The notes beneath the pieces were generated by a model. The model was not told the origin of the DNA and ran no database searches. It saw nothing but the letters and a program-made list of their open reading frames with translations. The position numbers and the translations under genes are program-made. A stretch of 64,000 nt of DNA from Volvariella volvacea V23. Lineage: Eukaryota > Basidiomycota > Agaricomycetes > Agaricales > Pluteaceae. The stretch spans positions 1,672,809-1,736,808 of the forward strand of contig KB722739.1 of NCBI GenBank assembly GCA_000349905.1. Reading direction: 5' to 3'. Positions 1 to 64,000 of this stretch are shown piece after piece. The first letter of the stretch is position 1; each line of letters begins with the position of its first letter.

Positions 1-15
1 GGATATCAGGAGCGT

Positions 16-608
16 TCAGGGCATATGATAGGTGCTGTCACTTACAGCCCAATTAAGAACGCATATGGGTTCGTGCAGCATGCACGGCATGCGTCCGGTG
101 GTTGGGATTGTCGCAACGCATGGTCCAAAATCATGACAGTCATCGTAGCCGTAAATGTTGCTCATTTGAATTCCATTTGGAAACATAGGTGACTGCGTTC
201 CGAGGCCCAAAAGGGAGAAAAGAGGAGCTTTGTACGCGGGATTGAATGGCAGCATCTTGTTAGGCGATGAAGTAAATGTCATGGAATCGGAAGGGAAATC
301 CAGTGATTCATCCATGATCAGACTGACTGCGTCGTCCAGCACATCGGCAAGGTCAAGACTGGCCGTTGATAAACTTGGTATCATCGTGGAGGACTACAAG
401 GAAATGGGTGTACGGTCGGTCCATTCAAACTTATACCAGCCATTGGCTGACAGTGAGCGGTGTGGCTGGCATGTTGAGCTGGCGGGAGACGCTGAGCTTG
501 TCCGGGTGCTGGTGGGCCACCTCTGCGGGAATGATATGTTGGAATGGCCTGTGCTCGAGACGCGCTGGGAGTTGCTGCCAAGCTGCCGTGCGATGCCACT
601 GGGATCAC
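16..608 (-). CDS. doubtful hypothetical protein fragment (C-terminal part)
   Basis: I do not recognise this. An open frame runs to a TGA at 16-18 and encodes about 120 residues that look protein-like, with an acidic stretch (DLADVLDD...DESLDF) and a hydrophobic, Pro/Gly-containing tail. Upstream on the same strand an open stretch could join through a 43-nt candidate intron (394-436, GTATAAG...TTGTAG), which would keep the frame. No start codon or domain can be defended and the gene may extend further. It could be the end of a transcription-factor-like protein, but that is only a guess from its acidic/Pro composition. The rest of the spacer up to the aminopeptidase at 1175 shows no clear coding. 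Confidence 0.25.
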
Positions 609-1112
609 AAAGGGCAGGATATCCGCTTAGTCATCTCTCCTGCCTTCTTCCCTGCTCCCCGCTTGCCCACCATGCTGCCTGTCTAGACAATGGTCACAAT
701 CATTCGTCAATCCGGTCTCATTTGCCCAGGGATAATCCGATGTCATAAATGTCCTGCCTTATCGTTTTTGTCATCGCCACATGCATCCCGGCCTTGACAG
801 CCATGGAACACACTTGCCCTCATGCTGCCTGCTGACTACTCGCACCTTGTGATGTTCTGGAGCTCATGGCTCTTGTGGTCGCAGCGCTCATAGCGCTCGC
901 TTTACATCCCAGCCATGTCAAGCGATGTGCGGGCCCGATATCTGTATTATTGAGACACTGTAGCAGCGCTCAGCTCGCTTGTCCCCACGTGGATCAGCTA
1001 ATCGGTATGTATGATGTTACTTCGCGACCATGTGCTATGCCCTTGTCCCTTGGTACTTCTCTTGTAACCCCGTGTTGCCCAATAATCACGATGCACCGCC
1101 CGTTGTTCGGGT

Positions 1113-1118
1113 TATAAA
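1113..1118 (+). promoter_or_regulatory. TATA box of the aminopeptidase gene
   Basis: A perfect TATAAA lies about 57 nt upstream of the aminopeptidase ATG at 1175. That is a normal distance for a short fungal 5' UTR, and TATA-driven promoters are common for regulated secreted hydrolases. This is inferred from sequence only. Confidence 0.5.
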
Positions 1119-1174
1119 GCTCGTTAGCGTTCAACTTGTCACCATCAGTCCTACGTTTCCTTCGTCATCTCAAA

Positions 1175-2565
1175 ATGAGATTCCAGTTCCAGTTCCCTCT
1201 ACTTCTTGCTCTCCTCAAGATCGTGTCTGCTGCCCCCATCTCTCACGAAGAGATCGCGGAGAAGACAGCACAAGGTCTCCGCCTCCTGGACATTGAAGAG
1301 GGCGCCGACCCGGTATGGAGGACTGAAGACGAGAGGCTCGAGCTCCTGCGCGCTGGTGTTCACTTTGTAAGTCTAATGCTGCGCTCCTGATATTACGCGT
1401 CCTTAATGGGCACCCCGCAGTTTGATGTCACGGAAACCTATGAGATTGAGCAAGAGATTGCCGCCAAGCAATCCTCGCAGAGGGGAGCGACCATCGCTGT
1501 TAGCTGTGAGTATTCACCAGGTACGCACGAGTCTGCCATTGATATAGTTCATAGATCCCCCTCCTTCAAAGATGGCACAAGTTAACCCGCTCCTATCCAC
1601 CATATCCACCGCGAACATGCAATCATATCTTTCGACCCTTACTTCATACAATAACCGCTACTACACCTCGTCGACCGGTTCCGCTGCTAGTACATGGATC
1701 CTGAACACTGTTCGTAATGTAAGTTGGATTCACTGCTTGTTGGCGATTGTCCATTGACTTGCATATTCAGATCGCGGCTGGGCGCAGCTACATCACCGTA
1801 AACCCCTTTACTCACAGCTGGGCTCAATCTTCAGTCATTGCCAAGATTGCGGGAACTACCTCTGGCCCTGTCACCATTTTGGGCGCCCACTTGGATTCCA
1901 TCAATTTGAACAGTCCTTCAAGTGGCCGTGCTCCTGGCGCTGATGATGATGGCACTGGTACAGTTAACTTGATTGAAATCTTCCGCGCGTTGGTGGCTTC
2001 GGGTTTCAGACCCACAACACCAGTCGAGTTCCACTGGTATGCAGCAGAAGAGGTTGGCTTGCTTGGCTCGCAAGCCATCGCCACCAACTACAGGAACACC
2101 GGCGTGCAAGTCAAGGCCTTCATGGAATTGGACATGTCCGGATAGTATGTCCAAAACTGGATTCTGCATACAGTGTCCTGATCTCTTTTAGCTTCCGACC
2201 AGGAACTCGAGAAGTCATGGCCATCCAAGCTGATTACATCGATGCTGGCTTGAATGAATTCTTGAAGCAATTGATTGATACCTACTCTCGTATCCCTTGG
2301 ACAATGGATATTCCAGTACGTCATCCTTCGTCTGATGTTCGACCATTGCTGATGTCCGGTGTAGTGTGGCTATGCTTGCTCTGATCATGCCAGTTGGTAC
2401 AGAGCTGGCTTCCCTGGTACATTCCCCTATGAAGCCGTTACAGGCAACGACAACCCATCCGTTCACACCTCTAGCGACACCACTAGTGTAAATGGCTTCT
2501 CATGGAGCCACTCTCTCGAATTTGCCAAGATTGGTTTTGCTTTCGTCTATGAGTTGGCTGCATAA
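1175..2565 (+). CDS. secreted leucine aminopeptidase, peptidase family M28 (LAP1 type)
   Basis: This is a zinc exopeptidase that releases N-terminal residues from peptides outside the cell. I read six exons: 1175-1366, 1421-1505, 1555-1718, 1771-2144, 2192-2315 and 2365-2565. They give 379 residues with all phases consistent. The start was chosen at MRFQFQF, which opens a signal peptide (about 20 residues, ending ...KIVSAAP). A propeptide follows, then the M28 core with the expected metal and catalytic motifs in order: GAHLDSIN, GADDDGTGT, AAEEVGLLGS, MELDMSGY and the late HTSSDT. The pair CGYACSDHASW probably forms the disulfide near the active site. Length and motif order match fungal M28E leucine aminopeptidases. 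It probably supports nitrogen scavenging. The substrate preference is inferred from the family. Confidence 0.93.
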
Positions 2566-3288
2566 AACCCTGAGGGGATCTAGATAGGAACTGGGACTAT
2601 ATTCTTTCACTATATTTATACCCCTCGTGTAATAAGTATGGTGAATATGACTTTGCATGTGCCCATGCATTTCCGAGTCGGTTAACTTGGATGGAATTTT
2701 ATGGTTACAAATTAAATTATCTCACGGCCTACTTTTTCTGGCCGTACACAACTAGCAACAGAATTCCATGTGCCCTTAGTTGCAAAATACCCTTTTCTAC
2801 TAATACCACCCACCAGGTAAGCCGTGAATGACCTTATATTGGCTTTACTGCACTTCTTTTCTATGATGAATCTATCGAAAAATTTGCACGTCAGTCTTAT
2901 TCGCGTCCATTTCGGCGCATAATGATGTTATTTTCGCTATTCACTGAATCGAATTACTTCCCTGTACCGAGATAGAATAGCAGGCTAATCATCTCTATTC
3001 GCAGAAAATCTAATTACGCGTTTTCCATAACTCTTGGTAAGTAAATGCCTAGATACACAATGCCGAAAAACTAGTAGATGGAGAATTGCAAGTTTGGTCG
3101 CTAACCTACGTATCTTGTCCTTCAATATCCTTCCTGTCGTCAGTTAATCTCAACATCTTATCAACATTAATAAACCTACTCCCTCATTATCCCTGTGAGT
3201 CTCGGTACCTACACCTGTGTCAACCGTACCCGAGCCACCCTAAAGTTGGGTTCTCCAATCTCGACCAGCACCACCTTAATTCATATTA
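2566..3288. other. AT-rich intergenic region
   Basis: This region holds the 3' end of the aminopeptidase transcript and the promoter of the ELMO gene. It is AT-rich with only short open frames, and I see no gene, repeat or RNA in it. Confidence 0.6.
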
Positions 3289-6200
3289 ATGTCAACAAGC
3301 CAATCTACTCAACGGACCACCACCAATGGCCAGTCCCACAAGCCATTAGTACCCACAAACCTCGTTACCACCGACGGACTTACCGTGCGCGCTCGCATTG
3401 ACGCCACCCTGACAGTCGACGACGTTATCAGGCAATTATGTGTTCACCTCAAGAAAGATCCTGCAAGCCACGCCTTGAGGGATGAGGACGACGAGTTGGT
3501 GACGAATGACAACCTGAGGAGGAAGGTTCAGGCCAAGGTTAATCTCAAGTGAGTCGACTATTCGAAACCTCGCGTTGGCTGTGCTTCACATGGCACAGGC
3601 TCGTAACTTCGCCTGCTCAAGATGCTCGAAATATTGTGGAGAAGCTTCGACGGCCGGGCAACAGCGATGTCAAGCTTACTTTGTTCTCGCTGCAGAAATC
3701 CATCAAGGTATGATACAATGTTCGGAGAAGAAAATGGGGAACTGGCTAAATGCAAGGTGTAGGAAGGGCCATTTGCTCAGGAATTTTTGCGACAAGGAGG
3801 TCTGGCAGATCTGGCGGAAATAATATACAATGCAAATGGAAATGCACTGGCAGTATGTGTTCTATCAGATCTTCGTTCCATGGTTTTACTCACACTACGT
3901 AGTATGCCCTAACGGCGATGCAAAATCTGATGGAATTAGATTATGGATGGGCATACCTAGATGGCGAATTCATCTTCAAAGTCGTCCAGATACTGTCGTC
4001 CCCACAATCCCTTATCAATGTCTGTCGACCAGCAACGGCTATCCTGAAGAAGCTTGTCGAGGCAGACCCATCAAGTGCCCCAGGCGTGCAGGGAACAAGC
4101 TCTAGTACAGCGCCCCCAGCACTACCGCCTGGCTCTGTCTATCGCTATGGGTTCCCTGTGGTATTTGAGCAAATGCGCAAGGCGCCCGGGTTGCTGGAGA
4201 CGGTAATCAATCGTCTAGGGAGCGCTGACGCTGCTATGGCACAATATAGGTAGGGTGTCATGTGTTCATATTTGAAATGATTGAATAACGCCGCATATAG
4301 CATGATGCTAATCAATTCATTGCTCTCTCATGTGAGTGATGAGAGATGGGAGGAGTTTCTGGAAGACCTGGAGAAACTGAATGTGCGGAAAGCGGTTGCA
4401 GTTGAGTCGATTCTGGTTCGAATAGGATTCACCGCGACACAAACTGAACCTGCCGTCAGCGAAAAATGGATCCTCATACAACAGAAGATCTGACATCCTG
4501 CATCTTAGACTTTCAAGCTAACATAATCCGTGTTACATATCGTAAGAAGATCACCCTCGTGAATCCGGAGGTTCCTTCGCATGCCCGGATGCTTCAAACA
4601 ATCTGGCAACGGAGTCAACTCCGAGAGGAATTCGACGAGCAGGGCCAAGTTGTCAAATGGCAGAAGCTAGGGTTTGACACAGAAGATGTGATCAGTGAAT
4701 TCAACGATGTTGGCGTATTAGGTTTGGAATGCTTGGTACGTCCACTTGACACTTTCTGTGCTATTCCGGGTACTTAATAGGTTGACTACGCACAGTACAA
4801 ATTTGTTGAAAACGATCCGGACTTTTCTAAGGTGCTGTCTCCGACCTGTCATATCAAATCTGGACAGCGTTAATTGAATATGATATTAGGTTGTACTGGA
4901 ACAACTAAGCCGACCGCAGACAAGGCGATGTCCGATCGGGAGAGCTTCCAACGAGGTAGTTGAACTTTTGTCCGAACATTGGGCAATTTTCGCGCCAGGA
5001 TGTCCGTATGACTGCCTGCGTTGATTGAAGCATTCCGTGGCTGATAGACCAATAGATTCCACATCAACAACATTTCAACCATTCTTCATGGACTTCCATA
5101 AGGTCCATTCGCTCGCAACTCGGTTTTTCCTTCGGATGTGGAGCGAGAGTGGGGCTGCCTCAGGCGACTTCTCCAAGGTTTCCGCCCTCGTTCGCAGCCA
5201 GTCAGTCGGCCTTTTGTTAGAGTTTCTTACTCTGCTATTACTTAACACAATTTCAATTGTTCAGGGTCAAAGTTGCTCTCCGCAGCGAGCATGTTCGCAA
5301 GTGGCACGAGGTCGAACAGGATTTACTTGAAAGTGAATACAAGACCGTCAGGGATCGGCAAATGAAGGAGCTGGAACTTGAGGACGATCTATTGAATAAA
5401 GTTCCGGTTCGGTATGCCTCGATCACAACCCTCGATTTGTGGTTCTACTCAGAGCATTCTAAATATGTCTATCTTTGTAGGAATCTGCGAAGCAAACTTT
5501 ACAAGGAGTCATACGAATTCGTTCGTCAACAAAGAATTCAATGCCTGTTACAGGGTGCTTGGTTTATCAACGCCCTACCGCAGGGGTCACCTCGGGAACC
5601 AGCTCGCCGACCCACTCGGCCATGGCGATTCATGCGATTGGTAAGTTGAAGGCCCTCTCAGCTTTTGTTCTTTTTGTTCTCCTCCTTTTGGTTTCTTTCC
5701 CTGCCCGTTGATTTGCGGCCGGGAGTTTTAAGATTGTGCTGAAATCGGCATTCACCTGAACAACACAAATTTTATTTTCTAGGATACAAGCTTAAAGTAC
5801 CTGCATTATGTTGACAGCGCCATAAAGTTCCCTGTCCGCAATGGGCTGGAAGATTTACCGGAAAGGATTGACATTTCTATGATCAGTGAAATCGCCACAG
5901 GCACTTGTGCTGGACCTCCGAACGTCGTCCGCGATCAAAATGATCTGCCACCAAGCTCTCCCCTTGTCCCTTCCCCTTTGTCCTTTTCACTGCTGAGTGC
6001 ACATGAAGGCTCCTTAGCAGATCAGATTGCCCCTGACCAAGCTCGATGGGCGGATTGGACAGATGGCTTGAATATGCTACGTCGTGATGGTGGTCACGTT
6101 GCCTCCAAGGAGACAGCTGGTTTCGTTCAGGCACTCACCGAGATTGGCCTCAAGATTAAACTTCTTGGTGCGTTGCCGTTCTGTGCTCAATCATGTGATG

Positions 6201-6360
6201 TGTATGACACAACCTCTAACTTATCCTGTTATCCCCTTCTGCTTTCACACATTGCCCCTTTCTGTCAGATTTGTCTGGGGAAATGGTTGACATACCCAGT
6301 GGGCTGGTGGCAGGCCCACCGCCCCCACATACCGATTTTTTCTTCTCTGATTTGATTTAA
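3289..6360 (+). CDS. ELMO/CED-12 domain protein (Rac-GEF partner)
   Basis: ELMO proteins bind DOCK-type guanine nucleotide exchange factors to activate Rac at the plasma membrane. The gene has about ten short introns. The N-terminal exon carries a small ubiquitin-like/RBD-type region (TVRARIDATLTVDDVIRQL). Armadillo-like helices follow (YALTAMQNLMELDYGWAYLDGEF, then LINSLLSHVSDERWEEFLEDLEKL), and then the ELMO core with HARMLQTIWQRSQLREEF and GFDTEDVISEFNDVGVLGLECL. After that come helices of the PH-like region (KWHEVEQDLLESEYKTVRDRQ) and RIQCLLQGAWFINALPQ. The last exon, in frame after an intron near 6170, ends GLVAGPPPPHTDFFFSDLI at TAA 6358-6360. Its poly-proline is typical of ELMO tails that bind the DOCK SH3 domain. 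The start is the first ATG of the open frame. Exact exon borders in the 4.2-5.3 kb stretch were not all checked. Confidence 0.88.
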
Positions 6361-6827
6361 ATATGATATTACGCCATGGTTCTTTTATATCCGAGGTCAG
6401 CAGGGGGTGAAAGGTCAAGAATGCTCCACCTAGTAATGTAGAATACAATTCTTATTGGTTTTCTTTGAAGGATAGGTCGTCACATCAAAAAGAAACCCAA
6501 GACTGACTGTCTATATGGTAAGGAAGAATGCAGTTGATGCAATGAGACTATGCTATGCGGGAAAGGATGCGGGTACAGTAAATGCATGGTAGAATGAGTG
6601 ATGTGCGTATGGTGATATTAGGTATGCAGGATATAGTCAGGCAATAGTTTTAAAAACGGGGGTTGAACCCGATTGACGTGACAAGACATAAAAGGGCGTT
6701 AGTATATGGTGGCAATAGAAGATAAGGAAACGGGATGGTCAAAAGATGAAGCAGGATTGTGAGAAGTCTAAACGAAGCAAGGGGAATGATGAAGGCGAAC
6801 AACTGGATCAGAACAACCGGTCATTGA
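6361..6827. other. convergent intergenic region
   Basis: This is the spacer between the 3' ends of the ELMO gene (+) and the MTHFR gene (-). I see only 3' UTR-like sequence, with no open frame worth calling. Confidence 0.6.
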
Positions 6828-9050
6828 TCAGTGACCGTTGACGATTGGGGGCGAGTTCATCTTCCCAGCAAGGTATTCAGCGCCAGCTTTCCAGAAGGGT
6901 GCAAAGATCGCTTCGGGATCGTGGAAGTCGTTATGAACGACATTGACGAGATAACAGGTGTCCATAAGCTCCGTGATAAGCTTTCGTGAAGGTGAATCGG
7001 GTTCGTAGAATTTGGCCCATTGTTGCCCCAATTCATAAGCCTCGTCCTGTAATGGATCCCTTGGGTTACACGCTGCCCCATGGGGAAGCCGGGAATGGGT
7101 CACTCACCTTCCATGCCATGAAACTAACAGCTTCTACAATAGTTGGTTGGACGATCTCTTTTCCAGGGAACACACCCCATGTTACAGCGTTTGGACCATC
7201 GGAGCGAGTGTTGGTGCGAAGGTCGCCTCGTTTGTTGATGACGTAGTACGTGATGTTGCTGTCTCTTTCAAGGTGGGGGATAAGTAGATTGAGCAAGGCT
7301 GGGCTGACAAAGAATTCTAGATAGGCCTAAAGGTGGCGTGTCATCTCCTATGCAGTTTGGAATGCTGGAGGACAGTACTTGCCTTTTGGTATACATATCC
7401 ATTAGGAGGACCCCAGCCAAAGATTGTGTCATCACTGCGCGCGCCGTTGACTGCCGGCTGGGAATTAATGGTCAGGAAACCCATCTCATTCATACGGGCC
7501 AACTGCTTTGCGATTACGGCCGTTTCACTTGATGGTGCTTGGTCAGACCAAGGAAGTGCCTTCAGGTCTTTCGAACAGAAACGAGAAAACAGAGAGGCAA
7601 TCTCCGTGAACGTCGTCGGGTGACCCCAGAGCTTTAGGGCATCCTCTTTCTGTGGGATGGTCCAGGTCATCAATGTGATCGACAAGATGTGGGGTGGTCA
7701 TTTACTCACACTCTGTTTTATCCAAACACCGTAGCCATCCAATTCACCATATGCGGGACTGCGTGAGTCACCAAATCGGCCGTTCGGATACTCGTCCCAG
7801 TTCTCTGTACGCGAGATATAGGATTTGGTACGATTGGCCCAGAAAATGGGGCGAATGGTCTCTTGACGTCGGTTAGGAGTGAGGGACTGTGGCGAGGTAT
7901 GAGAAGGTCATTTGACAGTCTATATATAGTTATACTGCACCTGTCTCCAAGGCAAGGGCTTAATGGTCTCAATCCGCGGTACCAGGTTCAACTCCTCCAA
8001 CAACATTTTTGTACCCTTCTCGAGATTCATGGTGTAGAAGTGCAACCCGCGTATATCCAAGTCCTCCGCCAAAATGCGTCGGCACATATCTGCTACCAGT
8101 TTGGTTCCAATGGCCCTAACCTTCTCGTCGTCGTTCTTGTGTGGTTCAAGAGCATCCAAAAAGGACTGGGGAATCTTGGTCTTGGCGAGACTTGTGGCGC
8201 GTTGGAAACCATTCCATGTCTGGATAGGTGCAATGCCTGGGACGATAGGCACGGTGATGCCAGCGTCACGTACGGACTTTACCCAATCTATAAAAATCTG
8301 GACGTCGTAGAACATCTGGGTGAAAATGAAGTTTGCCCCTGCATCGATCTTCTCCTTCAGATAGCGCAGTTCGAGGGCAAGCTCCTCCGGCGGCAGAAGC
8401 TGATGCTGAGGGAAACCTGCGACAGCAATGTCGAAGTAATCACCATATTCTCGCCGTATGTGCTTCACCAAATCAATGCCATGCACAAACCCACCCTCAA
8501 CGGCCTCCCACTCCTCTTTGCCCATCGGAGGGTCCCCTCGTAGAGCCAGCACGTTCCGACAACCATGCTGTTTAGCTTCCTACAAAATAACGCGTAAAGT
8601 CAGTATCGGCCGACCAACAGATAGTCGCGGATCGATCACTCACTCGTAGGGCAATGTCGATTTTCTCCTCAGGCATGTTCGTGCAGGTCAAGTGCATGCA
8701 TGTCTCTATCCCAATTAGACTCTGACATATCTTAACCATTTCAGACGTAAGATCGGAAGTTCGACCACCAGCATTCCTTTGTGCCGCGTCCGAGTCAGAT
8801 TCCGAAGCTCGTTGAGCAGTGGGGTAGGAATTACCATGTGATGTCTATGAATTCAGGGCCTAATGCGCGCATGCGCTCTATACGGTCTACTAGGTTTTGG
8901 AGACCCTTGACGGGGTATGAGCCACACAAAGGATTTTTTGGGGGTGTTACGATGGAATCTCACCTGTGCAGTCCTCGGAGGGAAGTACTCGAAAGACCAC
9001 CAGACCTTGCCCTCCTTGGTGGATTGCTCAATCTTCTGGCTGATTTTCAT
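6828..9050 (-). CDS. methylenetetrahydrofolate reductase
   Basis: This enzyme reduces 5,10-methylene-THF to 5-methyl-THF with FAD and NAD(P)H, supplying methyl groups for methionine synthesis. It is cytosolic. The start is MKISQKI at 9050, followed by [11 protein letters not shown], the conserved N-terminal motif whose glutamate takes part in catalysis. Further on come [20 protein letters not shown] across an intron, [25 protein letters not shown] and [13 protein letters not shown]. All belong to the FAD-binding TIM-barrel half. The C-terminal regulatory half follows ([64 protein letters not shown]), ending at TGA 6828-6830. Both halves are present, as in the eukaryotic S-adenosylmethionine-responsive enzyme. 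Yeast has two paralogues (MET12/MET13), and I cannot say which this matches. Confidence 0.95.
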
Positions 9051-9443
9051 GGTGAGGGAGAAGCGGTGGGATGATGAAGGTAAAAGAGAAAGAAAATGAA
9101 ATGAAGGGGATGCGAACTTGCAGGTAAATAGAAATAGAAAAGGATCGAACCACCCGCCACATTTCTGGCACACGTTACTCAGGGGCTCCGTCTTCGGATT
9201 CACCATCCCAAATATTCCTTCTCTTCCTCTGTTTTTTCCGCATGTCCGCCGCGGAGAGTATAAATTGTAGTCATAGCGTGAATACTGCCCATTCAGTTCG
9301 TAAAACATATTCCAGTTCATGTCCGCTATTACTACAAATACATCAACTCATGTTCAGCCCTATCGGCATCTACTCCGAACAGCGTGGGGCAAGGTGAACG
9401 TGCCATAACACCACGCTGTCGCCTCTCTACCACCACCGCAAGC
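9051..9443. other. intergenic region upstream of MTHFR
   Basis: This holds the promoter and 5' UTR of MTHFR (-) and the 3' end of the DUF202 gene (-). No coding sequence is evident. Confidence 0.5.
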
Positions 9444-9870
9444 TCATTCTTCAACCAGCAAGATAATGCAGGTAGCAAATATCACTGCGGCCACAACGCC
9501 CATCAACGCTAAATGGGCCCTGCATATTGTGAGACAATCAAGATCGGTCCCGGAAGGATGCTCACTTTCTTCCAGACAGGAATGGCCTTTGGGTACGCAA
9601 ATCCTGGATGCCAATGATATATTCCCAGCCGCCAGCGCAGATGCAGACCATCGCAGCCCCGAATTCCAATCCGGCAAGAGGCAGCCGGGTATTTTCACTA
9701 GGTTCTTGTGTATCCTGTCCCGGTGGAACCAGACGGGAACGCAGCAGAAGTGAGGACGAGAGTAAGGAAAGTAGAAGTGCAAGTCTAAGGTGCGACATCA
9801 AATTTCGCTCGAGCATCACAAAGTCCCTAGCATTGCTGCCGGTGTTCTCGACGATGCATGGTTCAAGCAT
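9444..9870 (-). CDS. DUF202-domain small membrane protein
   Basis: This is a small integral membrane protein of the DUF202 family. That family includes bacterial YidH-like proteins and the membrane part related to the yeast vacuolar VTC proteins. Two exons (9566-9870 and 9444-9519, split by a 46-nt intron at 9520-9565) give 126 residues. The family hallmark is near the start: VENTGSNARDFVMLERNLMSHLRLALLLSLL, where the E-x-T/N-x-L-x-x-x-R-x-x-L-x-L pattern leads into the first membrane helix. The second helix is around LAGLEFGAAMVCICAGGWEYIIG and the third at the C-terminus (LALMGVVAAVIFATCIILL). Three helices and this length are normal for stand-alone DUF202 proteins. The function is unknown. 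The start is the first ATG after an in-frame stop. Confidence 0.75.
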
Positions 9871-10145
9871 CACAAGCTGAATGGCCAGGCGCCAAGCTGC
9901 ATCGCTGAGGATCGCCTCTTGGCCTTCAGATCTGCTCTGTCACGCGTCACGTCATTTGTCAGCAGGGGTTCCCATTGCGCCACGTGATGCATTGCGTTGT
10001 CTGTTTGGTTCAAGTTCGAATTCTTACCTTGATCAATTCACAACCCTCTCCTGTTAGCGGCACACTCGGATTCACCTTGGCGGAAGCGTCACTCTAACCA
10101 TTTGGACTTCCTGGAATAGCTTTTTACGACCACGCAACGCTCATC

Positions 10146-12100
10146 ATGGGACTCTTGAAGCGTATATTCTCAATCGGAAGCAAGAAGGGCAAGAAGAGTC
10201 GGCAACAGCAGTTCGCCAACCCCGACATCCAGACGGCGGCGGTGGAGGAACAAGAACATGAAGCCGTTGTTGGAAGGCTACTTCGTTCATCCTCTTCTCG
10301 CTATGCCGTCGTTGCAGAAGTTGACTACTCTTCTCTTCCGCCACTGCGTATGTATCACACTGGTTCATTTCTCATCCCTTGTTCATAGTCCATGTCCAGC
10401 CCATCCCATCAACCATGTCATACCTACCCCCGCTGCTTCTACTGTTAGCCTGACTAGCACCGCACCAAGTCAACGAGGAACCTACACAGTCAAAGTTCTC
10501 GAGCGCAAGCAAGATGCTCTAACAGAATTTCCTCATGCGAACCGCCATCTTGATGAAGAAACAGCTACAACACCCCCTCGTCAATCCAAGTCAAGCAAGA
10601 CAGACTCACTGGCTGAAAGTCCAATACTACGCCTCAGATCTGATCCATCTGTTGTTAGCTTATTGGAATTGTACGACGAACATGGTCGTCTCCCCAATCA
10701 AGCCTTTTCAAACAGCCCACCGCCAACCGCATGGAAGAAGGAGCGCCCGCAAAGACGTAGGACTGGGTCCACATTGCGTCAGCTTCTCGGCAATCCCCCG
10801 AGTCTTAAGTCAAGAAATGGCAATGATCCCACTTCCATGGGTGATATTTCATGGGCTGAGCGTTTCTTGGGGTGAGATAAATTTGGCAATGGCACTTCCT
10901 CCAGATGCTCACGCATTTAACAGAGAGACCGAAAGTATGGTGTCTTCATCTTCAATTGATCCACCGAGTCCACGAACACCTACCGCTACCCTTTCACACC
11001 GTCCACATGATATCACAATCTCTACCGACCACAATCACTCCATTTCAGCACTGGAAAATCCTGCTATCTCTTCTATGACAGTTGAACTCAGCTTGACCTC
11101 TGAACACACGAACACCGAGATTCCATCCACGAGCACGCTTAGAGCCAAGACCCCACAAAGTGCAGCTGAAGTATTTGACTTCCTCACTGAACGGCGTCGG
11201 TCTCAACGTAGCGGGCTCCATTCACGTTACGATACGAATCACGAATCATTATCACGCTTTTCTTCCGATAACTCATTTGAATTCGTACCTCCCAATACAC
11301 TTTCCGATTTTGGCTACATCCAAGATGATGCCTATACTTCTGAGGGTGAAGCGCAGGATGCAACCCTGAAGTCTAGGCCATCTCAAATCCCCCTCCCTGC
11401 TCGCATTCTTACGCGAAGCTCCACTGACGACAACTACCTCACTCGAAGGCCTGAAGACAGGGCTCACATGCCAGTATCTTCCTACCACACGAACGGGAAC
11501 GATGTTATGGTCCTCATGACCGATCCTACGACCGTCATTGTGACGGCACCAACCCCGTCAAGCACTCGCAATGCAGTCTCTCCTGCTCGTCGACAACGCT
11601 CTTCACAAACCAAGAAGGGATCACCGCCGCGGTCCATAGGCTATCGGTCCACACCAAAAGCTCGACGCCATCCATCCTCCAACAATACGATACCCAATAA
11701 CCAATACCGTGGTCATCGTAGTCAACATAAATCATCGCCCAAACGCTCTAATTCTACCTCGCTTGTCGATAGCAATGTCATGCGCCCAGCAGAGAGGCAG
11801 CACACTCGACAGAAACGAAGTAACACACTAACCAAGCTATATGAGTGCGACAAAGAGAATTCACTCTTAACAGTACGACCCGAGCTTACTTCAACTCCTA
11901 TACGATCAAGTTCGACGTCACGTCTGTTGCACAGGAGTGCTCTCAATATGGAAGCATACAGAATACCGGCGTCGACATCATCGTTAGACCTATCACCTTT
12001 GGCACAAGAATTGATGCGCCTGGCAAGACAGCGAACACACGATGACGAGCAGGGACGACGGAATACCAGCGCCATTCCCAGACGAACCGTAAGGATATGA
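10146..12100 (+). CDS. serine-rich hypothetical protein
   Basis: I do not recognise this protein. Three exons (10146-10347, 10400-10871, 10924-12100) give 616 residues with consistent phases, and both introns are 52 nt. The N-terminus is basic (MGLLKRIFSIGSKKGKKSR). The rest is low-complexity and Ser/Thr/Arg/Pro-rich with many S-P and T-P pairs and RRR/KR clusters, as in a disordered, heavily phosphorylated scaffold or regulator. A short ordered-looking motif appears in the second exon (DPSVVSLLELYDEHGRLPNQAFSN), and the tail LSPLAQELMRLARQRTHDDEQ could form a helix. No membrane segment or catalytic motif is visible. Similar orphan proteins are frequent in basidiomycetes. The gene is divergent from the DUF202 gene. 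Confidence 0.7.
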
Positions 12101-12857
12101 TGTGATGATCACAGCGACTTGTACACGATTGTTTAGTGCGGGCAAAAACACTCTTGTATCATACCCAAGACATTTTTGTTCGTCTTGTAAATTCTCTTGC
12201 ACCCTCACATCCATCCAATCTCTATCTCTCTCTTTCTTCCTCTCGTATTATGTTGATCCGCTACATCATTTCTTCATCATTTCATTCTCATTGTCATTGT
12301 TCCTCGTGTCGCACACACTGTCTCAATAGATCACCGCATAGCGCTTCGCTTACATCCATCTCCCTTCCCTCATCGCTAGTCAAGGACCTTATTACAGTTT
12401 AGTACTCTCCTGACGTGTACACCCAGTCTTTCTAAGAGCATCTTGGTGCTGCGCACCGACCTACTGAACGGAGCGTGTAAATAACTCAGCTACAGGTCCT
12501 AGGCATACCGCCTCTCCTATCTTACATTCCTCTAATTGTGGCTATTCACACTTCAGGTCTACAACCAAATTTCTTACACTATTGCCCCCATTTAAGTACC
12601 CAAGCCATCGAAGGAAACAACATAACACATCCTCCAGGCTGCCAAACACCATGATGCAACGTTTACGGCAGAGTTCATCCACGCTCAGTACCCTAGTGAG
12701 ACTCTTGTCTTGTCTCTGTCCACCCTTCACCACCAGGCCCTGCACCCACTGTGCGGTTTATGTAACACCTAGTGCCAGTGAATGTGCATTTTTCACAACT
12801 CGAAGACGTCCTTTTTCGACACTAGTGAAGTAACCCAGTAAAAAGAAAAGACGAAAC
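12101..12857. other. intergenic region
   Basis: This stretch is pyrimidine-rich with short TC repeats around 12220-12300. It contains the 3' UTR of the upstream gene and the promoter of the Nudix gene. Short open frames exist but none has family resemblance. Confidence 0.5.
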
Positions 12858-14314
12858 ATGCTTCCGCTGACCAATGGTCATCAGCTGAGAGCCCTAGGGA
12901 AAGGCCGACTGTTACGCGCAGCAACCATTCTGACAAGAATCTCACGAAATTCAGCCGCGCAGTGCTCTCATTGGGTTGCCACTCGACGCGATTGCCCCCC
13001 TGTACGCAACGAGAAGCACCATTACCACCTATCTCTCCGTCCGGAGCCTCTCCGACTGCCCACAGGACATCAAAGTCTCCTTCCACTAATCCATACTTGC
13101 AACAACCTCATTATCAAACACGACCCCGCGCAACCTCACCACACCATAGTTGGCACCAAAACCTCGGATGGCGCAGTCGTGAACCAAGAAAGCGTGATTC
13201 CATTCGTGCTTTCTACTGGTACAAGTGCGAAAGCTGTGCCGAAACCTTTGGGATACCTGAGGACAATGGTTGTGGAGGCTTTGGTGGCGGATCATGAAGC
13301 GCATGAAAGTACGGGGAAGAGGTCTCCCTGGCACCTGGTCTATGACCAGAGTGGGAAGGGCAGTACGCTACCTTCGATGATCTCATTTGCTCCATGGGTG
13401 AACCAAAATGGGAAGAGAGCGAGGACCTTGCAGATAGAGAGAATTGTTCAGGTATGGAAAAGAGAGAACTTTTTTAAGGATATCTTACGCGGTATGTCCT
13501 TCCCCAAATGACGTGTGGTTTGACTCGAATGTCGAGTCTCACAGGCTGGAGCAATGAACCATACCCCGTATACAGCCATCCTCCTAAAGGAATGACTGCT
13601 CACGGGGACCCTGTAGCATTTGCCATCGAACGAGCTGCACTACCTTTGTTTGGATTTCCAAATTTTGGCTCACTTCTCATAGGTGTGTATATCCACAGTT
13701 TGACGAACGTGATCTAATATGCTATTGTAGCTTACTTCCAGGACCCTCAAACCGACAAAACAATGATTTGGGTTCCACGACGGGCTCTCACTAAGCGCAC
13801 GTAAGTTCAACACGCTCTGTACCTCTCCCTTGTGAAACATATACATGATACCAGATGGCCTGGAAAGCTAGACGTCACAGTCGGTGGTGGAATAGGGCTC
13901 GGCGATACCTCTCTTACAACTATTATCCGTGAAGCAGCGGAAGAAGCTTCCCTAGACCCACACGACATAAGTCCTTTTATTCGCCCTGTTGGTGCTATAC
14001 CCTTCCCCAACCGTTCCCCCGCAAACTGGCTTCTCCCCGGCCTGTATTACCTCTTCGATCTCCAATTACCGCCAGATAACTCGGTTCGCCCTCGTACCAA
14101 TATTAAAGACGGTGAAGTGGATAGCTTCGAATTGATGGATATCGAAACGGTGTTGCGCGAGCTTTTGGCGGGGAAGTTCAAATCTAGCTCGGCGATGGCG
14201 ATGGTTTCTTTTTTGATTAGACATGGGTTCATTGCGGAGGAGAGTGATGCGAGGTTTGAGGATGTGTGCATATTGCTGAATAGATGTGTAGACTTGCCTG
14301 TTCCTTGGCGTTGA
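12858..14314 (+). CDS. DUF4743/Nudix hydrolase (plant NUDT24 / fungal TPK-like type)
   Basis: This is a Nudix enzyme of the type with an N-terminal DUF4743 domain, related to proteins that hydrolyse damaged thiamine diphosphates (YJR142W-like). Four exons (12858-13491, 13545-13682, 13731-13800, 13855-14314) give 433 residues in frame. DUF4743 covers about residues 75-260 (IPFVLSTG, PLGYLRTMVVEAL). The Nudix box is VGGGIGLGDTSLTTIIREAAEEASL. It has Asp for the usual first Glu, and the final Gly is replaced by Ser, the latter being usual in this subfamily; the catalytic REAAEE is intact. The first roughly 75 residues are Arg-rich and nearly free of acids, which resembles a mitochondrial presequence. 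The start is the first ATG of a frame open without interruption into the conserved part, but it remains uncertain. The spliced product is otherwise complete. Confidence 0.85.
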
Positions 14315-14670
14315 GATAGCTGCGGTGAAGAGGAACATGGATTATTGCAGCCAGTACTACTCTTGATACTGCTGGTCTACGTATAAATGCTCTATTGTTA
14401 CCGTACTCCTTGTCATCATGTCTAGATGTCATAATACACAGATAATGATCCCCTCCCTGCTTGTCAGTCCATCATTTAATCTAGAATTAGTCCACGGTAT
14501 TTCTATTCAGCAGGAATACTGTGCAAATGCACAGAAAAGTCGGAACGACAGGAAAGGAGAATATTAATATAGTACTACGGTTGTAGGAATTAAGTAAATG
14601 ATGATTGAATATGTTGAACAGGACATACTGTATTGAATAGGCATGAGTCCTTCCGGCCCTCCTCTCGGCA
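14315..14670. other. convergent intergenic region
   Basis: This AT-rich spacer lies between the 3' ends of the Nudix gene (+) and the 189-aa orphan (-). I see nothing else in it. Confidence 0.5.
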
Positions 14671-15240
14671 TCAACAGACTTCCAGTCTTGTGAGATGATA
14701 GGACAATACTCCCATATCAGTACTTGCCGAGCTTAGATCCTGGAGCGCTTGGAAGAGGCAATTGATTCTGGCCATCCAGTGGTTCCTCCAGCCAACAGGT
14801 ACGAACGCCGAGTCGTAGCGCCTCAATGCGTCATAGACACGCCACATCGCAACTTCTCCTGTTTCTGGCGTCGTAGACCAGACTGGGATAGATAGAACGC
14901 CACAGTCCGCTTCGTCAAGCGCTGGGGCGTCTCCTACACCTTCGCCCAGTGTCGTTAGGTTGTCCAGCAACCCACTGCCTGAGGTCCACTCTAGTTCGAG
15001 GATTTGAGATCCTAGGTTGAAACGTATTCTGCAGACCCACGTATCGTCTGAGGAGTCTGGAAAATAGGTCCGCTCGTTCGGAAGGTAAACGTGTGCTTCG
15101 ACGTTGTGGATTGGAAGGTGAGCTACATGGTTCCAAATATTGCAACCAGGGTGGTTAGCAACGGGACTCTTGGGCGTTTGCAGGGGCTCCGAGTCCACCA
15201 TCGTCAGAGGGAATATGGAATAGCGCCAGTGAATAGTCAT
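14671..15240 (-). CDS. hypothetical protein, 189 aa, single exon
   Basis: I do not recognise this protein. It is an uninterrupted frame of 189 residues, acidic and Trp-rich (HWRYSIF, NIWNHVAHLP, DDTWVCRIRFNL, LELEWTSGSG, VAMWRVYDAL, GWRNHWMARI). The even composition and lack of low complexity suggest a folded globular protein rather than a chance frame. No signal peptide or membrane segment is visible. A second in-frame Met lies at residue 14. It sits 365 nt downstream of the viperin-like gene on the same strand, with a 23-nt A run between them. Functional association is speculative. Confidence 0.5.
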   Translation of the reverse strand: MTIHWRYSIFPLTMVDSEPLQTPKSPVANHPGCNIWNHVAHLPIHNVEAHVYLPNERTYFPDSSDDTWVCRIRFNLGSQILELEWTSGSGLLDNLTTLGEGVGDAPALDEADCGVLSIPVWSTTPETGEVAMWRVYDALRRYDSAFVPVGWRNHWMARINCLFQALQDLSSASTDMGVLSYHLTRLEVC

Positions 15241-15484
15241 ATCGAGTAGAGTATAAAATGAGAGATGCAGTAGGGGTGGTTGTAAGAGGCGACAAACGAA
15301 TGGCTGGTCGGGGGCTATTAGAACAGAACTGTGGGGTTATGATGTTCACATTCGACGTGATTTATAGTCTGCAGCAGGGGTCTGCGCTATATCCATAATT
15401 GGGACATTTGAGGCACCAGCTGTGGAGCTACGCGAACGAACAACAACCATCGTGCATATTGTTCCAACGGGGGCAGTATTGAAC

Positions 15485-15507
15485 AAAAAAAAAAAAAAAA
15501 AAAAAAA
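15485..15507. repeat. poly(dA:dT) tract, 23 nt
   Basis: An uninterrupted run of 23 A on the + strand lies between the viperin-like gene and the 189-aa orphan. Such tracts exclude nucleosomes and occur in fungal promoters. On the minus strand it reads as poly-T about 250 nt upstream of the orphan's ATG. It could equally be a simple slippage repeat. Confidence 0.9.
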
Positions 15508-15604
15508 CAAGGCATTCAGTCAGCATCTTTAATTGAGAGTAGACGAAGTTAACAGTGTTATATATGCGTAAAATTTGTTATCATCCTTCAGGTGGTATGG
15601 AATG

Positions 15605-16816
15605 TTACCAGTCCAAGGAAGTACCATTATTGCCTTGAGAAGCGAGGGCCCTGAAAGGCCCGTTCCTCTTCCAATCGAATATTCCACCTCGATTGACGAA
15701 GGCGTCCTCGTCGAATCCTGCGTCTTGCAACGCTGCCTGTACACCCACTTTCAGAAGAGACCTTCCTGGCCTCTTACCACCATCCAGGCAGTTAAGGAAT
15801 CTGTATTACAGTTCACCCGTCACCATGACCTGCTCGGAGACGTCAGGGGTGTGTGCTCACCTCATTTCTTCATCGAGGTTTAGATAGGAGTCCTTCATAG
15901 ATCGGTTGTTCTCGGGAACTAAGCACGCTTGAGACAAATGGCGATCGATAAATGCCTGAAATTGCGCGTCGTTTATGACCAGCTTTCGGCCATCCCGAAG
16001 TGAGCCCGTTTCAGCGCCGGTATTTTCGCCGTCCAAGAGAAGTACTTGGAATACCTTAGTGAAGGAATTAATCTACCTTCGCACGCATGGGATGAATGTG
16101 CCTCAACAAGTTACCTTCCACCGAAAGGGATCTAATTGCTCGATACATTCGTTCATATCCTCCTGCCAATTTAGCCTGAATCACCGCTATTATGTTAGCC
16201 TCGGTATTTCCGAGCTGGAAATCACGCACGCTGTTACGACGGTATTTATTTTGAGTTTGATTCCTCTCCTTTTACACCACTCCGCAACTTCGAAAACTCT
16301 GCCTGCATGCTTGTTGCCAGACTTCCCGTTCTCCTTTCTTCCAAGCTGGGTGTTGATGTCAGGATCAAAGCTGTCGCATGAAATAGCCATTACGTCCAGG
16401 TATTGGCCATATCTGTCCATCCATTTCTCTGTAACTTTAGAACCGTTGTTGACAACGGAACATGACTCCAGCCTGAGCTCCTCCTTGCAGAAGCGGAAAA
16501 TCTCTCCAATGAAATCAGCCTTCAGAAATGGCTCTCCGCCACTTATGTTAAGCTTTCTCATCCCCGCTTCTGCAAGCAGGCGAAGCCCACGCTTGGCCTC
16601 GTCGATGTCTAGAATTACAAGGTTCTTAGTAGTGTGAAAACAAAATTCACAAGCATAATTGCATTTCCTGGTAGGGCAGTTACTTCAACGGCCGTAGTGG
16701 TACTAGTAGACGCACCGGTGCGGGAAGTAGTTCACAGATATAGGAACAATAGGCTGGACATCCCTAGAGAGAGGAAAAAGAGCAACGCTCCCAAGCGTAG
16801 AGCGGACCCAGTCCAT
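15605..16816 (-). CDS. viperin-like radical SAM enzyme (RSAD2 family, ddhNTP synthase)
   Basis: Viperins use a [4Fe-4S] cluster and S-adenosylmethionine to convert a nucleoside triphosphate into its 3'-deoxy-3',4'-didehydro form, a chain terminator for viral polymerases. Five exons (complement of 16716-16816, 16230-16667, 16115-16175, 15861-16054, 15605-15800) join in frame to 329 residues. Visible landmarks are VPISVNYFPHR, the cluster motif C36-NYA-C40-EF-C43, FHTTKN, ISGGEPF at 75-81, [72 protein letters not shown] and the terminal LDW. A C-terminal Trp is a family hallmark used for cluster loading in animals. The long ER-binding amphipathic helix of vertebrate viperin is absent; only about 20 residues precede the conserved part. 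Family membership is near certain. The substrate nucleotide is not known from sequence. Confidence 0.93.
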
Positions 16817-17455
16817 TGAGGTTGTCTGGGAGCAAGCACCACCAACAGGGATTGGTAATTAAGCAGGCACCAAAACGCGCAGTCATTCCTAGTTGAGTAG
16901 GTGGAGAAACATAGCGTGCATGGACCCCGGCGCTCCGTTAGCTTGTTTGACCGAAGAGGCCCCTATGGAGACTAATGCGGCAGAAGGTCTCAATGGGCAA
17001 TGGATACATCTTCCATACGTATCCACCGCTGGACTAAGTTTTCCACCTACCAATTTTTAGTTTCTTTTGCTGTGGCATGGTTTCAGCTCGGCCATAATCA
17101 GCGGACATATATTTGGCGTGTCGCACCAGCAAGCGGGGAACTGCCACGTGCTGAGAAAGTAACACCTCTATCACCCTTATCCGCCGGAGCTTAGGTACCC
17201 TTCCCCAGCCCAGCGCTCTTTCCTTATAAACCCCCATCTGGCCATTCACGTCTTGTTTTGACCACCTCGGACTCGGACCCCGACTAAGCGTTCGAGCATC
17301 TTGGAGTTTTGGCTTGGCCTCGTTACTTCTCGCTGTCCTTACCACAGCTAAGCAACCTTAAAGCGCGTTTTTCGTCATTTAGGACCGGAGGTTCTAGAGG
17401 TTTGAGTCACATTCACCCTTATCACATAGACAACGACGAGGATACCGACTACGAA
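16817..17455. other. divergent promoter region, viperin-like gene / amino-acid transporter
   Basis: Both genes are transcribed outward from this roughly 640-nt spacer. It contains no credible open frame. A TATA box for the + strand gene is listed separately, and none is obvious for the viperin-like gene. Confidence 0.6.
17225..17230 (+). promoter_or_regulatory. TATA box of the amino-acid transporter
   Basis: TATAAA occurs in the context CCTTATAAACCCC. The first ATG downstream of it on this strand is the one at 17456, which supports that start codon and a 5' UTR of about 200 nt. Confidence 0.45.
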
Positions 17456-19430
17456 ATGGTTCAAACTTATGGTGTGGCCAGGGAGAGCAATGCAGAGCCA
17501 AGCAGTTCGAATAACGAAACCAGTGCACTGCTGGGAGGCGATAGAGATACTACAGTTAAGCGGACTAGTGGGAAAGCAGATGGGCACGCGTCTATTACCA
17601 GCTGCGTTAGTAACCTATTGAACACTATCATTGGAAGTGGTACGTGGTGCTTTGACTGCATGCGTGCGCCTTCTGAGGTTGCTGTCTTGCCAGGTATGCT
17701 AACGTTTCCAATGGTGAGTAGGCAGTTCTTTTTCCCGTTCTAGCAAACCTACAGTCCTCACAGGCAATGGCCTCTTCCGGCATCATTCCTGGTATCTTGA
17801 CTTGCGTATTTTCCGGAGGTGTTGCAGCATTTGGCCTGTATCTCTTATCTTTGTGTGCCACGAGGACACCGCATCGACGTGCTTCCTTCTTTGCTGTATC
17901 CCAACTTACATTCCCGAAGGCAGCTGTCTTTTTTGATGCTGCAATTGCTACGAAGTGCTTCGGGGTGTCAATAAGGTCAGACTCCATTTTAGCCGCGGCG
18001 CAACGTCCTATCAGAAACCTTGCGCTTGTTCGTTGGGAATTATATCTGAACGTGCTTGTTTATGGGTGCTCTTTGGCATTCCAATTCTATCGTATAGCTA
18101 CCTTATTATCATCAAGAGCTTGATGCCGAACGTTGTTGCGTCATTATACCATGACTTGACGTCTCCTTCCACAAATCCACCTGAATGGACGCTAAATGGT
18201 GGGAACTGGCTCATCATCATGATGGCAGTCCTTGTTCCTCTCTCGTTCCTCCGCCGGTTAGATAGCCTTCGACATGCGAGCTACGTCGCTTTGTTTTCTA
18301 TTGGTGTGTTGATCAAAGGTGCATCGTTCAGTCAAACTCACCGTCATTTTAGTTTACCTCGTCGTCATCGTTGTCACCTGCTACATATGGCCATTAGAAG
18401 GCACACCGGAACGAGGCGAAGTGCATTTGATCCATTTTACACCGGATTTCGTGTCTACTTTTCCTGTTCAAGTCTTCGCGTTTACGTGTGCGCAGAACGT
18501 GGGCCTATCACTTAACCCCTATTTCGTGTTAATCAATTCCCTTCGTAGATTTTCCCCATTTACAATGAAGTCCGGTCCAATACGCAGCCAAGGATGAACC
18601 TCGTTATTGGAACCGCCATCGGTAGTGCAACAGTAACGTATGAGCTCATTGCAATTCTCGGCTATTTGACGTTTGGTTCCAATGTCTGTACCCTCTATTG
18701 AAGCTGTCGATGCGTATCATGCTCATCCTTTTACAGGTTGGATCAAACATCATTGCAATGTATCCAGCAACTTCTTTATTCATAGCAGTTGGACAGCTTG
18801 CGATTGTCATACTTGTCATGCTTTCATACCCATTGCAGGTCTTGCCATGTCGTAATTGTTTAGACAAGGTGTTCCATGTAGGACATGTACACCCGCCAAA
18901 GCCTGTTACAGGAGGTGAAGAGGACTCGGAAGAAGTCGAAGAAGATGAAGATCATGCCAGCGCAGACATGACCCCATTGAAACACACCCTGCTGACCTCG
19001 CTTATTGTTGGCGCAGGGTTCATCATTGCCTTCTTGGTTGATGACCTGAGAATTGGTTCGGTCTATTAGCATCTCTCGCGGACTTTTATTGAGGCTATTG
19101 CAGTGCTTTCGTTTGTCGGGGCTACGGGATCGACCACTATTTCGTTTATTCTACCTGGGTTGTTCTTCTGGAAGGTAATTGCCAAGTGCTGGCGTGCTTG
19201 CCACTCAGACTGACTGACACTTCGATTCAGCTGACCCGCAACGACCAGAGTGTCAGCAGAAGGCTTAACTGGGCCGCGTTCGGCTTGGCAGTGTATGGTG
19301 GTTGCGTCTTTGCTTTCTGGTAAGGTGTTGGCAGTTCTGCATAGTGCACACGCTCACAGTATGCAGCCTCGGGTACAATATCTATAAGCTGTATCATCCG
19401 GTAATGGGTTCAGGATACAGGGGGCATTAG
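17456..19430 (+). CDS. AAAP-family amino-acid transporter (AVT/SLC38 type, probably vacuolar)
   Basis: This is a multi-pass membrane protein moving neutral or cationic amino acids across the vacuolar or plasma membrane. Translation is taken from ATG 17456: MVQTYGVARES, then a short Ser-rich cytosolic tail with a di-leucine-like SALLGG. The first helix carries the family motif SVTSC-like ASITSCVSNLLNTIIGSG, continued across an intron by MLTFPMAMASSGIIPGILTC. Later helices include GNWLIIMMAVLVPLSFLRRLDSLRHASY, AYLVVIVVTCYIWP, FPVQVFAFTCAQN, IGSATVTYELIAILGYLTFG and VGATGSTTISFILPGLFFWK. A long acidic loop (GGEEDSEEVEEDEDHASAD) sits before the last helices. Several introns are needed, including one with the weak donor GTTCGG near 19053 that restores DDLRIVLSFVG, and a long one near 17973-18095. 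The likely end is NIYKLYHPVMGSGYRGH at TAG 19428-19430. Confidence 0.88.
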
Positions 19431-19848
19431 AGTATAGTAATTGCTTGTAGATAGAGCGACTATGGACTTGTTTGGTTTGAAAGGAATTGAATTTACCCAC
19501 GGTTCTCTTGATTGGATCTAAGTGGATTTTCAGCCGACGTTGCCCTCAGACCTGATTATGTCCCCTTGAGTCTCCCGGCGACTGAACAGCATTCTACCAC
19601 TTCGACGCCCAAAAAAGCCCCAATCAGTCCCACTTTATCTCTAGGTATATTCCCTCTTTCATCTCGCCCTTTTTTCTCACCGATTTTCTCCACACAGACC
19701 CCTACCGCTTCGCCACCTTTCTCGTCCGATTCTGCGAAATAGTCCTCTTGCCACCACCACCACCCCACCATCGTTGTATCCAGCGTCTCCATCTCGAGAG
19801 AAAGCCTCGCCGCCACCCCCACTCAACTCACGTCTACTTGTACACACC
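19431..19848. other. intergenic region
   Basis: This holds the 3' UTR of the transporter and the TC-rich leader of the R3H gene. No gene is visible in it. Confidence 0.5.
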
Positions 19849-22800
19849 ATGTCTTCGTCTTCGAGCACCGCCTCTGCTGTTGTGAATCCTACAACATTTC
19901 ACGCTAGTTCCTCGGCATCAAGTTTGCCCCAAACCATCGATGCATCGCAATCTCAACACTCCGCACGTCCGGTCTCTGATATGCAGCAGGTGAACGGCGA
20001 GTCAAGCACTACTTCAACCCCACCAACTGCGTCGGATCCAAACATAGATGTTGACCCATCGATAATCGAGGCACTTAAGGGAAAGGATAGGATTTACGTT
20101 CTCAAACTCGGTGAACAGATGGAAAGTCTTATACAAGACCGAAGGTGTGTGCTGTTTTCTGCTCTACACGGCCTAAGCGCCCATGGAGACGTTTCCCCAC
20201 TCCCCACTTCCCCTCTCTTTCGCCGTCGGCCGTGTGTACTTGTTTCTGGTGGGAACACTACGTCATGGATTCCATCTACTGCTTTCATTAATTCCCCTGC
20301 GCGTTCGTGCTTACTGACATGTATCGCGTTGTTTTGCCAAGGCCCAAGTTGGAAACTCAACCTTCAACTTCATACCAACGTCTGCTCGTACATCGATGCT
20401 CTGCCTATTACAAGCTGTCGCCAGAAACTGATCTAACTACCAAAGCCATTGTGGTTCATCTTAACCCGGACAGTAGAATGTACGTATCCTGCCAGCAGAG
20501 ACCCTATCTTACCGAGACAGTCGTTGACAACCCCCTGATAGACCCTCACGAAGAATTTTTGAGCTGGTTCCCGCTGAAACGACTACGCAGCCCGCATTTA
20601 AAATCATGCGTCGAGTTCCCGATAAAAATCGCTCTAAACCTCAGTCTCAGGCTGGCTCCGTGGCAGGGGAAGACGCAGACTTGTCGGATAACGACCCAAT
20701 ATCTGAGACAGGAAGTCTAGGCGGTCGCAGTGCAGCCGAGTCGATCAAGAAGAGGATGACTATAGAGGAGCGCGAAGCGGCTTATAACGAAGCTCGTAAC
20801 CGCATTTGGATGGGATTTGACGAAAATCGGAGGGAGAAGGAGAAGGATATGAGTGCAAGCTCGTCCTCTCTTAGCCTGGCCTCAGGGTCGACGAACGGAG
20901 GTGGAGGAAGCAGCTTGGGTGATGGGGATGATGGCAGCTCTCCTGCTACAGAGAGCGAATGGTCGGGGCCTTCAGTTTCAAGGGATAAAAAAGAGGGTAA
21001 ACGAAGCATGAACCCTATACCTGCGGGACCTGGAAGGTCATTGCGCCCATCCGGTCTTTATCATCCAAATGGGTCGACGAGCTCTCGCAATTCCAGAGCC
21101 GCTTCTCCTGCAGTGAAATATGCCTCTCTGTACGAGCCCCAAGCACAAGCCTCATATGACGCGTACCAGCACCCACAACCCCCTAATTCTGGATACCCCG
21201 CACCTTACCCCTATCCCTACCCACCTCCCAACCAGCCGATGCACCATCCTCAATACATGAACCCTTATGGATACTATCCTCAACCATTCCCGCCGTACCA
21301 TTCACAACCGCCTCCGCAGCCTAACGCTGATCCCTCCGTTCCGCTGGACATGTACCAACAACCCCCTCATCCCGCTCCTTATAGTGGTCCTTACTGGCCA
21401 CATACGTCATCTCCCGCACCCCAGCAAGCAGCGCAACCTATTCAATCGCATCCTCCCCCTCCTCCCCCTCATCAAGGCCATAATCATCCCGTGAATCCTC
21501 CGCCTCCACCTAACCCCATACCACAATTTCCACCATTCATCCCACCATCACACCCATACGCATATTCTGTGAGCTACTATCCGCCCCCTGGACAACCAAT
21601 GCACCCTCCACCGCCTCCTTCGCACGCACCTCCTCCATCCCTTTACGATCCAAGTGCACCAGGTGCTCCAAATGGACCAGCCCTCTCAGGCCCCAACCTA
21701 GGAAATATGGCGCCTATCAATAGTCGCAATATTGCTACAAGAGGTACATCCCTACCTTCAAATATAGGAGTAGTCAATAAACCAAGAAATCCAGGCCCCG
21801 TACCTGTGCAGCCACCGCGAACTTGGAGTTATGGACCTGGTGTGGGTGGGCCTGGTTTTCCAGCTGGTTCGGTGGTGTCGTCGTCTTCATCAGGTGGAGA
21901 GACTGTGGGACCAAGGTTTAATAGTCCCCGCAGAGCAACGGGCGGTACCGGTGGTATGAACAATAGAGCGTCATCAAATGACGATATTGCCTCGACAACA
22001 GTAAGTTAACTATCATCTCTCTTATACTGGAAAGTGGCTTAAGTCGCCTACTTCAATAGTCATCATCTACTACATCCTCTGCTTCAAGGAAGCCACCATT
22101 GACACCATCCTCCCAGCATCCGTTACCGGCTCGTCCAGACTGGGCTGTTGGTCTTAAACCACAGCCCTCATTACGCCACCAAGATAACAGCACCAGAACA
22201 ACCCCACCTTCCAATGGAAATAGTGCTAGAAATGGCGCTCCCAACCGATTGCCATCACAGCCCCCAGTTTCACTGCAAGGGACCGACTTTCCGCCTCTAA
22301 TCGGTAGTAACGGAAGCGCACCTGGAACTGAGAGAAGGACGTCAGTAGTACCCGCTGGTGCATGGAACACACCACCACCATTGAGAACTGGAATATTGTC
22401 TCCCAATGGAGGACCGAATAATCAAAGATTGGAGGAATCCGATCATGGGTTTGAGCGGCCGCCTCCAAAGGTGGGTCTCTTTAACTAAGCTGTTGAGCCT
22501 AGAACTTAAGCTTCTTGTGCACTCCTTGTTGCAGTCAGCGGAGTTGTATAACCCCAAGACTAGCAGGAAGTCACCCCAAACCAATGGATTGAATAGGACA
22601 TCGCCTTCTTCGTCTTCCTTTGGGGAAAGGGACAGGGAGGGTCGTCCATTGCTGTCACACGGGAATGATTCTGTCAACCACCTGGTAGGACAAGTCGCTT
22701 CGCTGTCAATGATGGACGAACAAGGCGCAATCAACACGAATACCAACGGACTAATAATCACGGCTGGAAATCCGAATGCAAGCGGTTCATCTAGTCTTAA

Positions 22801-22867
22801 AAGTACACCAACGACACCAGTGGTGGGTGTTGGCGTAGGGACCCGAGAGACTTCTGCCCTTGCTTAG
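19849..22867 (+). CDS. R3H and SUZ domain RNA-binding protein (R3HDM/encore-like)
   Basis: This is a cytoplasmic RNA-binding protein. Starting at MSSSSSTASA, a Ser-rich leader is followed by DPSIIEALKGKDRIYVLKLGEQMESLIQDR. After an intron comes the R3H core, STSYQRLLVHRCSAYYKLSPETD, with the characteristic Arg and His three residues apart. The SUZ motif lies at FKIMRRVPDKNRSKPQS. Next is a helical segment (IKKRMTIEEREAAYNEARNRIWM) seen in this family. A very long Pro/Tyr/Gln-rich disordered region follows (about 21150-21700), with runs such as PYPYPYPPP and PPPPPP, then Ser/Asn-rich tail exons ending TRETSALA at 22867. The prion-like composition suggests recruitment to P-bodies or stress granules. 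That localisation is inference; the R3H-SUZ assignment is clear. Confidence 0.9.
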
Positions 22868-23787
22868 AACCAGTGTCATCGTCTCTACATCTCCTAGACG
22901 TGTTAGATGCTGTTGCACTGGTCTTCCTTCGTCTTTTTGGGTCTCTTGCCTCGGTTATCGTTGGTCCTCCTCGTTTCGCTCTACATCTGTCCCTGGCCTA
23001 TCGTGCCGTGCCGTTGTGCGTGTGTACAGATAGGAGGGGGATAACAAGTGACAGAGTCAAATGCGTGTTGGTCCCCGTCCTATCCGTTCCTTGCCACTAT
23101 ATCCTTTAATACTATCAACTCGTCGTATCTTCAACATTATCGTCATCATCGCATTGCTGTGTAAATACCCATAGAAGGAATTCTTGGGTTGCTATTCTGT
23201 TCTTGGAATGTTATGTCGGAGGTGGTTCTGGGGTTGATGGTGGGTGACGATTGGTGTTCTGTGAGTGAAGGGGGTCTGTGTTAGGTCTTAACACCCAATT
23301 CGCTCTCTGGGACTGTGCTGGAGAATGCGGGGAACGAGGGGAGAAAATGATTTGTAGATGAACTATTGTTGTGGATATTGTACAGTTGCATTGAATATCC
23401 TCCTCTACCCTTGCATGTCATTCCATTCCGCACTTCTTCCTTCCTTCCACCTTCTACGTCTCTTGCAACAGTTTCAGAATGCGACCTCTTCCCCTTATCC
23501 TTTTTACTCACTGGTGTTGCAATGATATACAGTAAAATTACAGATCGTGTACTCTATTTAATATGACCTGTTCTTTACCTAGTATTCTATTGGCACAGTG
23601 CAGCGTGCTCGCTGTGGACGAGGTGTGCTGTTTCTCGCGTTCTCCACTTAGAACACTGACACACCTAATTATTATGATGAATAATGTATAGCCAAGACAA
23701 GAGATTCGCCGTTACGGCACATACACTCCCTCCCTAAACACCGATGTTTGTTGGTCAATCCACCTCAGCCAAGTTATACTATAGTTA
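22868..23787. other. intergenic region
   Basis: About 0.9 kb that contains the 3' end of the R3H transcript and the promoter of the GST gene. It has many T/C-rich stretches, with no convincing ORF or RNA gene. Confidence 0.5.
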
Positions 23788-24856
23788 ATGTCCAGACCAA
23801 TTCCCACCCTCTCTCGACTTTCATGCCCAGCTTGGCAATCCCGTACAGTTGGGTATGGCCTTAGATACGGCCAAACATGCAATTTCTTGGGTGATGGACA
23901 ACAACTCAAGTTAACCCGGCTGTTACAGTCGGCGGCAGGTAACGACACCTATAGGCCAAACTTAACCCGGAAGCTTCAAGCTGGTCCTCATCGGCTCCCT
24001 ATCTCTGGAGATCAGTACAACACTATCACTTTTTACGATATTCCTTCTTCACACCCCATCATTGCCTGGTCCCCGAACGCATGGAAGATTCGGTGTGTTG
24101 TATTTATGCTGACGCTTTGCATATCCTAAACGCCAAGCGTCGTTATACCTCTGCAGGTATGCCCTAAACTATAAAGGGCTTCCTTACAAGACCGAATGGG
24201 TGGAATACCCTAATATTGCCGCAATCTGTAAGAGGATTGGGGCCGCGCCGACTGCAGCGAATCGACTGGGACAGTCGCCTTTCTACAGTGTTCCTGTCAT
24301 TCGCGATCTGACAAGCAATCGCGTCATCTCAGATTCCATCGCCATCGCACGGTACCTCGACGAACAGTATCCCGACACCCCAAAGGTTCTCAGGATTGAC
24401 GAGGGTTTTGGAGTTCTGCAGTATGCATTCCTGCAGGCATTCAGAAACCCCATTTTATCTGTTCTTATGCAATTTTGTGTGCCAAAGGTCATTCACATTC
24501 TGAACCCAGAAAGCCAAGCCTACTTCAGAAGTACTAGGGAGACTCACACCTTTAAGAAGAGGTTGGAAGAGGTTACTCCGAGAAAGGAAACTGGAGACTG
24601 GGAGAGGGAGTGGAAGCAAGTTGAGAAAACTTTTGGCAAGGCAAACGACTGGTTCATCAATGGTGGTCAGGAGGGAAAAGTGTTCATTACTGGCGATAAT
24701 CCGGTCTTCGCAGATTTTGTGATTGGTGGATATCTTATGTGGGTGAAGACTGCATTTGGTGAGGATAGTAGAGAATGGATGGATGTATCTTCATGGCACG
24801 GGGGCAGGTGGGGCACGATTAACAAGGAGCTGGAAAAATACGCCACGGTGTTGTAG
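23788..24856 (+). CDS. glutathione S-transferase-like protein (basidiomycete etherase-type GST)
   Basis: This is a cytosolic GST-fold protein. Two exons (23788-24092 and 24157-24856, 64-nt intron) give 334 residues in frame. The thioredoxin-like N-domain starts at ITFYDIPSSHPIIAWSPNAWKIR and continues YALNYKGLPYKTEWVEYPNIAAICKRIGA, SVPVIRDLTSNRVISDSIAIARYLDEQYP. The cis-Pro (VPV) and the SDS glutathione-contact motif are both present. The helical C-domain follows, with TGDNPVFADFVIGGYLMW, the conserved N-capping Asp region. The VEYPNIAA...GAAPT pattern resembles the fungal GSTFuA/etherase-type group implicated in handling wood extractives or lignin fragments. The first roughly 70 residues are atypical; either an upstream intron is missed or the ATG at 23788 is not the true start. 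Conserved homology begins near 24020. Confidence 0.85.
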
Positions 24857-25039
24857 ATCACTCGCGCTTGTCCTTGTAACAAATTGTACATTGAAATAGG
24901 AAGATATCAAACCAGGTGGTACTCACGCCGCCGATTGTGTCCTTTCTGTTTACTATTAGGGCCAATCCAAAACAATGGACCGTGCCACGGTCCATTGCAT
25001 TTAACCGCAGCTTTACCCACCCCCACCAAGCGATCTCAT

Positions 25040-25655
25040 ATGGCAACAAGATTGAGACATAAACCACAAGCTGAAGAGGAGGACGCAGCCGCGTTGAAGC
25101 TTGGTCCTGGTACGATCTCTCTGACTCCGCGCATGACATCCTTTTGATTCTTATTCTCCAGAATTCAACAATGCCGGTTGCCTGCTGATTTCAGAAGTCA
25201 AATACCTACTGGAGAACAGAGATAAAGATGCTCCCGATACTGCGTAAGTAATTATACTACAGTATCAATTGAAGGTCAACAAATGCCACCGCCTAGTGTG
25301 TACAACAAGACGCTAGAATACGTCAAAACCTTTGCCAAGTTCAACACTACCGACTCAGCCAGTGCAGTTCGGGAGTAAGAGTTAACCCTATGGAGAATTG
25401 CTCGCATCACTCAAGCACTTGTTCTCTTAGAACTTTAAAGCGAGAACCCGCATTGACACAATTTGAGACTGCACAAATCGCGAACTTATGTCCCGCGAAA
25501 CCTGAGGAAGCGAAGAGCATCATACCAAGGTGAATAATGCGCATATAGTCTATTCTTTCGAGCTAAACGGTGAAAATAGCCTTGTCAAGATTGACGACGA
25601 CCGATTAGAGGCATTACTCGATGAGATTCAAACTATGCGCAAGTTCCAGGCATAG
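25040..25655 (+). CDS. RPB4: RNA polymerase II subunit RPB4
   Basis: RPB4 pairs with RPB7 to form the stalk of RNA polymerase II and also acts in mRNA export and decay. Five exons (25040-25109, 25162-25243, 25297-25374, 25431-25529, 25580-25655) give 134 residues in frame, close to the animal/plant form and shorter than the budding yeast protein. Landmarks are MATRLRHKPQAEEEDAAALKLG, then CLLISEVKYLLENR, LEYVKTFAKFN, LTQFETAQIANLCPAKPEEAKSIIPSL and the terminal DDRLEALLDEIQTMRKFQA. This order is diagnostic. The gene starts 184 nt after the GST gene on the same strand. Confidence 0.93.
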
Positions 25656-25867
25656 TCCTTGTGGGTTATACCCCCGAATCGTCAGCTCCACCATGAGAGC
25701 ACCAGCAACCTAGCAAACACTCTATTACCCCACAAACTGATCCCCAACTTCCGTGTGGATTGATGTAGTATGTATGCTTCCCAATCGTTTAAAGGCTAGG
25801 GAATAGTGCAAGAATGAGGGTGGATGTGAACAACATACTAGGACTAGGATATATGTGTAGCTAAGTC

Positions 25868-28730
25868 TCATCCTTCTGCCTCTAGCAACTCTTTCTTGTC
25901 CATCACTTGTTCGCTCTCTGATTCTTCGTCATCTAACTGGACTTGTCCTGGTTCTTGTGTAGTTGATGCGTTCGTCGTATTAATGTCACCCCCGGTGGTG
26001 AAACTCGTGGAATCGAATAATTTCCTCTCCCTGAATGGATTCTCTCTTCGTTCGCCTGGCTTGATGATTGCCGCCGAAGGAATTTTGCCTTCGGAATTGA
26101 GATAAAGGAAATCGTTCCCTTGATAATTATCCACGGACCGAATCCACGCGTCAAACCTAGTCAATACGAACGAAACCCAGATATCAGTAGGTCAGCTCTA
26201 TGAAGCACCATGAATCATAGCCCCCAGTTCATATATCAAGAAGACCAGAGAGGAAATATGGAAGAAAGGCGACGAGTACGCACAGCCCGTTGCGATCTTC
26301 CACGCGTCTCATGTTATCATAAATAAACTTTTGCTTGAATTCCTGGATCTTTTCTGCGTGTATGCTAAAGTCTATCGGTGGTCTGTAGTCCGGGTCCGTG
26401 GGTTGCAGTTTCTCGTTGAACGTCCCAACCTTTGAGTTGTACGACTCAAAAATAGGCTCTTCCAATAGCAGCCCGAGGGACGGCATTTTTGGTATGAACA
26501 CCATTGGGGGCGTGTACAGCTGTGGGTGATGATGATCAGGGTTCAAATCAAAATCGGAGACCCGAGACGTTCATTAAGTGGGGATAACGAGTGGGCTTGA
26601 AGTCATAAAAAACCTTACCTCATCGATGATCGATTCTGGCGTCCCAGTTCTGCACGACAGTACGATCCCAGACATCATTTTACGCTATGAATGACGAAGC
26701 GGAGGAAAGAGCGATTGGTTAATCCTGTGCTCATTCACCCATGGGCATCGCGACGCTTTCGCGTGGATTTCATACGAGTGGGAATATGAACGGAAACTTA
26801 CGATCTGTAAATCCACGCCAAACGTCATGAACACATGTAGAGGACGTGCGGGGAGGTTGGGGGTTTATCCTTACCTGGTGTAACATGAAACTCTGCCCAT
26901 GGAACATGACGCTTATCCACTCTGTCTCTCCGTACACGACTGGATCAGAAACCTACATCACCAGAAAGCAACAACAACGTTAGTACCGTTCACGCCTATC
27001 AAGAGACAAAGTATATCGTTCATTGACTTGCAGTGCGTGATAAGGTAGAGGGAGAGAAAGCGCCAACAAATGGAAGGAGTTAACGGGAATAGAACGGGAA
27101 GTTACTACTCACTTCGATTTTCTTCATGTGGCGCATATTACTACGATCGGCATATGGGCGTCCGACAGTAAAGTTATGAAAGTTGTGTGTGCCCTCATAC
27201 TTCCTCACGGCTCGTCTTAGCTTTTCAACCGTCTCTCTCGGCACGCGCCAAGCACGTTTCCTCTGGAGCTCATCTTCCCTCGTGAGGTCTTTGATATTCC
27301 AGAAGGCATGATCTGGTTGACTAGGGTCAGTGCTTTCACCTGCTACGGATGCGCCTCCCTTATCAAATTGAGGAGCAACCACAGGTGGTGCTGCTGTTGA
27401 GGAGGATAAATGCGGATTCACATCTTCCGCTGGAGCCGGGTTGGGTGGAGCCGACTCCGAGGCTGTAATCGTGCCTGTGGAAGAGGAAGACTGCGACGTA
27501 TACTGTCGGAGAACTCGGTCTAGACCACTATTGGCTTTCGGTGGGAGAAGTAGGTATGTTGGGAAGAAATAGGTGTACTTGCGGCTATCGCATTGTCTAG
27601 AAAGCGCGGAAGAAGGTGATAATGAATCACATCATGGTTAAGATTAGTCTTTTGTGGTCCGGGTGATGGGCGATTGGAGCAAACGTACAGCCGAGCGTTG
27701 AAGGAGTTTTGCGACCTAACCTAGCGTATACGAGAAGCGTTGGGTGAGCTAACCAGTCCGATGACTCGGAGCAACGAGAGCTTGTACTAACCAAGCCCCA
27801 CACCCGGATTTCTGGGGGTAGTTCCTCGTTGAGCCTTTCAACAATGTTGGGTACTCCAGGTATGGTTATGATTAACTTCATTGACACAACGTTGCCAGCT
27901 GCATGAACCCCAGCATCTGTACGTGCTGCACGTCCTAGACTAACCTGGATTGCGTTAGAGTTGCTGTAAGCACCCCAGATAGCACGGCGAACCAACCTTT
28001 ACAGGATCGTCTGCGTTATCTTTCGATACCGCTCCAATTTTTACCAGGGCTTGGAACAGAACACCTTCGATAGTCTTTACAGCTAGTGGCTGGCTAACAG
28101 GAACAGCAGTCAATTGTCACCCCAAAATTACGCGCAACGTACAACGGTGGCGAGTCTGGACCGAAGAAGAAAACTTACATCTGCATCCCACTGTACCCAG
28201 ATCCACAGAACCCAATTAACAAGGNNNNNNNNNNNNNNNNNNNNNNNNNNNNNNNNNNNNNNNNNNNNNNNNNNNNNNNNNNNNNNNNNNNNNNNNNNNN
28301 NNNNNNNNNNNNNNNNNNNNNNNNTCCGTGCCTTGCTCCCCTTGTTCATTTTCAGCGTCTGAATTTTTGGTTCCCCGTCGCCTCCGTCCTACATTCCGAG
28401 TACTTTTAGCTTTTCCCTTACGAGATTTTGGCCATCCGGCCGCATCCCTTTTTCCATGCTGTTGTTCTTGTTGTCTAGACCCCACTATTGCTGTTCCTTC
28501 TCCCGCATTGTCATGTTCGAAAGCATTATCACCAGCGTCACTTGGAGACTCCGCACCGTGCATGCGTGCATCCTGCTGTTGTGGTGCTCGTGCTTGTGAT
28601 TGCGATTGTGGATCTGACAGCAGGTTAGAGTTGGCGCTGTCTGATGCCACTCTGGCACGCTTGGTGTCGGATTGAGTGCCCTCCAAATCACCATCAGCTA
28701 CCCTTTTGATTGATGGTGATCCTTCCATGG
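25868..28730 (-). CDS. PUS1: tRNA pseudouridine synthase 1 (TruA family), interrupted by an assembly gap
   Basis: PUS1 isomerises uridines at several tRNA positions and in some mRNAs and U2 snRNA, mainly in the nucleus. The likely start is [14 protein letters not shown] at 28730. A disordered, NLS-rich leader follows ([24 protein letters not shown]) and runs straight into a 100-N gap, so the first catalytic-domain exon is missing. After the gap comes [21 protein letters not shown], whose Asp is the catalytic residue, then [23 protein letters not shown]. The second half has [23 protein letters not shown], a stretch around 26900 consistent with the family's late RNA-binding segment, and [24 protein letters not shown]. 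An acidic tail ends at TGA 25868-25870. The gene is not broken by evidence inside it; the gap is an assembly artefact. Confidence 0.88.
28225..28324. other. assembly gap (100 N)
   Basis: Exactly 100 N, the conventional placeholder for a scaffold gap of unknown size. It lies in the 5' part of the PUS1 coding region. Confidence 1.
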
Positions 28731-29116
28731 TGATCCCAGAAACCCCAGTCCCAAAGCTCCGCGAGTCCGAAAGTGTGGGTAGCGGTAACCGTCCAGTAGT
28801 CCTGAACGCCGCCGAAGTTTGAGAAGCAATGCGCCGCGACCCCGGTTTTTTTGAGGCGGGTCTTATCGCATAACACGGTGTGTAGATTGAGGGTTGGTGC
28901 GGGTGGTGATGGATAGTCACCGGGTTGGGCAGACGAACTCTGCGACGCCAGACTTGCATGCCGATTTCCAGAAGCTCGTGATCAAAATCCAAAATAAGAC
29001 ACAACTCGGATTTGCACCCCTGGGCCATTTACACCGATACCACCAGCATCTGAATCTAAAAGATCCTGGTGCATGGATATAGATACTCATATACAACTGC
29101 ATACATAATATTCAAC
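28731..29116. other. intergenic region between PUS1 and xylulokinase
   Basis: This contains the PUS1 promoter and the xylulokinase 3' end, both on the minus strand. I see no other feature. Confidence 0.5.
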
Positions 29117-31128
29117 CTAAAGTCCGTGCTCTGCGACTTTATAAATTTGCAGCTTTTCCGTGACCACGATCTCCTCGGCGCGGACATAAACGTCCACCAA
29201 ATCCTGATACTTCCTGACGACCTCAGGTCTGGGCTCGGCAACACACCTTAAGCCGACGATCTTTCCACCCGTCATGTCTTCCAAGGTGCCCTCATGTTTA
29301 GCCGTCCTCCACCAGGCGTACTTGGCAAGTATGGCACCGCCCAACCCAGCGGCTTCCTTGGTTGATGATACGTAGACCTTCATGTCAAATACATCCTAGC
29401 ATACCCGAAATAGGGCCTCAGTCAGCACGGTATCCTCGGAGCAGGCACTGAGTATGAGAAGCAAGGACACGGTGGGACTCACAGCAGCCAACTGTCTGAT
29501 AGTGTGATTCGCAGAGGACCCACCCGTAATGATCAACGACTTCAAATGAGGGTGATGAGCCGGAAGGATGGCTTCCACGCGAGACAGGATGGACAAAAAC
29601 TGCGATTCCAAAATTGCGCGTGGATGCGCCTCGTCTGGGATCTTCTCAACCCTCGAAACGCCGCCGCTCTCGTCAGTGGTGAAATAATACTCTCCCTTGA
29701 CACCCGGTGGGATGATCTCTGGCAATGGAAAGTAAAAACCGAGGGCACCGCTGTTCCCCGCCGGAGATGCCTCTACGAGCTCGTTGAAACGATCCCAGCT
29801 TTTCTCAGCGTAGACGTCACGGATTTGCTCTCGGACTAGGGCGCCGTTCTTGTAGCACAGCATTGCGATCTGTCCATCGTTGGTCGGGTGTGATAGGAGA
29901 TGTGAAGTTGTTGTTCGTTTTGGAGGGGATCCAGAGGAAGGAATCGAAAGAAGGAATGTGGTTGATGTACCCAGTGACAGGATGGCATCGCCAGGAGTGG
30001 CAAGCGCCACTATCGATGCTGGGTTGTCTCCCGTGAATGGGGCCACGATACACTCTTTAAGGACATTGAACATGTTATCAGCAATTGCGTCATCGTTTCA
30101 TTCGAGAAAAAAACCAGGGTGTATGATTTCAGAGAGGGAGATTGTGAACTCACCAGGATTGAACCCCCATCGTTGCACCCACCACGAGGCAACCTTGCCC
30201 AAGTTTGTGCCTCCGTGGACAGGCTCTGGTCCCAGCTTTGCACGCAATTCGGGGCCGCCACAGGTTTGCAAGAGGCGATCTTCCCACTTGCATGTAAGAA
30301 CATTCATCAAGTTCATGCCACTGGCATCAGAAACTTCGATCGGTGCAATGGCCCCGAGGAATAGGGATGCAACAAAAGAAGACACGAGGGAGATGCGAGA
30401 AGTAGCTTTATATTCCTCTGGATGTAATCGGGATATCTGACGGCATGGATGACAAAAACGTCAGGATATGGAGTTAAACCCTCGCAGCGGAAGAGTTGAT
30501 GTGATATGACAAGGAGATGAAAGATAATACCTTGGCGATTTGACTGCCTGTGAATCGTTCATAGGCCCTACTTCCAGTAACATCGGCAAGGGCTTGGGCT
30601 CCACCGATTGATTCCTCCAGCAAACTGCATTCGGTGGCGGTTGAAGAATCTTGCCATATCGGGGCATTAGGCAAGGAGAAGGCAGAATCGGCCAATTGCT
30701 CGGTCAGGGAGCGCGAGGGGTCCAAGTTTTTGAGGAGAAGGTCGGCAGTAGTAGACCAGTACACAGAACCATGTTGCTATTAAACCGAATGCAGCGTTAG
30801 CCTCTTTAATTATCGACAGGGTGGGCTCTCAACCAACCTGGCCTGCGCCCGATACTGCTACGATGTCTCTGAAGTTGACGCCAGCGGCCTTCATCCGATC
30901 CATCAAGAGGTCGAGCGACTCGATCCACATCGCAACGGGGGATGTAACCTCGCCCTCAGCAGGGCCACGTATCGCGCCATTGGTGGTCTTGTACGAGGGG
31001 AGGTCGTTGTCAAAGTGGACAGAGGACTCGTGGACGATGGACTCGTCTTCGGTGACCAGGACAGCCTTGAGCTGCTGGGTGGAGAGGTCGAGACCGAGGA
31101 AGAGCGGGGCGTCAGCCTGAGCAGCCAT
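29117..31128 (-). CDS. xylulokinase (FGGY carbohydrate kinase)
   Basis: Xylulokinase phosphorylates D-xylulose to xylulose-5-phosphate, feeding xylose and arabinose carbon into the pentose phosphate pathway. The start at 31128 (MAAQADAPLFLGLDLSTQQLKAVLV) carries the nucleotide-binding phosphate-1 motif GLDLSTQ. VAVSGAGQ-QHGSVYW spans an intron. PIWQDSSTATEC and GSRAYERFTGSQIAK follow, then DASGMNLMNV, which contains the catalytic Asp of the family. The C-domain has GDAILSLGTSTTFLL, LIITGGSSANHTIRQLAA and EAAGLGGAILAKYAW, ending VAEHGL at 29117. Length and motif order fit fungal XKS1-type enzymes. Five or six short introns are needed. Confidence 0.94.
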
Positions 31129-31372
31129 GCAAGCAGCGGGTCGAGGAGGAGGAGGCTGAAAACATCGGCGTCTTGATTCATTAAGAGGAGAGAAATAATT
31201 GCGAGAATCCCCCGAGACGGGCCGTGTCGGGAATAGTATTAGGATGTCGCTGGGATCTTGGATTGAGATCCCGGCGGTAAGGAGATTGGAGAATTTGCAG
31301 GAGTCCGCAGTGAGTTTTAAGGGTGGGAGAGGGGGTCACTTGGGGGGTTGCCATGAAGAGGGTATAAATCTC

Positions 31373-31378
31373 CCTCCT
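31373..31378 (+). promoter_or_regulatory. TATA box of the CBM-like gene
   Basis: TATAAA in GAGGGTATAAATC lies about 91 nt upstream of the ATG at 31469. It sits within the 340-nt divergent spacer shared with xylulokinase. Confidence 0.5.
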
Positions 31379-31468
31379 ATGTTCCCTTGACACCACCTTA
31401 CTCTGCTCTCAGACTATATATCCTCCACCAGCCCCTCCACCCATCACTGACCGCCTCGCACCTCCAAC

Positions 31469-32295
31469 ATGGCTATGTCCTTTGTCCCCGGCTCGTCCCC
31501 CCACTTCCCCTCGTCGTCACCGCGGAACAGCCGGCACTACGACGCACTGTCGCAAGAGTGGCATACGGGGCTGCAATACCGCGCGGGAGACCGTGTAGCA
31601 TGCAAGGTGACAGCGTCGCCCGGAATGGCGGCCTTTGAATGTCTGCAGGATCGTAAGTGCCATTCCGTCTGTCCTGGCGTGCACGGCGTGCTTGTGTACT
31701 GGTCGAGAAGCGGTCTCGACTGGTGCGCCGCTGCCGTGCGACGCACCGCAACTGTGAATCGATACTGACGCTGGACACGTTTGGCATTGTCATGCACCCC
31801 TGGTCTGATCATATTGGCAACGTCGTCATCGCGCACGCTGTGATGTGCCGTCGTCATATCACGCATGTCTGCGCACGTCTGCACGACACTACCTACCCCG
31901 CATTCTGCAACGCATCCCACATTACCCTGGCCCTTTGGCGATACTGGTGGCGGGTGTAGACTTCAGCACATCGTCGAACCGTGTAAGTGCCAGTCAGTCA
32001 CTCATCATTCATTGTCTCGAGGACACTGCGGATGGACCAGGGCCATGGCGTGGCTGCAGGCTGCGTGGACCGGTCATGTCCGAGGCAGGTGTCCTGTTAT
32101 CCTGCTGGTCATCTGTCACGATGAGAGGGAAGTCGAGCAATCTCGATCGATCGACCCCATGAGTCCGGACGTGACCAGCTGGACATTCTCTGGCACGACT
32201 GTGTCTTCTGATGCTGACTAATCCGTGTGCAGCCCAGCAAGGACGGCAATGCGTACTGGAAGCACTTCCCCAAAGGCTTCCCTCTGTCGAGCTAA
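31469..32295 (+). CDS. small protein with CBM5/12-like chitin-binding fold
   Basis: I read three exons (31469-31652, 31967-31980, 32233-32295) giving 86 residues. A Ser/Pro/His leader is followed by EWHTGLQYRAGDRVACKVTASPGMAAFECLQD and, after the introns, DGNAYWKHFPKGF. The pattern W-x-x-x-x-x-Y-x-x-G-D-x-V, then F/Y-x-C-x-x, and a late Y-W is that of carbohydrate-binding modules of families 5 and 12, seen in chitinases and many tiny fungal proteins. The middle exon is only 14 nt, and the first intron is 314 nt, long for this genome, so the gene model is less sure than the domain. There is no signal peptide, so it is probably intracellular or unconventionally exported. The function is unknown. 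Confidence 0.5.
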
Positions 32296-35200
32296 CTGCA
32301 GTCCACGACCCGCAGTCCAGCTCAACGCGCACGACGATGCCCACGAACGACTCATCCGCATAATGTATTTTGTCGCCCGCTTCTTCCCCATCCTGGCCCC
32401 ACCCCGTTTGGCATTTCGCAGATCCTACCTCACCAGGCACCTGAACTATCGCCGCACATGCTGGCACTGCCCCGCTTCTGTCCCATTCCGTGCTTCTCGA
32501 CATTTCCTTGCCTTTGTCCTTAGATTTTGGGGCTGTCTGCTCAATCCGGCACTCATGCCGTTCCTCTCCTATCGTCCCTATCACTCGGACGCCCGTCCCA
32601 AAATCAGCCACCTGCCCAACTCCTGGAGCCGACAGGCAGGCAGAGTCACGCCAACGACAGCGACCCATCAGCTGTCCACGTTGCCTGGCTCTTCCCTTCC
32701 ATCTGGAAGCACAAGGACAGTAGTTCGTGCGTAGTAGTCTCTTTTTGTTGTCTCCGTGCATGGACTCCGTCCCAAAGTGTTCATATCCACGTATATTCTC
32801 CTGTTGTTGTCTTATCATGTCTCCTTCCCTTGGGTTTAGGTTGGGTGCAAGGACTCATCATTGGGCTTGTGTTCTCTTATCATCCGGTTGTTTTTTGGTA
32901 CCCAATGTCGTTGTCCCCCTCTTCAATATCCTACTTCCAGTACTAATCTCTGTTGTTAGTTATCACCAAGTTCTGACACGTCTGTGACATCTCCCATTGT
33001 GGTTTAGCTCATCGCCCTTGTCTACTTATCTCCTCGCACATACCATTGGTCCATGGGGTTTCTACGCACATATTCGTATTTGCATACACGTCCATACAAT
33101 GCAATCTCCTCCCCACCTTCCTCCCTACCAATGTGCCACGATCCCAGAATAATGTGAATACCCCGCGTTTACCGCCAGAACAGCGCGCCGCACGGCATTC
33201 TGTCCATGCCGTTTCCAATTTTGAGTTTCCTTTATGACTCACCACCATCGGCCAACCTCCCAAAATCCCACCATCACCCCTCTCCGCCCCTCGTCTTGAA
33301 CACGAAACACGAAACGACGGGTCTAGATTCCTCCCATCTTTCACCTGCCGGAAATCCCAGAAATCTTATTGTAACGTTCCATTTGTTAACTAGGCAGTGC
33401 TGATGTCCCCCTACTTGCTCCTACTCTACTACGAGTTAAGCCCGGCTTGCCCTGGAGGATCTCGCTCGGAAGCCAAGTTGGCAGGGTCGGCACGCGCATT
33501 TTTTTCCACCCCATCAACAAGCTCGGGTGAGTCCCATGTTTGTGTCGTTGGGCGCAAGTGGGGGGACTCGTGTATCCAGGTTGTGCGCTCAATTGAACAC
33601 GCCACCAGCCCGGGTGCAGATCATCACCCAGTTGTTGCCGGCCCCTGGAGACACACTCGACATGGCACTTGTCAATATTCGCCTATGGACACTCATACAT
33701 TCTCATTTGCCACGCTCGGTTGGACGGCAACCTTAACTTACTAATGTTGATAGGGCACAAATCAGCCCAGGAATTTCCATGGCCTCTGTCCGCCAAAGGT
33801 TCAGGTTCAAGTTCTAGTCCTAATCAAGCCACAAGTGCCAATCCATCCCACAGCAGTGGTGCGCCGCCTCCCGCCGATTGCGAGTGTGGGGTGGGAGTGG
33901 GCGGGATTAGGGAAAGCGCATTAGGCAAATTCGTGCTCTAATTATAACGGGGGAGTATATTTATCTGCGCTTTTAATTTGGTTCCGCTCACATACCGTCG
34001 CGGTGTGTGGATGTACAGTGATCCACGGCATTTGCACCTGATCAAGGCATAGGCACCAGTGCCGACGCCGACCACCAAAGGCAGGCAAATCTATGGTGAT
34101 CCCGGCCCAGCTGCCAATCCTGTCGTCGGCGCTCTGTCAGCGCTCTATTGGTGTGGACACCCACATCAGGAAAGCCATCCGTCAAACTCGAATGAGCTTA
34201 GTGAGCATTTACTGCCAGACGGTAGACGTACAGTACAGCTTGCCAATGTGTATGTGTACCGACTTTGGTCCGGGGTCTTCTCCCGAGTCCCAAAAGAGGA
34301 TAAGTGGTATTCGAAATATGCATCTACTACTACCACCGACCAATGGCAAGGCAATGGCAAGGTACTACTCCCAATGACACGAGTTTAACCACTAGGGGCA
34401 AATCTCTATTGCATCTCTGATAGTGCCAAACAGGATACTGTTCCATCTATCAGCCACACTGACCATGGGTCTGAAACGTCGACTACGTTGAATTGAAGGA
34501 AACCTCTTTCCGACCTCCTAGGTCCACCCATGACCGGTTGACCAGCCACCATCCATCACTGATCTCGGTGTTCTATGGCCTTAAAACACTGCAATGTGCA
34601 CTTTGCATTCAATTCGGCCAGGTTCTAAGCTAAGTTTAAGGACGCTTGGGAGAGGCCCGGCAAGGTTCTATGTTACCTAACTGCCGGCCACTGCACGGAC
34701 GCGATGGAAACGCACAAGCACGAGCCCATGGGGTATAGTCTAAGTGTGCGTATATGTACAATAGTCCATGCCCGGGGCCAGCCTGTGCGTGCGCAGTCAG
34801 CTGTAGTGGTACATGTATCTGGCGGCGCCTACATTAGGAACACGCAGCGTGCTGATGCTGTGTTCCCAATCTCAGGTTCAACCATCAAAAGTTAACGACA
34901 TACGCCTATCAGCTACTAGTACAGTATGCAGCACCCCTTGAACAGCAGTTTCGGTAGAAATGCACATAACGTTAACCCGCACGCTGTAATATCGCTATCG
35001 GCTATCGCGTACGCAGGGCACTTTTTGCACCCCAGATTTATTCGAATTTCCGCTGTACGGAATGTTCTCTGCAAATGCGGCGATTCCGATTCGGACAGCA
35101 CACAACTCTGGTAACTCGTGTTGATCTTCTCGGCTTGTGCATCATGCATCACATCATATGTTCTCTTTGCGCATCACGATCGAATCGTTGATATTGAACG

Positions 35201-35728
35201 TCATATCTACACAAACTACGTCCCGAGGGCAGTATACTGACTGCAAGTATCATTACGATGTTCGTATATGTCCTTAAATCGTAGTACCCTCGAACAGCAA
35301 TACAATTGTAGCCGCATTCGCCTATCATTGACTCGAGCACCCTGCCGACTGATTTGTGACAAGGTAAACCCTTATACCCAATCCAGATCGAAAGATAAGA
35401 GAACTAGCCAAAGACCCGGAGTTCAGTCAGCAGCGCGTCTGCTGAACTCAATGTTCACGTTCCAACTTGCCCCCGTGGCATTCCTGTCTTCGAATTCTCA
35501 CCACGCTCGGAGTCGGCGTCAGCTATTGACCGGATTAAAATTGAACTTGACATCATGCCCGAAATTTGTTGAAGATGTATACTGTGCCACTTGCATCGCC
35601 GCTAAACCATTTTCGGTCAGTGATTGAATGTTACGAGTCAAGATGGAAGGTGAGGTAAAGGACGCGCAGGAGATGTTCGAAGAATAGGATAGAATGAGAA
35701 GAAACGGGTGTGACAAAGTTGGAAAGGA
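32296..35728. other. long gene-poor intergenic region (about 3.4 kb)
   Basis: This is the longest stretch without a convincing gene. Open frames up to about 120 codons exist on both strands, but they have odd composition, overlap each other and match no family I know. The first part (32300-33000) is pyrimidine-rich on the + strand and probably 3' UTR. Around 33900-34000 there is an AT-rich patch (TTATAACG, GTATATTTATC). I found no terminal inverted repeats, transposase motifs or tRNA. Confidence 0.5.
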
Positions 35729-38700
35729 TTAGGGGAATCGTGAACACGAAAGGCAGTGCACCCATTGTAGACAAACGAGACAAAAGGAATGGGGTCGGTT
35801 CAAGAACCCGTTCAAAGAAGGTAGGCTACTCCCGTGGGAAGTCTCGACACGGTATGAGGTGCGTCACGGGTATGCGAAGAGGAAGTTGGGAGTAGGATAT
35901 GGACTTACACGACCAGGTCATGCTCTCCTTCGCATCGGTCTCCGATGCAGAAATGACCGATATCCGAATGGGTCTCGGCCAACACTCTTCCGTTGTGCTT
36001 TGAATCTTCCGCAATCAACGGGTCCCATAATCTAACACACCCTATTCAAGAGGGCGTGGTATCCAGAGTTGAGGGTCAAGGACAACCAAGGTTAGCATGG
36101 ATTCCGACCAGGGGAGTGTAAAATGAGATTGACAAGAGCAAGCACAAGGTACAAGACCATAAACCAGGAACTGTGGGCAGGCCCAGCCCAGGCTTGTGGC
36201 ATACAAGGGGCATTGGGATTCCCCTTGGTACCTTGGCTATGGTCCGCAAATGCCACATGTTTAGAAGTGAAGGCCTGGGCCTCGAGTAAATGAGGTCCCC
36301 ATAGGGTGGGTACTCCCACAGGGGGATCTTCACATGCGGAACAACTGTCAGAACAGTATAAACTTACCATCGTCGCCACCCGTGACCAGTCCCAATCTTC
36401 TCGACGGACCTTCGACCCACAAAGCATCAACAGCTCCATATGACTCCAATCCTGGATTTACTTTTGGCAAGCCTGCACCAGGATAACCTACCGCTGGCTT
36501 CCAGTGACCATATTCTGCAAGAACACCTTTCCCCACCATTCTCATGTCATAGAGATGGGTGCAATTGTCATCCCGGGCAAGGGCGATATACAAACCATCA
36601 GGACTGAAACTAACCCGATTCACATCTCCACGACAAGCCGCATCTACACCTTGCCGGGAGGGTTGAAGATTGGCCAGGAGGACAGATCTTGCTTGCGTGC
36701 GACGGATGTCATATAGTCGGAACAAGTGCTTGTTTTCTTCCCCACGGGTGAAAAGCGCTAGGGTTTCACCTGTTGAGTTCAATTTAGTAGTGAGATTCAT
36801 CGACAACTTCACGACTGCGCGTACCCTTTGGATCTGTGGCAATAGCATCACCAGCTTCAGTGGCGTCCAGTGTAAGCAAAATCTCGTGGTGTTGCACATC
36901 AATTACTTTATGGTGGCCAGTGAGGGAGGTGTCAAGTGGTTCAGAGGACGCAAATAGCAAGTGCGACGTCCCTCCCCTACCCCATGAAATGCCCCCCACG
37001 AGCTGAGTACGACTGGGAGGTCCAGCAATCTCGATTGCATGTGAGGTGAGGTCGTCCGCTGAAAGTGCCGAATAAATATGAACCCGTCTGCCTCACACTC
37101 AGATGAATAAAATTATATGGCACGCTTAGGTTCATACCTGGATGCTACAGCAATAGTTCCGCTTTCTGGCTGAATCTCAATATCATAGGCAGCTGCATTA
37201 CAACTACCCACTTTCAAGTCACTCGTCAGCACACATTCGAGTGTGTAATCTGTAACTCACACTTATGAGAATGAAAATAGGTGTCCTCAGTTTCGTCATA
37301 AACCCAAACTCTCACAGCCCTGTCATTTGCTGATGAAAGTAGGCAATGACTGCGTTTGATGCATGCCAATCAACCTGAGCTCTCGATATGAAGGGTAGGA
37401 ATACCTTCTAGGATCAAATTTGATATCATTGACTGTGTAATACTTCGTAGATCCTATGCGTGGTAATGAATCAAGGTGTTTACAATCCTCTTGTTCGAAT
37501 ATCCTACCATTCAGAGGTCTGGAATGCTCCCGCAAAAGTTGCAAGGAGTCACGCCATAGCATTAGGTTTCCATCACTGTTGTATCGATTTAGAACCTCTA
37601 CGAAAAGCAGTACGTCATTAAATAAGCCTAAGAGGACAAAGGAAGTTGGAATTAATACCATCAGGCGAGTCGGCTCCGCCACCCATCACTGTGCTGCATA
37701 CAGCCGTCCATTCTCGTTTTTGCACAATCCTGTTAATGGCTAAAGTAGAGTGTCTGAGAAAGTACAATTGATGTAGGTGGGATAGAATTTCTTACTCCCG
37801 GAGGCATCCTTGAAGCTGGTAGTCAGCTTGAGGCCCTCTAAATCAAACAGATCCCTTCTGTGGTGTGGCATTGCCCTGCGTCGAAGCAAGCGAGACTGTT
37901 CTTGAGTGCGAGTGGTGACAATGGGGGTGAAGTCAGCGGCCATACGTAACTAGAAACCATGGTTGGGATTTCTTCAGAAACAAAAGCACAGTGTAGTCAC
38001 CTGATCCCACAGATATACGTGTTCAGCCTCTCGTTCCACTTGCTCAACAGTTTTTGGTCGTCGACTCTGAACACCAGCATTAGTGTTCCGTTTCTTGCTG
38101 TGCTTGGCAATTTGAAGTTGTTGCATAGATGACGATAGCTCTTGCTCCCGGTTAACTGGTTTGGGGTACTTTGGTAGTGGCCACTAGGGGAACGGTGAAT
38201 GTTAGTGTGGATGTCGAGATTAATGTACCAAGGTTTTACTCACACGCATATGGTTCTCCAAGTTAAAGCCAGCATGAAGTGTTGCATAATCTTCATCAGA
38301 ATCTTCATCATTCTTGTTAGAGAACTTCAGCCGCTGGGTTGTGTAAATGACCTCGTCAATGAGGCAAAAACAACATCGGTACCTTGGATTCTGGACTTGC
38401 TTCATCGCCACTACTCAGCTCAATGATCGGGTATGCCACATCGACAGAGCGTTTGTGACCATGCAACAAAGTTCCTGCAAAGGATGGCTTCATTTCCTTC
38501 TCCTCCGATAGCCTCTGACGCTTTACTGAAGGGCCATCTTCATGGTAAGTCTTCAAAGAATGTTTCTGGTCACAGATATGGAGCAGGTGAGCTGCTATGT
38601 CATGAAGCAAAGCAACACATATACTGACTTGTGCTGTTCGTCCAATTTCGCGATTTATATGCGAAGGAGGGGCCGGCAATCCCTGGGCCATGACATTCAA

Positions 38701-39150
38701 GAACGAGCTAGGGACAGCACCTGTATGTGCGGCCATAGCTTGCTCCGATGTTCCACTGGCGGGTTGTGATGAACTGGAGGCCGAGGATCTGTGGGCTCGC
38801 GATTGTTGTGCATGAGTGCTAAGCGCCAATCGGAATTCCGCATTTGGTCCATGGTGAGATGTTATTACAGATGCAGAGGTGGTAGCAGTTTTACCACTGG
38901 CCAAGCTGCCAGGATCGTCGTCAGAGTCCTGAGACAAGTCAATTATCTGCGGGTCTTGTGTGAGGTCTATTTCGACGCGAAAGGTGTCGACGTCGATGAC
39001 ATTGCTACTAGGCTGGTCCAAGTTAGGCACAAGCAACGACATGCAGCGGTGGGTACTTTCAATGATGGTAGCAAGCGAGATGGCTAAGTTACGTAACATG
39101 TGGTAATCAGACATGTCGCTGCCAGTCAAGCTGCGCGTGTACAAAGGCAT
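35729..39150 (-). CDS. WD40-repeat protein with N-terminal SUMO-interaction motifs
   Basis: This is a multi-exon gene of unknown specific function. The N-terminal exon (from 39150, MPLYTRSLTGSDMSDYHML) contains acidic hydrophobic motifs of SUMO-interaction type: EIDLTQD, QIIDLSQDSDDD and, further on, PIIELSSGDEAS. Ser/Gln-rich linkers and basic patches (KRQRLSEEKE, HSKKRN) follow. The C-terminal half is a WD40 propeller: STKYYTVNDIKFDP, HCLLSSANDRAVRVWVYDE, VNRVSFSPDGLYIALARDDNCTHLYDMR, GAVDALWVEG...LGLVTGGDDGK and VRLWDPL. The last certain coding ends near 35910. The final short exon to the TAA at 35729-35731 is tentative; an alternative acceptor would end at 35812. Nuclear location and SUMO binding are inferences from these motifs. 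Confidence 0.75.
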
Positions 39151-39188
39151 CGAATAACATGGTGCGTAGTATAATAGGATGTCTACAT

Positions 39189-42100
39189 CTACGCCTTCGT
39201 CTTCTTGACCCTCAGAATCATCTCCTCTAAACTGATCGCCTGATATTCCTCGGCCTCACCACCAGCACCTCCATTCTTTGCAGCCCAAACGGCATCATCC
39301 AGAACATATATCAGCAGTCCTCCTCTTCCATCTGCACTCGGGCTCACTCGGAATAATGGCATCCTTGATCTCTCGTGCACCTTGCCAGCAGGTATAAACA
39401 GGAGATTATGCGTTGCAGCATAATCCTCCACAATCGACCTGAATGTGACCTCGGTATGGGCTGCAGTAGACGACGGAGGCAGTTTAGGCGCCTTGGGTAC
39501 AATCGTACGAGCATGAGCTGCTGCAACCTCCGCCTTGTAGTCAGGCTTTGGTAGTCTTGCCCTCCCTCCTTCACCCAGTGCAATAGCATCGTTCATCAAC
39601 TGCAATCCTCTCGTAAGCCCTTTTTCTATTGCTGGCATCCCCGCCACTACAGTGTCACCACCAAGCCCCTCGTGGATGGTCTTCTTCCAGAATCTGTACC
39701 AGTCCGAGACTTGCGTGAGATTGGCAGTAGGTTGAATAAGCCATATATGCAGGATATCCAGCCACTTGGGGAAGAACTCTGCTTCAAGAAGTTGAGAGAA
39801 TATGGAGGGTCTTATAAGGGGGGCCCACTTAAAGGTTTCGAGAAGTGGTTCCAGCTTTTGATCCCGGGGATTTATAACGAAGTCGTTCCGTAGTGCAGCA
39901 CCCAGCTTAGGGACGATGTACTTGAGGAGCAGGTTATCCCATTCTGCAACATCGAATACCTAGACAACTCAATGAGCAACGAAAATTCGATTAGATATCA
40001 ACGTCAACTTACATCTCGCCATGATGGTAAGTCCTGAGGCACTTCGTCGCCTACATTCCAATGCCGCAACATGCTCTTGATCTTCCGACGAGCATCATCC
40101 ATAAGAGTTTGTAACCTAAGGCCGACGTGGGGTAACCAAGGGAAGACTATAGATCTCAAGGACACTTGCTTCCTCGGGTTCCAATCAGCCACAGCTTTCT
40201 GCACTTTAGGAAGTATTAGTTGGTCCAGGATATTATCCCTGATAAAAGGTGGTAGGTATGTCGACCAAGCTTCATATAGCTTGATACCAGGCTGAGGATC
40301 CGAGGGCGACCAGTCGTTATTAATTGCCGATCGAACCTTGGGTAGCCAGATGTTCCATAGGAGGCTTTCAAACGGCGTCATCTTCAACTCCCTAACCTCT
40401 AGCGTAAGTCCATGGAACATGAACTAAAATGAGCAACTTACAATTCTGAGGTTAGCATTGAAGGACCATTGTGTGCACTATAAATACTAACTTGGTTATT
40501 TTCCTTCGGTTCCTCTACTTTATTGACTTTAAGAGCTTTCCGCCATCCTCTGAATGTATCAACCAGGAGCGTCGGATTCTCCAAAGGATTCCAACTGGCC
40601 ACCATTCTTCGTACAGTAGGTGCAATGGCAGCAACAACGATTTCATCCAGACCATACTGGTCGAATTCGCGTGCGTACTCATTGACGAGTGTATAAATCA
40701 GTGGAGTGAAGGGTTCAAGAGAAACCTCATAAAGAGATGCAACCTCTCTGGCCTTCGCGGATAGATCGTTAGTTACGAGTTGAACGCTTTGTAGGCGAGC
40801 GATCACTACAAGACGATACTTAGCACACAGACCTTGCAATGTAAAAGAAGAAACATACACTCAGCCTCATCTTCAATTTTCTTGCGTAGTCGTTCGTCCT
40901 CCGTTGCCATCCATTTCTTGTGCTCGTCTAGAGCCTTCGCTTCCCTGGCTAGGCTAGCTAGATCTTGTTTGCATGCATCCGCTATAAGTCGTACGTTATG
41001 CCGCACTTCCGGTATTCGTGTTGAGTCACTTGTTGGCGCCCAATTGTTCAATGATACCTCCGATAGCGACGACACCTCTCGTGGCTAGAATGAACTCACG
41101 TCAGCATAAATACAAAATAGCATACAAGGACATACCACAGCACCCCTGGCATCGATAATTTGTCCCAAGCCAGTTGCCGTCTGATTTTCTTGCCCGGCCT
41201 CTGCCAGGATTTCCTCGTACGTCTTGTGTTCTATCTTGACTTTGACCTTCTTGGGTTTCTTCCAGACCTCCCTCTTCTTCTCCTCAGCCTCTCTCTGTTT
41301 CTTCTTGAATTTCTTTACTTGCTCATCCTCCTCATCGTCGCTGACTATCTCTCCTTTCCTCTTCGCCTCCATCTTTGATTGTTCTGTCTTCTCCTTGAAC
41401 CCTTTAAACGCAATGCCCATCTTCTGTGGTCTTAATTTACTCTCTATGGGTGTGATAATACCCTCTCCTTCCACACCTAGACCAGTACCAACTTTCCAGC
41501 CCATCTTCGCCAACATTCTAGCACCAAATGAGCCCTGTATTTTTGTGAAATGCGCTTGCTCTTTGGCACTCAGTTTAAAAGGTTTGGCATTGCTACCACC
41601 AGGAGTACTGTCTCGTACAAATGCACCACTTCGAGTTTTGGATGAGCTGGCCTCGCCGAATGATGAGGGTAAATCGGCATTGGAAGGGTATGAAGGTGTA
41701 GAGGTGCCAGACACTGAGCCGGACATGGGTGTTGGTGAGTGGGAGGCATCTATACCAGCTCTGGAAGAAGAAAATGCATCCGTCCCAGCGCCAGACCGAG
41801 AACCAATGCCAGCTTTCGCGGGTGGTGTTTCTTCATCGACCGTGAGGGAGGACGTTGTGGTTGCAGCTGCAAAAGTAGCAGCAGTGAAGGTTGACGCTCC
41901 GATTCCAGCTTTACCTGCGCCGATACCTGTTTTCCCAGATCCAATACCACCTTTCGTAAAGGTCGAGAATGTGCTGGAGGTCGTAGTACTACTGACTTTA
42001 TTTGCGCCAATTCCGCCTAAGCGAGGTCGCATGAGCTCATCTTCGTCCTCCTCAGATTCACGTACACGAGGAGAAGGGGGCCTGGAGGGTTCAGAATCAT

Positions 42101-42569
42101 TGTCAGAAGAGTCATGCACCTGCTCTTCATCTTCTTCAGATCCGTCCTCACCATCTTCAGCGCCCTCCTCTTGATCTTCGTCACTGTCCTCCATTTCGAC
42201 GTCCCCAGCAGCCATTTTCTCCTCGTATTCGACTTCCATGTCATGTTCCAAGTCAACTTTCTTGTTCTCATTCTTGTTTCCAGAGACGAATGCAGGCGCT
42301 TTTGTCCAATCTGCTCTCTTTCGCCCTGCACCACCTTTTCGTTTGTCGTAGCCTTCATCCTCGTCACTTTCTTCACCAAAGACACCGTATATAGCATCTT
42401 CCTTTCCGTTTTTCCGTCGTCGCTTCTGGCGGTAAGGATCTTCGAAGAGGGACCGCTCTTCTCTTGCATCTGGATCATTATCCCAATCCATGTCTCCACC
42501 ACCAAAATCTGAAAGACCAGTAGAATCAGAGTCTCCGTCGTCGAGCTCCATTCGCTTTCTGCGGCCCAT
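39189..42569 (-). CDS. G-patch spliceosome-disassembly factor (TFIP11 / Ntr1-Spp382 family)
   Basis: TFIP11/Ntr1 activates the DEAH helicase Prp43/DHX15 to dismantle the intron-lariat spliceosome in the nucleus. The start is MGRRKRMELDDGDSDSTG at 42569. The acidic N-terminal TIP-N domain includes FEDPYRQKRRRKNGKEDAIYGVF and a long D/E run. Next comes a repetitive Gly/Ser region with about six copies of A/K-G-I-G (KTGIGAGKAGIGAS). The G-patch is FGARMLAKMGWKVGTGLGVEGEGI, which binds the helicase, followed by LRPQKMGIAFKGFKE. The C-terminal GCFC-type helical domain spans several exons: LYEVSLEPFTPLIYTLVNEY, LLWNIWLPKVRSAINNDW, LPPFIRDNILDQLILPKVQ, FPKWLDILHIWL and VSDWYRFWKKTIHEGL. It ends at 39189. 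Complete. Confidence 0.94.
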
Positions 42570-42764
42570 GGTGTGTTAGAGTGAGTAGGAAGTCGTGGGT
42601 CGGAGGGCTTGGCAGTGATTAGGTACGGAAGAAGTGCAGCACTTTGCACGTGTCTACGCGACTCCGAACTTAACAGGGTTACACCGCTTGACTCCCCGAG
42701 TCAGCCATCCCGCCGTAACCCCATTCTTCTTTGTCTTATCCCAACTTGACTGTGTTCTCCTTGT
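42570..42764. promoter_or_regulatory. bidirectional promoter, TFIP11 / CCZ1
   Basis: Only 195 nt separate the divergent ATGs, so the two housekeeping genes must share promoter sequence. No TATA box is seen. Confidence 0.6.
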
Positions 42765-45126
42765 ATGGCTCGTATTCCACCAAGTCTGCTGTATCTAGCT
42801 ATCTATAATCCGACACTACGACCATCGACCAACTACAAAGCTGCACAACCGGAACAAGGGGACGTCATTGATGAAGAGGATGCTGAAGAACAAGCGCATA
42901 TTTTGTTCTACACGGCCAAGGAGAGGGCCGTGTCAAGAGATAAGATGCTGCGGCAAGTAGGACTAGCAAAGGCGCTGGTCAACTTCTCGGAGTGAGTATG
43001 GTTTATCGTCAGTCGGGACAGCATTACTTATGCCAATGGCTCTCCTCTTCACTCATGGATGCTCTACATTTCAATGTAACCGACCTTTTTGAGCTCGTAG
43101 GATGTTTAACTTTGAAGATTTTTGTGATAACGTCCATTCCCAGTCAAGAAGGATGGTTATGGTCTCACCGGAACCAGATTTCTACATTCATGCGGTGAGT
43201 ATTCTCATGTCGGTCCTATCTATTCTGCCATGTATGCGTGACGTTGAGCAGATATAGTGTATAGAAGTGGCCAAGGTCCTACGACCACCGGTAGACAAGG
43301 GGAGGGCCAAGGCGAAAGGGAAGGGTAATGACAAAAGCAAGACAACCACTGCGCCCGACAGTACCCCTACGTATGAATACATAGACGGCTCGGTTCACGA
43401 TACTGCACTGCAAGCTAGTATTATGAATGGTTACGATAAATTCAAAGTATGTGGATGACATTTCTGTATTCTATGCCGATATTCATTAATAACTAGCTTA
43501 CACATGGATCGTTCAGCACAATTTTGGAGACATTAGGTCAGCAAGCATTGGAACTTCAGTTGGAGAGGTTCTGGACGGTGTGGGCTTGGTCATGGAACCT
43601 AGAGGAAGGACTCAATTTCGAAGACCTACTTGGTTCGTATTTGACGCATACCATGTTGGTTTGAAATGCTCATTCTATAACAGGACCTCCATTACACCCC
43701 TTTTATACATCACTTTCACCTCTAGTCGATGATTACACTTCACAGTTAGGCCAAGGCGTTTCAGCAATACTCATACATCCCCCACATTCGATCCCGTCAA
43801 CAGCCTACCTTCATGCGCAATACCCACCAAGTCTAGCAGAATATTTAATATCGCTTGTCCCTCCTAAACCCCTAACACCGCCCCGACCCTCCACAACGAA
43901 GGAGGGTCCCACAAAGTCCCCAAATGGCAGCGATTCTGGCGGAAAATCGGCCACTTCTGATGGCAGCAGTAATACCTTCTTCGGCATTCCACCTGTCAAT
44001 CTAGACGTACGGAAATGGGGTTGGTCGGGCTACCTTACCTTTGGTAAATCACAAAGCAAGAGTACTAATGGTACTTCTGCACCCCGGCCGGATCAGGAGA
44101 ACTACCAGCCACCATCCTTGACAGACCGTTTTGTTCCACCGCAGGAGGCACAGGAAAAGGATAAAGAGCCCAAGCCCCAGTTGGGGCTGCGCATTCAGAC
44201 GGCAGGAGTAGTAGTCGATCAGGACTCATTGGAAGATGCTATATCATCACATCAACCTACCCCTGCTACTCAGTCCATACCACTACCGGATACAGAGCAA
44301 TCCAGGCTGGCGAATGGAAAGGAAGAGATATCGTCTGCAGCTCAGAGTTTAGCGGAATCAACTAACCCTGTTAGGTCTAGAGGGCCTGAACCAACGGAAC
44401 TGCCGAAGTTCTCTGTCGCTACGGTTCACCTCAGTCCGATAGACGAACCTGCGCAGACAAATCGCGAAGTAGTCCACTATGTTGCATTACGGGTAAGTAC
44501 AAATGCAAGTCACCCTTAATGCAGAAGCGATTGACGTTCTCCTAGGATCAACAGATAATGTTGGCGCTTCTGTCAGCTGAGAACGACTTGATAGAAAACG
44601 ACTCCACGATGGTCAATACGCTAGCCCTTTTCAAAGAGGTACAGAACCTTATCGCTGAATGCGAGACAAAGGGGTAAGATCCAAAATACATTCTTACGAC
44701 CCGTCACTGAATTTGCTGTTGTCAGTTTAAGCAATTCCATACCATCAGCTACCAATATTTTGCAACCCTCGGATCGTCATATCCTGACTTCGGAGGGCTT
44801 CACCTTGCCAAGTAAAGGATTTTCCACCAAGGCGGCACCCCTGTATAACGCCCAACTCATCCAGGATATGTGAGTTTCCGATCTGGACAAAGTTGACGTG
44901 TGAGTTTCTAACGCAGCGAGTCAGACACCCTGACGTAACAGAAGTGTTCTCTTGGGAGCGCAACCCTCAGCGATGGCACGTTCTCAAACGTAACGCCACG
45001 TTGAATTGTGGTTCTTTAATGGAGGGTGGTGTTTATCTGGAAGTCTCAAGGAAGGACACTAGCCTCACGGATGTGGATAATGTTCTTGCAGGGGTGATTC
45101 GTAAATCGGGTCTAGCATCTGAGTAA
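42765..45126 (+). CDS. CCZ1: vacuolar fusion protein CCZ1
   Basis: CCZ1 pairs with MON1 to form the exchange factor for Rab7/Ypt7 on late endosomes and autophagosomes. The start is MARIPPSLLYLAIYNPTLRP, the beginning of the first longin domain. It continues with QAHILFYTAKERAVSRDKMLRQVGLAKALVNF and, after introns, SRRMVMVSPEPDFYIHA and CIEVAKVLRPPVDKGRAKA. The middle domain includes LELQLERFWTVWAWSW and DDYTSQLGQGVSAILI. A disordered Pro/Ser-rich linker (43860-44480) separates it from the C-terminal longin domain (MLALLSAENDLIENDSTMV, ENNPQ-like WERNPQRWHVLKRNATL), ending at TAA before 45127. Several 45-60 nt introns are needed. The assignment rests on the N-terminal longin pattern and the overall order. 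Confidence 0.85.
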
Positions 45127-45347
45127 ATTATGTATTCTGGTGTTCTCCACCGTACATTAGCGGTATTATTTATCGATGACATTATGACACTAGACGATTG
45201 TGATGTTTAGAATTCGCAACGTTTTAAGCCTTTCTTGTGTAGAGACAGCACTGTGCATTGTTATGTGGGGCGTAGATGAATAAACAAGTGTCAATAGTCT
45301 GCGATTATTCAGCCCTTCGCTTCCGTCCAACCCCCATTGCAACCACC

Positions 45348-46930
45348 ATGTCGTCTCTAACTGATGCACAGCTACGGAGCGAGATAGCTAAGCTGACAGG
45401 TAGGAGATTGGTTCACTGAGATCTGAACATACTGACGTTTTCTTAGCCTCCATCAATCAGCACAAGTCGACGATTCAAAGCAACCCTTCGACGGCGCGAT
45501 ACAGCAGAAACTATTCCTACGTCAACCCGAACTACAAGCCTCCGTCTTACAAGCCTCCATCAGTGAATAAGTATGCAGCTCCCAGAGTGAATGTCGTGCA
45601 ACCCTCTCCGCAGCAGCCCGGTTCTGGCCCAGTGAAGGAAGTCGTCTTGAATGGTGTTGCATTCGAATCTTCCAGCCGCTCGCTCGTCAGAAAAGATCGT
45701 AAGTGCCAAACATCCACATTTTATCTTCTTAGGTTTTTCCCCCTTGGTGTGACTCATCTCCACCTAGTACCGAAACCTCCATCTCATGGAACATCTACCG
45801 CAACCTCAAGACCGTCTCCCCCTCAAGCACTGCATTATCAAAGGAAGTCAGGGCATCTAGTATCCACCAATCGGGTATACAAGCCCAAGCACCCGCATTT
45901 GAACAAGAACATGACGCTTACAAACGCACGGCGACCTTATCAGTGTGTAGCCATATCGCAGTTCTGAAGACTAAGTACGAGATCTCCTCCCTCAATTCTC
46001 ATCCCACAGGAAGCCACAAATACCCAGCAAACGAAAGTATACCAACAAGCCCTGCCCACGGTTCTCTACGACAGGTACGTCCTTTATTGTCGATCTCTCT
46101 CGTGTGACACACCTCCCTTTTTGGCTCGTTTTGTTGTCTCCGAGAGGGCCGTAATTCCCCTGATCTCATCCTATCACTTCTACGTTCGTATCTATCTACC
46201 CTACGCAGGAACTTGCAACCGGGCGCGAACATGCATGTATCAACACGACCCAGCCAAGATTGCAATATGTTGGAACTTCCTCCAAGGCAACTGTCAGAAT
46301 ACGGCCGAAACTTGCAACTTGTCACATGATCCAATTCCAGAACGTACGCCATTATGCATGCATTTCATCAGTGGGTCATGTACAAGAGAGAACTGCCCCT
46401 TCCCGCATGTCAACGTGGGAGCACGATCAGGCGTTTGTCGCGATTTTGCAGTTCTGGGATACTGCGAAAAGGGACTGGATTGTGATAAGCAACACGTTAG
46501 AGAGTGTCCTGACTTCGCTGAGAAGGGCACCTGCTCGACGAAAGGTTGCAAGTTGCCTCACGTTATCAGAGCCAATAGGAACCGCAAAGCTGCCACCTCT
46601 CCAACGGGATCAACAGCGACAAAAACGACAAGACCGATTTCGCCTTCTTCGGCTGCCGCAAAGAGTACTGTCGCTGGAATCTCGGCCAATGTCTCTGGTC
46701 TCTCCGTGGTAACCACTAACAGTGTTGATGATCAACACCGTACTCTGACCGACGCTCAGCTTGGGGATGAGTATATTTCACTAACCTTTAACGAGAGTGA
46801 CAGCGATGACGACGACGACGAAGAGGATGGTGAATCTAGCGACGAGGAAAGTGGAGATGATAATGACGACGACACTGCAGACGGAAATTCCTCTGAGGGT
46901 TCTGTCCCTCCAGGTTCCGAGCTTCAGTGA
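45348..46930 (+). CDS. CCCH zinc-finger protein (ZC3H3-like, five fingers)
   Basis: This is a nuclear RNA-binding protein; the animal relative ZC3H3 couples polyadenylation to mRNA export. The start is MSSLTDAQLRSEIAKLT. The next exons carry Tyr/Lys/Pro-rich sequence and the family's short motif VVLNGVAFESSSRSLVRKD. Five consecutive CCCH fingers follow: CPRFSTTGTCNRARTCMYQH (spanning an intron), CWNFLQGNCQNTAETCNLSH, CMHFISGSCTRENCPFPH, CRDFAVLGYCEKGLDCDKQH and CPDFAEKGTCSTKGCKLPH. The tail is Ser/Thr-rich and then strongly acidic (about 46795-46880, D/E runs). Translation of finger 1 fixes the exon frame just before the intron at about 46075-46208. Five fingers, the VAFESS box and gene length agree with ZC3H3. 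Confidence 0.9.
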
Positions 46931-47244
46931 CCATTGAGCATGTCTCGTACATGGTCCTTTTATCTACTTTCTTACTTCGTTGTTTGTGTGTATCTTTGCT
47001 GTCCACTGACATTTGGGATATAATTATTGTTTTTGAATGAATGCATCCATTGTACCATTTTTTTGGCGTGAAACGGGAATAACGAACACGGCAGTCGATT
47101 GTAATGATTGAATGCACGACAAAGTACAGGCAAAAGTGTTAGATTACAAAAGACCCTTCAAGGGCGTGTCGATAATGATAGCAATATATAATATACAAGA
47201 TCCCTTCCGGTGGATCGAGATTGGACATTGATAAAATAATATCC
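46931..47244. other. convergent intergenic region
   Basis: This is the 3' spacer between the CCCH gene (+) and the carboxypeptidase (-). Nothing else is seen. Confidence 0.5.
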
Positions 47245-50200
47245 TCACAGCAGATTGTGAGCGACAACTGCAACTCCCACTCCCACTCCCCACGCACGTG
47301 AGGCCCTTGAAATAACGTTCGCGCCATTCACATCCCCGGCTGACCCAGCTGTGCCAATCGTGTTCCCTGGTGCTGCTGTCTCCGTAGCAATATACTCCCT
47401 CCAAGCGTCGACGGTCCTTTGAGGCCAGAAATACGTTGACTCAGTTGTTCCAGATCCCATATAAATGGCATCAGCTCCTGGTAGGACTGTACCAGCCAAA
47501 GCAGGATCTTGCCCGCCAATGACTCTGGTCGCCCCGTCGTCGTCGGAAACAACTAGGCCTATTTCATTTGACCCCAAAACGAATTCGCGGAAGAACGTGA
47601 AGGCCTGAAGAGAAAACAAGATTGAATTGACTTCATTGAAGGAGAAGAGGACAAAGACTGACGGCAACTGGCACCGAAGCTGGAACGAGATGGCTAGCAC
47701 CGTAAAACAGGGCGTATGTCCAGTTTCGCTCTTGGTGGATTATTCCAGCGAATTCCCCATTGTCATCGTTCCATGGGGTCGACGGTTTGCGAGTAAACCC
47801 TTGTATACCACCGAATGTGGTATTCTGGTCAACATGAAAATCAATATAGTTGAAGATCATCGACTATGACACGACTTGCCTGGATAGCGACTAAAACAAT
47901 GCATTAGAAGTTAGCTTTTACGCGCATTAACAATGGCAACACGCACTCTCTGTACTTAGATGCGCAACAACAGCGTCATTGTTACCGGAATACAGAACTA
48001 TTCCAACATCATTGGCAGTGGCATTTGTAGCCAGCTCGGTCATGAATACCATAGGGCTAGAAAAGCGGTATGAGGCGATTGACTATGGGGATACTGGTGC
48101 ACTTACAATGGACCTACATTAAATTAGCTTCAGTGACGAAGGGCAAATGAGGGAGGGTACTCACTAGGATCAAAGCCTGTAGAAACCACGGAAGTGCAGA
48201 ACGGAATTAAGGTTAGAGGGGGTTGCAAATCATGATGTTGAACGCTAATACTGACTTCCTTCTGTGGCAAAAACGAAGGGGGAAATTAAAGTCCAATCCT
48301 TGCTGGTTGGTGCATGCAGAGCACGGCGCGTCTGCTCGTCTGGAGAATTGCGTACATATTCGATTTTCGAAACGATTAAGGGGTAACTGCAACGCACCAT
48401 TTAAGAACACAGAAGCGTCCGTATTGACCCTTGGGACGAGGGCGTCCGGTACGTCATATACCTGAACACAAGTGAGAAGAGTTACAGTAGAACCAGCAAT
48501 TTATGCGTACATTGAAGCCAAAATAATCTGTACCCTGTGTGAGGTCTACCATCGATTGGTTAGATGAAAGTTTACAACGTTGGATGAAAACTGTAGGTAT
48601 ACATACTCCAGGGATAGGTGTAGTTGATTGCGTAGTCGATGAAGAAATCCAGTATTAGGCACCCGTACTGCAATTTAAACTTAGCACCGGAGACCAGTAC
48701 TTCAGCAATATAGTTCTGGCGCTCACCCATGGATCGAGGGTTCCATTTTGTCTCTCGCCAATGTCTCGCTTGAATTCCAATCTCTTCTCCTCTCTTTCCT
48801 CTATCCACGCCCTCTTAGCTAGTCCACCTCTTTTCTCTACGCGGTCTATCTTCTCTAGCTCGTTCACCTCGGCCTCCAGAGCAGCAGCCCTACTGAATAG
48901 CTTTGAGAGGAATTTCTTCTTATTCGTAAACTGGTGTTGCTCGAAGCCTGGGACCACACGAGCGGTTGGTAGGACTAGTGGTACAGGGGGAAGGATACCA
49001 TCTTGAGGGTAAGTGAGGTTGAGATCATAACCACACAAATGATTCCTATCTACGATGAATACACGAATATGCAACAGGCAGGAGAAGCACCCACTGTTCC
49101 TTGAGGTATTCATACACATCAACATCGTAACCAATGAGTTGCGGGAATGTCTCAACAACACTGAACTGCAGGTTATGAGAAGAGATTTTTGGTGTTATTG
49201 AATTGCAGTTAAGAGCTTACAGCGGGTAGCAGCTCAAAAACGGGGCCATCCGTTATTGTACCATCCCCTATAACAATCTTCGCGATTCTAACAGGGGGTT
49301 CTTCCATGTTGAAGTATGCCTTCAGGATATAAGGCTACACAATAAAGTTCCTATTCAGCGTTCTGATGCAGGTTGCGTGACAACCTACAATATACATTCC
49401 CGCATAGGATTCCCCTGTCAAATACAGAGGACGGGTTGCGAGGCTCGGAAACACCTTCACCAAGTTGCCGAGGAAACCCATCTACAATTATTGTGAGTGG
49501 GATTCCAAATCAAACACGCAGATAACGTACGAAATCAACGCCCACTTGGTCTTCATCAGCGACTAGGTAGTCAGATTGTCAGTAATTGCCATCTATTTGG
49601 AGAACTAAGAAATGTACCGTAACCATCCTCATCTGCCGTTGAATAACCGACACCTCTATAAATTGGAACATTACTCAAAATCTTGGATCGAACAGAAAGG
49701 ACAGACGCACACTGGCTGGTCAACCCAAAAATAATCTGCGAGCCTATCCCAGCTGTAGTTATTCGGCAGAATAGAATAATCACCACCGATGCGGATGGGT
49801 CCATTCTAAACGCAAAATGAAGCCTAAGCAACATATACACGCCAGAAATGCACCAACCTCGAAGAATAGCCCAAATAAACTAGACGATCCAGGTCTGTGG
49901 GCCAATACATGAATTTTGTGTACAAGTCAGTACGGGATTCGGCATTTACCCTCCGTTCAACCATATTCCCCATGGGTCTGTATTATTTTCATCAGCGGCA
50001 GCTGTCAAGGATCCGTTTTGGTGTTCAAATGCAACGAAAAAGAGGGTATCATTAGGGTGCCCAGGTCTCTGGACGGGTATATTTCCCGCAAAGCTCCTTC
50101 CGAGCGGGAATGTTACGTTAGGTAGGGGTTCGGTAACTTCAAAATCTATTGGCGAACACGAAGTCATATTTAGTATAGCAGTAATTCAGGATGATCGCGG

Positions 50201-50381
50201 AGAACGAGCTGCGAGACATACAAGTCTGCCATTCAGGACTCAGCTCCCTAGTTGGCTGATTGGGGTATTGGTGAGGGAACGAGCTCGGTGGAGATGAGGT
50301 TTCAGGATCTTGAGAGCGAACGAAAGCAGTAGAGAAAGCAAGCAGTGCAAGGACAGCTTTCATGGCATGTCTACACGCCAT
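47245..50381 (-). CDS. secreted serine carboxypeptidase, family S10
   Basis: This serine protease removes C-terminal residues from peptides. It has a signal peptide (MACRHAMKAVLALLAFSTAFVRSQ); a second Met, MKAVLA, at 50363 could also be the start. Family motifs appear in order across many small exons: GRSFAGNIPVQRP, WLNGGPGSSS (oxyanion region), WVDQPVGVGYSTADEDGY, LTGESYAGMYIPYI with the catalytic Ser, and CGYDLNLTYP. The lysine/glutamate-rich insert KKKFLSKLFSRAAALEAEVNELEK is coiled-coil-like. The catalytic Asp lies in YSGNNDAVV and the catalytic His in YGASHLVP. The C-terminus is hydrophobic after a Gly/Ala spacer (WGVGVGVAVVAHNLL), so a GPI anchor or membrane tether is possible. It is complete, with more than ten introns. 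Confidence 0.92.
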
Positions 50382-51236
50382 TGTCGTGACCAAAGACAGG
50401 TATTTGTCCTGGTGTTGTGTTCGTGGATGCGTCAGAGCCCGTGGGCTGAGCGAGATACGAAGGGAGTGAGGAAACCGAAGGGCAAGGTTGCAAGGACAGC
50501 TATTCGGTCCCAACGTCAGTTATATAGATCCTGCATGACAATTAGACCTCATGAATCGAGGATGGAGCTCTTAACGGCTACCAATGGTCGGTTGCCCACG
50601 CAGATATCAAGGGATGGACATTGATTACTGATATTAGAGGCAATGGCTCATACGCAGCCACAGAACAATTGAACCTGCCAGAGAGACGGGAAAGTTGACT
50701 GTATTGGGGTTCCGAAGTGGTACCGCGAGCCTCAGAACGAGGCCTCTACGGACGGAGAAGCATTGCGGGATCAAGGAGTGACGAAAGTTAGAGCCACGGT
50801 TATTGTCCTGGATGTCCAGAAGTCTGGTCGAAGATTACCATCAAAGTGGAAGACAATTGGAGAGACGCCCACGGGTTATACTGCATCACTGGCCGCCAAG
50901 CGTTTGCCTTACGAAATGCCGACTTTGCACGATTCCTTACATATCCGAGGAATGGCTGTTAAGCCATTAGTGCCGTAGATCCTAAGGTTAATCCACTCTT
51001 TGTCAATCGGAAACATCACTAATTAGCATGTAAGATAACAGACAAGCAGAAATACGAATAATGGAACAGGTAGACGCCATGGTACCAGCGTATGGCGTGG
51101 ATTGCAGGGATTGTGTACAAGAAAATATAAGTCGTGGCAGTAGGAACCATCGTATGGATACAGGACTCCCTCTAGACTATCGAGGATGGAGTATTGAGGT
51201 GTAATGTCTTTTTTGCTCATGCCATGCACACGCTAT
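50382..51236. other. intergenic region
   Basis: About 0.85 kb with short open frames only. It holds the carboxypeptidase promoter and the 3' region of the deubiquitinase gene, both on the minus strand. Confidence 0.5.
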
Positions 51237-54200
51237 CTAGAGAGTCTCGTCGTGACCAGGCGATTGAGTATCCATTGAATGATCACGTTGACTAGTGGTA
51301 TCAGCAGCAGGATCTGAAAGATTTGAGGGTGAGGGTGATTGCCCCCACTGCGTTTGTGTCCCCCAGTTAGAGTCATCCAAGTCCGTGTCAGCTTCAGCTT
51401 CGTTAGAAGATGTTGGAGAGGCTTGATTGGGCGTGCGGTGAAAGCTAAAGGAAGGGGACGATCTACCCGAAATATTGATATCGTCTGTTTGTTGTGTGTC
51501 GAAATCGTGAGGGTCGTCAGGTGAGGAAGGTGCATTTGAAGTCCCCCGAGCAAATGGAAGCGAATCGAGCGTGTCGAATCGTCGTCCATCATCATTGGGC
51601 GGGGTCGGTAGTCGACGCTCTACTACAGTGGACCGCGGAGGGAATTCTCTGGGCCCAGCCAATTTAGCTGCTTCGACTTTTTCCTGTGTCTTTCCGCCTA
51701 GTGGCTTGGAGGATCGTCGACGATAGAATAACAAATATGCGTTTGCATTCTAGAAAAAAAGGTACGTCAAGGCCTTTACGTGTGGAATTTAGCACAGAAG
51801 ACCTACTACAGCGTCGGGTGGTTTTGCCGGCGACACATAAGAGTCGTCAAAGTGGTACCACTTATCAGTGACATGGTTGTGGGCATAAGCTCTATAGTGA
51901 CCGCCTCCCAAGCCTCCTATATGCTCATCCACCCCGTATAAATCATAAATGAGAGGTTCTTCAGTGTCTCCTAGGTTCAGCTCTTCCACGTCGACACCTT
52001 GTTCCTTCAAGCGCTTGGCCACTGCTCTCTCGCCAACCATGTGAGTAAGGTCCAGTCCTTCAATAGGGAAATCAATGAAGATATCGATCTTGTCGCGAAG
52101 GGTCCTATTGTTGCTGAATCTCTTCAAGTGAACGACGAGGATATCAGGGGCGTTCCAGAGGTCAAACCGTTTCGTAGCTTGCTGATGTTTCTTGCATCGA
52201 GGACAATACCACAAATCATCCTCGCCAAGCTTCTCTTCCTTCGTGAATTCCTCCAGGCAGTCTTGCAGTGTCAGGCTCTTCTTTTTCTTTTCCGCTACTG
52301 CTTTCTGCGCTTCGATGAATTCCGGGTGTTTAAATTCCGTCCATCTATCCCAATGCGATTTAAAGGTTCTATCCTTCTCATCACCAAAGAACCAAATCTT
52401 TCGGTGTTCATCGAATTCGCAATGGATCGCATCACCATCGCGTAGAAGAATAGGATTGATATCTGTCTCATCCAAGCGCTTCTGCCAGGTTTCAAATCTA
52501 CCCGAGTAAGCAAATGGCTGCTGGGTGCCGAACAGTTTCTGATTTGTCTGCAAGCGTAATTCGAACAGTCCTTTCTTCGTGCCCAAATTCTTCAGCTTTG
52601 GACGTCCAAGCGATGGATCGACGGCTTCATCAGGATCAACTACAATCATGCTTCGTTCTTCGGTGATGTCGTCCTCCTGAGGCACCTGTTGCACTTTAAT
52701 ATATCCGTCTTCCGTTATCTCTGTCAGCGAATCGGCTGGAGCCTGAATACCGTTAATCTGAATGGGGACGGCGTCGCCATCCTCGGCTTCTCCATTAGCT
52801 TCCCAGGAATAGAACTCTTCTGGGCGATCTGTCCATCTTTGCAATCGATCCACACAGGCGTCATAAATGCCATCCATGGTCTTCGCTTGCTCCGGGGTAA
52901 CAACGACTACAGAGGGATATCCAAAAGCATTGCTTCGAGAGGACATATACGTTGAACGGGGTAACATGGATGACTCCGAGAGAAAGAGTGGCAATAAGAA
53001 AGGATCATCAGGCTGTCTCTTGTATCTGGGACTTTGCTGGGCATTGCAAGGTAGCTCGAAGCAGACAACGACATCATTATCCGCAACATCTGCAACAGGT
53101 AGGATGTCATTGAGGTATTTGTAGAATCGGTGGTTGAATACTTCGAGCGTGAGAAGCTAAACATTTCGTCAGAAAGGCCTCTGCCATTAACATATGATAC
53201 TCACATTTTCCGGAATGGCCTCCATCCATCGTCCAAGAAGGTTCCTAAGTTCCTTCAAGGAAGCATCTCCAGGGAGTTCAACTGGAACCTAGTAGACATG
53301 CTAAGGCACCCGCTTTTGGTCAATCACGAGTGGAACCTACGAGGACATGAGGTTTAGAACGGTCCCAAGGCACGTAGTAAATTTGATGCGACCATTTCTT
53401 GTGAATAGGGAGCGGCAGAGTCAAATACATGAAAGGATCGAAGGTTATTGAGACCTAAGATGACACATGTAAGCTGTGTATCTGGAATAAACGCGGTCAA
53501 GGCTCACCTTTTCGCACTCAGGGCACACTAAAGTACTCTGGTATTGTCCTTGAAACAAGTCCACGATCACGCTATCATTTCGCATCATGTACCCTTCCCA
53601 AGACTTCTTAGCAAGCTGCACCAGCTCCAAATCACCTCCGCCCTCCCAATCCGGCTTCTCCACATAGGGCTTCTTGAGGACACGATTCAGATCTTCGTGT
53701 AATCCATCAAGCAGGAATGCAACTAATTCCTGTGAATCGTGCTGCTGATATCCGCTGAACTGAGGAGCGAATCGTTGCAATTGCATCTTAAATTCTCTCG
53801 GTGAATAGCTGCTGGTGGCACTGTTCTCGGCCCATACGCGTTGCAATAATGCTCCAAACGCTTCCGCAATAGCACCATGCATCCCCAGAGGATTGTCTGG
53901 ATTAAGTTCATCCTCGAAGACACCCGCTACCACGCAATTAGGACTGAAAGGGTATAAGAGTCGAAAGAGGTCTTACACAAGAAATAGTCCGAGAGCTCTC
54001 GAGTGTGTGCCAGACATTGCAGAGCAGAGTTCATGAAGCAGGTGTTTCCCCTATGCGACTTCAACTTACTGCGCAACGTAGAAGTAACCAGAAGGACCTA
54101 CATATTTCCTAAGCCAAGAGTTCCAGGTTCGATTACCCGAGTAGCTGCCCGGTTACCGAAGGAGAAAGATGAGCCTGTTGTAATTGAGGAGGGTGAATCA

Positions 54201-55436
54201 AAGGGCCTGTGGATCTCAACCTTGGCGGTTTTACGCGCCGTAGGCGACGATAAATTGGTTTGCAACTGATTGAAAAATCCTTCGCTTGAGTTGAACAAGG
54301 GTGCTGGTGCCAACGAGCTACCAAGAGATGGTGCTGATTGACCAGGGATTGGCACCACTGGGGGAAGAATCCAACCATCCGCTTGTTCAAACTCAACGAC
54401 AAAGGTATCGCCGCTTTGAAATCCTGCTTCTTCAATGGTCTTAGAACTTTGCTGAACATACACCCCTTGAATACCAATCATGGTTTCGTATGTGATTTCA
54501 TGGGATGTTGGCTGGTCATCACTCGAGGGAATAGACCACACCCGATACATCCCTCGATAGTCGTGTTCAGAGAATACCTGGGCTAGTTTAATGCAGAGAT
54601 TCGACACGTTTTCTCCAGCAGATATAGTTAGTCTCTTGGGGGAGGAGTCGTCAACTGTTTGTGGTTTTGCATCCTTTGGTAACAGACGCGCCACTCCGAA
54701 GGTAGGGGGATAAAGCTCCAGCGTAGGGATTTTTTGTTGACCCCGACCAATGACTCTGATGGAAAGAGGATGTATGGGCACCCCGTACCTGGGATGGATG
54801 AGGACTTAACGGCATGAGTCGAGGATCAGATACCCACCACACAGTGAATACACTCCAAATCTCCGATGGCACAAACTCGACATCTACACCCTCTACCAGT
54901 TGCATCTTGAGCCGCCCAAACTCGTCAAGGAGTTCAGAATTATCAACAGGCCCAAGATCCTTCTCTAAGGGGGGCGGCCCATCTTTGTCTGCTACGCCCA
55001 AACAAGCCTTCCGCCAGCGCTTCCACCATTGCTTAGAAACAAGATACCAGGTCTCCCCGATTTGCATAGGTCTTGATTTGCCCTGATCAACCTCTGCTAC
55101 TTTCTCCGCTGGCGAATCTGTTGGAGGGGCATCGCCACTGGAAGGAGGCACGGAAAGAGTTACAGGTATGTCTGCTTCCCCTTGCTCAGCCATGTACGAG
55201 TCGATGTCTTGATTGATGTCTGTTACGGAAAGAGGAGAAGGCTTATCGGCTTGTAAGCCACGGGTGGCAGCATCAAGGGCGTTTCCCTCAGACACGGAGC
55301 GCTTGACAGACGCAGAGCTGGTATCCGAGTGCATGGATTGGCTGCGTTGTCTTTTTCGGCTAGGTTGTGTGATATAATCGGCAGAATTTGGTGATGGTGA
55401 GCTGGCAGGGGAAGGCAGGGAGTGATTGAGTTGCAT
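51237..55436 (-). CDS. ubiquitin carboxyl-terminal hydrolase (UBP12 / USP4-11-15 type)
   Basis: This is a cysteine protease that removes ubiquitin from proteins. The start is [15 protein letters not shown] at 55436. After a Ser-rich leader with the basic KRQRSQS comes a DUSP domain ([24 protein letters not shown]). A ubiquitin-like DUSP-partner region follows ([22 protein letters not shown]...[24 protein letters not shown]). The catalytic domain opens with [21 protein letters not shown], with the active Cys just after an intron. [41 protein letters not shown] is next. The domain is split by a long insert with another UBL-like region, as in USP4/15, before the zinc-ribbon-like CPRC and [13 protein letters not shown]. 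The catalytic His is in [15 protein letters not shown] Ser/Pro-rich tail ends at 51237. Confidence 0.94.
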
Positions 55437-55620
55437 GAAGAGGGATGAGCGGCGTGAAATTAGGGGAAGAAAAGCTCTAAAACGGTGAGGCAAAGCCAGG
55501 AGGCCACCGTGACCGCCGCCTGTTAATTGCGTGTACTGCGACGGGACGCGTAAAACAAAAACAAGTGACAACTATGATCGCGAAGCCATTGCCCAGCCTC
55601 AATCAGCAACCACAATAGCC
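55437..55620. promoter_or_regulatory. bidirectional promoter, deubiquitinase / dihydroxyacetone kinase
   Basis: The two start codons are 184 nt apart and diverge, so regulatory sequence is shared. No TATA box is obvious. Confidence 0.55.
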
Positions 55621-58120
55621 ATGACAATCCAAAGTACCCCTCTTCGAGCCATTCTAATGACCTTGTGTTGATCGTAGTCTCTAGACAAGCACTTCATCAA
55701 TGATCCCGCCTCCCTCGTCCTCGATTCACTCCAAGGACTCTGTGCAGTCAACCCCAGGGTTGAACTTGATTCCCACAATAAGTGTAAATGTCTTGCCCTG
55801 CCGTTACAGCAACTGCATGGCCCTTACTCTGCTGTAGCTGTCTTTGTCGCCTCTCGTGACCGTTCAAAGGTCGCCTTACTTTGTGGGGGTGGCTCTGGTC
55901 ATGAGCCAGCACACCCAGGCTTCGTTGGTGCACCCACTCACCTCTCTACCCTATTCATGCCTTTCCTCACCGCGCGAATCCAGGAATGGGAATGCTCACA
56001 GGTAACCCTTGCCCTACTCATGCTGGGTACGCCTTAATGGTACGTAGGTGCTATCTGTGGCAATGTTTTTGCGTCGCCAAATGCGGGCCAAGTCCGACAT
56101 GCTATTGATCGTGTCGACAATGATAAAGGGTCCGAGTGGTTTACCTCCTGTTTCAATGTAGTCTCACCTTGCGATGCAGAACACTGATCATCGTCAAGTA
56201 AAGTCTCCCTCGGTAATGATGGAGCTTGACTTACCGCACCACATTGCAGAAATTATACTGGGGACGTTTTGAACTTTGGATTAGCCAAGGAGCAATACAG
56301 CGCCATCCACCCAGACAAAGCAGAACGCGTCAAGTTTTTGATAGTGGGCGATGATGTGGCCGTGGGTAAATCTCAAGGTACAATCGTTGGCCGAAGGTAC
56401 CCCTAATTATTCTGAGAGGAACATCCAATTGATCGCATTTTCCCGGACATACAGGGGATTAGCAGGAACAGTGCTTGTATACAAGATCGCGGGTGAACTT
56501 GCTGATCGTGGAGCAAGCCTTAGCGAAGTGTACAACGTTGCTAAATGGGTCTCTGAGAATGTTGTGACCATTGGTGTGGGGCTTGATCATTGCCACGTTC
56601 GCCCTTTCGGTCCACTCTCTTGTCTCCTGCTTAGGTCTATACCCGCAGGTCCCTGGAACTGCTGCAAGTAACTTGCAGCTGGACACTAATGAGATTGAGA
56701 TCGGCATGGGGATTCACAACGAGTCCGGTCATCGCAGAGTTTCACCAGTGCCAACGTTGCGGGAATTGCTTCCTCAACTCTTCGGCCTTCTCACTGCGCA
56801 AGACGATCCGGAGCACTCATTTTTGACTTTCACCGGTGGCGATAAAATCGTCCTGTTGGTGAATAACTTAGGCGGCCTCAGCGAGCTTGAACTGGGAGGG
56901 ATTGCTGCCCAAGCCCGTGAAACCGCTGAAAATCAAGGCTTCCAGATCGAACGACTTCTCAAGGGAACCTTTATGGTGCGGTCACTTCACCTTACCTTGA
57001 TCGTGATTTAACCTATCCCTGTAGACAAGTTTGAATATGCCTGGTTTTTCGATTACAATTTTGCGCTTACCTCATGAAAGTTCCACCGAAGGGGTACCAT
57101 CCAGGCAACTTATTCTTTCTCTGCTTGATGCAAGGCCGGATGCACCAGGGTGGCCCTGGTCTGCAGGTGCTTCCCCGACGCCATTGGCCACGCAACTGCA
57201 AACAATCAGTGCCGAGGATACAACAAGCACCTCGGATGATCATATCAAGCTTCAAGCTGTCGAAGAATCACTCTTCTCTGCTGCCATTGAACGGGCTTGC
57301 AAAGCCTTGATATCCGCTGAGTCAGAAATCACCCAGATGGATAACATCGCAGGTGACGGTGATTGTGGACTGACATTGAAGGTGCGTCAACGAGTAAGCA
57401 TTTTTTATAACTTCTTACTGGACGACGTCAGGCCGGGGCTGAGGGTGAGCACCAGAATATGTCTTCTAAGGACTAGTATTCACGCAAGCTCTAGGTGTGC
57501 TGGCGGAATTATCCAAGGGGAACTTGAAGGGAAGCGATGTCGTCGGGTCTGTGATTGCCATCGCCAAAGTTGCCGAAGAAGCGATGGGTGGTACCAGCGG
57601 AGCACTTTACTCGTAAGTTCTTATCATTTCCAGGACCCACTCGATCATTACCGGGGACCTGCTATTTTTATTTCTACTGCACGCATTCCATACTGCATGC
57701 ACTACTCGTTGAATGAAGTGATTGCTAACATCTTCATTGACTCTCAGGATATTCTTTTCTGCCCTAGCTCAAGGTCTTCAATCTCAATCATTGCAAGATG
57801 GGTCTATCGTAACTCCACAAATCTGGTCTCAAGCGTTGGACTATGCACTCGCCAAATTATACCAGTACACCCGAGCTCGACCACCTTCGCGTACCCTTGT
57901 TGACCCACTTGCGGCATTTGTCAGCACGTTTTCAAAGAGTAGTGGATTTGATTACGTGGATGCTGTTAAGGCCGCAGCTGAGGCCGCAGACAAGACGAAG
58001 GACATTGAAGCTAAAGCTGGAAGAAGTGCATATGTCGAGGGGGACATTCTTAGGAAACAACGCATCCCGGACCCAGGAGCCTGGGGGGTTAAGGTTATTT
58101 TGGAGGGTTTGCAAAATTAA
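55621..58120 (+). CDS. dihydroxyacetone kinase (glycerone kinase, DAK1 type)
   Basis: This ATP-dependent kinase phosphorylates dihydroxyacetone to DHAP, clearing toxic DHA and supporting glycerol or methanol use. The start codon lies in a 13-nt first exon (55621-55633); splicing at 55684 gives MTIQNKHFINDPASLVLDSL, the family N-terminus. The DhaK domain has VALLCGGGSGHEPAH, GMGMLTGAICGNVFASPNAGQVRHAI (two small introns), ILIV-like TLIIVKNYTGDVLNFGLAKE, VGDDVAVG, GRRGLAGTVLVYKIAG and EIGMGIHNESGHRR. The DhaL domain follows the linker: ITQMDNIAGDGDCGLTLK (Mg-ADP ligands), VVGSVIAIAKVAEEAMGGTSGALYSIF and DPGAWGVKVILEGLQN. Both domains are complete. About ten introns, two of them bordering an 18-nt exon. 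Confidence 0.94.
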
Positions 58121-58438
58121 GACTGATTGGTCTGTGAGTGCAGCACGTCTCGATCTCGTTTTGTTGACTAATCGGGTTCGATGACACCCCGCAGGTAAGT
58201 TGCCAGAACCAATCAACGACAGTTTGTTTGGGTACGATGTTGAAGTTGAAGTGTGTAAATTTCTGTCGACATAGCCGACTTGTACAGTATCTGCGTTGTT
58301 TCGTTTCTCTGTCGTCTCCTATCCTTGTGGACATGACACTATGCTTGCCATAGATTGTACAAGTCGGCACAGAGGCAACACCCTGTCTTTGGAAGCCTCC
58401 TAAGAAGCGACCGTGTGGAAAGGAACCCCACCTGCACG
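58121..58438. other. intergenic region
   Basis: This contains the 3' UTR of the DAK gene. No coding sequence is seen. Confidence 0.4.
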
Positions 58439-59204
58439 ATGTCTCAAGCTACGCTTCATTTCGACTATGCCTGTTGGCATCATTTCGAGCAATTCATTCA
58501 ATCAATCTTCAGCTCTCTCCTCACAGATGATTTCATTCGGGTGTCAATCTGCATAGGTAAATTTGAAGAAGGTTCACCAGCAAAACAAGAGTGAGATATA
58601 AGCGGCGCTTCTACTCTTCGATGATTGGATTAAAACACCTTTTACCATTCGTATTGAGCCCTCAGTCGAGCCGGGTCGGATGAAGAAAGAACTTCGCATA
58701 AACGACGAAATCATCTACCTCGACGCCGCCGGCCTTGTCATCTCATTTTTCGCAGACCCAACTCAGACTTTCCCAAGGCTTGCCATTGCATGCGCTGTCT
58801 TTCATGAGATTTCTCATGCGTTCAAGTTTCACCTCATCCAGCTCGACCAAAAGTATCATAAAGGCAACTGATTGTAGGGCAACAGGTTTTGCGATAGAAG
58901 AAAGAATTTTGGTGGTCGGCTTCACGCGGTCACTCCTGCAGGAGTTCTAAGCCTTTGTCAAATGTCTGGGATTTTCCTTCATCGTGATGGTGGAGTATAT
59001 GATATCGGTATGCTATCGACTCACCTATGACACAGGTCACACTAACCAGTTGGTGTTAGGTGTTTCTGTTGCATCATTCTGGCTCTCCAATCCCTTGAAG
59101 AGTGAAAGCGGTTGTCTATGGGATGCCGTTGAGGACTCTCCAGTCCCCCTACGATTTCCGAAGGATATACGAATAACAACATATGTTGGTAAGCTCTCCT
59201 GACC
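58439..59204 (+). pseudogene. degenerate HExxH-containing protein gene
   Basis: Exon 1 (58439-58556) and exon 2 (from 58603) join cleanly: MSQATLHFDYACWHHFEQFI... then AALLLFDDWIKTPFTIRIEP, ELRINDEIIYLDAAGL and AIACAVFHEISHAFKFH. The HEISH stretch fits the zinc-protease HExxH motif and is placed as in a family of uncharacterised basidiomycete proteins. The frame then stops at 58869-58871. Coding character resumes in another frame (ATGFAIEERIL), shifts again within ATTTTGGTGGTCGG near 58910 to GGRLHAVTPAGVLSLCQ, and continues through a normal-looking intron (about 58995-59036) to WLSNPLKSESG and ITTYVG. A premature stop plus a one-base shift suggest a pseudogene, though sequencing error cannot be excluded. 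Confidence 0.5.
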
Positions 59205-60796
59205 CATATTACTCCACCCATTATTATGCCCGAAGGGGTGAAAGGTTAAACCACAATGCTCCAAAGAGCGCCGTTCCGAGTCAGACCAAGACTATGGAAA
59301 CTGATCAGCGTCCGTTCACCCACTCATCATTGAGCAGTACCTACCCCGATTGGCGCATAGTCTTGCAACCCTTGACGTTGATTAATAGACTTGTCAACCC
59401 AAGTTTAGTGCCACTCAAGCCTAATTACAACTTACTTTGAATATGCTCCCATTGCCAACGCCATTTAAGCAGCTTTTTCAGAAAAGGACGCCACTTCAAT
59501 GTAGCTGGGAAGGTCCAATGTGAGGATAATGAACAAGCTAACATTCACGATCGATGATTATAGGATTTTACGCTGTTTATTCTTAGTGCATGTTGAAAAT
59601 AAAACTTCGTGCCCATCCACCCAATGTGCATGTGGGATCCCCCATGACGGGTTCTAATGGGTACCCCACGCGGCTGTTGATCATCAAACGCGCATCAATG
59701 CTGTTCAGTCTATGTATAGCTTCCGCAACTGAGCGACTAAATCGTGGGGCTTGATCCACCCCACAAGCGACATCAAGCCCGTTGGAATTATCTGATATCC
59801 ACTTCTGGCATTTAATTCTGACAAGGGCGGACTCGGAGAGCAGGTTGTAGCGATCCCGAGCATTTGATATCACCGTACACAGTCCGTGCACAAGACATTG
59901 GCTTCTGTTGGCCTAGGCACAAAAGAACGCTCGACTAACCTCCATTCTTACCAGTTCTTACCCCCATTCTGACGCTCCCCCTCAAAACTCTTATGATATT
60001 CCACCCATTTTGGTACGACCCCTATACAAGACTCGGACACATGGCGACACATGGCAATGCCGTGGCATTTTGCAAATTGTGCCGTCATCGACCTAGTAGA
60101 TCTTACCCCACCTCCGGTGATGCCCATATGCATCCGGATGAGGATATGCACCCCCCTTTCGTCATCACAGCCTTCGTGCAGGGCTCAGCTTTTGTTTGCG
60201 TGATATATCCTTCCCCGCACCTAGCTAGGACGTGGTTGGTATAAGCATCAGAATTTAAATCACTGATGCAACAACAAACACAAAACCAGCGCAATGGTAC
60301 CAACTGCTAGTGAGGTGGGGCGGTGTAATGGTGTTGACCGTGTTGACAAATGTGGAAAGACTTCTGAGCAAGTGACCTAAAGTTAAATGCGAATGTCTCC
60401 ACTCCAACTCCGCTTTAAGGACGCTGAGAAAACCTAGCTTAAAGTATTTATGAGGGCGCGCAACCTGGGTCCGATGTGCTTAGCCATAAAAAACAATGCA
60501 TTAATATGTCAGTGGATGTGGACATGAGGGTAACAACAGACGAAACAAGGCTGGGAATAAGATGGTGAGGCAACACAGCCTATGTGTACAACTATGTAGC
60601 TAGTAATACGTGCTTCCTCAATGACTGACGAGTATTATTGAGGGGTAACAGTAGTACGTGTAGGGATAGCCGTTTGGTATTCATGGTATGATGAGGAGGG
60701 GGGAACATGCAACGGATGGAAATAGAAAAAGGATATCGTTATGAGAAGAGGTGGATGGCATGACTGTCAATCAAGGTCTTGCTGTCATAAAGCAAC
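59205..60796. other. gene-poor region (about 1.6 kb)
   Basis: A 102-codon minus-strand frame at 59583-59891 looks somewhat protein-like (SESALVRIKCQKWISDNSN...SRSVAEAIHRLNSIDARL), but no family or exon partner could be found. The rest (60300-60790) is 3' flank of the sugar transporter. Nothing else is seen. Confidence 0.4.
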
Positions 60797-62842
60797 TTAT
60801 ACTTTTTCGACCGAGTCGTCGCGGCGCTCTGTAACCTCGCCAGCTATGATGCGTGCACGCCACTCGTGTGCTTTAACTGGGTAGGTGTGTTGATACATGA
60901 GATCGATTTGCTCGAGGGACAATCCCTTAGTCTAGAGGAGAGGAGATTAGTGAATGATGGACAGTGGCTACGTTCGATGACATACCTCAGGGACGCAGAA
61001 GTAGGTGAAGATCAAGCAGCATGCGCAAGTTGAGCCCCAAATGAAGAACACCTTGACTTCGAGACCAGCAGAGCCAGGCTCGGTGTTGACGAGGTAGGGG
61101 GCTGAGAGTCCATTAGCGTCTGATGAGGTCCGTCACTCAAACGGAAACTTACTGGCATAACCAATACCGAAGTTCCATAGCCAGTTGCTGGCGACGGAGA
61201 GGGACATGGCCTTGGCACGGACGTTGAGAGGGAAGATTTCACCGGTGATAACCCAAGCGATAGGACCCCAGGTTGCAGCGAAGAAGGCGATGTAGATACA
61301 GACAAAGGCGATGAGGACACGTTGACCAGCAAGATTGGTTGTTGAGACGGTAACACCGACGATGGCGACGATGAACTCGCAAATAGCCATTCCGAGGGCA
61401 CCAACGAGGAGGAGGCTGCGACGGCCGAACCTCTCGACACCGTACATACCAGGCAAAGTCATGAACACGTTGACAATGTTGGTAGCAATGGTGACAAGGA
61501 AAGGATCACGAATGCCAGACCTCGTGAAGAAGGTTGTGCCGTAGTAGAAGATGAAGTTGATACCAGTGAGTTGTTGCCATGCTTGGATGAAGATACCAGT
61601 GAGGGTTCGGAGAGCAATCTTGTTGTGGCTGGGTCTGAAGCAATCGAGGTAAGAGCTCTCGCCAGCAGCTTGCTCGCTTTGGAGGTTAGAACGAATCTCC
61701 TCAAGTTCAGCTTCGATTTCAGGGTCGCTGGATTGGTAGCCAGTAAGACGGGCGAGGGAGTGAGCGGCATCTGCATCTCGGCCACGCTTGATGTACCAAC
61801 GAGGAGACTATAAAAATATGACACACGTCAGCAGGTGTCAAGTACATTAAATGATGACGCTAACCTCGGGAAGAAGAACCATTCCTCCGGCAAGAACGGC
61901 AGCCCAGATAAATTGGATAGCAGTGGGAATTCGCCATGCTGAGTGGCTATCGAATTCCTTGGTGGCATTGTTAATAACCGCTGCAAGCAGTAGACCGATG
62001 GTAATAGCCCATTGGTAGGTGGAAACGACAGCTCCTCGAATCCATTTCGGTGAGCTAAAAGCCAAGAGAGTATAAGCATCGCTTCTGTGAAGGCATCAAA
62101 ATCGCTCACCATTCTGATTGGTACATCGGAATCAAGCAGGAGACGAGACCGACACCGAGACCGGCAAAGACACGTCCCACGACCTTCGAGCGTTGAGCCG
62201 AGCAGAATAAGTGGGCGATGACTCAATACTTACGAACAATGGAATTTCGGTAGCAGCAGTTTGCATTGCGACACCAACGGAGAAAACCAAGCAAGCGAAA
62301 ACGATACCCTGTGAAAGATAAAGGTAAATCTAACAACCCTGGACTACCACCATGGGGGGGCATACCCATTTTCTGCCGAGGTAGTCTGAAATTTGGTATT
62401 AATATACATTCATTTATTGCAAGTAACCCTGACTCACCAGCTGTTGGAGCACCTAGCAGTGCACCGAAGAAGGTACCGGCGGAGAGGATGGACACGACAA
62501 GGGATTCGGTGGATGATGAGATGGAATATCCAATCTCAACACTGGGGTCCACACGACCGAAGGTCCTGAGCCAGTCCTTCATCTCCTTGACACCGCTGAT
62601 GACACCGGTATCATATCCGAAAAGGATACCACCAAAGGCGCTGAAGGCTGCAACGTTTACATGAGTATCAGTAGGCCTCAGCTTCGTACTTTAAACCCAC
62701 CGGTCATGAGAACACCTGCGAATTTATTCTGTGCATGGCGGAGTGGGTGGTTAAGAAAGAACATCGGGCAAGGTTGAGGTGTTCATACCTTGGGGGCATT
62801 GCCGCCAATGCCAGCGCCATCGCCTACAGGACCTCCAGGCAT
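60797..62842 (-). CDS. MFS sugar transporter (hexose/xylose type)
   Basis: This is a proton-coupled or facilitative sugar carrier with 12 membrane helices in the plasma membrane. The start is MPGGPVGDGAGIGGNAP at 62842. Helix 1 carries AFSAFGGILFGYDTGVISGV, the family signature. Other landmarks are DYLGRKWG after helix 2, GRVFAGLGVGLVSCLIPMYQSEWSPKWIRGAVVSTYQ, PESPRWYIKRGRDADA closing the first half, and the central loop with helix 7 QAWQQLTGINFIFYYGTTFF. Then come VERFGRRSLLLVGALGM, AFFAATWGPIAWVITGEIFPLNVRAKAMSLSVASNW and PETKGLSLEQIDLMYQ. The tail RDDSVEKV ends at TAA 60797-60799. The QQLTG and TWGPIAWV motifs match fungal high-affinity glucose/xylose carriers. The substrate is not certain. 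Confidence 0.94.
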
Positions 62843-62928
62843 GATGTGGTATTGAGACAGGTACTAAGTGAGGTGGAGTACGAAGCTGTCGGGGGATCCG
62901 AGCTGGCAAACTTGGGCATTTTATATGA

Positions 62929-62935
62929 CAGAAAC
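62929..62935 (-). promoter_or_regulatory. TATA box of the sugar transporter
   Basis: TATAAAA on the minus strand lies about 90 nt upstream of the ATG at 62842, a normal spacing for a strong regulated fungal promoter. Confidence 0.5.
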
Positions 62936-63027
62936 TCAGAAGCTTCCTACCATGTGGAGGGTACGAATAATAATTGATCTTGAAACGATCAAATGAATAC
63001 AGTGTCACCCGCATACCCAAGCCAATG

Positions 63028-63056
63028 TCACCCCACCCCCCCTCCACATCATATCC
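63028..63056 (-). promoter_or_regulatory. candidate carbon-catabolite repressor (CreA/Mig1-type) site cluster
   Basis: The + strand reads TCACCCCACCCCCCCTCCAC here, which on the minus strand gives GTGGGG-type boxes matching the SYGGRG consensus of CreA/Mig1 regulators. They lie about 190-215 nt upstream of the sugar transporter ATG, a place where such control would make sense. Another CCCCCAC is near 63096. Binding is not shown. Confidence 0.35.
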
Positions 63057-64000
63057 CCTTCCGAACATGAAAAAATTTGCCACGCGGGTGCGAATTCCCC
63101 CACTATTAGGGTCTCAGGGGGCTAGTCCCATCCTGGCACATCGGTCCACGTTCCTTATGATTGAAAATCACGATGCGGATATAACTAGGTCTTCCAAATT
63201 AGGCTTCCTAGGCTATTCTTGAGTTTGTCGTCTGATATGGTTACTGAGCCACGAGCCACGAGAGATGGTTGCGATATATCGCTAGTTCTGTCCATGAGAG
63301 TATGGATCAGCAAAGCGAATCTGGGGCGGGGATCAACAGTAGTAACACCTGGGGCAAGGACCAGCCCTGGTTCATGGATTCTTCTCGCATGCATACAATC
63401 CACATTCACTAAGCGACCAGAGCATGCGTGGGCATGTGCTGGGTGGTAAAACATAAGCGTCTTGAGGCTAATTCCATGGGAAATCGAGACTCTCGCCCGA
63501 ACGTAATTTGACTTGTACCTTGACGGCCTCAGACAAACCGGCCTCGATTCAAATTTCATCGAGCGCACCCAGTTCCAAGTTGCTACAGGATGAAGATGGA
63601 GCATGGAGGGTCTATCACGTGTTGGGAGTTTCATGTGGTGCTCCTTCTGGCAGTGGTTTTGTTGCCTGGGGGAGCCACAAAGACGTACTGGCTCCACAGT
63701 TTTGACAACGAGCCTGTGAACGGGCATGTGAACAGCATCACATACAGGACACCAGATTGGGAAGTCCCATCCTGATTCCAGACGAAGGATGTCGAATGGG
63801 GACGCCAAGGGACTGATCTTGAAGAACCGGTAAACAAGTCTGATGCGCAAAAAAAGGACGCATGCCACTAGAACCGCTCAGAAAGCGCGTATCAGGACAT
63901 CATGTATGAAGTAATGAGTTGCAACAGAGAATGAAACTTTGCTGAGGAGTATGCCAGTGGCAGTTACTTGCTATAGCCTGGCACTGAGGACGATGGGAAA

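Follow-up and report, generated by a model that had tools for sequence, protein, structure and literature searches.

An intact viperin gene in the mushroom Volvariella volvacea V23 and its paralogue in a second Agaricomycete clade

Viperin-like enzymes of two fungi serve as points of comparison, those of Trichoderma virens and of Thielavia terrestris, the latter an ascomycete. The T. terrestris SAND (TtRSAD2) dehydrates CTP and UTP, according to the available text of PMC9642334; the enzyme described here is likewise a fungal SAND, and we liken the two by published description and not by sequence. T. virens has two viperin-like enzymes in one fungus, represented by PDB 6B4C, 7N7I, and 9DGW and, for the second enzyme, by 9DFN; they share a common fungal viperin fold with our protein and are 45 to 51% identical, in a structure comparison, to the model of its near-identical public counterpart. 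By their PDB titles, 9DGW and 9DFN were solved with CTP and SAM, and 9DFU is an F40H variant of the second enzyme; our literature search found no paper describing that second enzyme. The family has already been recognized across eukaryotes, as stated in the accessible part of PMC10732462. Our literature search, which fell short of most subscription journals, found no paper joining viperin with basidiomycetes, and among the papers on viperin together with mycoviruses none, judged by listing, concerned a fungal viperin.

The gene studied here lies on the minus strand of the window, the 64,000-nucleotide stretch of DNA from V. volvacea V23, the straw mushroom (Agaricales, Pluteaceae), that was analyzed (assembly size, 35.4 Mb), from position 16816 to position 15605, and its five exons join in frame into 329 residues. 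Exon 1 (16716 to 16816) supplies the start codon, a short hydrophobic N-terminal segment, and the beginning of the radical SAM domain, and exon 2 (16230 to 16667; Pfam Radical_SAM, 71.2 bits) carries the CxxxCxxC cluster motif, GGEP, and the NGS and SCDSFD strands. Exon 3 (16115 to 16175) ends in DPFRWK; exon 4 (15861 to 16054) holds VFQ, GEN, and the MKDSYL tyrosine motif; and exon 5 (15605 to 15800) encodes the C-terminal part with the RGG tail, the terminal LDW, and the stop. The four introns measure 48, 54, 60, and 60 bases, and all four run from GT to AG. The earlier note had proposed this five-exon, 329-residue reading from the letters alone, and every motif that it listed, the terminal LDW included, is present on the minus strand. 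A public gene model from V. volvacea WC 439 (AX16_001741, P0001 in our set), annotated only as “hypothetical protein,” is also 329 residues long, and its sole difference is at residue 137, which is D in the window protein and G in AX16_001741. Because the two agree except at that residue, the proposed splicing is supported. As read from its sequence, the gene is complete and intact. That it might instead be a relic or a misassembled gene on which selection has been lost is very improbable, given the open frame, the regular introns, the invariant catalytic residues, and the almost identical public model; the earlier note's view of its motifs as intact was supported.

Comparison with 177,635 distinct PDB sequences placed a mouse viperin chain at the top (E value, 2.2e-98), a match that excludes chance resemblance, followed by the viperin-like enzymes of T. 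virens and Nematostella, with MoaA far lower (2.9e-8). The window protein scored 235.6 bits against NCBIfam NF038283, a viperin model that includes prokaryotes (cut-off, 180), and 383.2 bits against the narrower viperin model TIGR04278, below its cut-off of 450. It also matched the PADLOC pVip profiles at 1.2e-65 and 3.1e-58. MoaA is the alternative family that the earlier note had named as an example of a placement that would overturn the assignment, and MoaA models do touch the radical SAM core, weakly, at 56.1 bits with a cut-off of 284. In a 49-row quick tree, however, which carried SH-aLRT support and no bootstrap, the viperins, the window protein among them, were split by a long branch (SH-aLRT, 100) from five MoaA rows, one of which (L098) scored slightly below the MoaA cut-off, and contig C7 of the V. 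volvacea genome carries a distinct MoaA-like gene. With the tree, the PDB ranking, and the subthreshold MoaA score all pointing away from it, we rejected a MoaA-like identity; the chance that the protein belongs to that or another radical SAM family is negligible. Judged from sequence comparison, the window protein is a viperin (SAND), and the earlier identification as an RSAD2 homologue holds on the strength of NF038283, the PDB ranking, the tree, and the structure match of the near-identical public protein.

A homologue search with the window protein returned 1,081 proteins, the top ones among the best 120 listed being of mushrooms where named, and a search with a Fusarium query returned 2,525, of which the best 120 listed include many that are ascomycete by name. 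Fungal viperins are thus widespread and some are characterized; the V. volvacea gene is no first and adds one member. The likeness to prokaryotic viperins (pVip) consists of the profile matches and of 29 to 40% identity over the best segment in 80 loci, the best of 146 kept from an alignment-based search of genome contigs; 13 of the 80 were placed in an earlier quick tree and 9 in the 49-row tree, and in these trees prokaryotic viperins fell outside the eukaryotic clade that holds the window protein. A single-protein search of the genome contigs gave no match.

V. volvacea has a second complete viperin gene, copy B, on the plus strand of contig C1 (1623298 to 1624396). Its three exons (4799 to 5389, 5474 to 5661, and 5735 to 5897 of locus L010), separated by two introns, encode 313 residues ending in LEW; its counterpart in the public V. 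volvacea record is AX16_004557 (99%), and copy B and the window protein share 56% identity. Two intron positions are common to both genes, one in phase 0 after RWK (following exon 3 of the window gene) and one in phase 2 within the R before FLNC (following exon 4), which indicates that both copies descend from one intron-bearing gene. We then placed the copies in a more careful tree of 78 eukaryotic rows, made up of 76 of the 157 listed proteins and both proteins of V. volvacea V23, from which the long-branched P0079 and P0134 were excluded. Clade A (50 rows; support, 98/92) and clade B (12 rows; 100/99) were joined at 100/99. The earlier quick tree, which included 13 prokaryotic rows and placed P0079 inside B, gave SH-aLRT values of 97 for A, 95 for B, and 92 for the two joined. 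On this sequence evidence, the two Volvariella copies belong to two well-supported, anciently separated Agaricomycete clades. Among the matches listed, both clades are present in Volvariella, Pluteus cervinus, Collybia nuda, Dentipellis sp., Amylostereum chailletii, and Agrocybe pediades. Seven alignment columns separate the clades at the chosen threshold, including S104/G and A128/G in core strands, although G at the latter position also occurs in 5 of 18 other eukaryotic rows; these two positions may be close to where SAM or the nucleotide binds. The copy-B viperins P0084, P0122, and P0123 (from fungi including Artomyces and Dentipellis) have NPVAEDN or APVAEDN in place of the CLVPENN of the window protein, possibly a lineage-specific change beside the tyrosine motif.

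The two enzymes of T. virens raise the question of whether that pair was the origin of the A/B split. This was not favored by the 49-row quick tree, in which the T. virens rows were both fragments, one from the second enzyme and one from an engineered variant (9DFW), the natural first enzyme not being included; the two fragments paired (SH-aLRT, 97) and grouped beside ascomycetes (84). The mushroom pair looks like a duplication separate from that of T. virens.

An alignment of 40 proteins was used to locate catalytic residues, and an AlphaFold2 model of P0001, which is unlike the window protein at one residue, was built from an alignment of 40 sequences. C36, C40, and C43, which form the CxxxCxxC [4Fe-4S] motif of the window protein, the GGEP residues (G77-G78-E79-P80), and Y257 of the SYL motif, which we take to be the catalytic tyrosine of published work, were invariant in all 40, as were, among others, N108, S110, S130, R198-W199-K200-V201-F202-Q203, E210-N211, S256-Y257-L258, and R302. 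The published viperin mechanism employs a conserved active-site tyrosine, as described in the available portions of PMC8124187 and PMC9642334. The model (mean pLDDT, 86.9; pTM, 0.84) found its best PDB matches in UTP- and CTP-bound mouse viperin (TMt, 0.94 to 0.95; 50% identity) and in the T. virens enzymes that carry CTP and SAM. Mouse viperin (RSAD2; PDB 6Q2P/6Q2Q) has the whole catalytic domain in common with the window protein, along with CxxxCxxC, GGEP, and the SYL tyrosine, whereas the stretch from the RGG-x-x-W motif to the last residues is longer in the window protein. The C-terminal tail (residues 314 to 329) has low model confidence and is longer than in animal rows, so triphosphate binding by the tail stays putative. 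At its very end, the terminal LDW fits the C-terminal signal [LIM]-[DES]-[WF]. According to the accessible text of PMC10623007, this is the client-recognition signal of cytosolic iron-sulfur assembly, and viperin is named among its bearers. Within the tree set, the signal ends 44 of the 50 clade-A rows, 7 of the 12 clade-B rows, and 13 of the 18 remaining eukaryotic rows; it also ends 117 of the 157 related proteins when incomplete models are counted. The LDW end, which matches the cytosolic iron-sulfur targeting signal, probably has the concrete role of cluster delivery.

Taken with the family assignment, these features lead us to put the probability that the window gene encodes a working viperin, that is, a radical-SAM nucleotide dehydratase, at roughly 0.8. 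For cluster loading, substrate, product, and antiviral effect, we infer the following course. The three cysteines would bind a [4Fe-4S] cluster, which cytosolic iron-sulfur machinery reading the terminal LDW probably supplies; the cluster would cleave SAM, and the resulting radical would attack a nucleoside triphosphate, most likely CTP and perhaps UTP too, as for the T. terrestris enzyme. Loss of water would yield a 3'-deoxy-3',4'-didehydro (ddh) nucleotide, which would halt RNA chains made by mycoviral polymerases. We consider antiviral use of the nucleotide product a slightly better than even prospect; a role against mycoviruses is plausible and, by analogy, reasonable.

The N terminus bears on where the protein resides in the cell. 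The long vertebrate N-terminal helix of mouse viperin is absent from the window protein, as the earlier note had said of the endoplasmic reticulum-anchoring helix; its further view that the protein is probably soluble was not secured, as many clade-A viperins retain a short hydrophobic N-terminal segment. Many of them open with M-[DNE]-W-[LVI]-x-S-x-L: the N terminus is MDWVRSTLGSV in Volvariella, MNWLQSTLGSV in Serpula, and MNWLQSTLASV in Ramaria, and that of Dentipellis (MLSWVQSKLPSV) is similar. The N terminus of Volvariella copy B is MTAPLHDPSGRLVP, and Pluteus copy B does begin with a hydrophobic stretch. Boletales N termini deviate, as in MKFSWLDISIPFF, and several gene models, of whatever group, are truncated. 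In the P0001 model, residues 2 to 8 are drawn as a helix, with low confidence (mean pLDDT of 62 for residues 1 to 10). The best N-terminal hydrophobic moment, calculated with no shuffle comparison, was 0.43 in the window protein and 0.43 in copy B; having tried this measure as an indicator of a membrane helix, we set it aside, since the equal value in copy B gives no discrimination.

The clade-A gene tree conflicts with taxonomy. We examined the conflict by AU tests on groups that were picked by taxonomy, though after inspection of the tree; apart from Volvariella, the tested genera assigned to the Agaricales are presumed members of that order. Forcing the 19 Agaricales rows together was rejected (AU P value, 1e-53), as was forcing together Hysterangium and Ramaria, both Phallomycetidae (0.0004). 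The viperins of Amanita rubescens and Boletus coccyginus share 85% identity, compared with 82% between Boletus and Paxillus and 72% between Amanita and Pluteus. In the 78-row tree, viperins of Amanita fall beside Boletales, those of Hebeloma beside Tulasnella, and those of Hysterangium beside Pholiota (P0057, P0045, P0056, and P0060). Two other constraints were not rejected, namely, Boletales without Amanita as one clade (P = 0.496) and a pairing of the A copies of Volvariella and Pluteus (P = 0.304). Volvariella copy A sits beside Serpula in the 78-row tree (98/88), and we do not claim horizontal transfer into Volvariella itself, because the Volvariella-Pluteus constraint survives. The GC content of the region is 0.475 to 0.486 against 0.49 for the window, and third-position GC is 0.527 in the window gene, 0.395 to 0.556 in nine other window frames (frames, not proven genes), and 0.691 in copy B. 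Since the region is close to the window in GC content and the third-position value of the window gene is within the range of the other frames, there is no compositional sign of recent foreign origin. For clade A as a whole, the discordance may reflect horizontal transfer, hidden duplication with loss, or contamination of public assemblies. In the accessible part of PMC10732462, the history of viperin in eukaryotes is described as ancient descent plus horizontal transfer.

These observations can be drawn together into one scenario, which we regard as improbable as a whole: mushrooms would have their own system of two viperin genes, which arose by an early Agaricomycete A/B split and diverged at the core strands (S104/G and A128/G) and the N terminus, so that the copies may differ in ddh-nucleotide or in cell place, and clade A would move horizontally between mushroom lineages. 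If this were true, transfer of clade A between mushrooms would match what is expected when mycoviruses shared among hosts select for an antiviral gene.

The surroundings of the gene bear on a different account, in which the protein, although a dehydratase of the viperin family, serves the mushroom chiefly in some way other than antiviral defense, its ddh-nucleotide or related product acting in metabolism or as a natural product. This account overlaps with the dehydratase reading, and we consider it unlikely, though well above negligible. The available text of PMC9642334 argues for functions beyond antiviral activity, terms the fungal enzyme promiscuous, and relays an earlier hypothesis that it makes antiviral natural products; moreover, both copies occur together in six named species among the matches listed. 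Counting lightly against it, domains typical of biosynthetic clusters were absent near the viperin gene in a Pfam scan of 20 of the 52 window open reading frames of at least 150 residues, covering 0.2 to 32.9 kb and leaving aside short exons. Six of the 20 matched Pfam and 14 did not. The matches were NUDIX (13805 to 14314, plus strand, approximately 1.3 kb away from the viperin 3' end), an amino-acid transporter (17937 to 18515), SUZ (20528 to 22009), a glutathione S-transferase (24113 to 24856), an FGGY kinase (29396 to 30097), and PH_12 (5783 to 6355). The open frames preceding the NUDIX domain (window 12834 to 14314) may represent additional exons of the NUDIX gene. We considered the NUDIX frame as a nucleotide-cleaning partner and found nothing that links it to viperin. 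Directly downstream of viperin, a 221-residue open frame on the minus strand (14671 to 15336) has no Pfam match and may be a gene. Around copy B, 2 of 10 scanned open reading frames matched Pfam, both to KIN17. Viperin and CMPK2 are neighbors in animals, and we took Thymidylate_kin to be the CMPK2 domain; searched exon by exon through the whole V. volvacea genome, that domain appeared in three pieces, all on contig C15, and no CMPK2-like kinase was found near viperin. In this the V. volvacea gene differs from vertebrate-type viperin with its CMPK2 neighbor.

Of the accounts weighed here, that of a working nucleotide dehydratase remains the one we prefer. To our knowledge, few direct antiviral effectors of filamentous fungi are known besides RNA silencing. 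Volvariella is listed as a host of a double-stranded RNA virus in the accessible part of PMC10224137. Two results go beyond the earlier finding of the gene itself, the A/B duplication and the conflict of the clade-A tree with taxonomy, and the paralogous clades lend themselves naturally to comparing which substrates are chosen. In a cultivated mushroom reported to host a double-stranded RNA virus, a viperin gene would make it possible to ask directly whether the fungal enzymes restrict mycoviruses.
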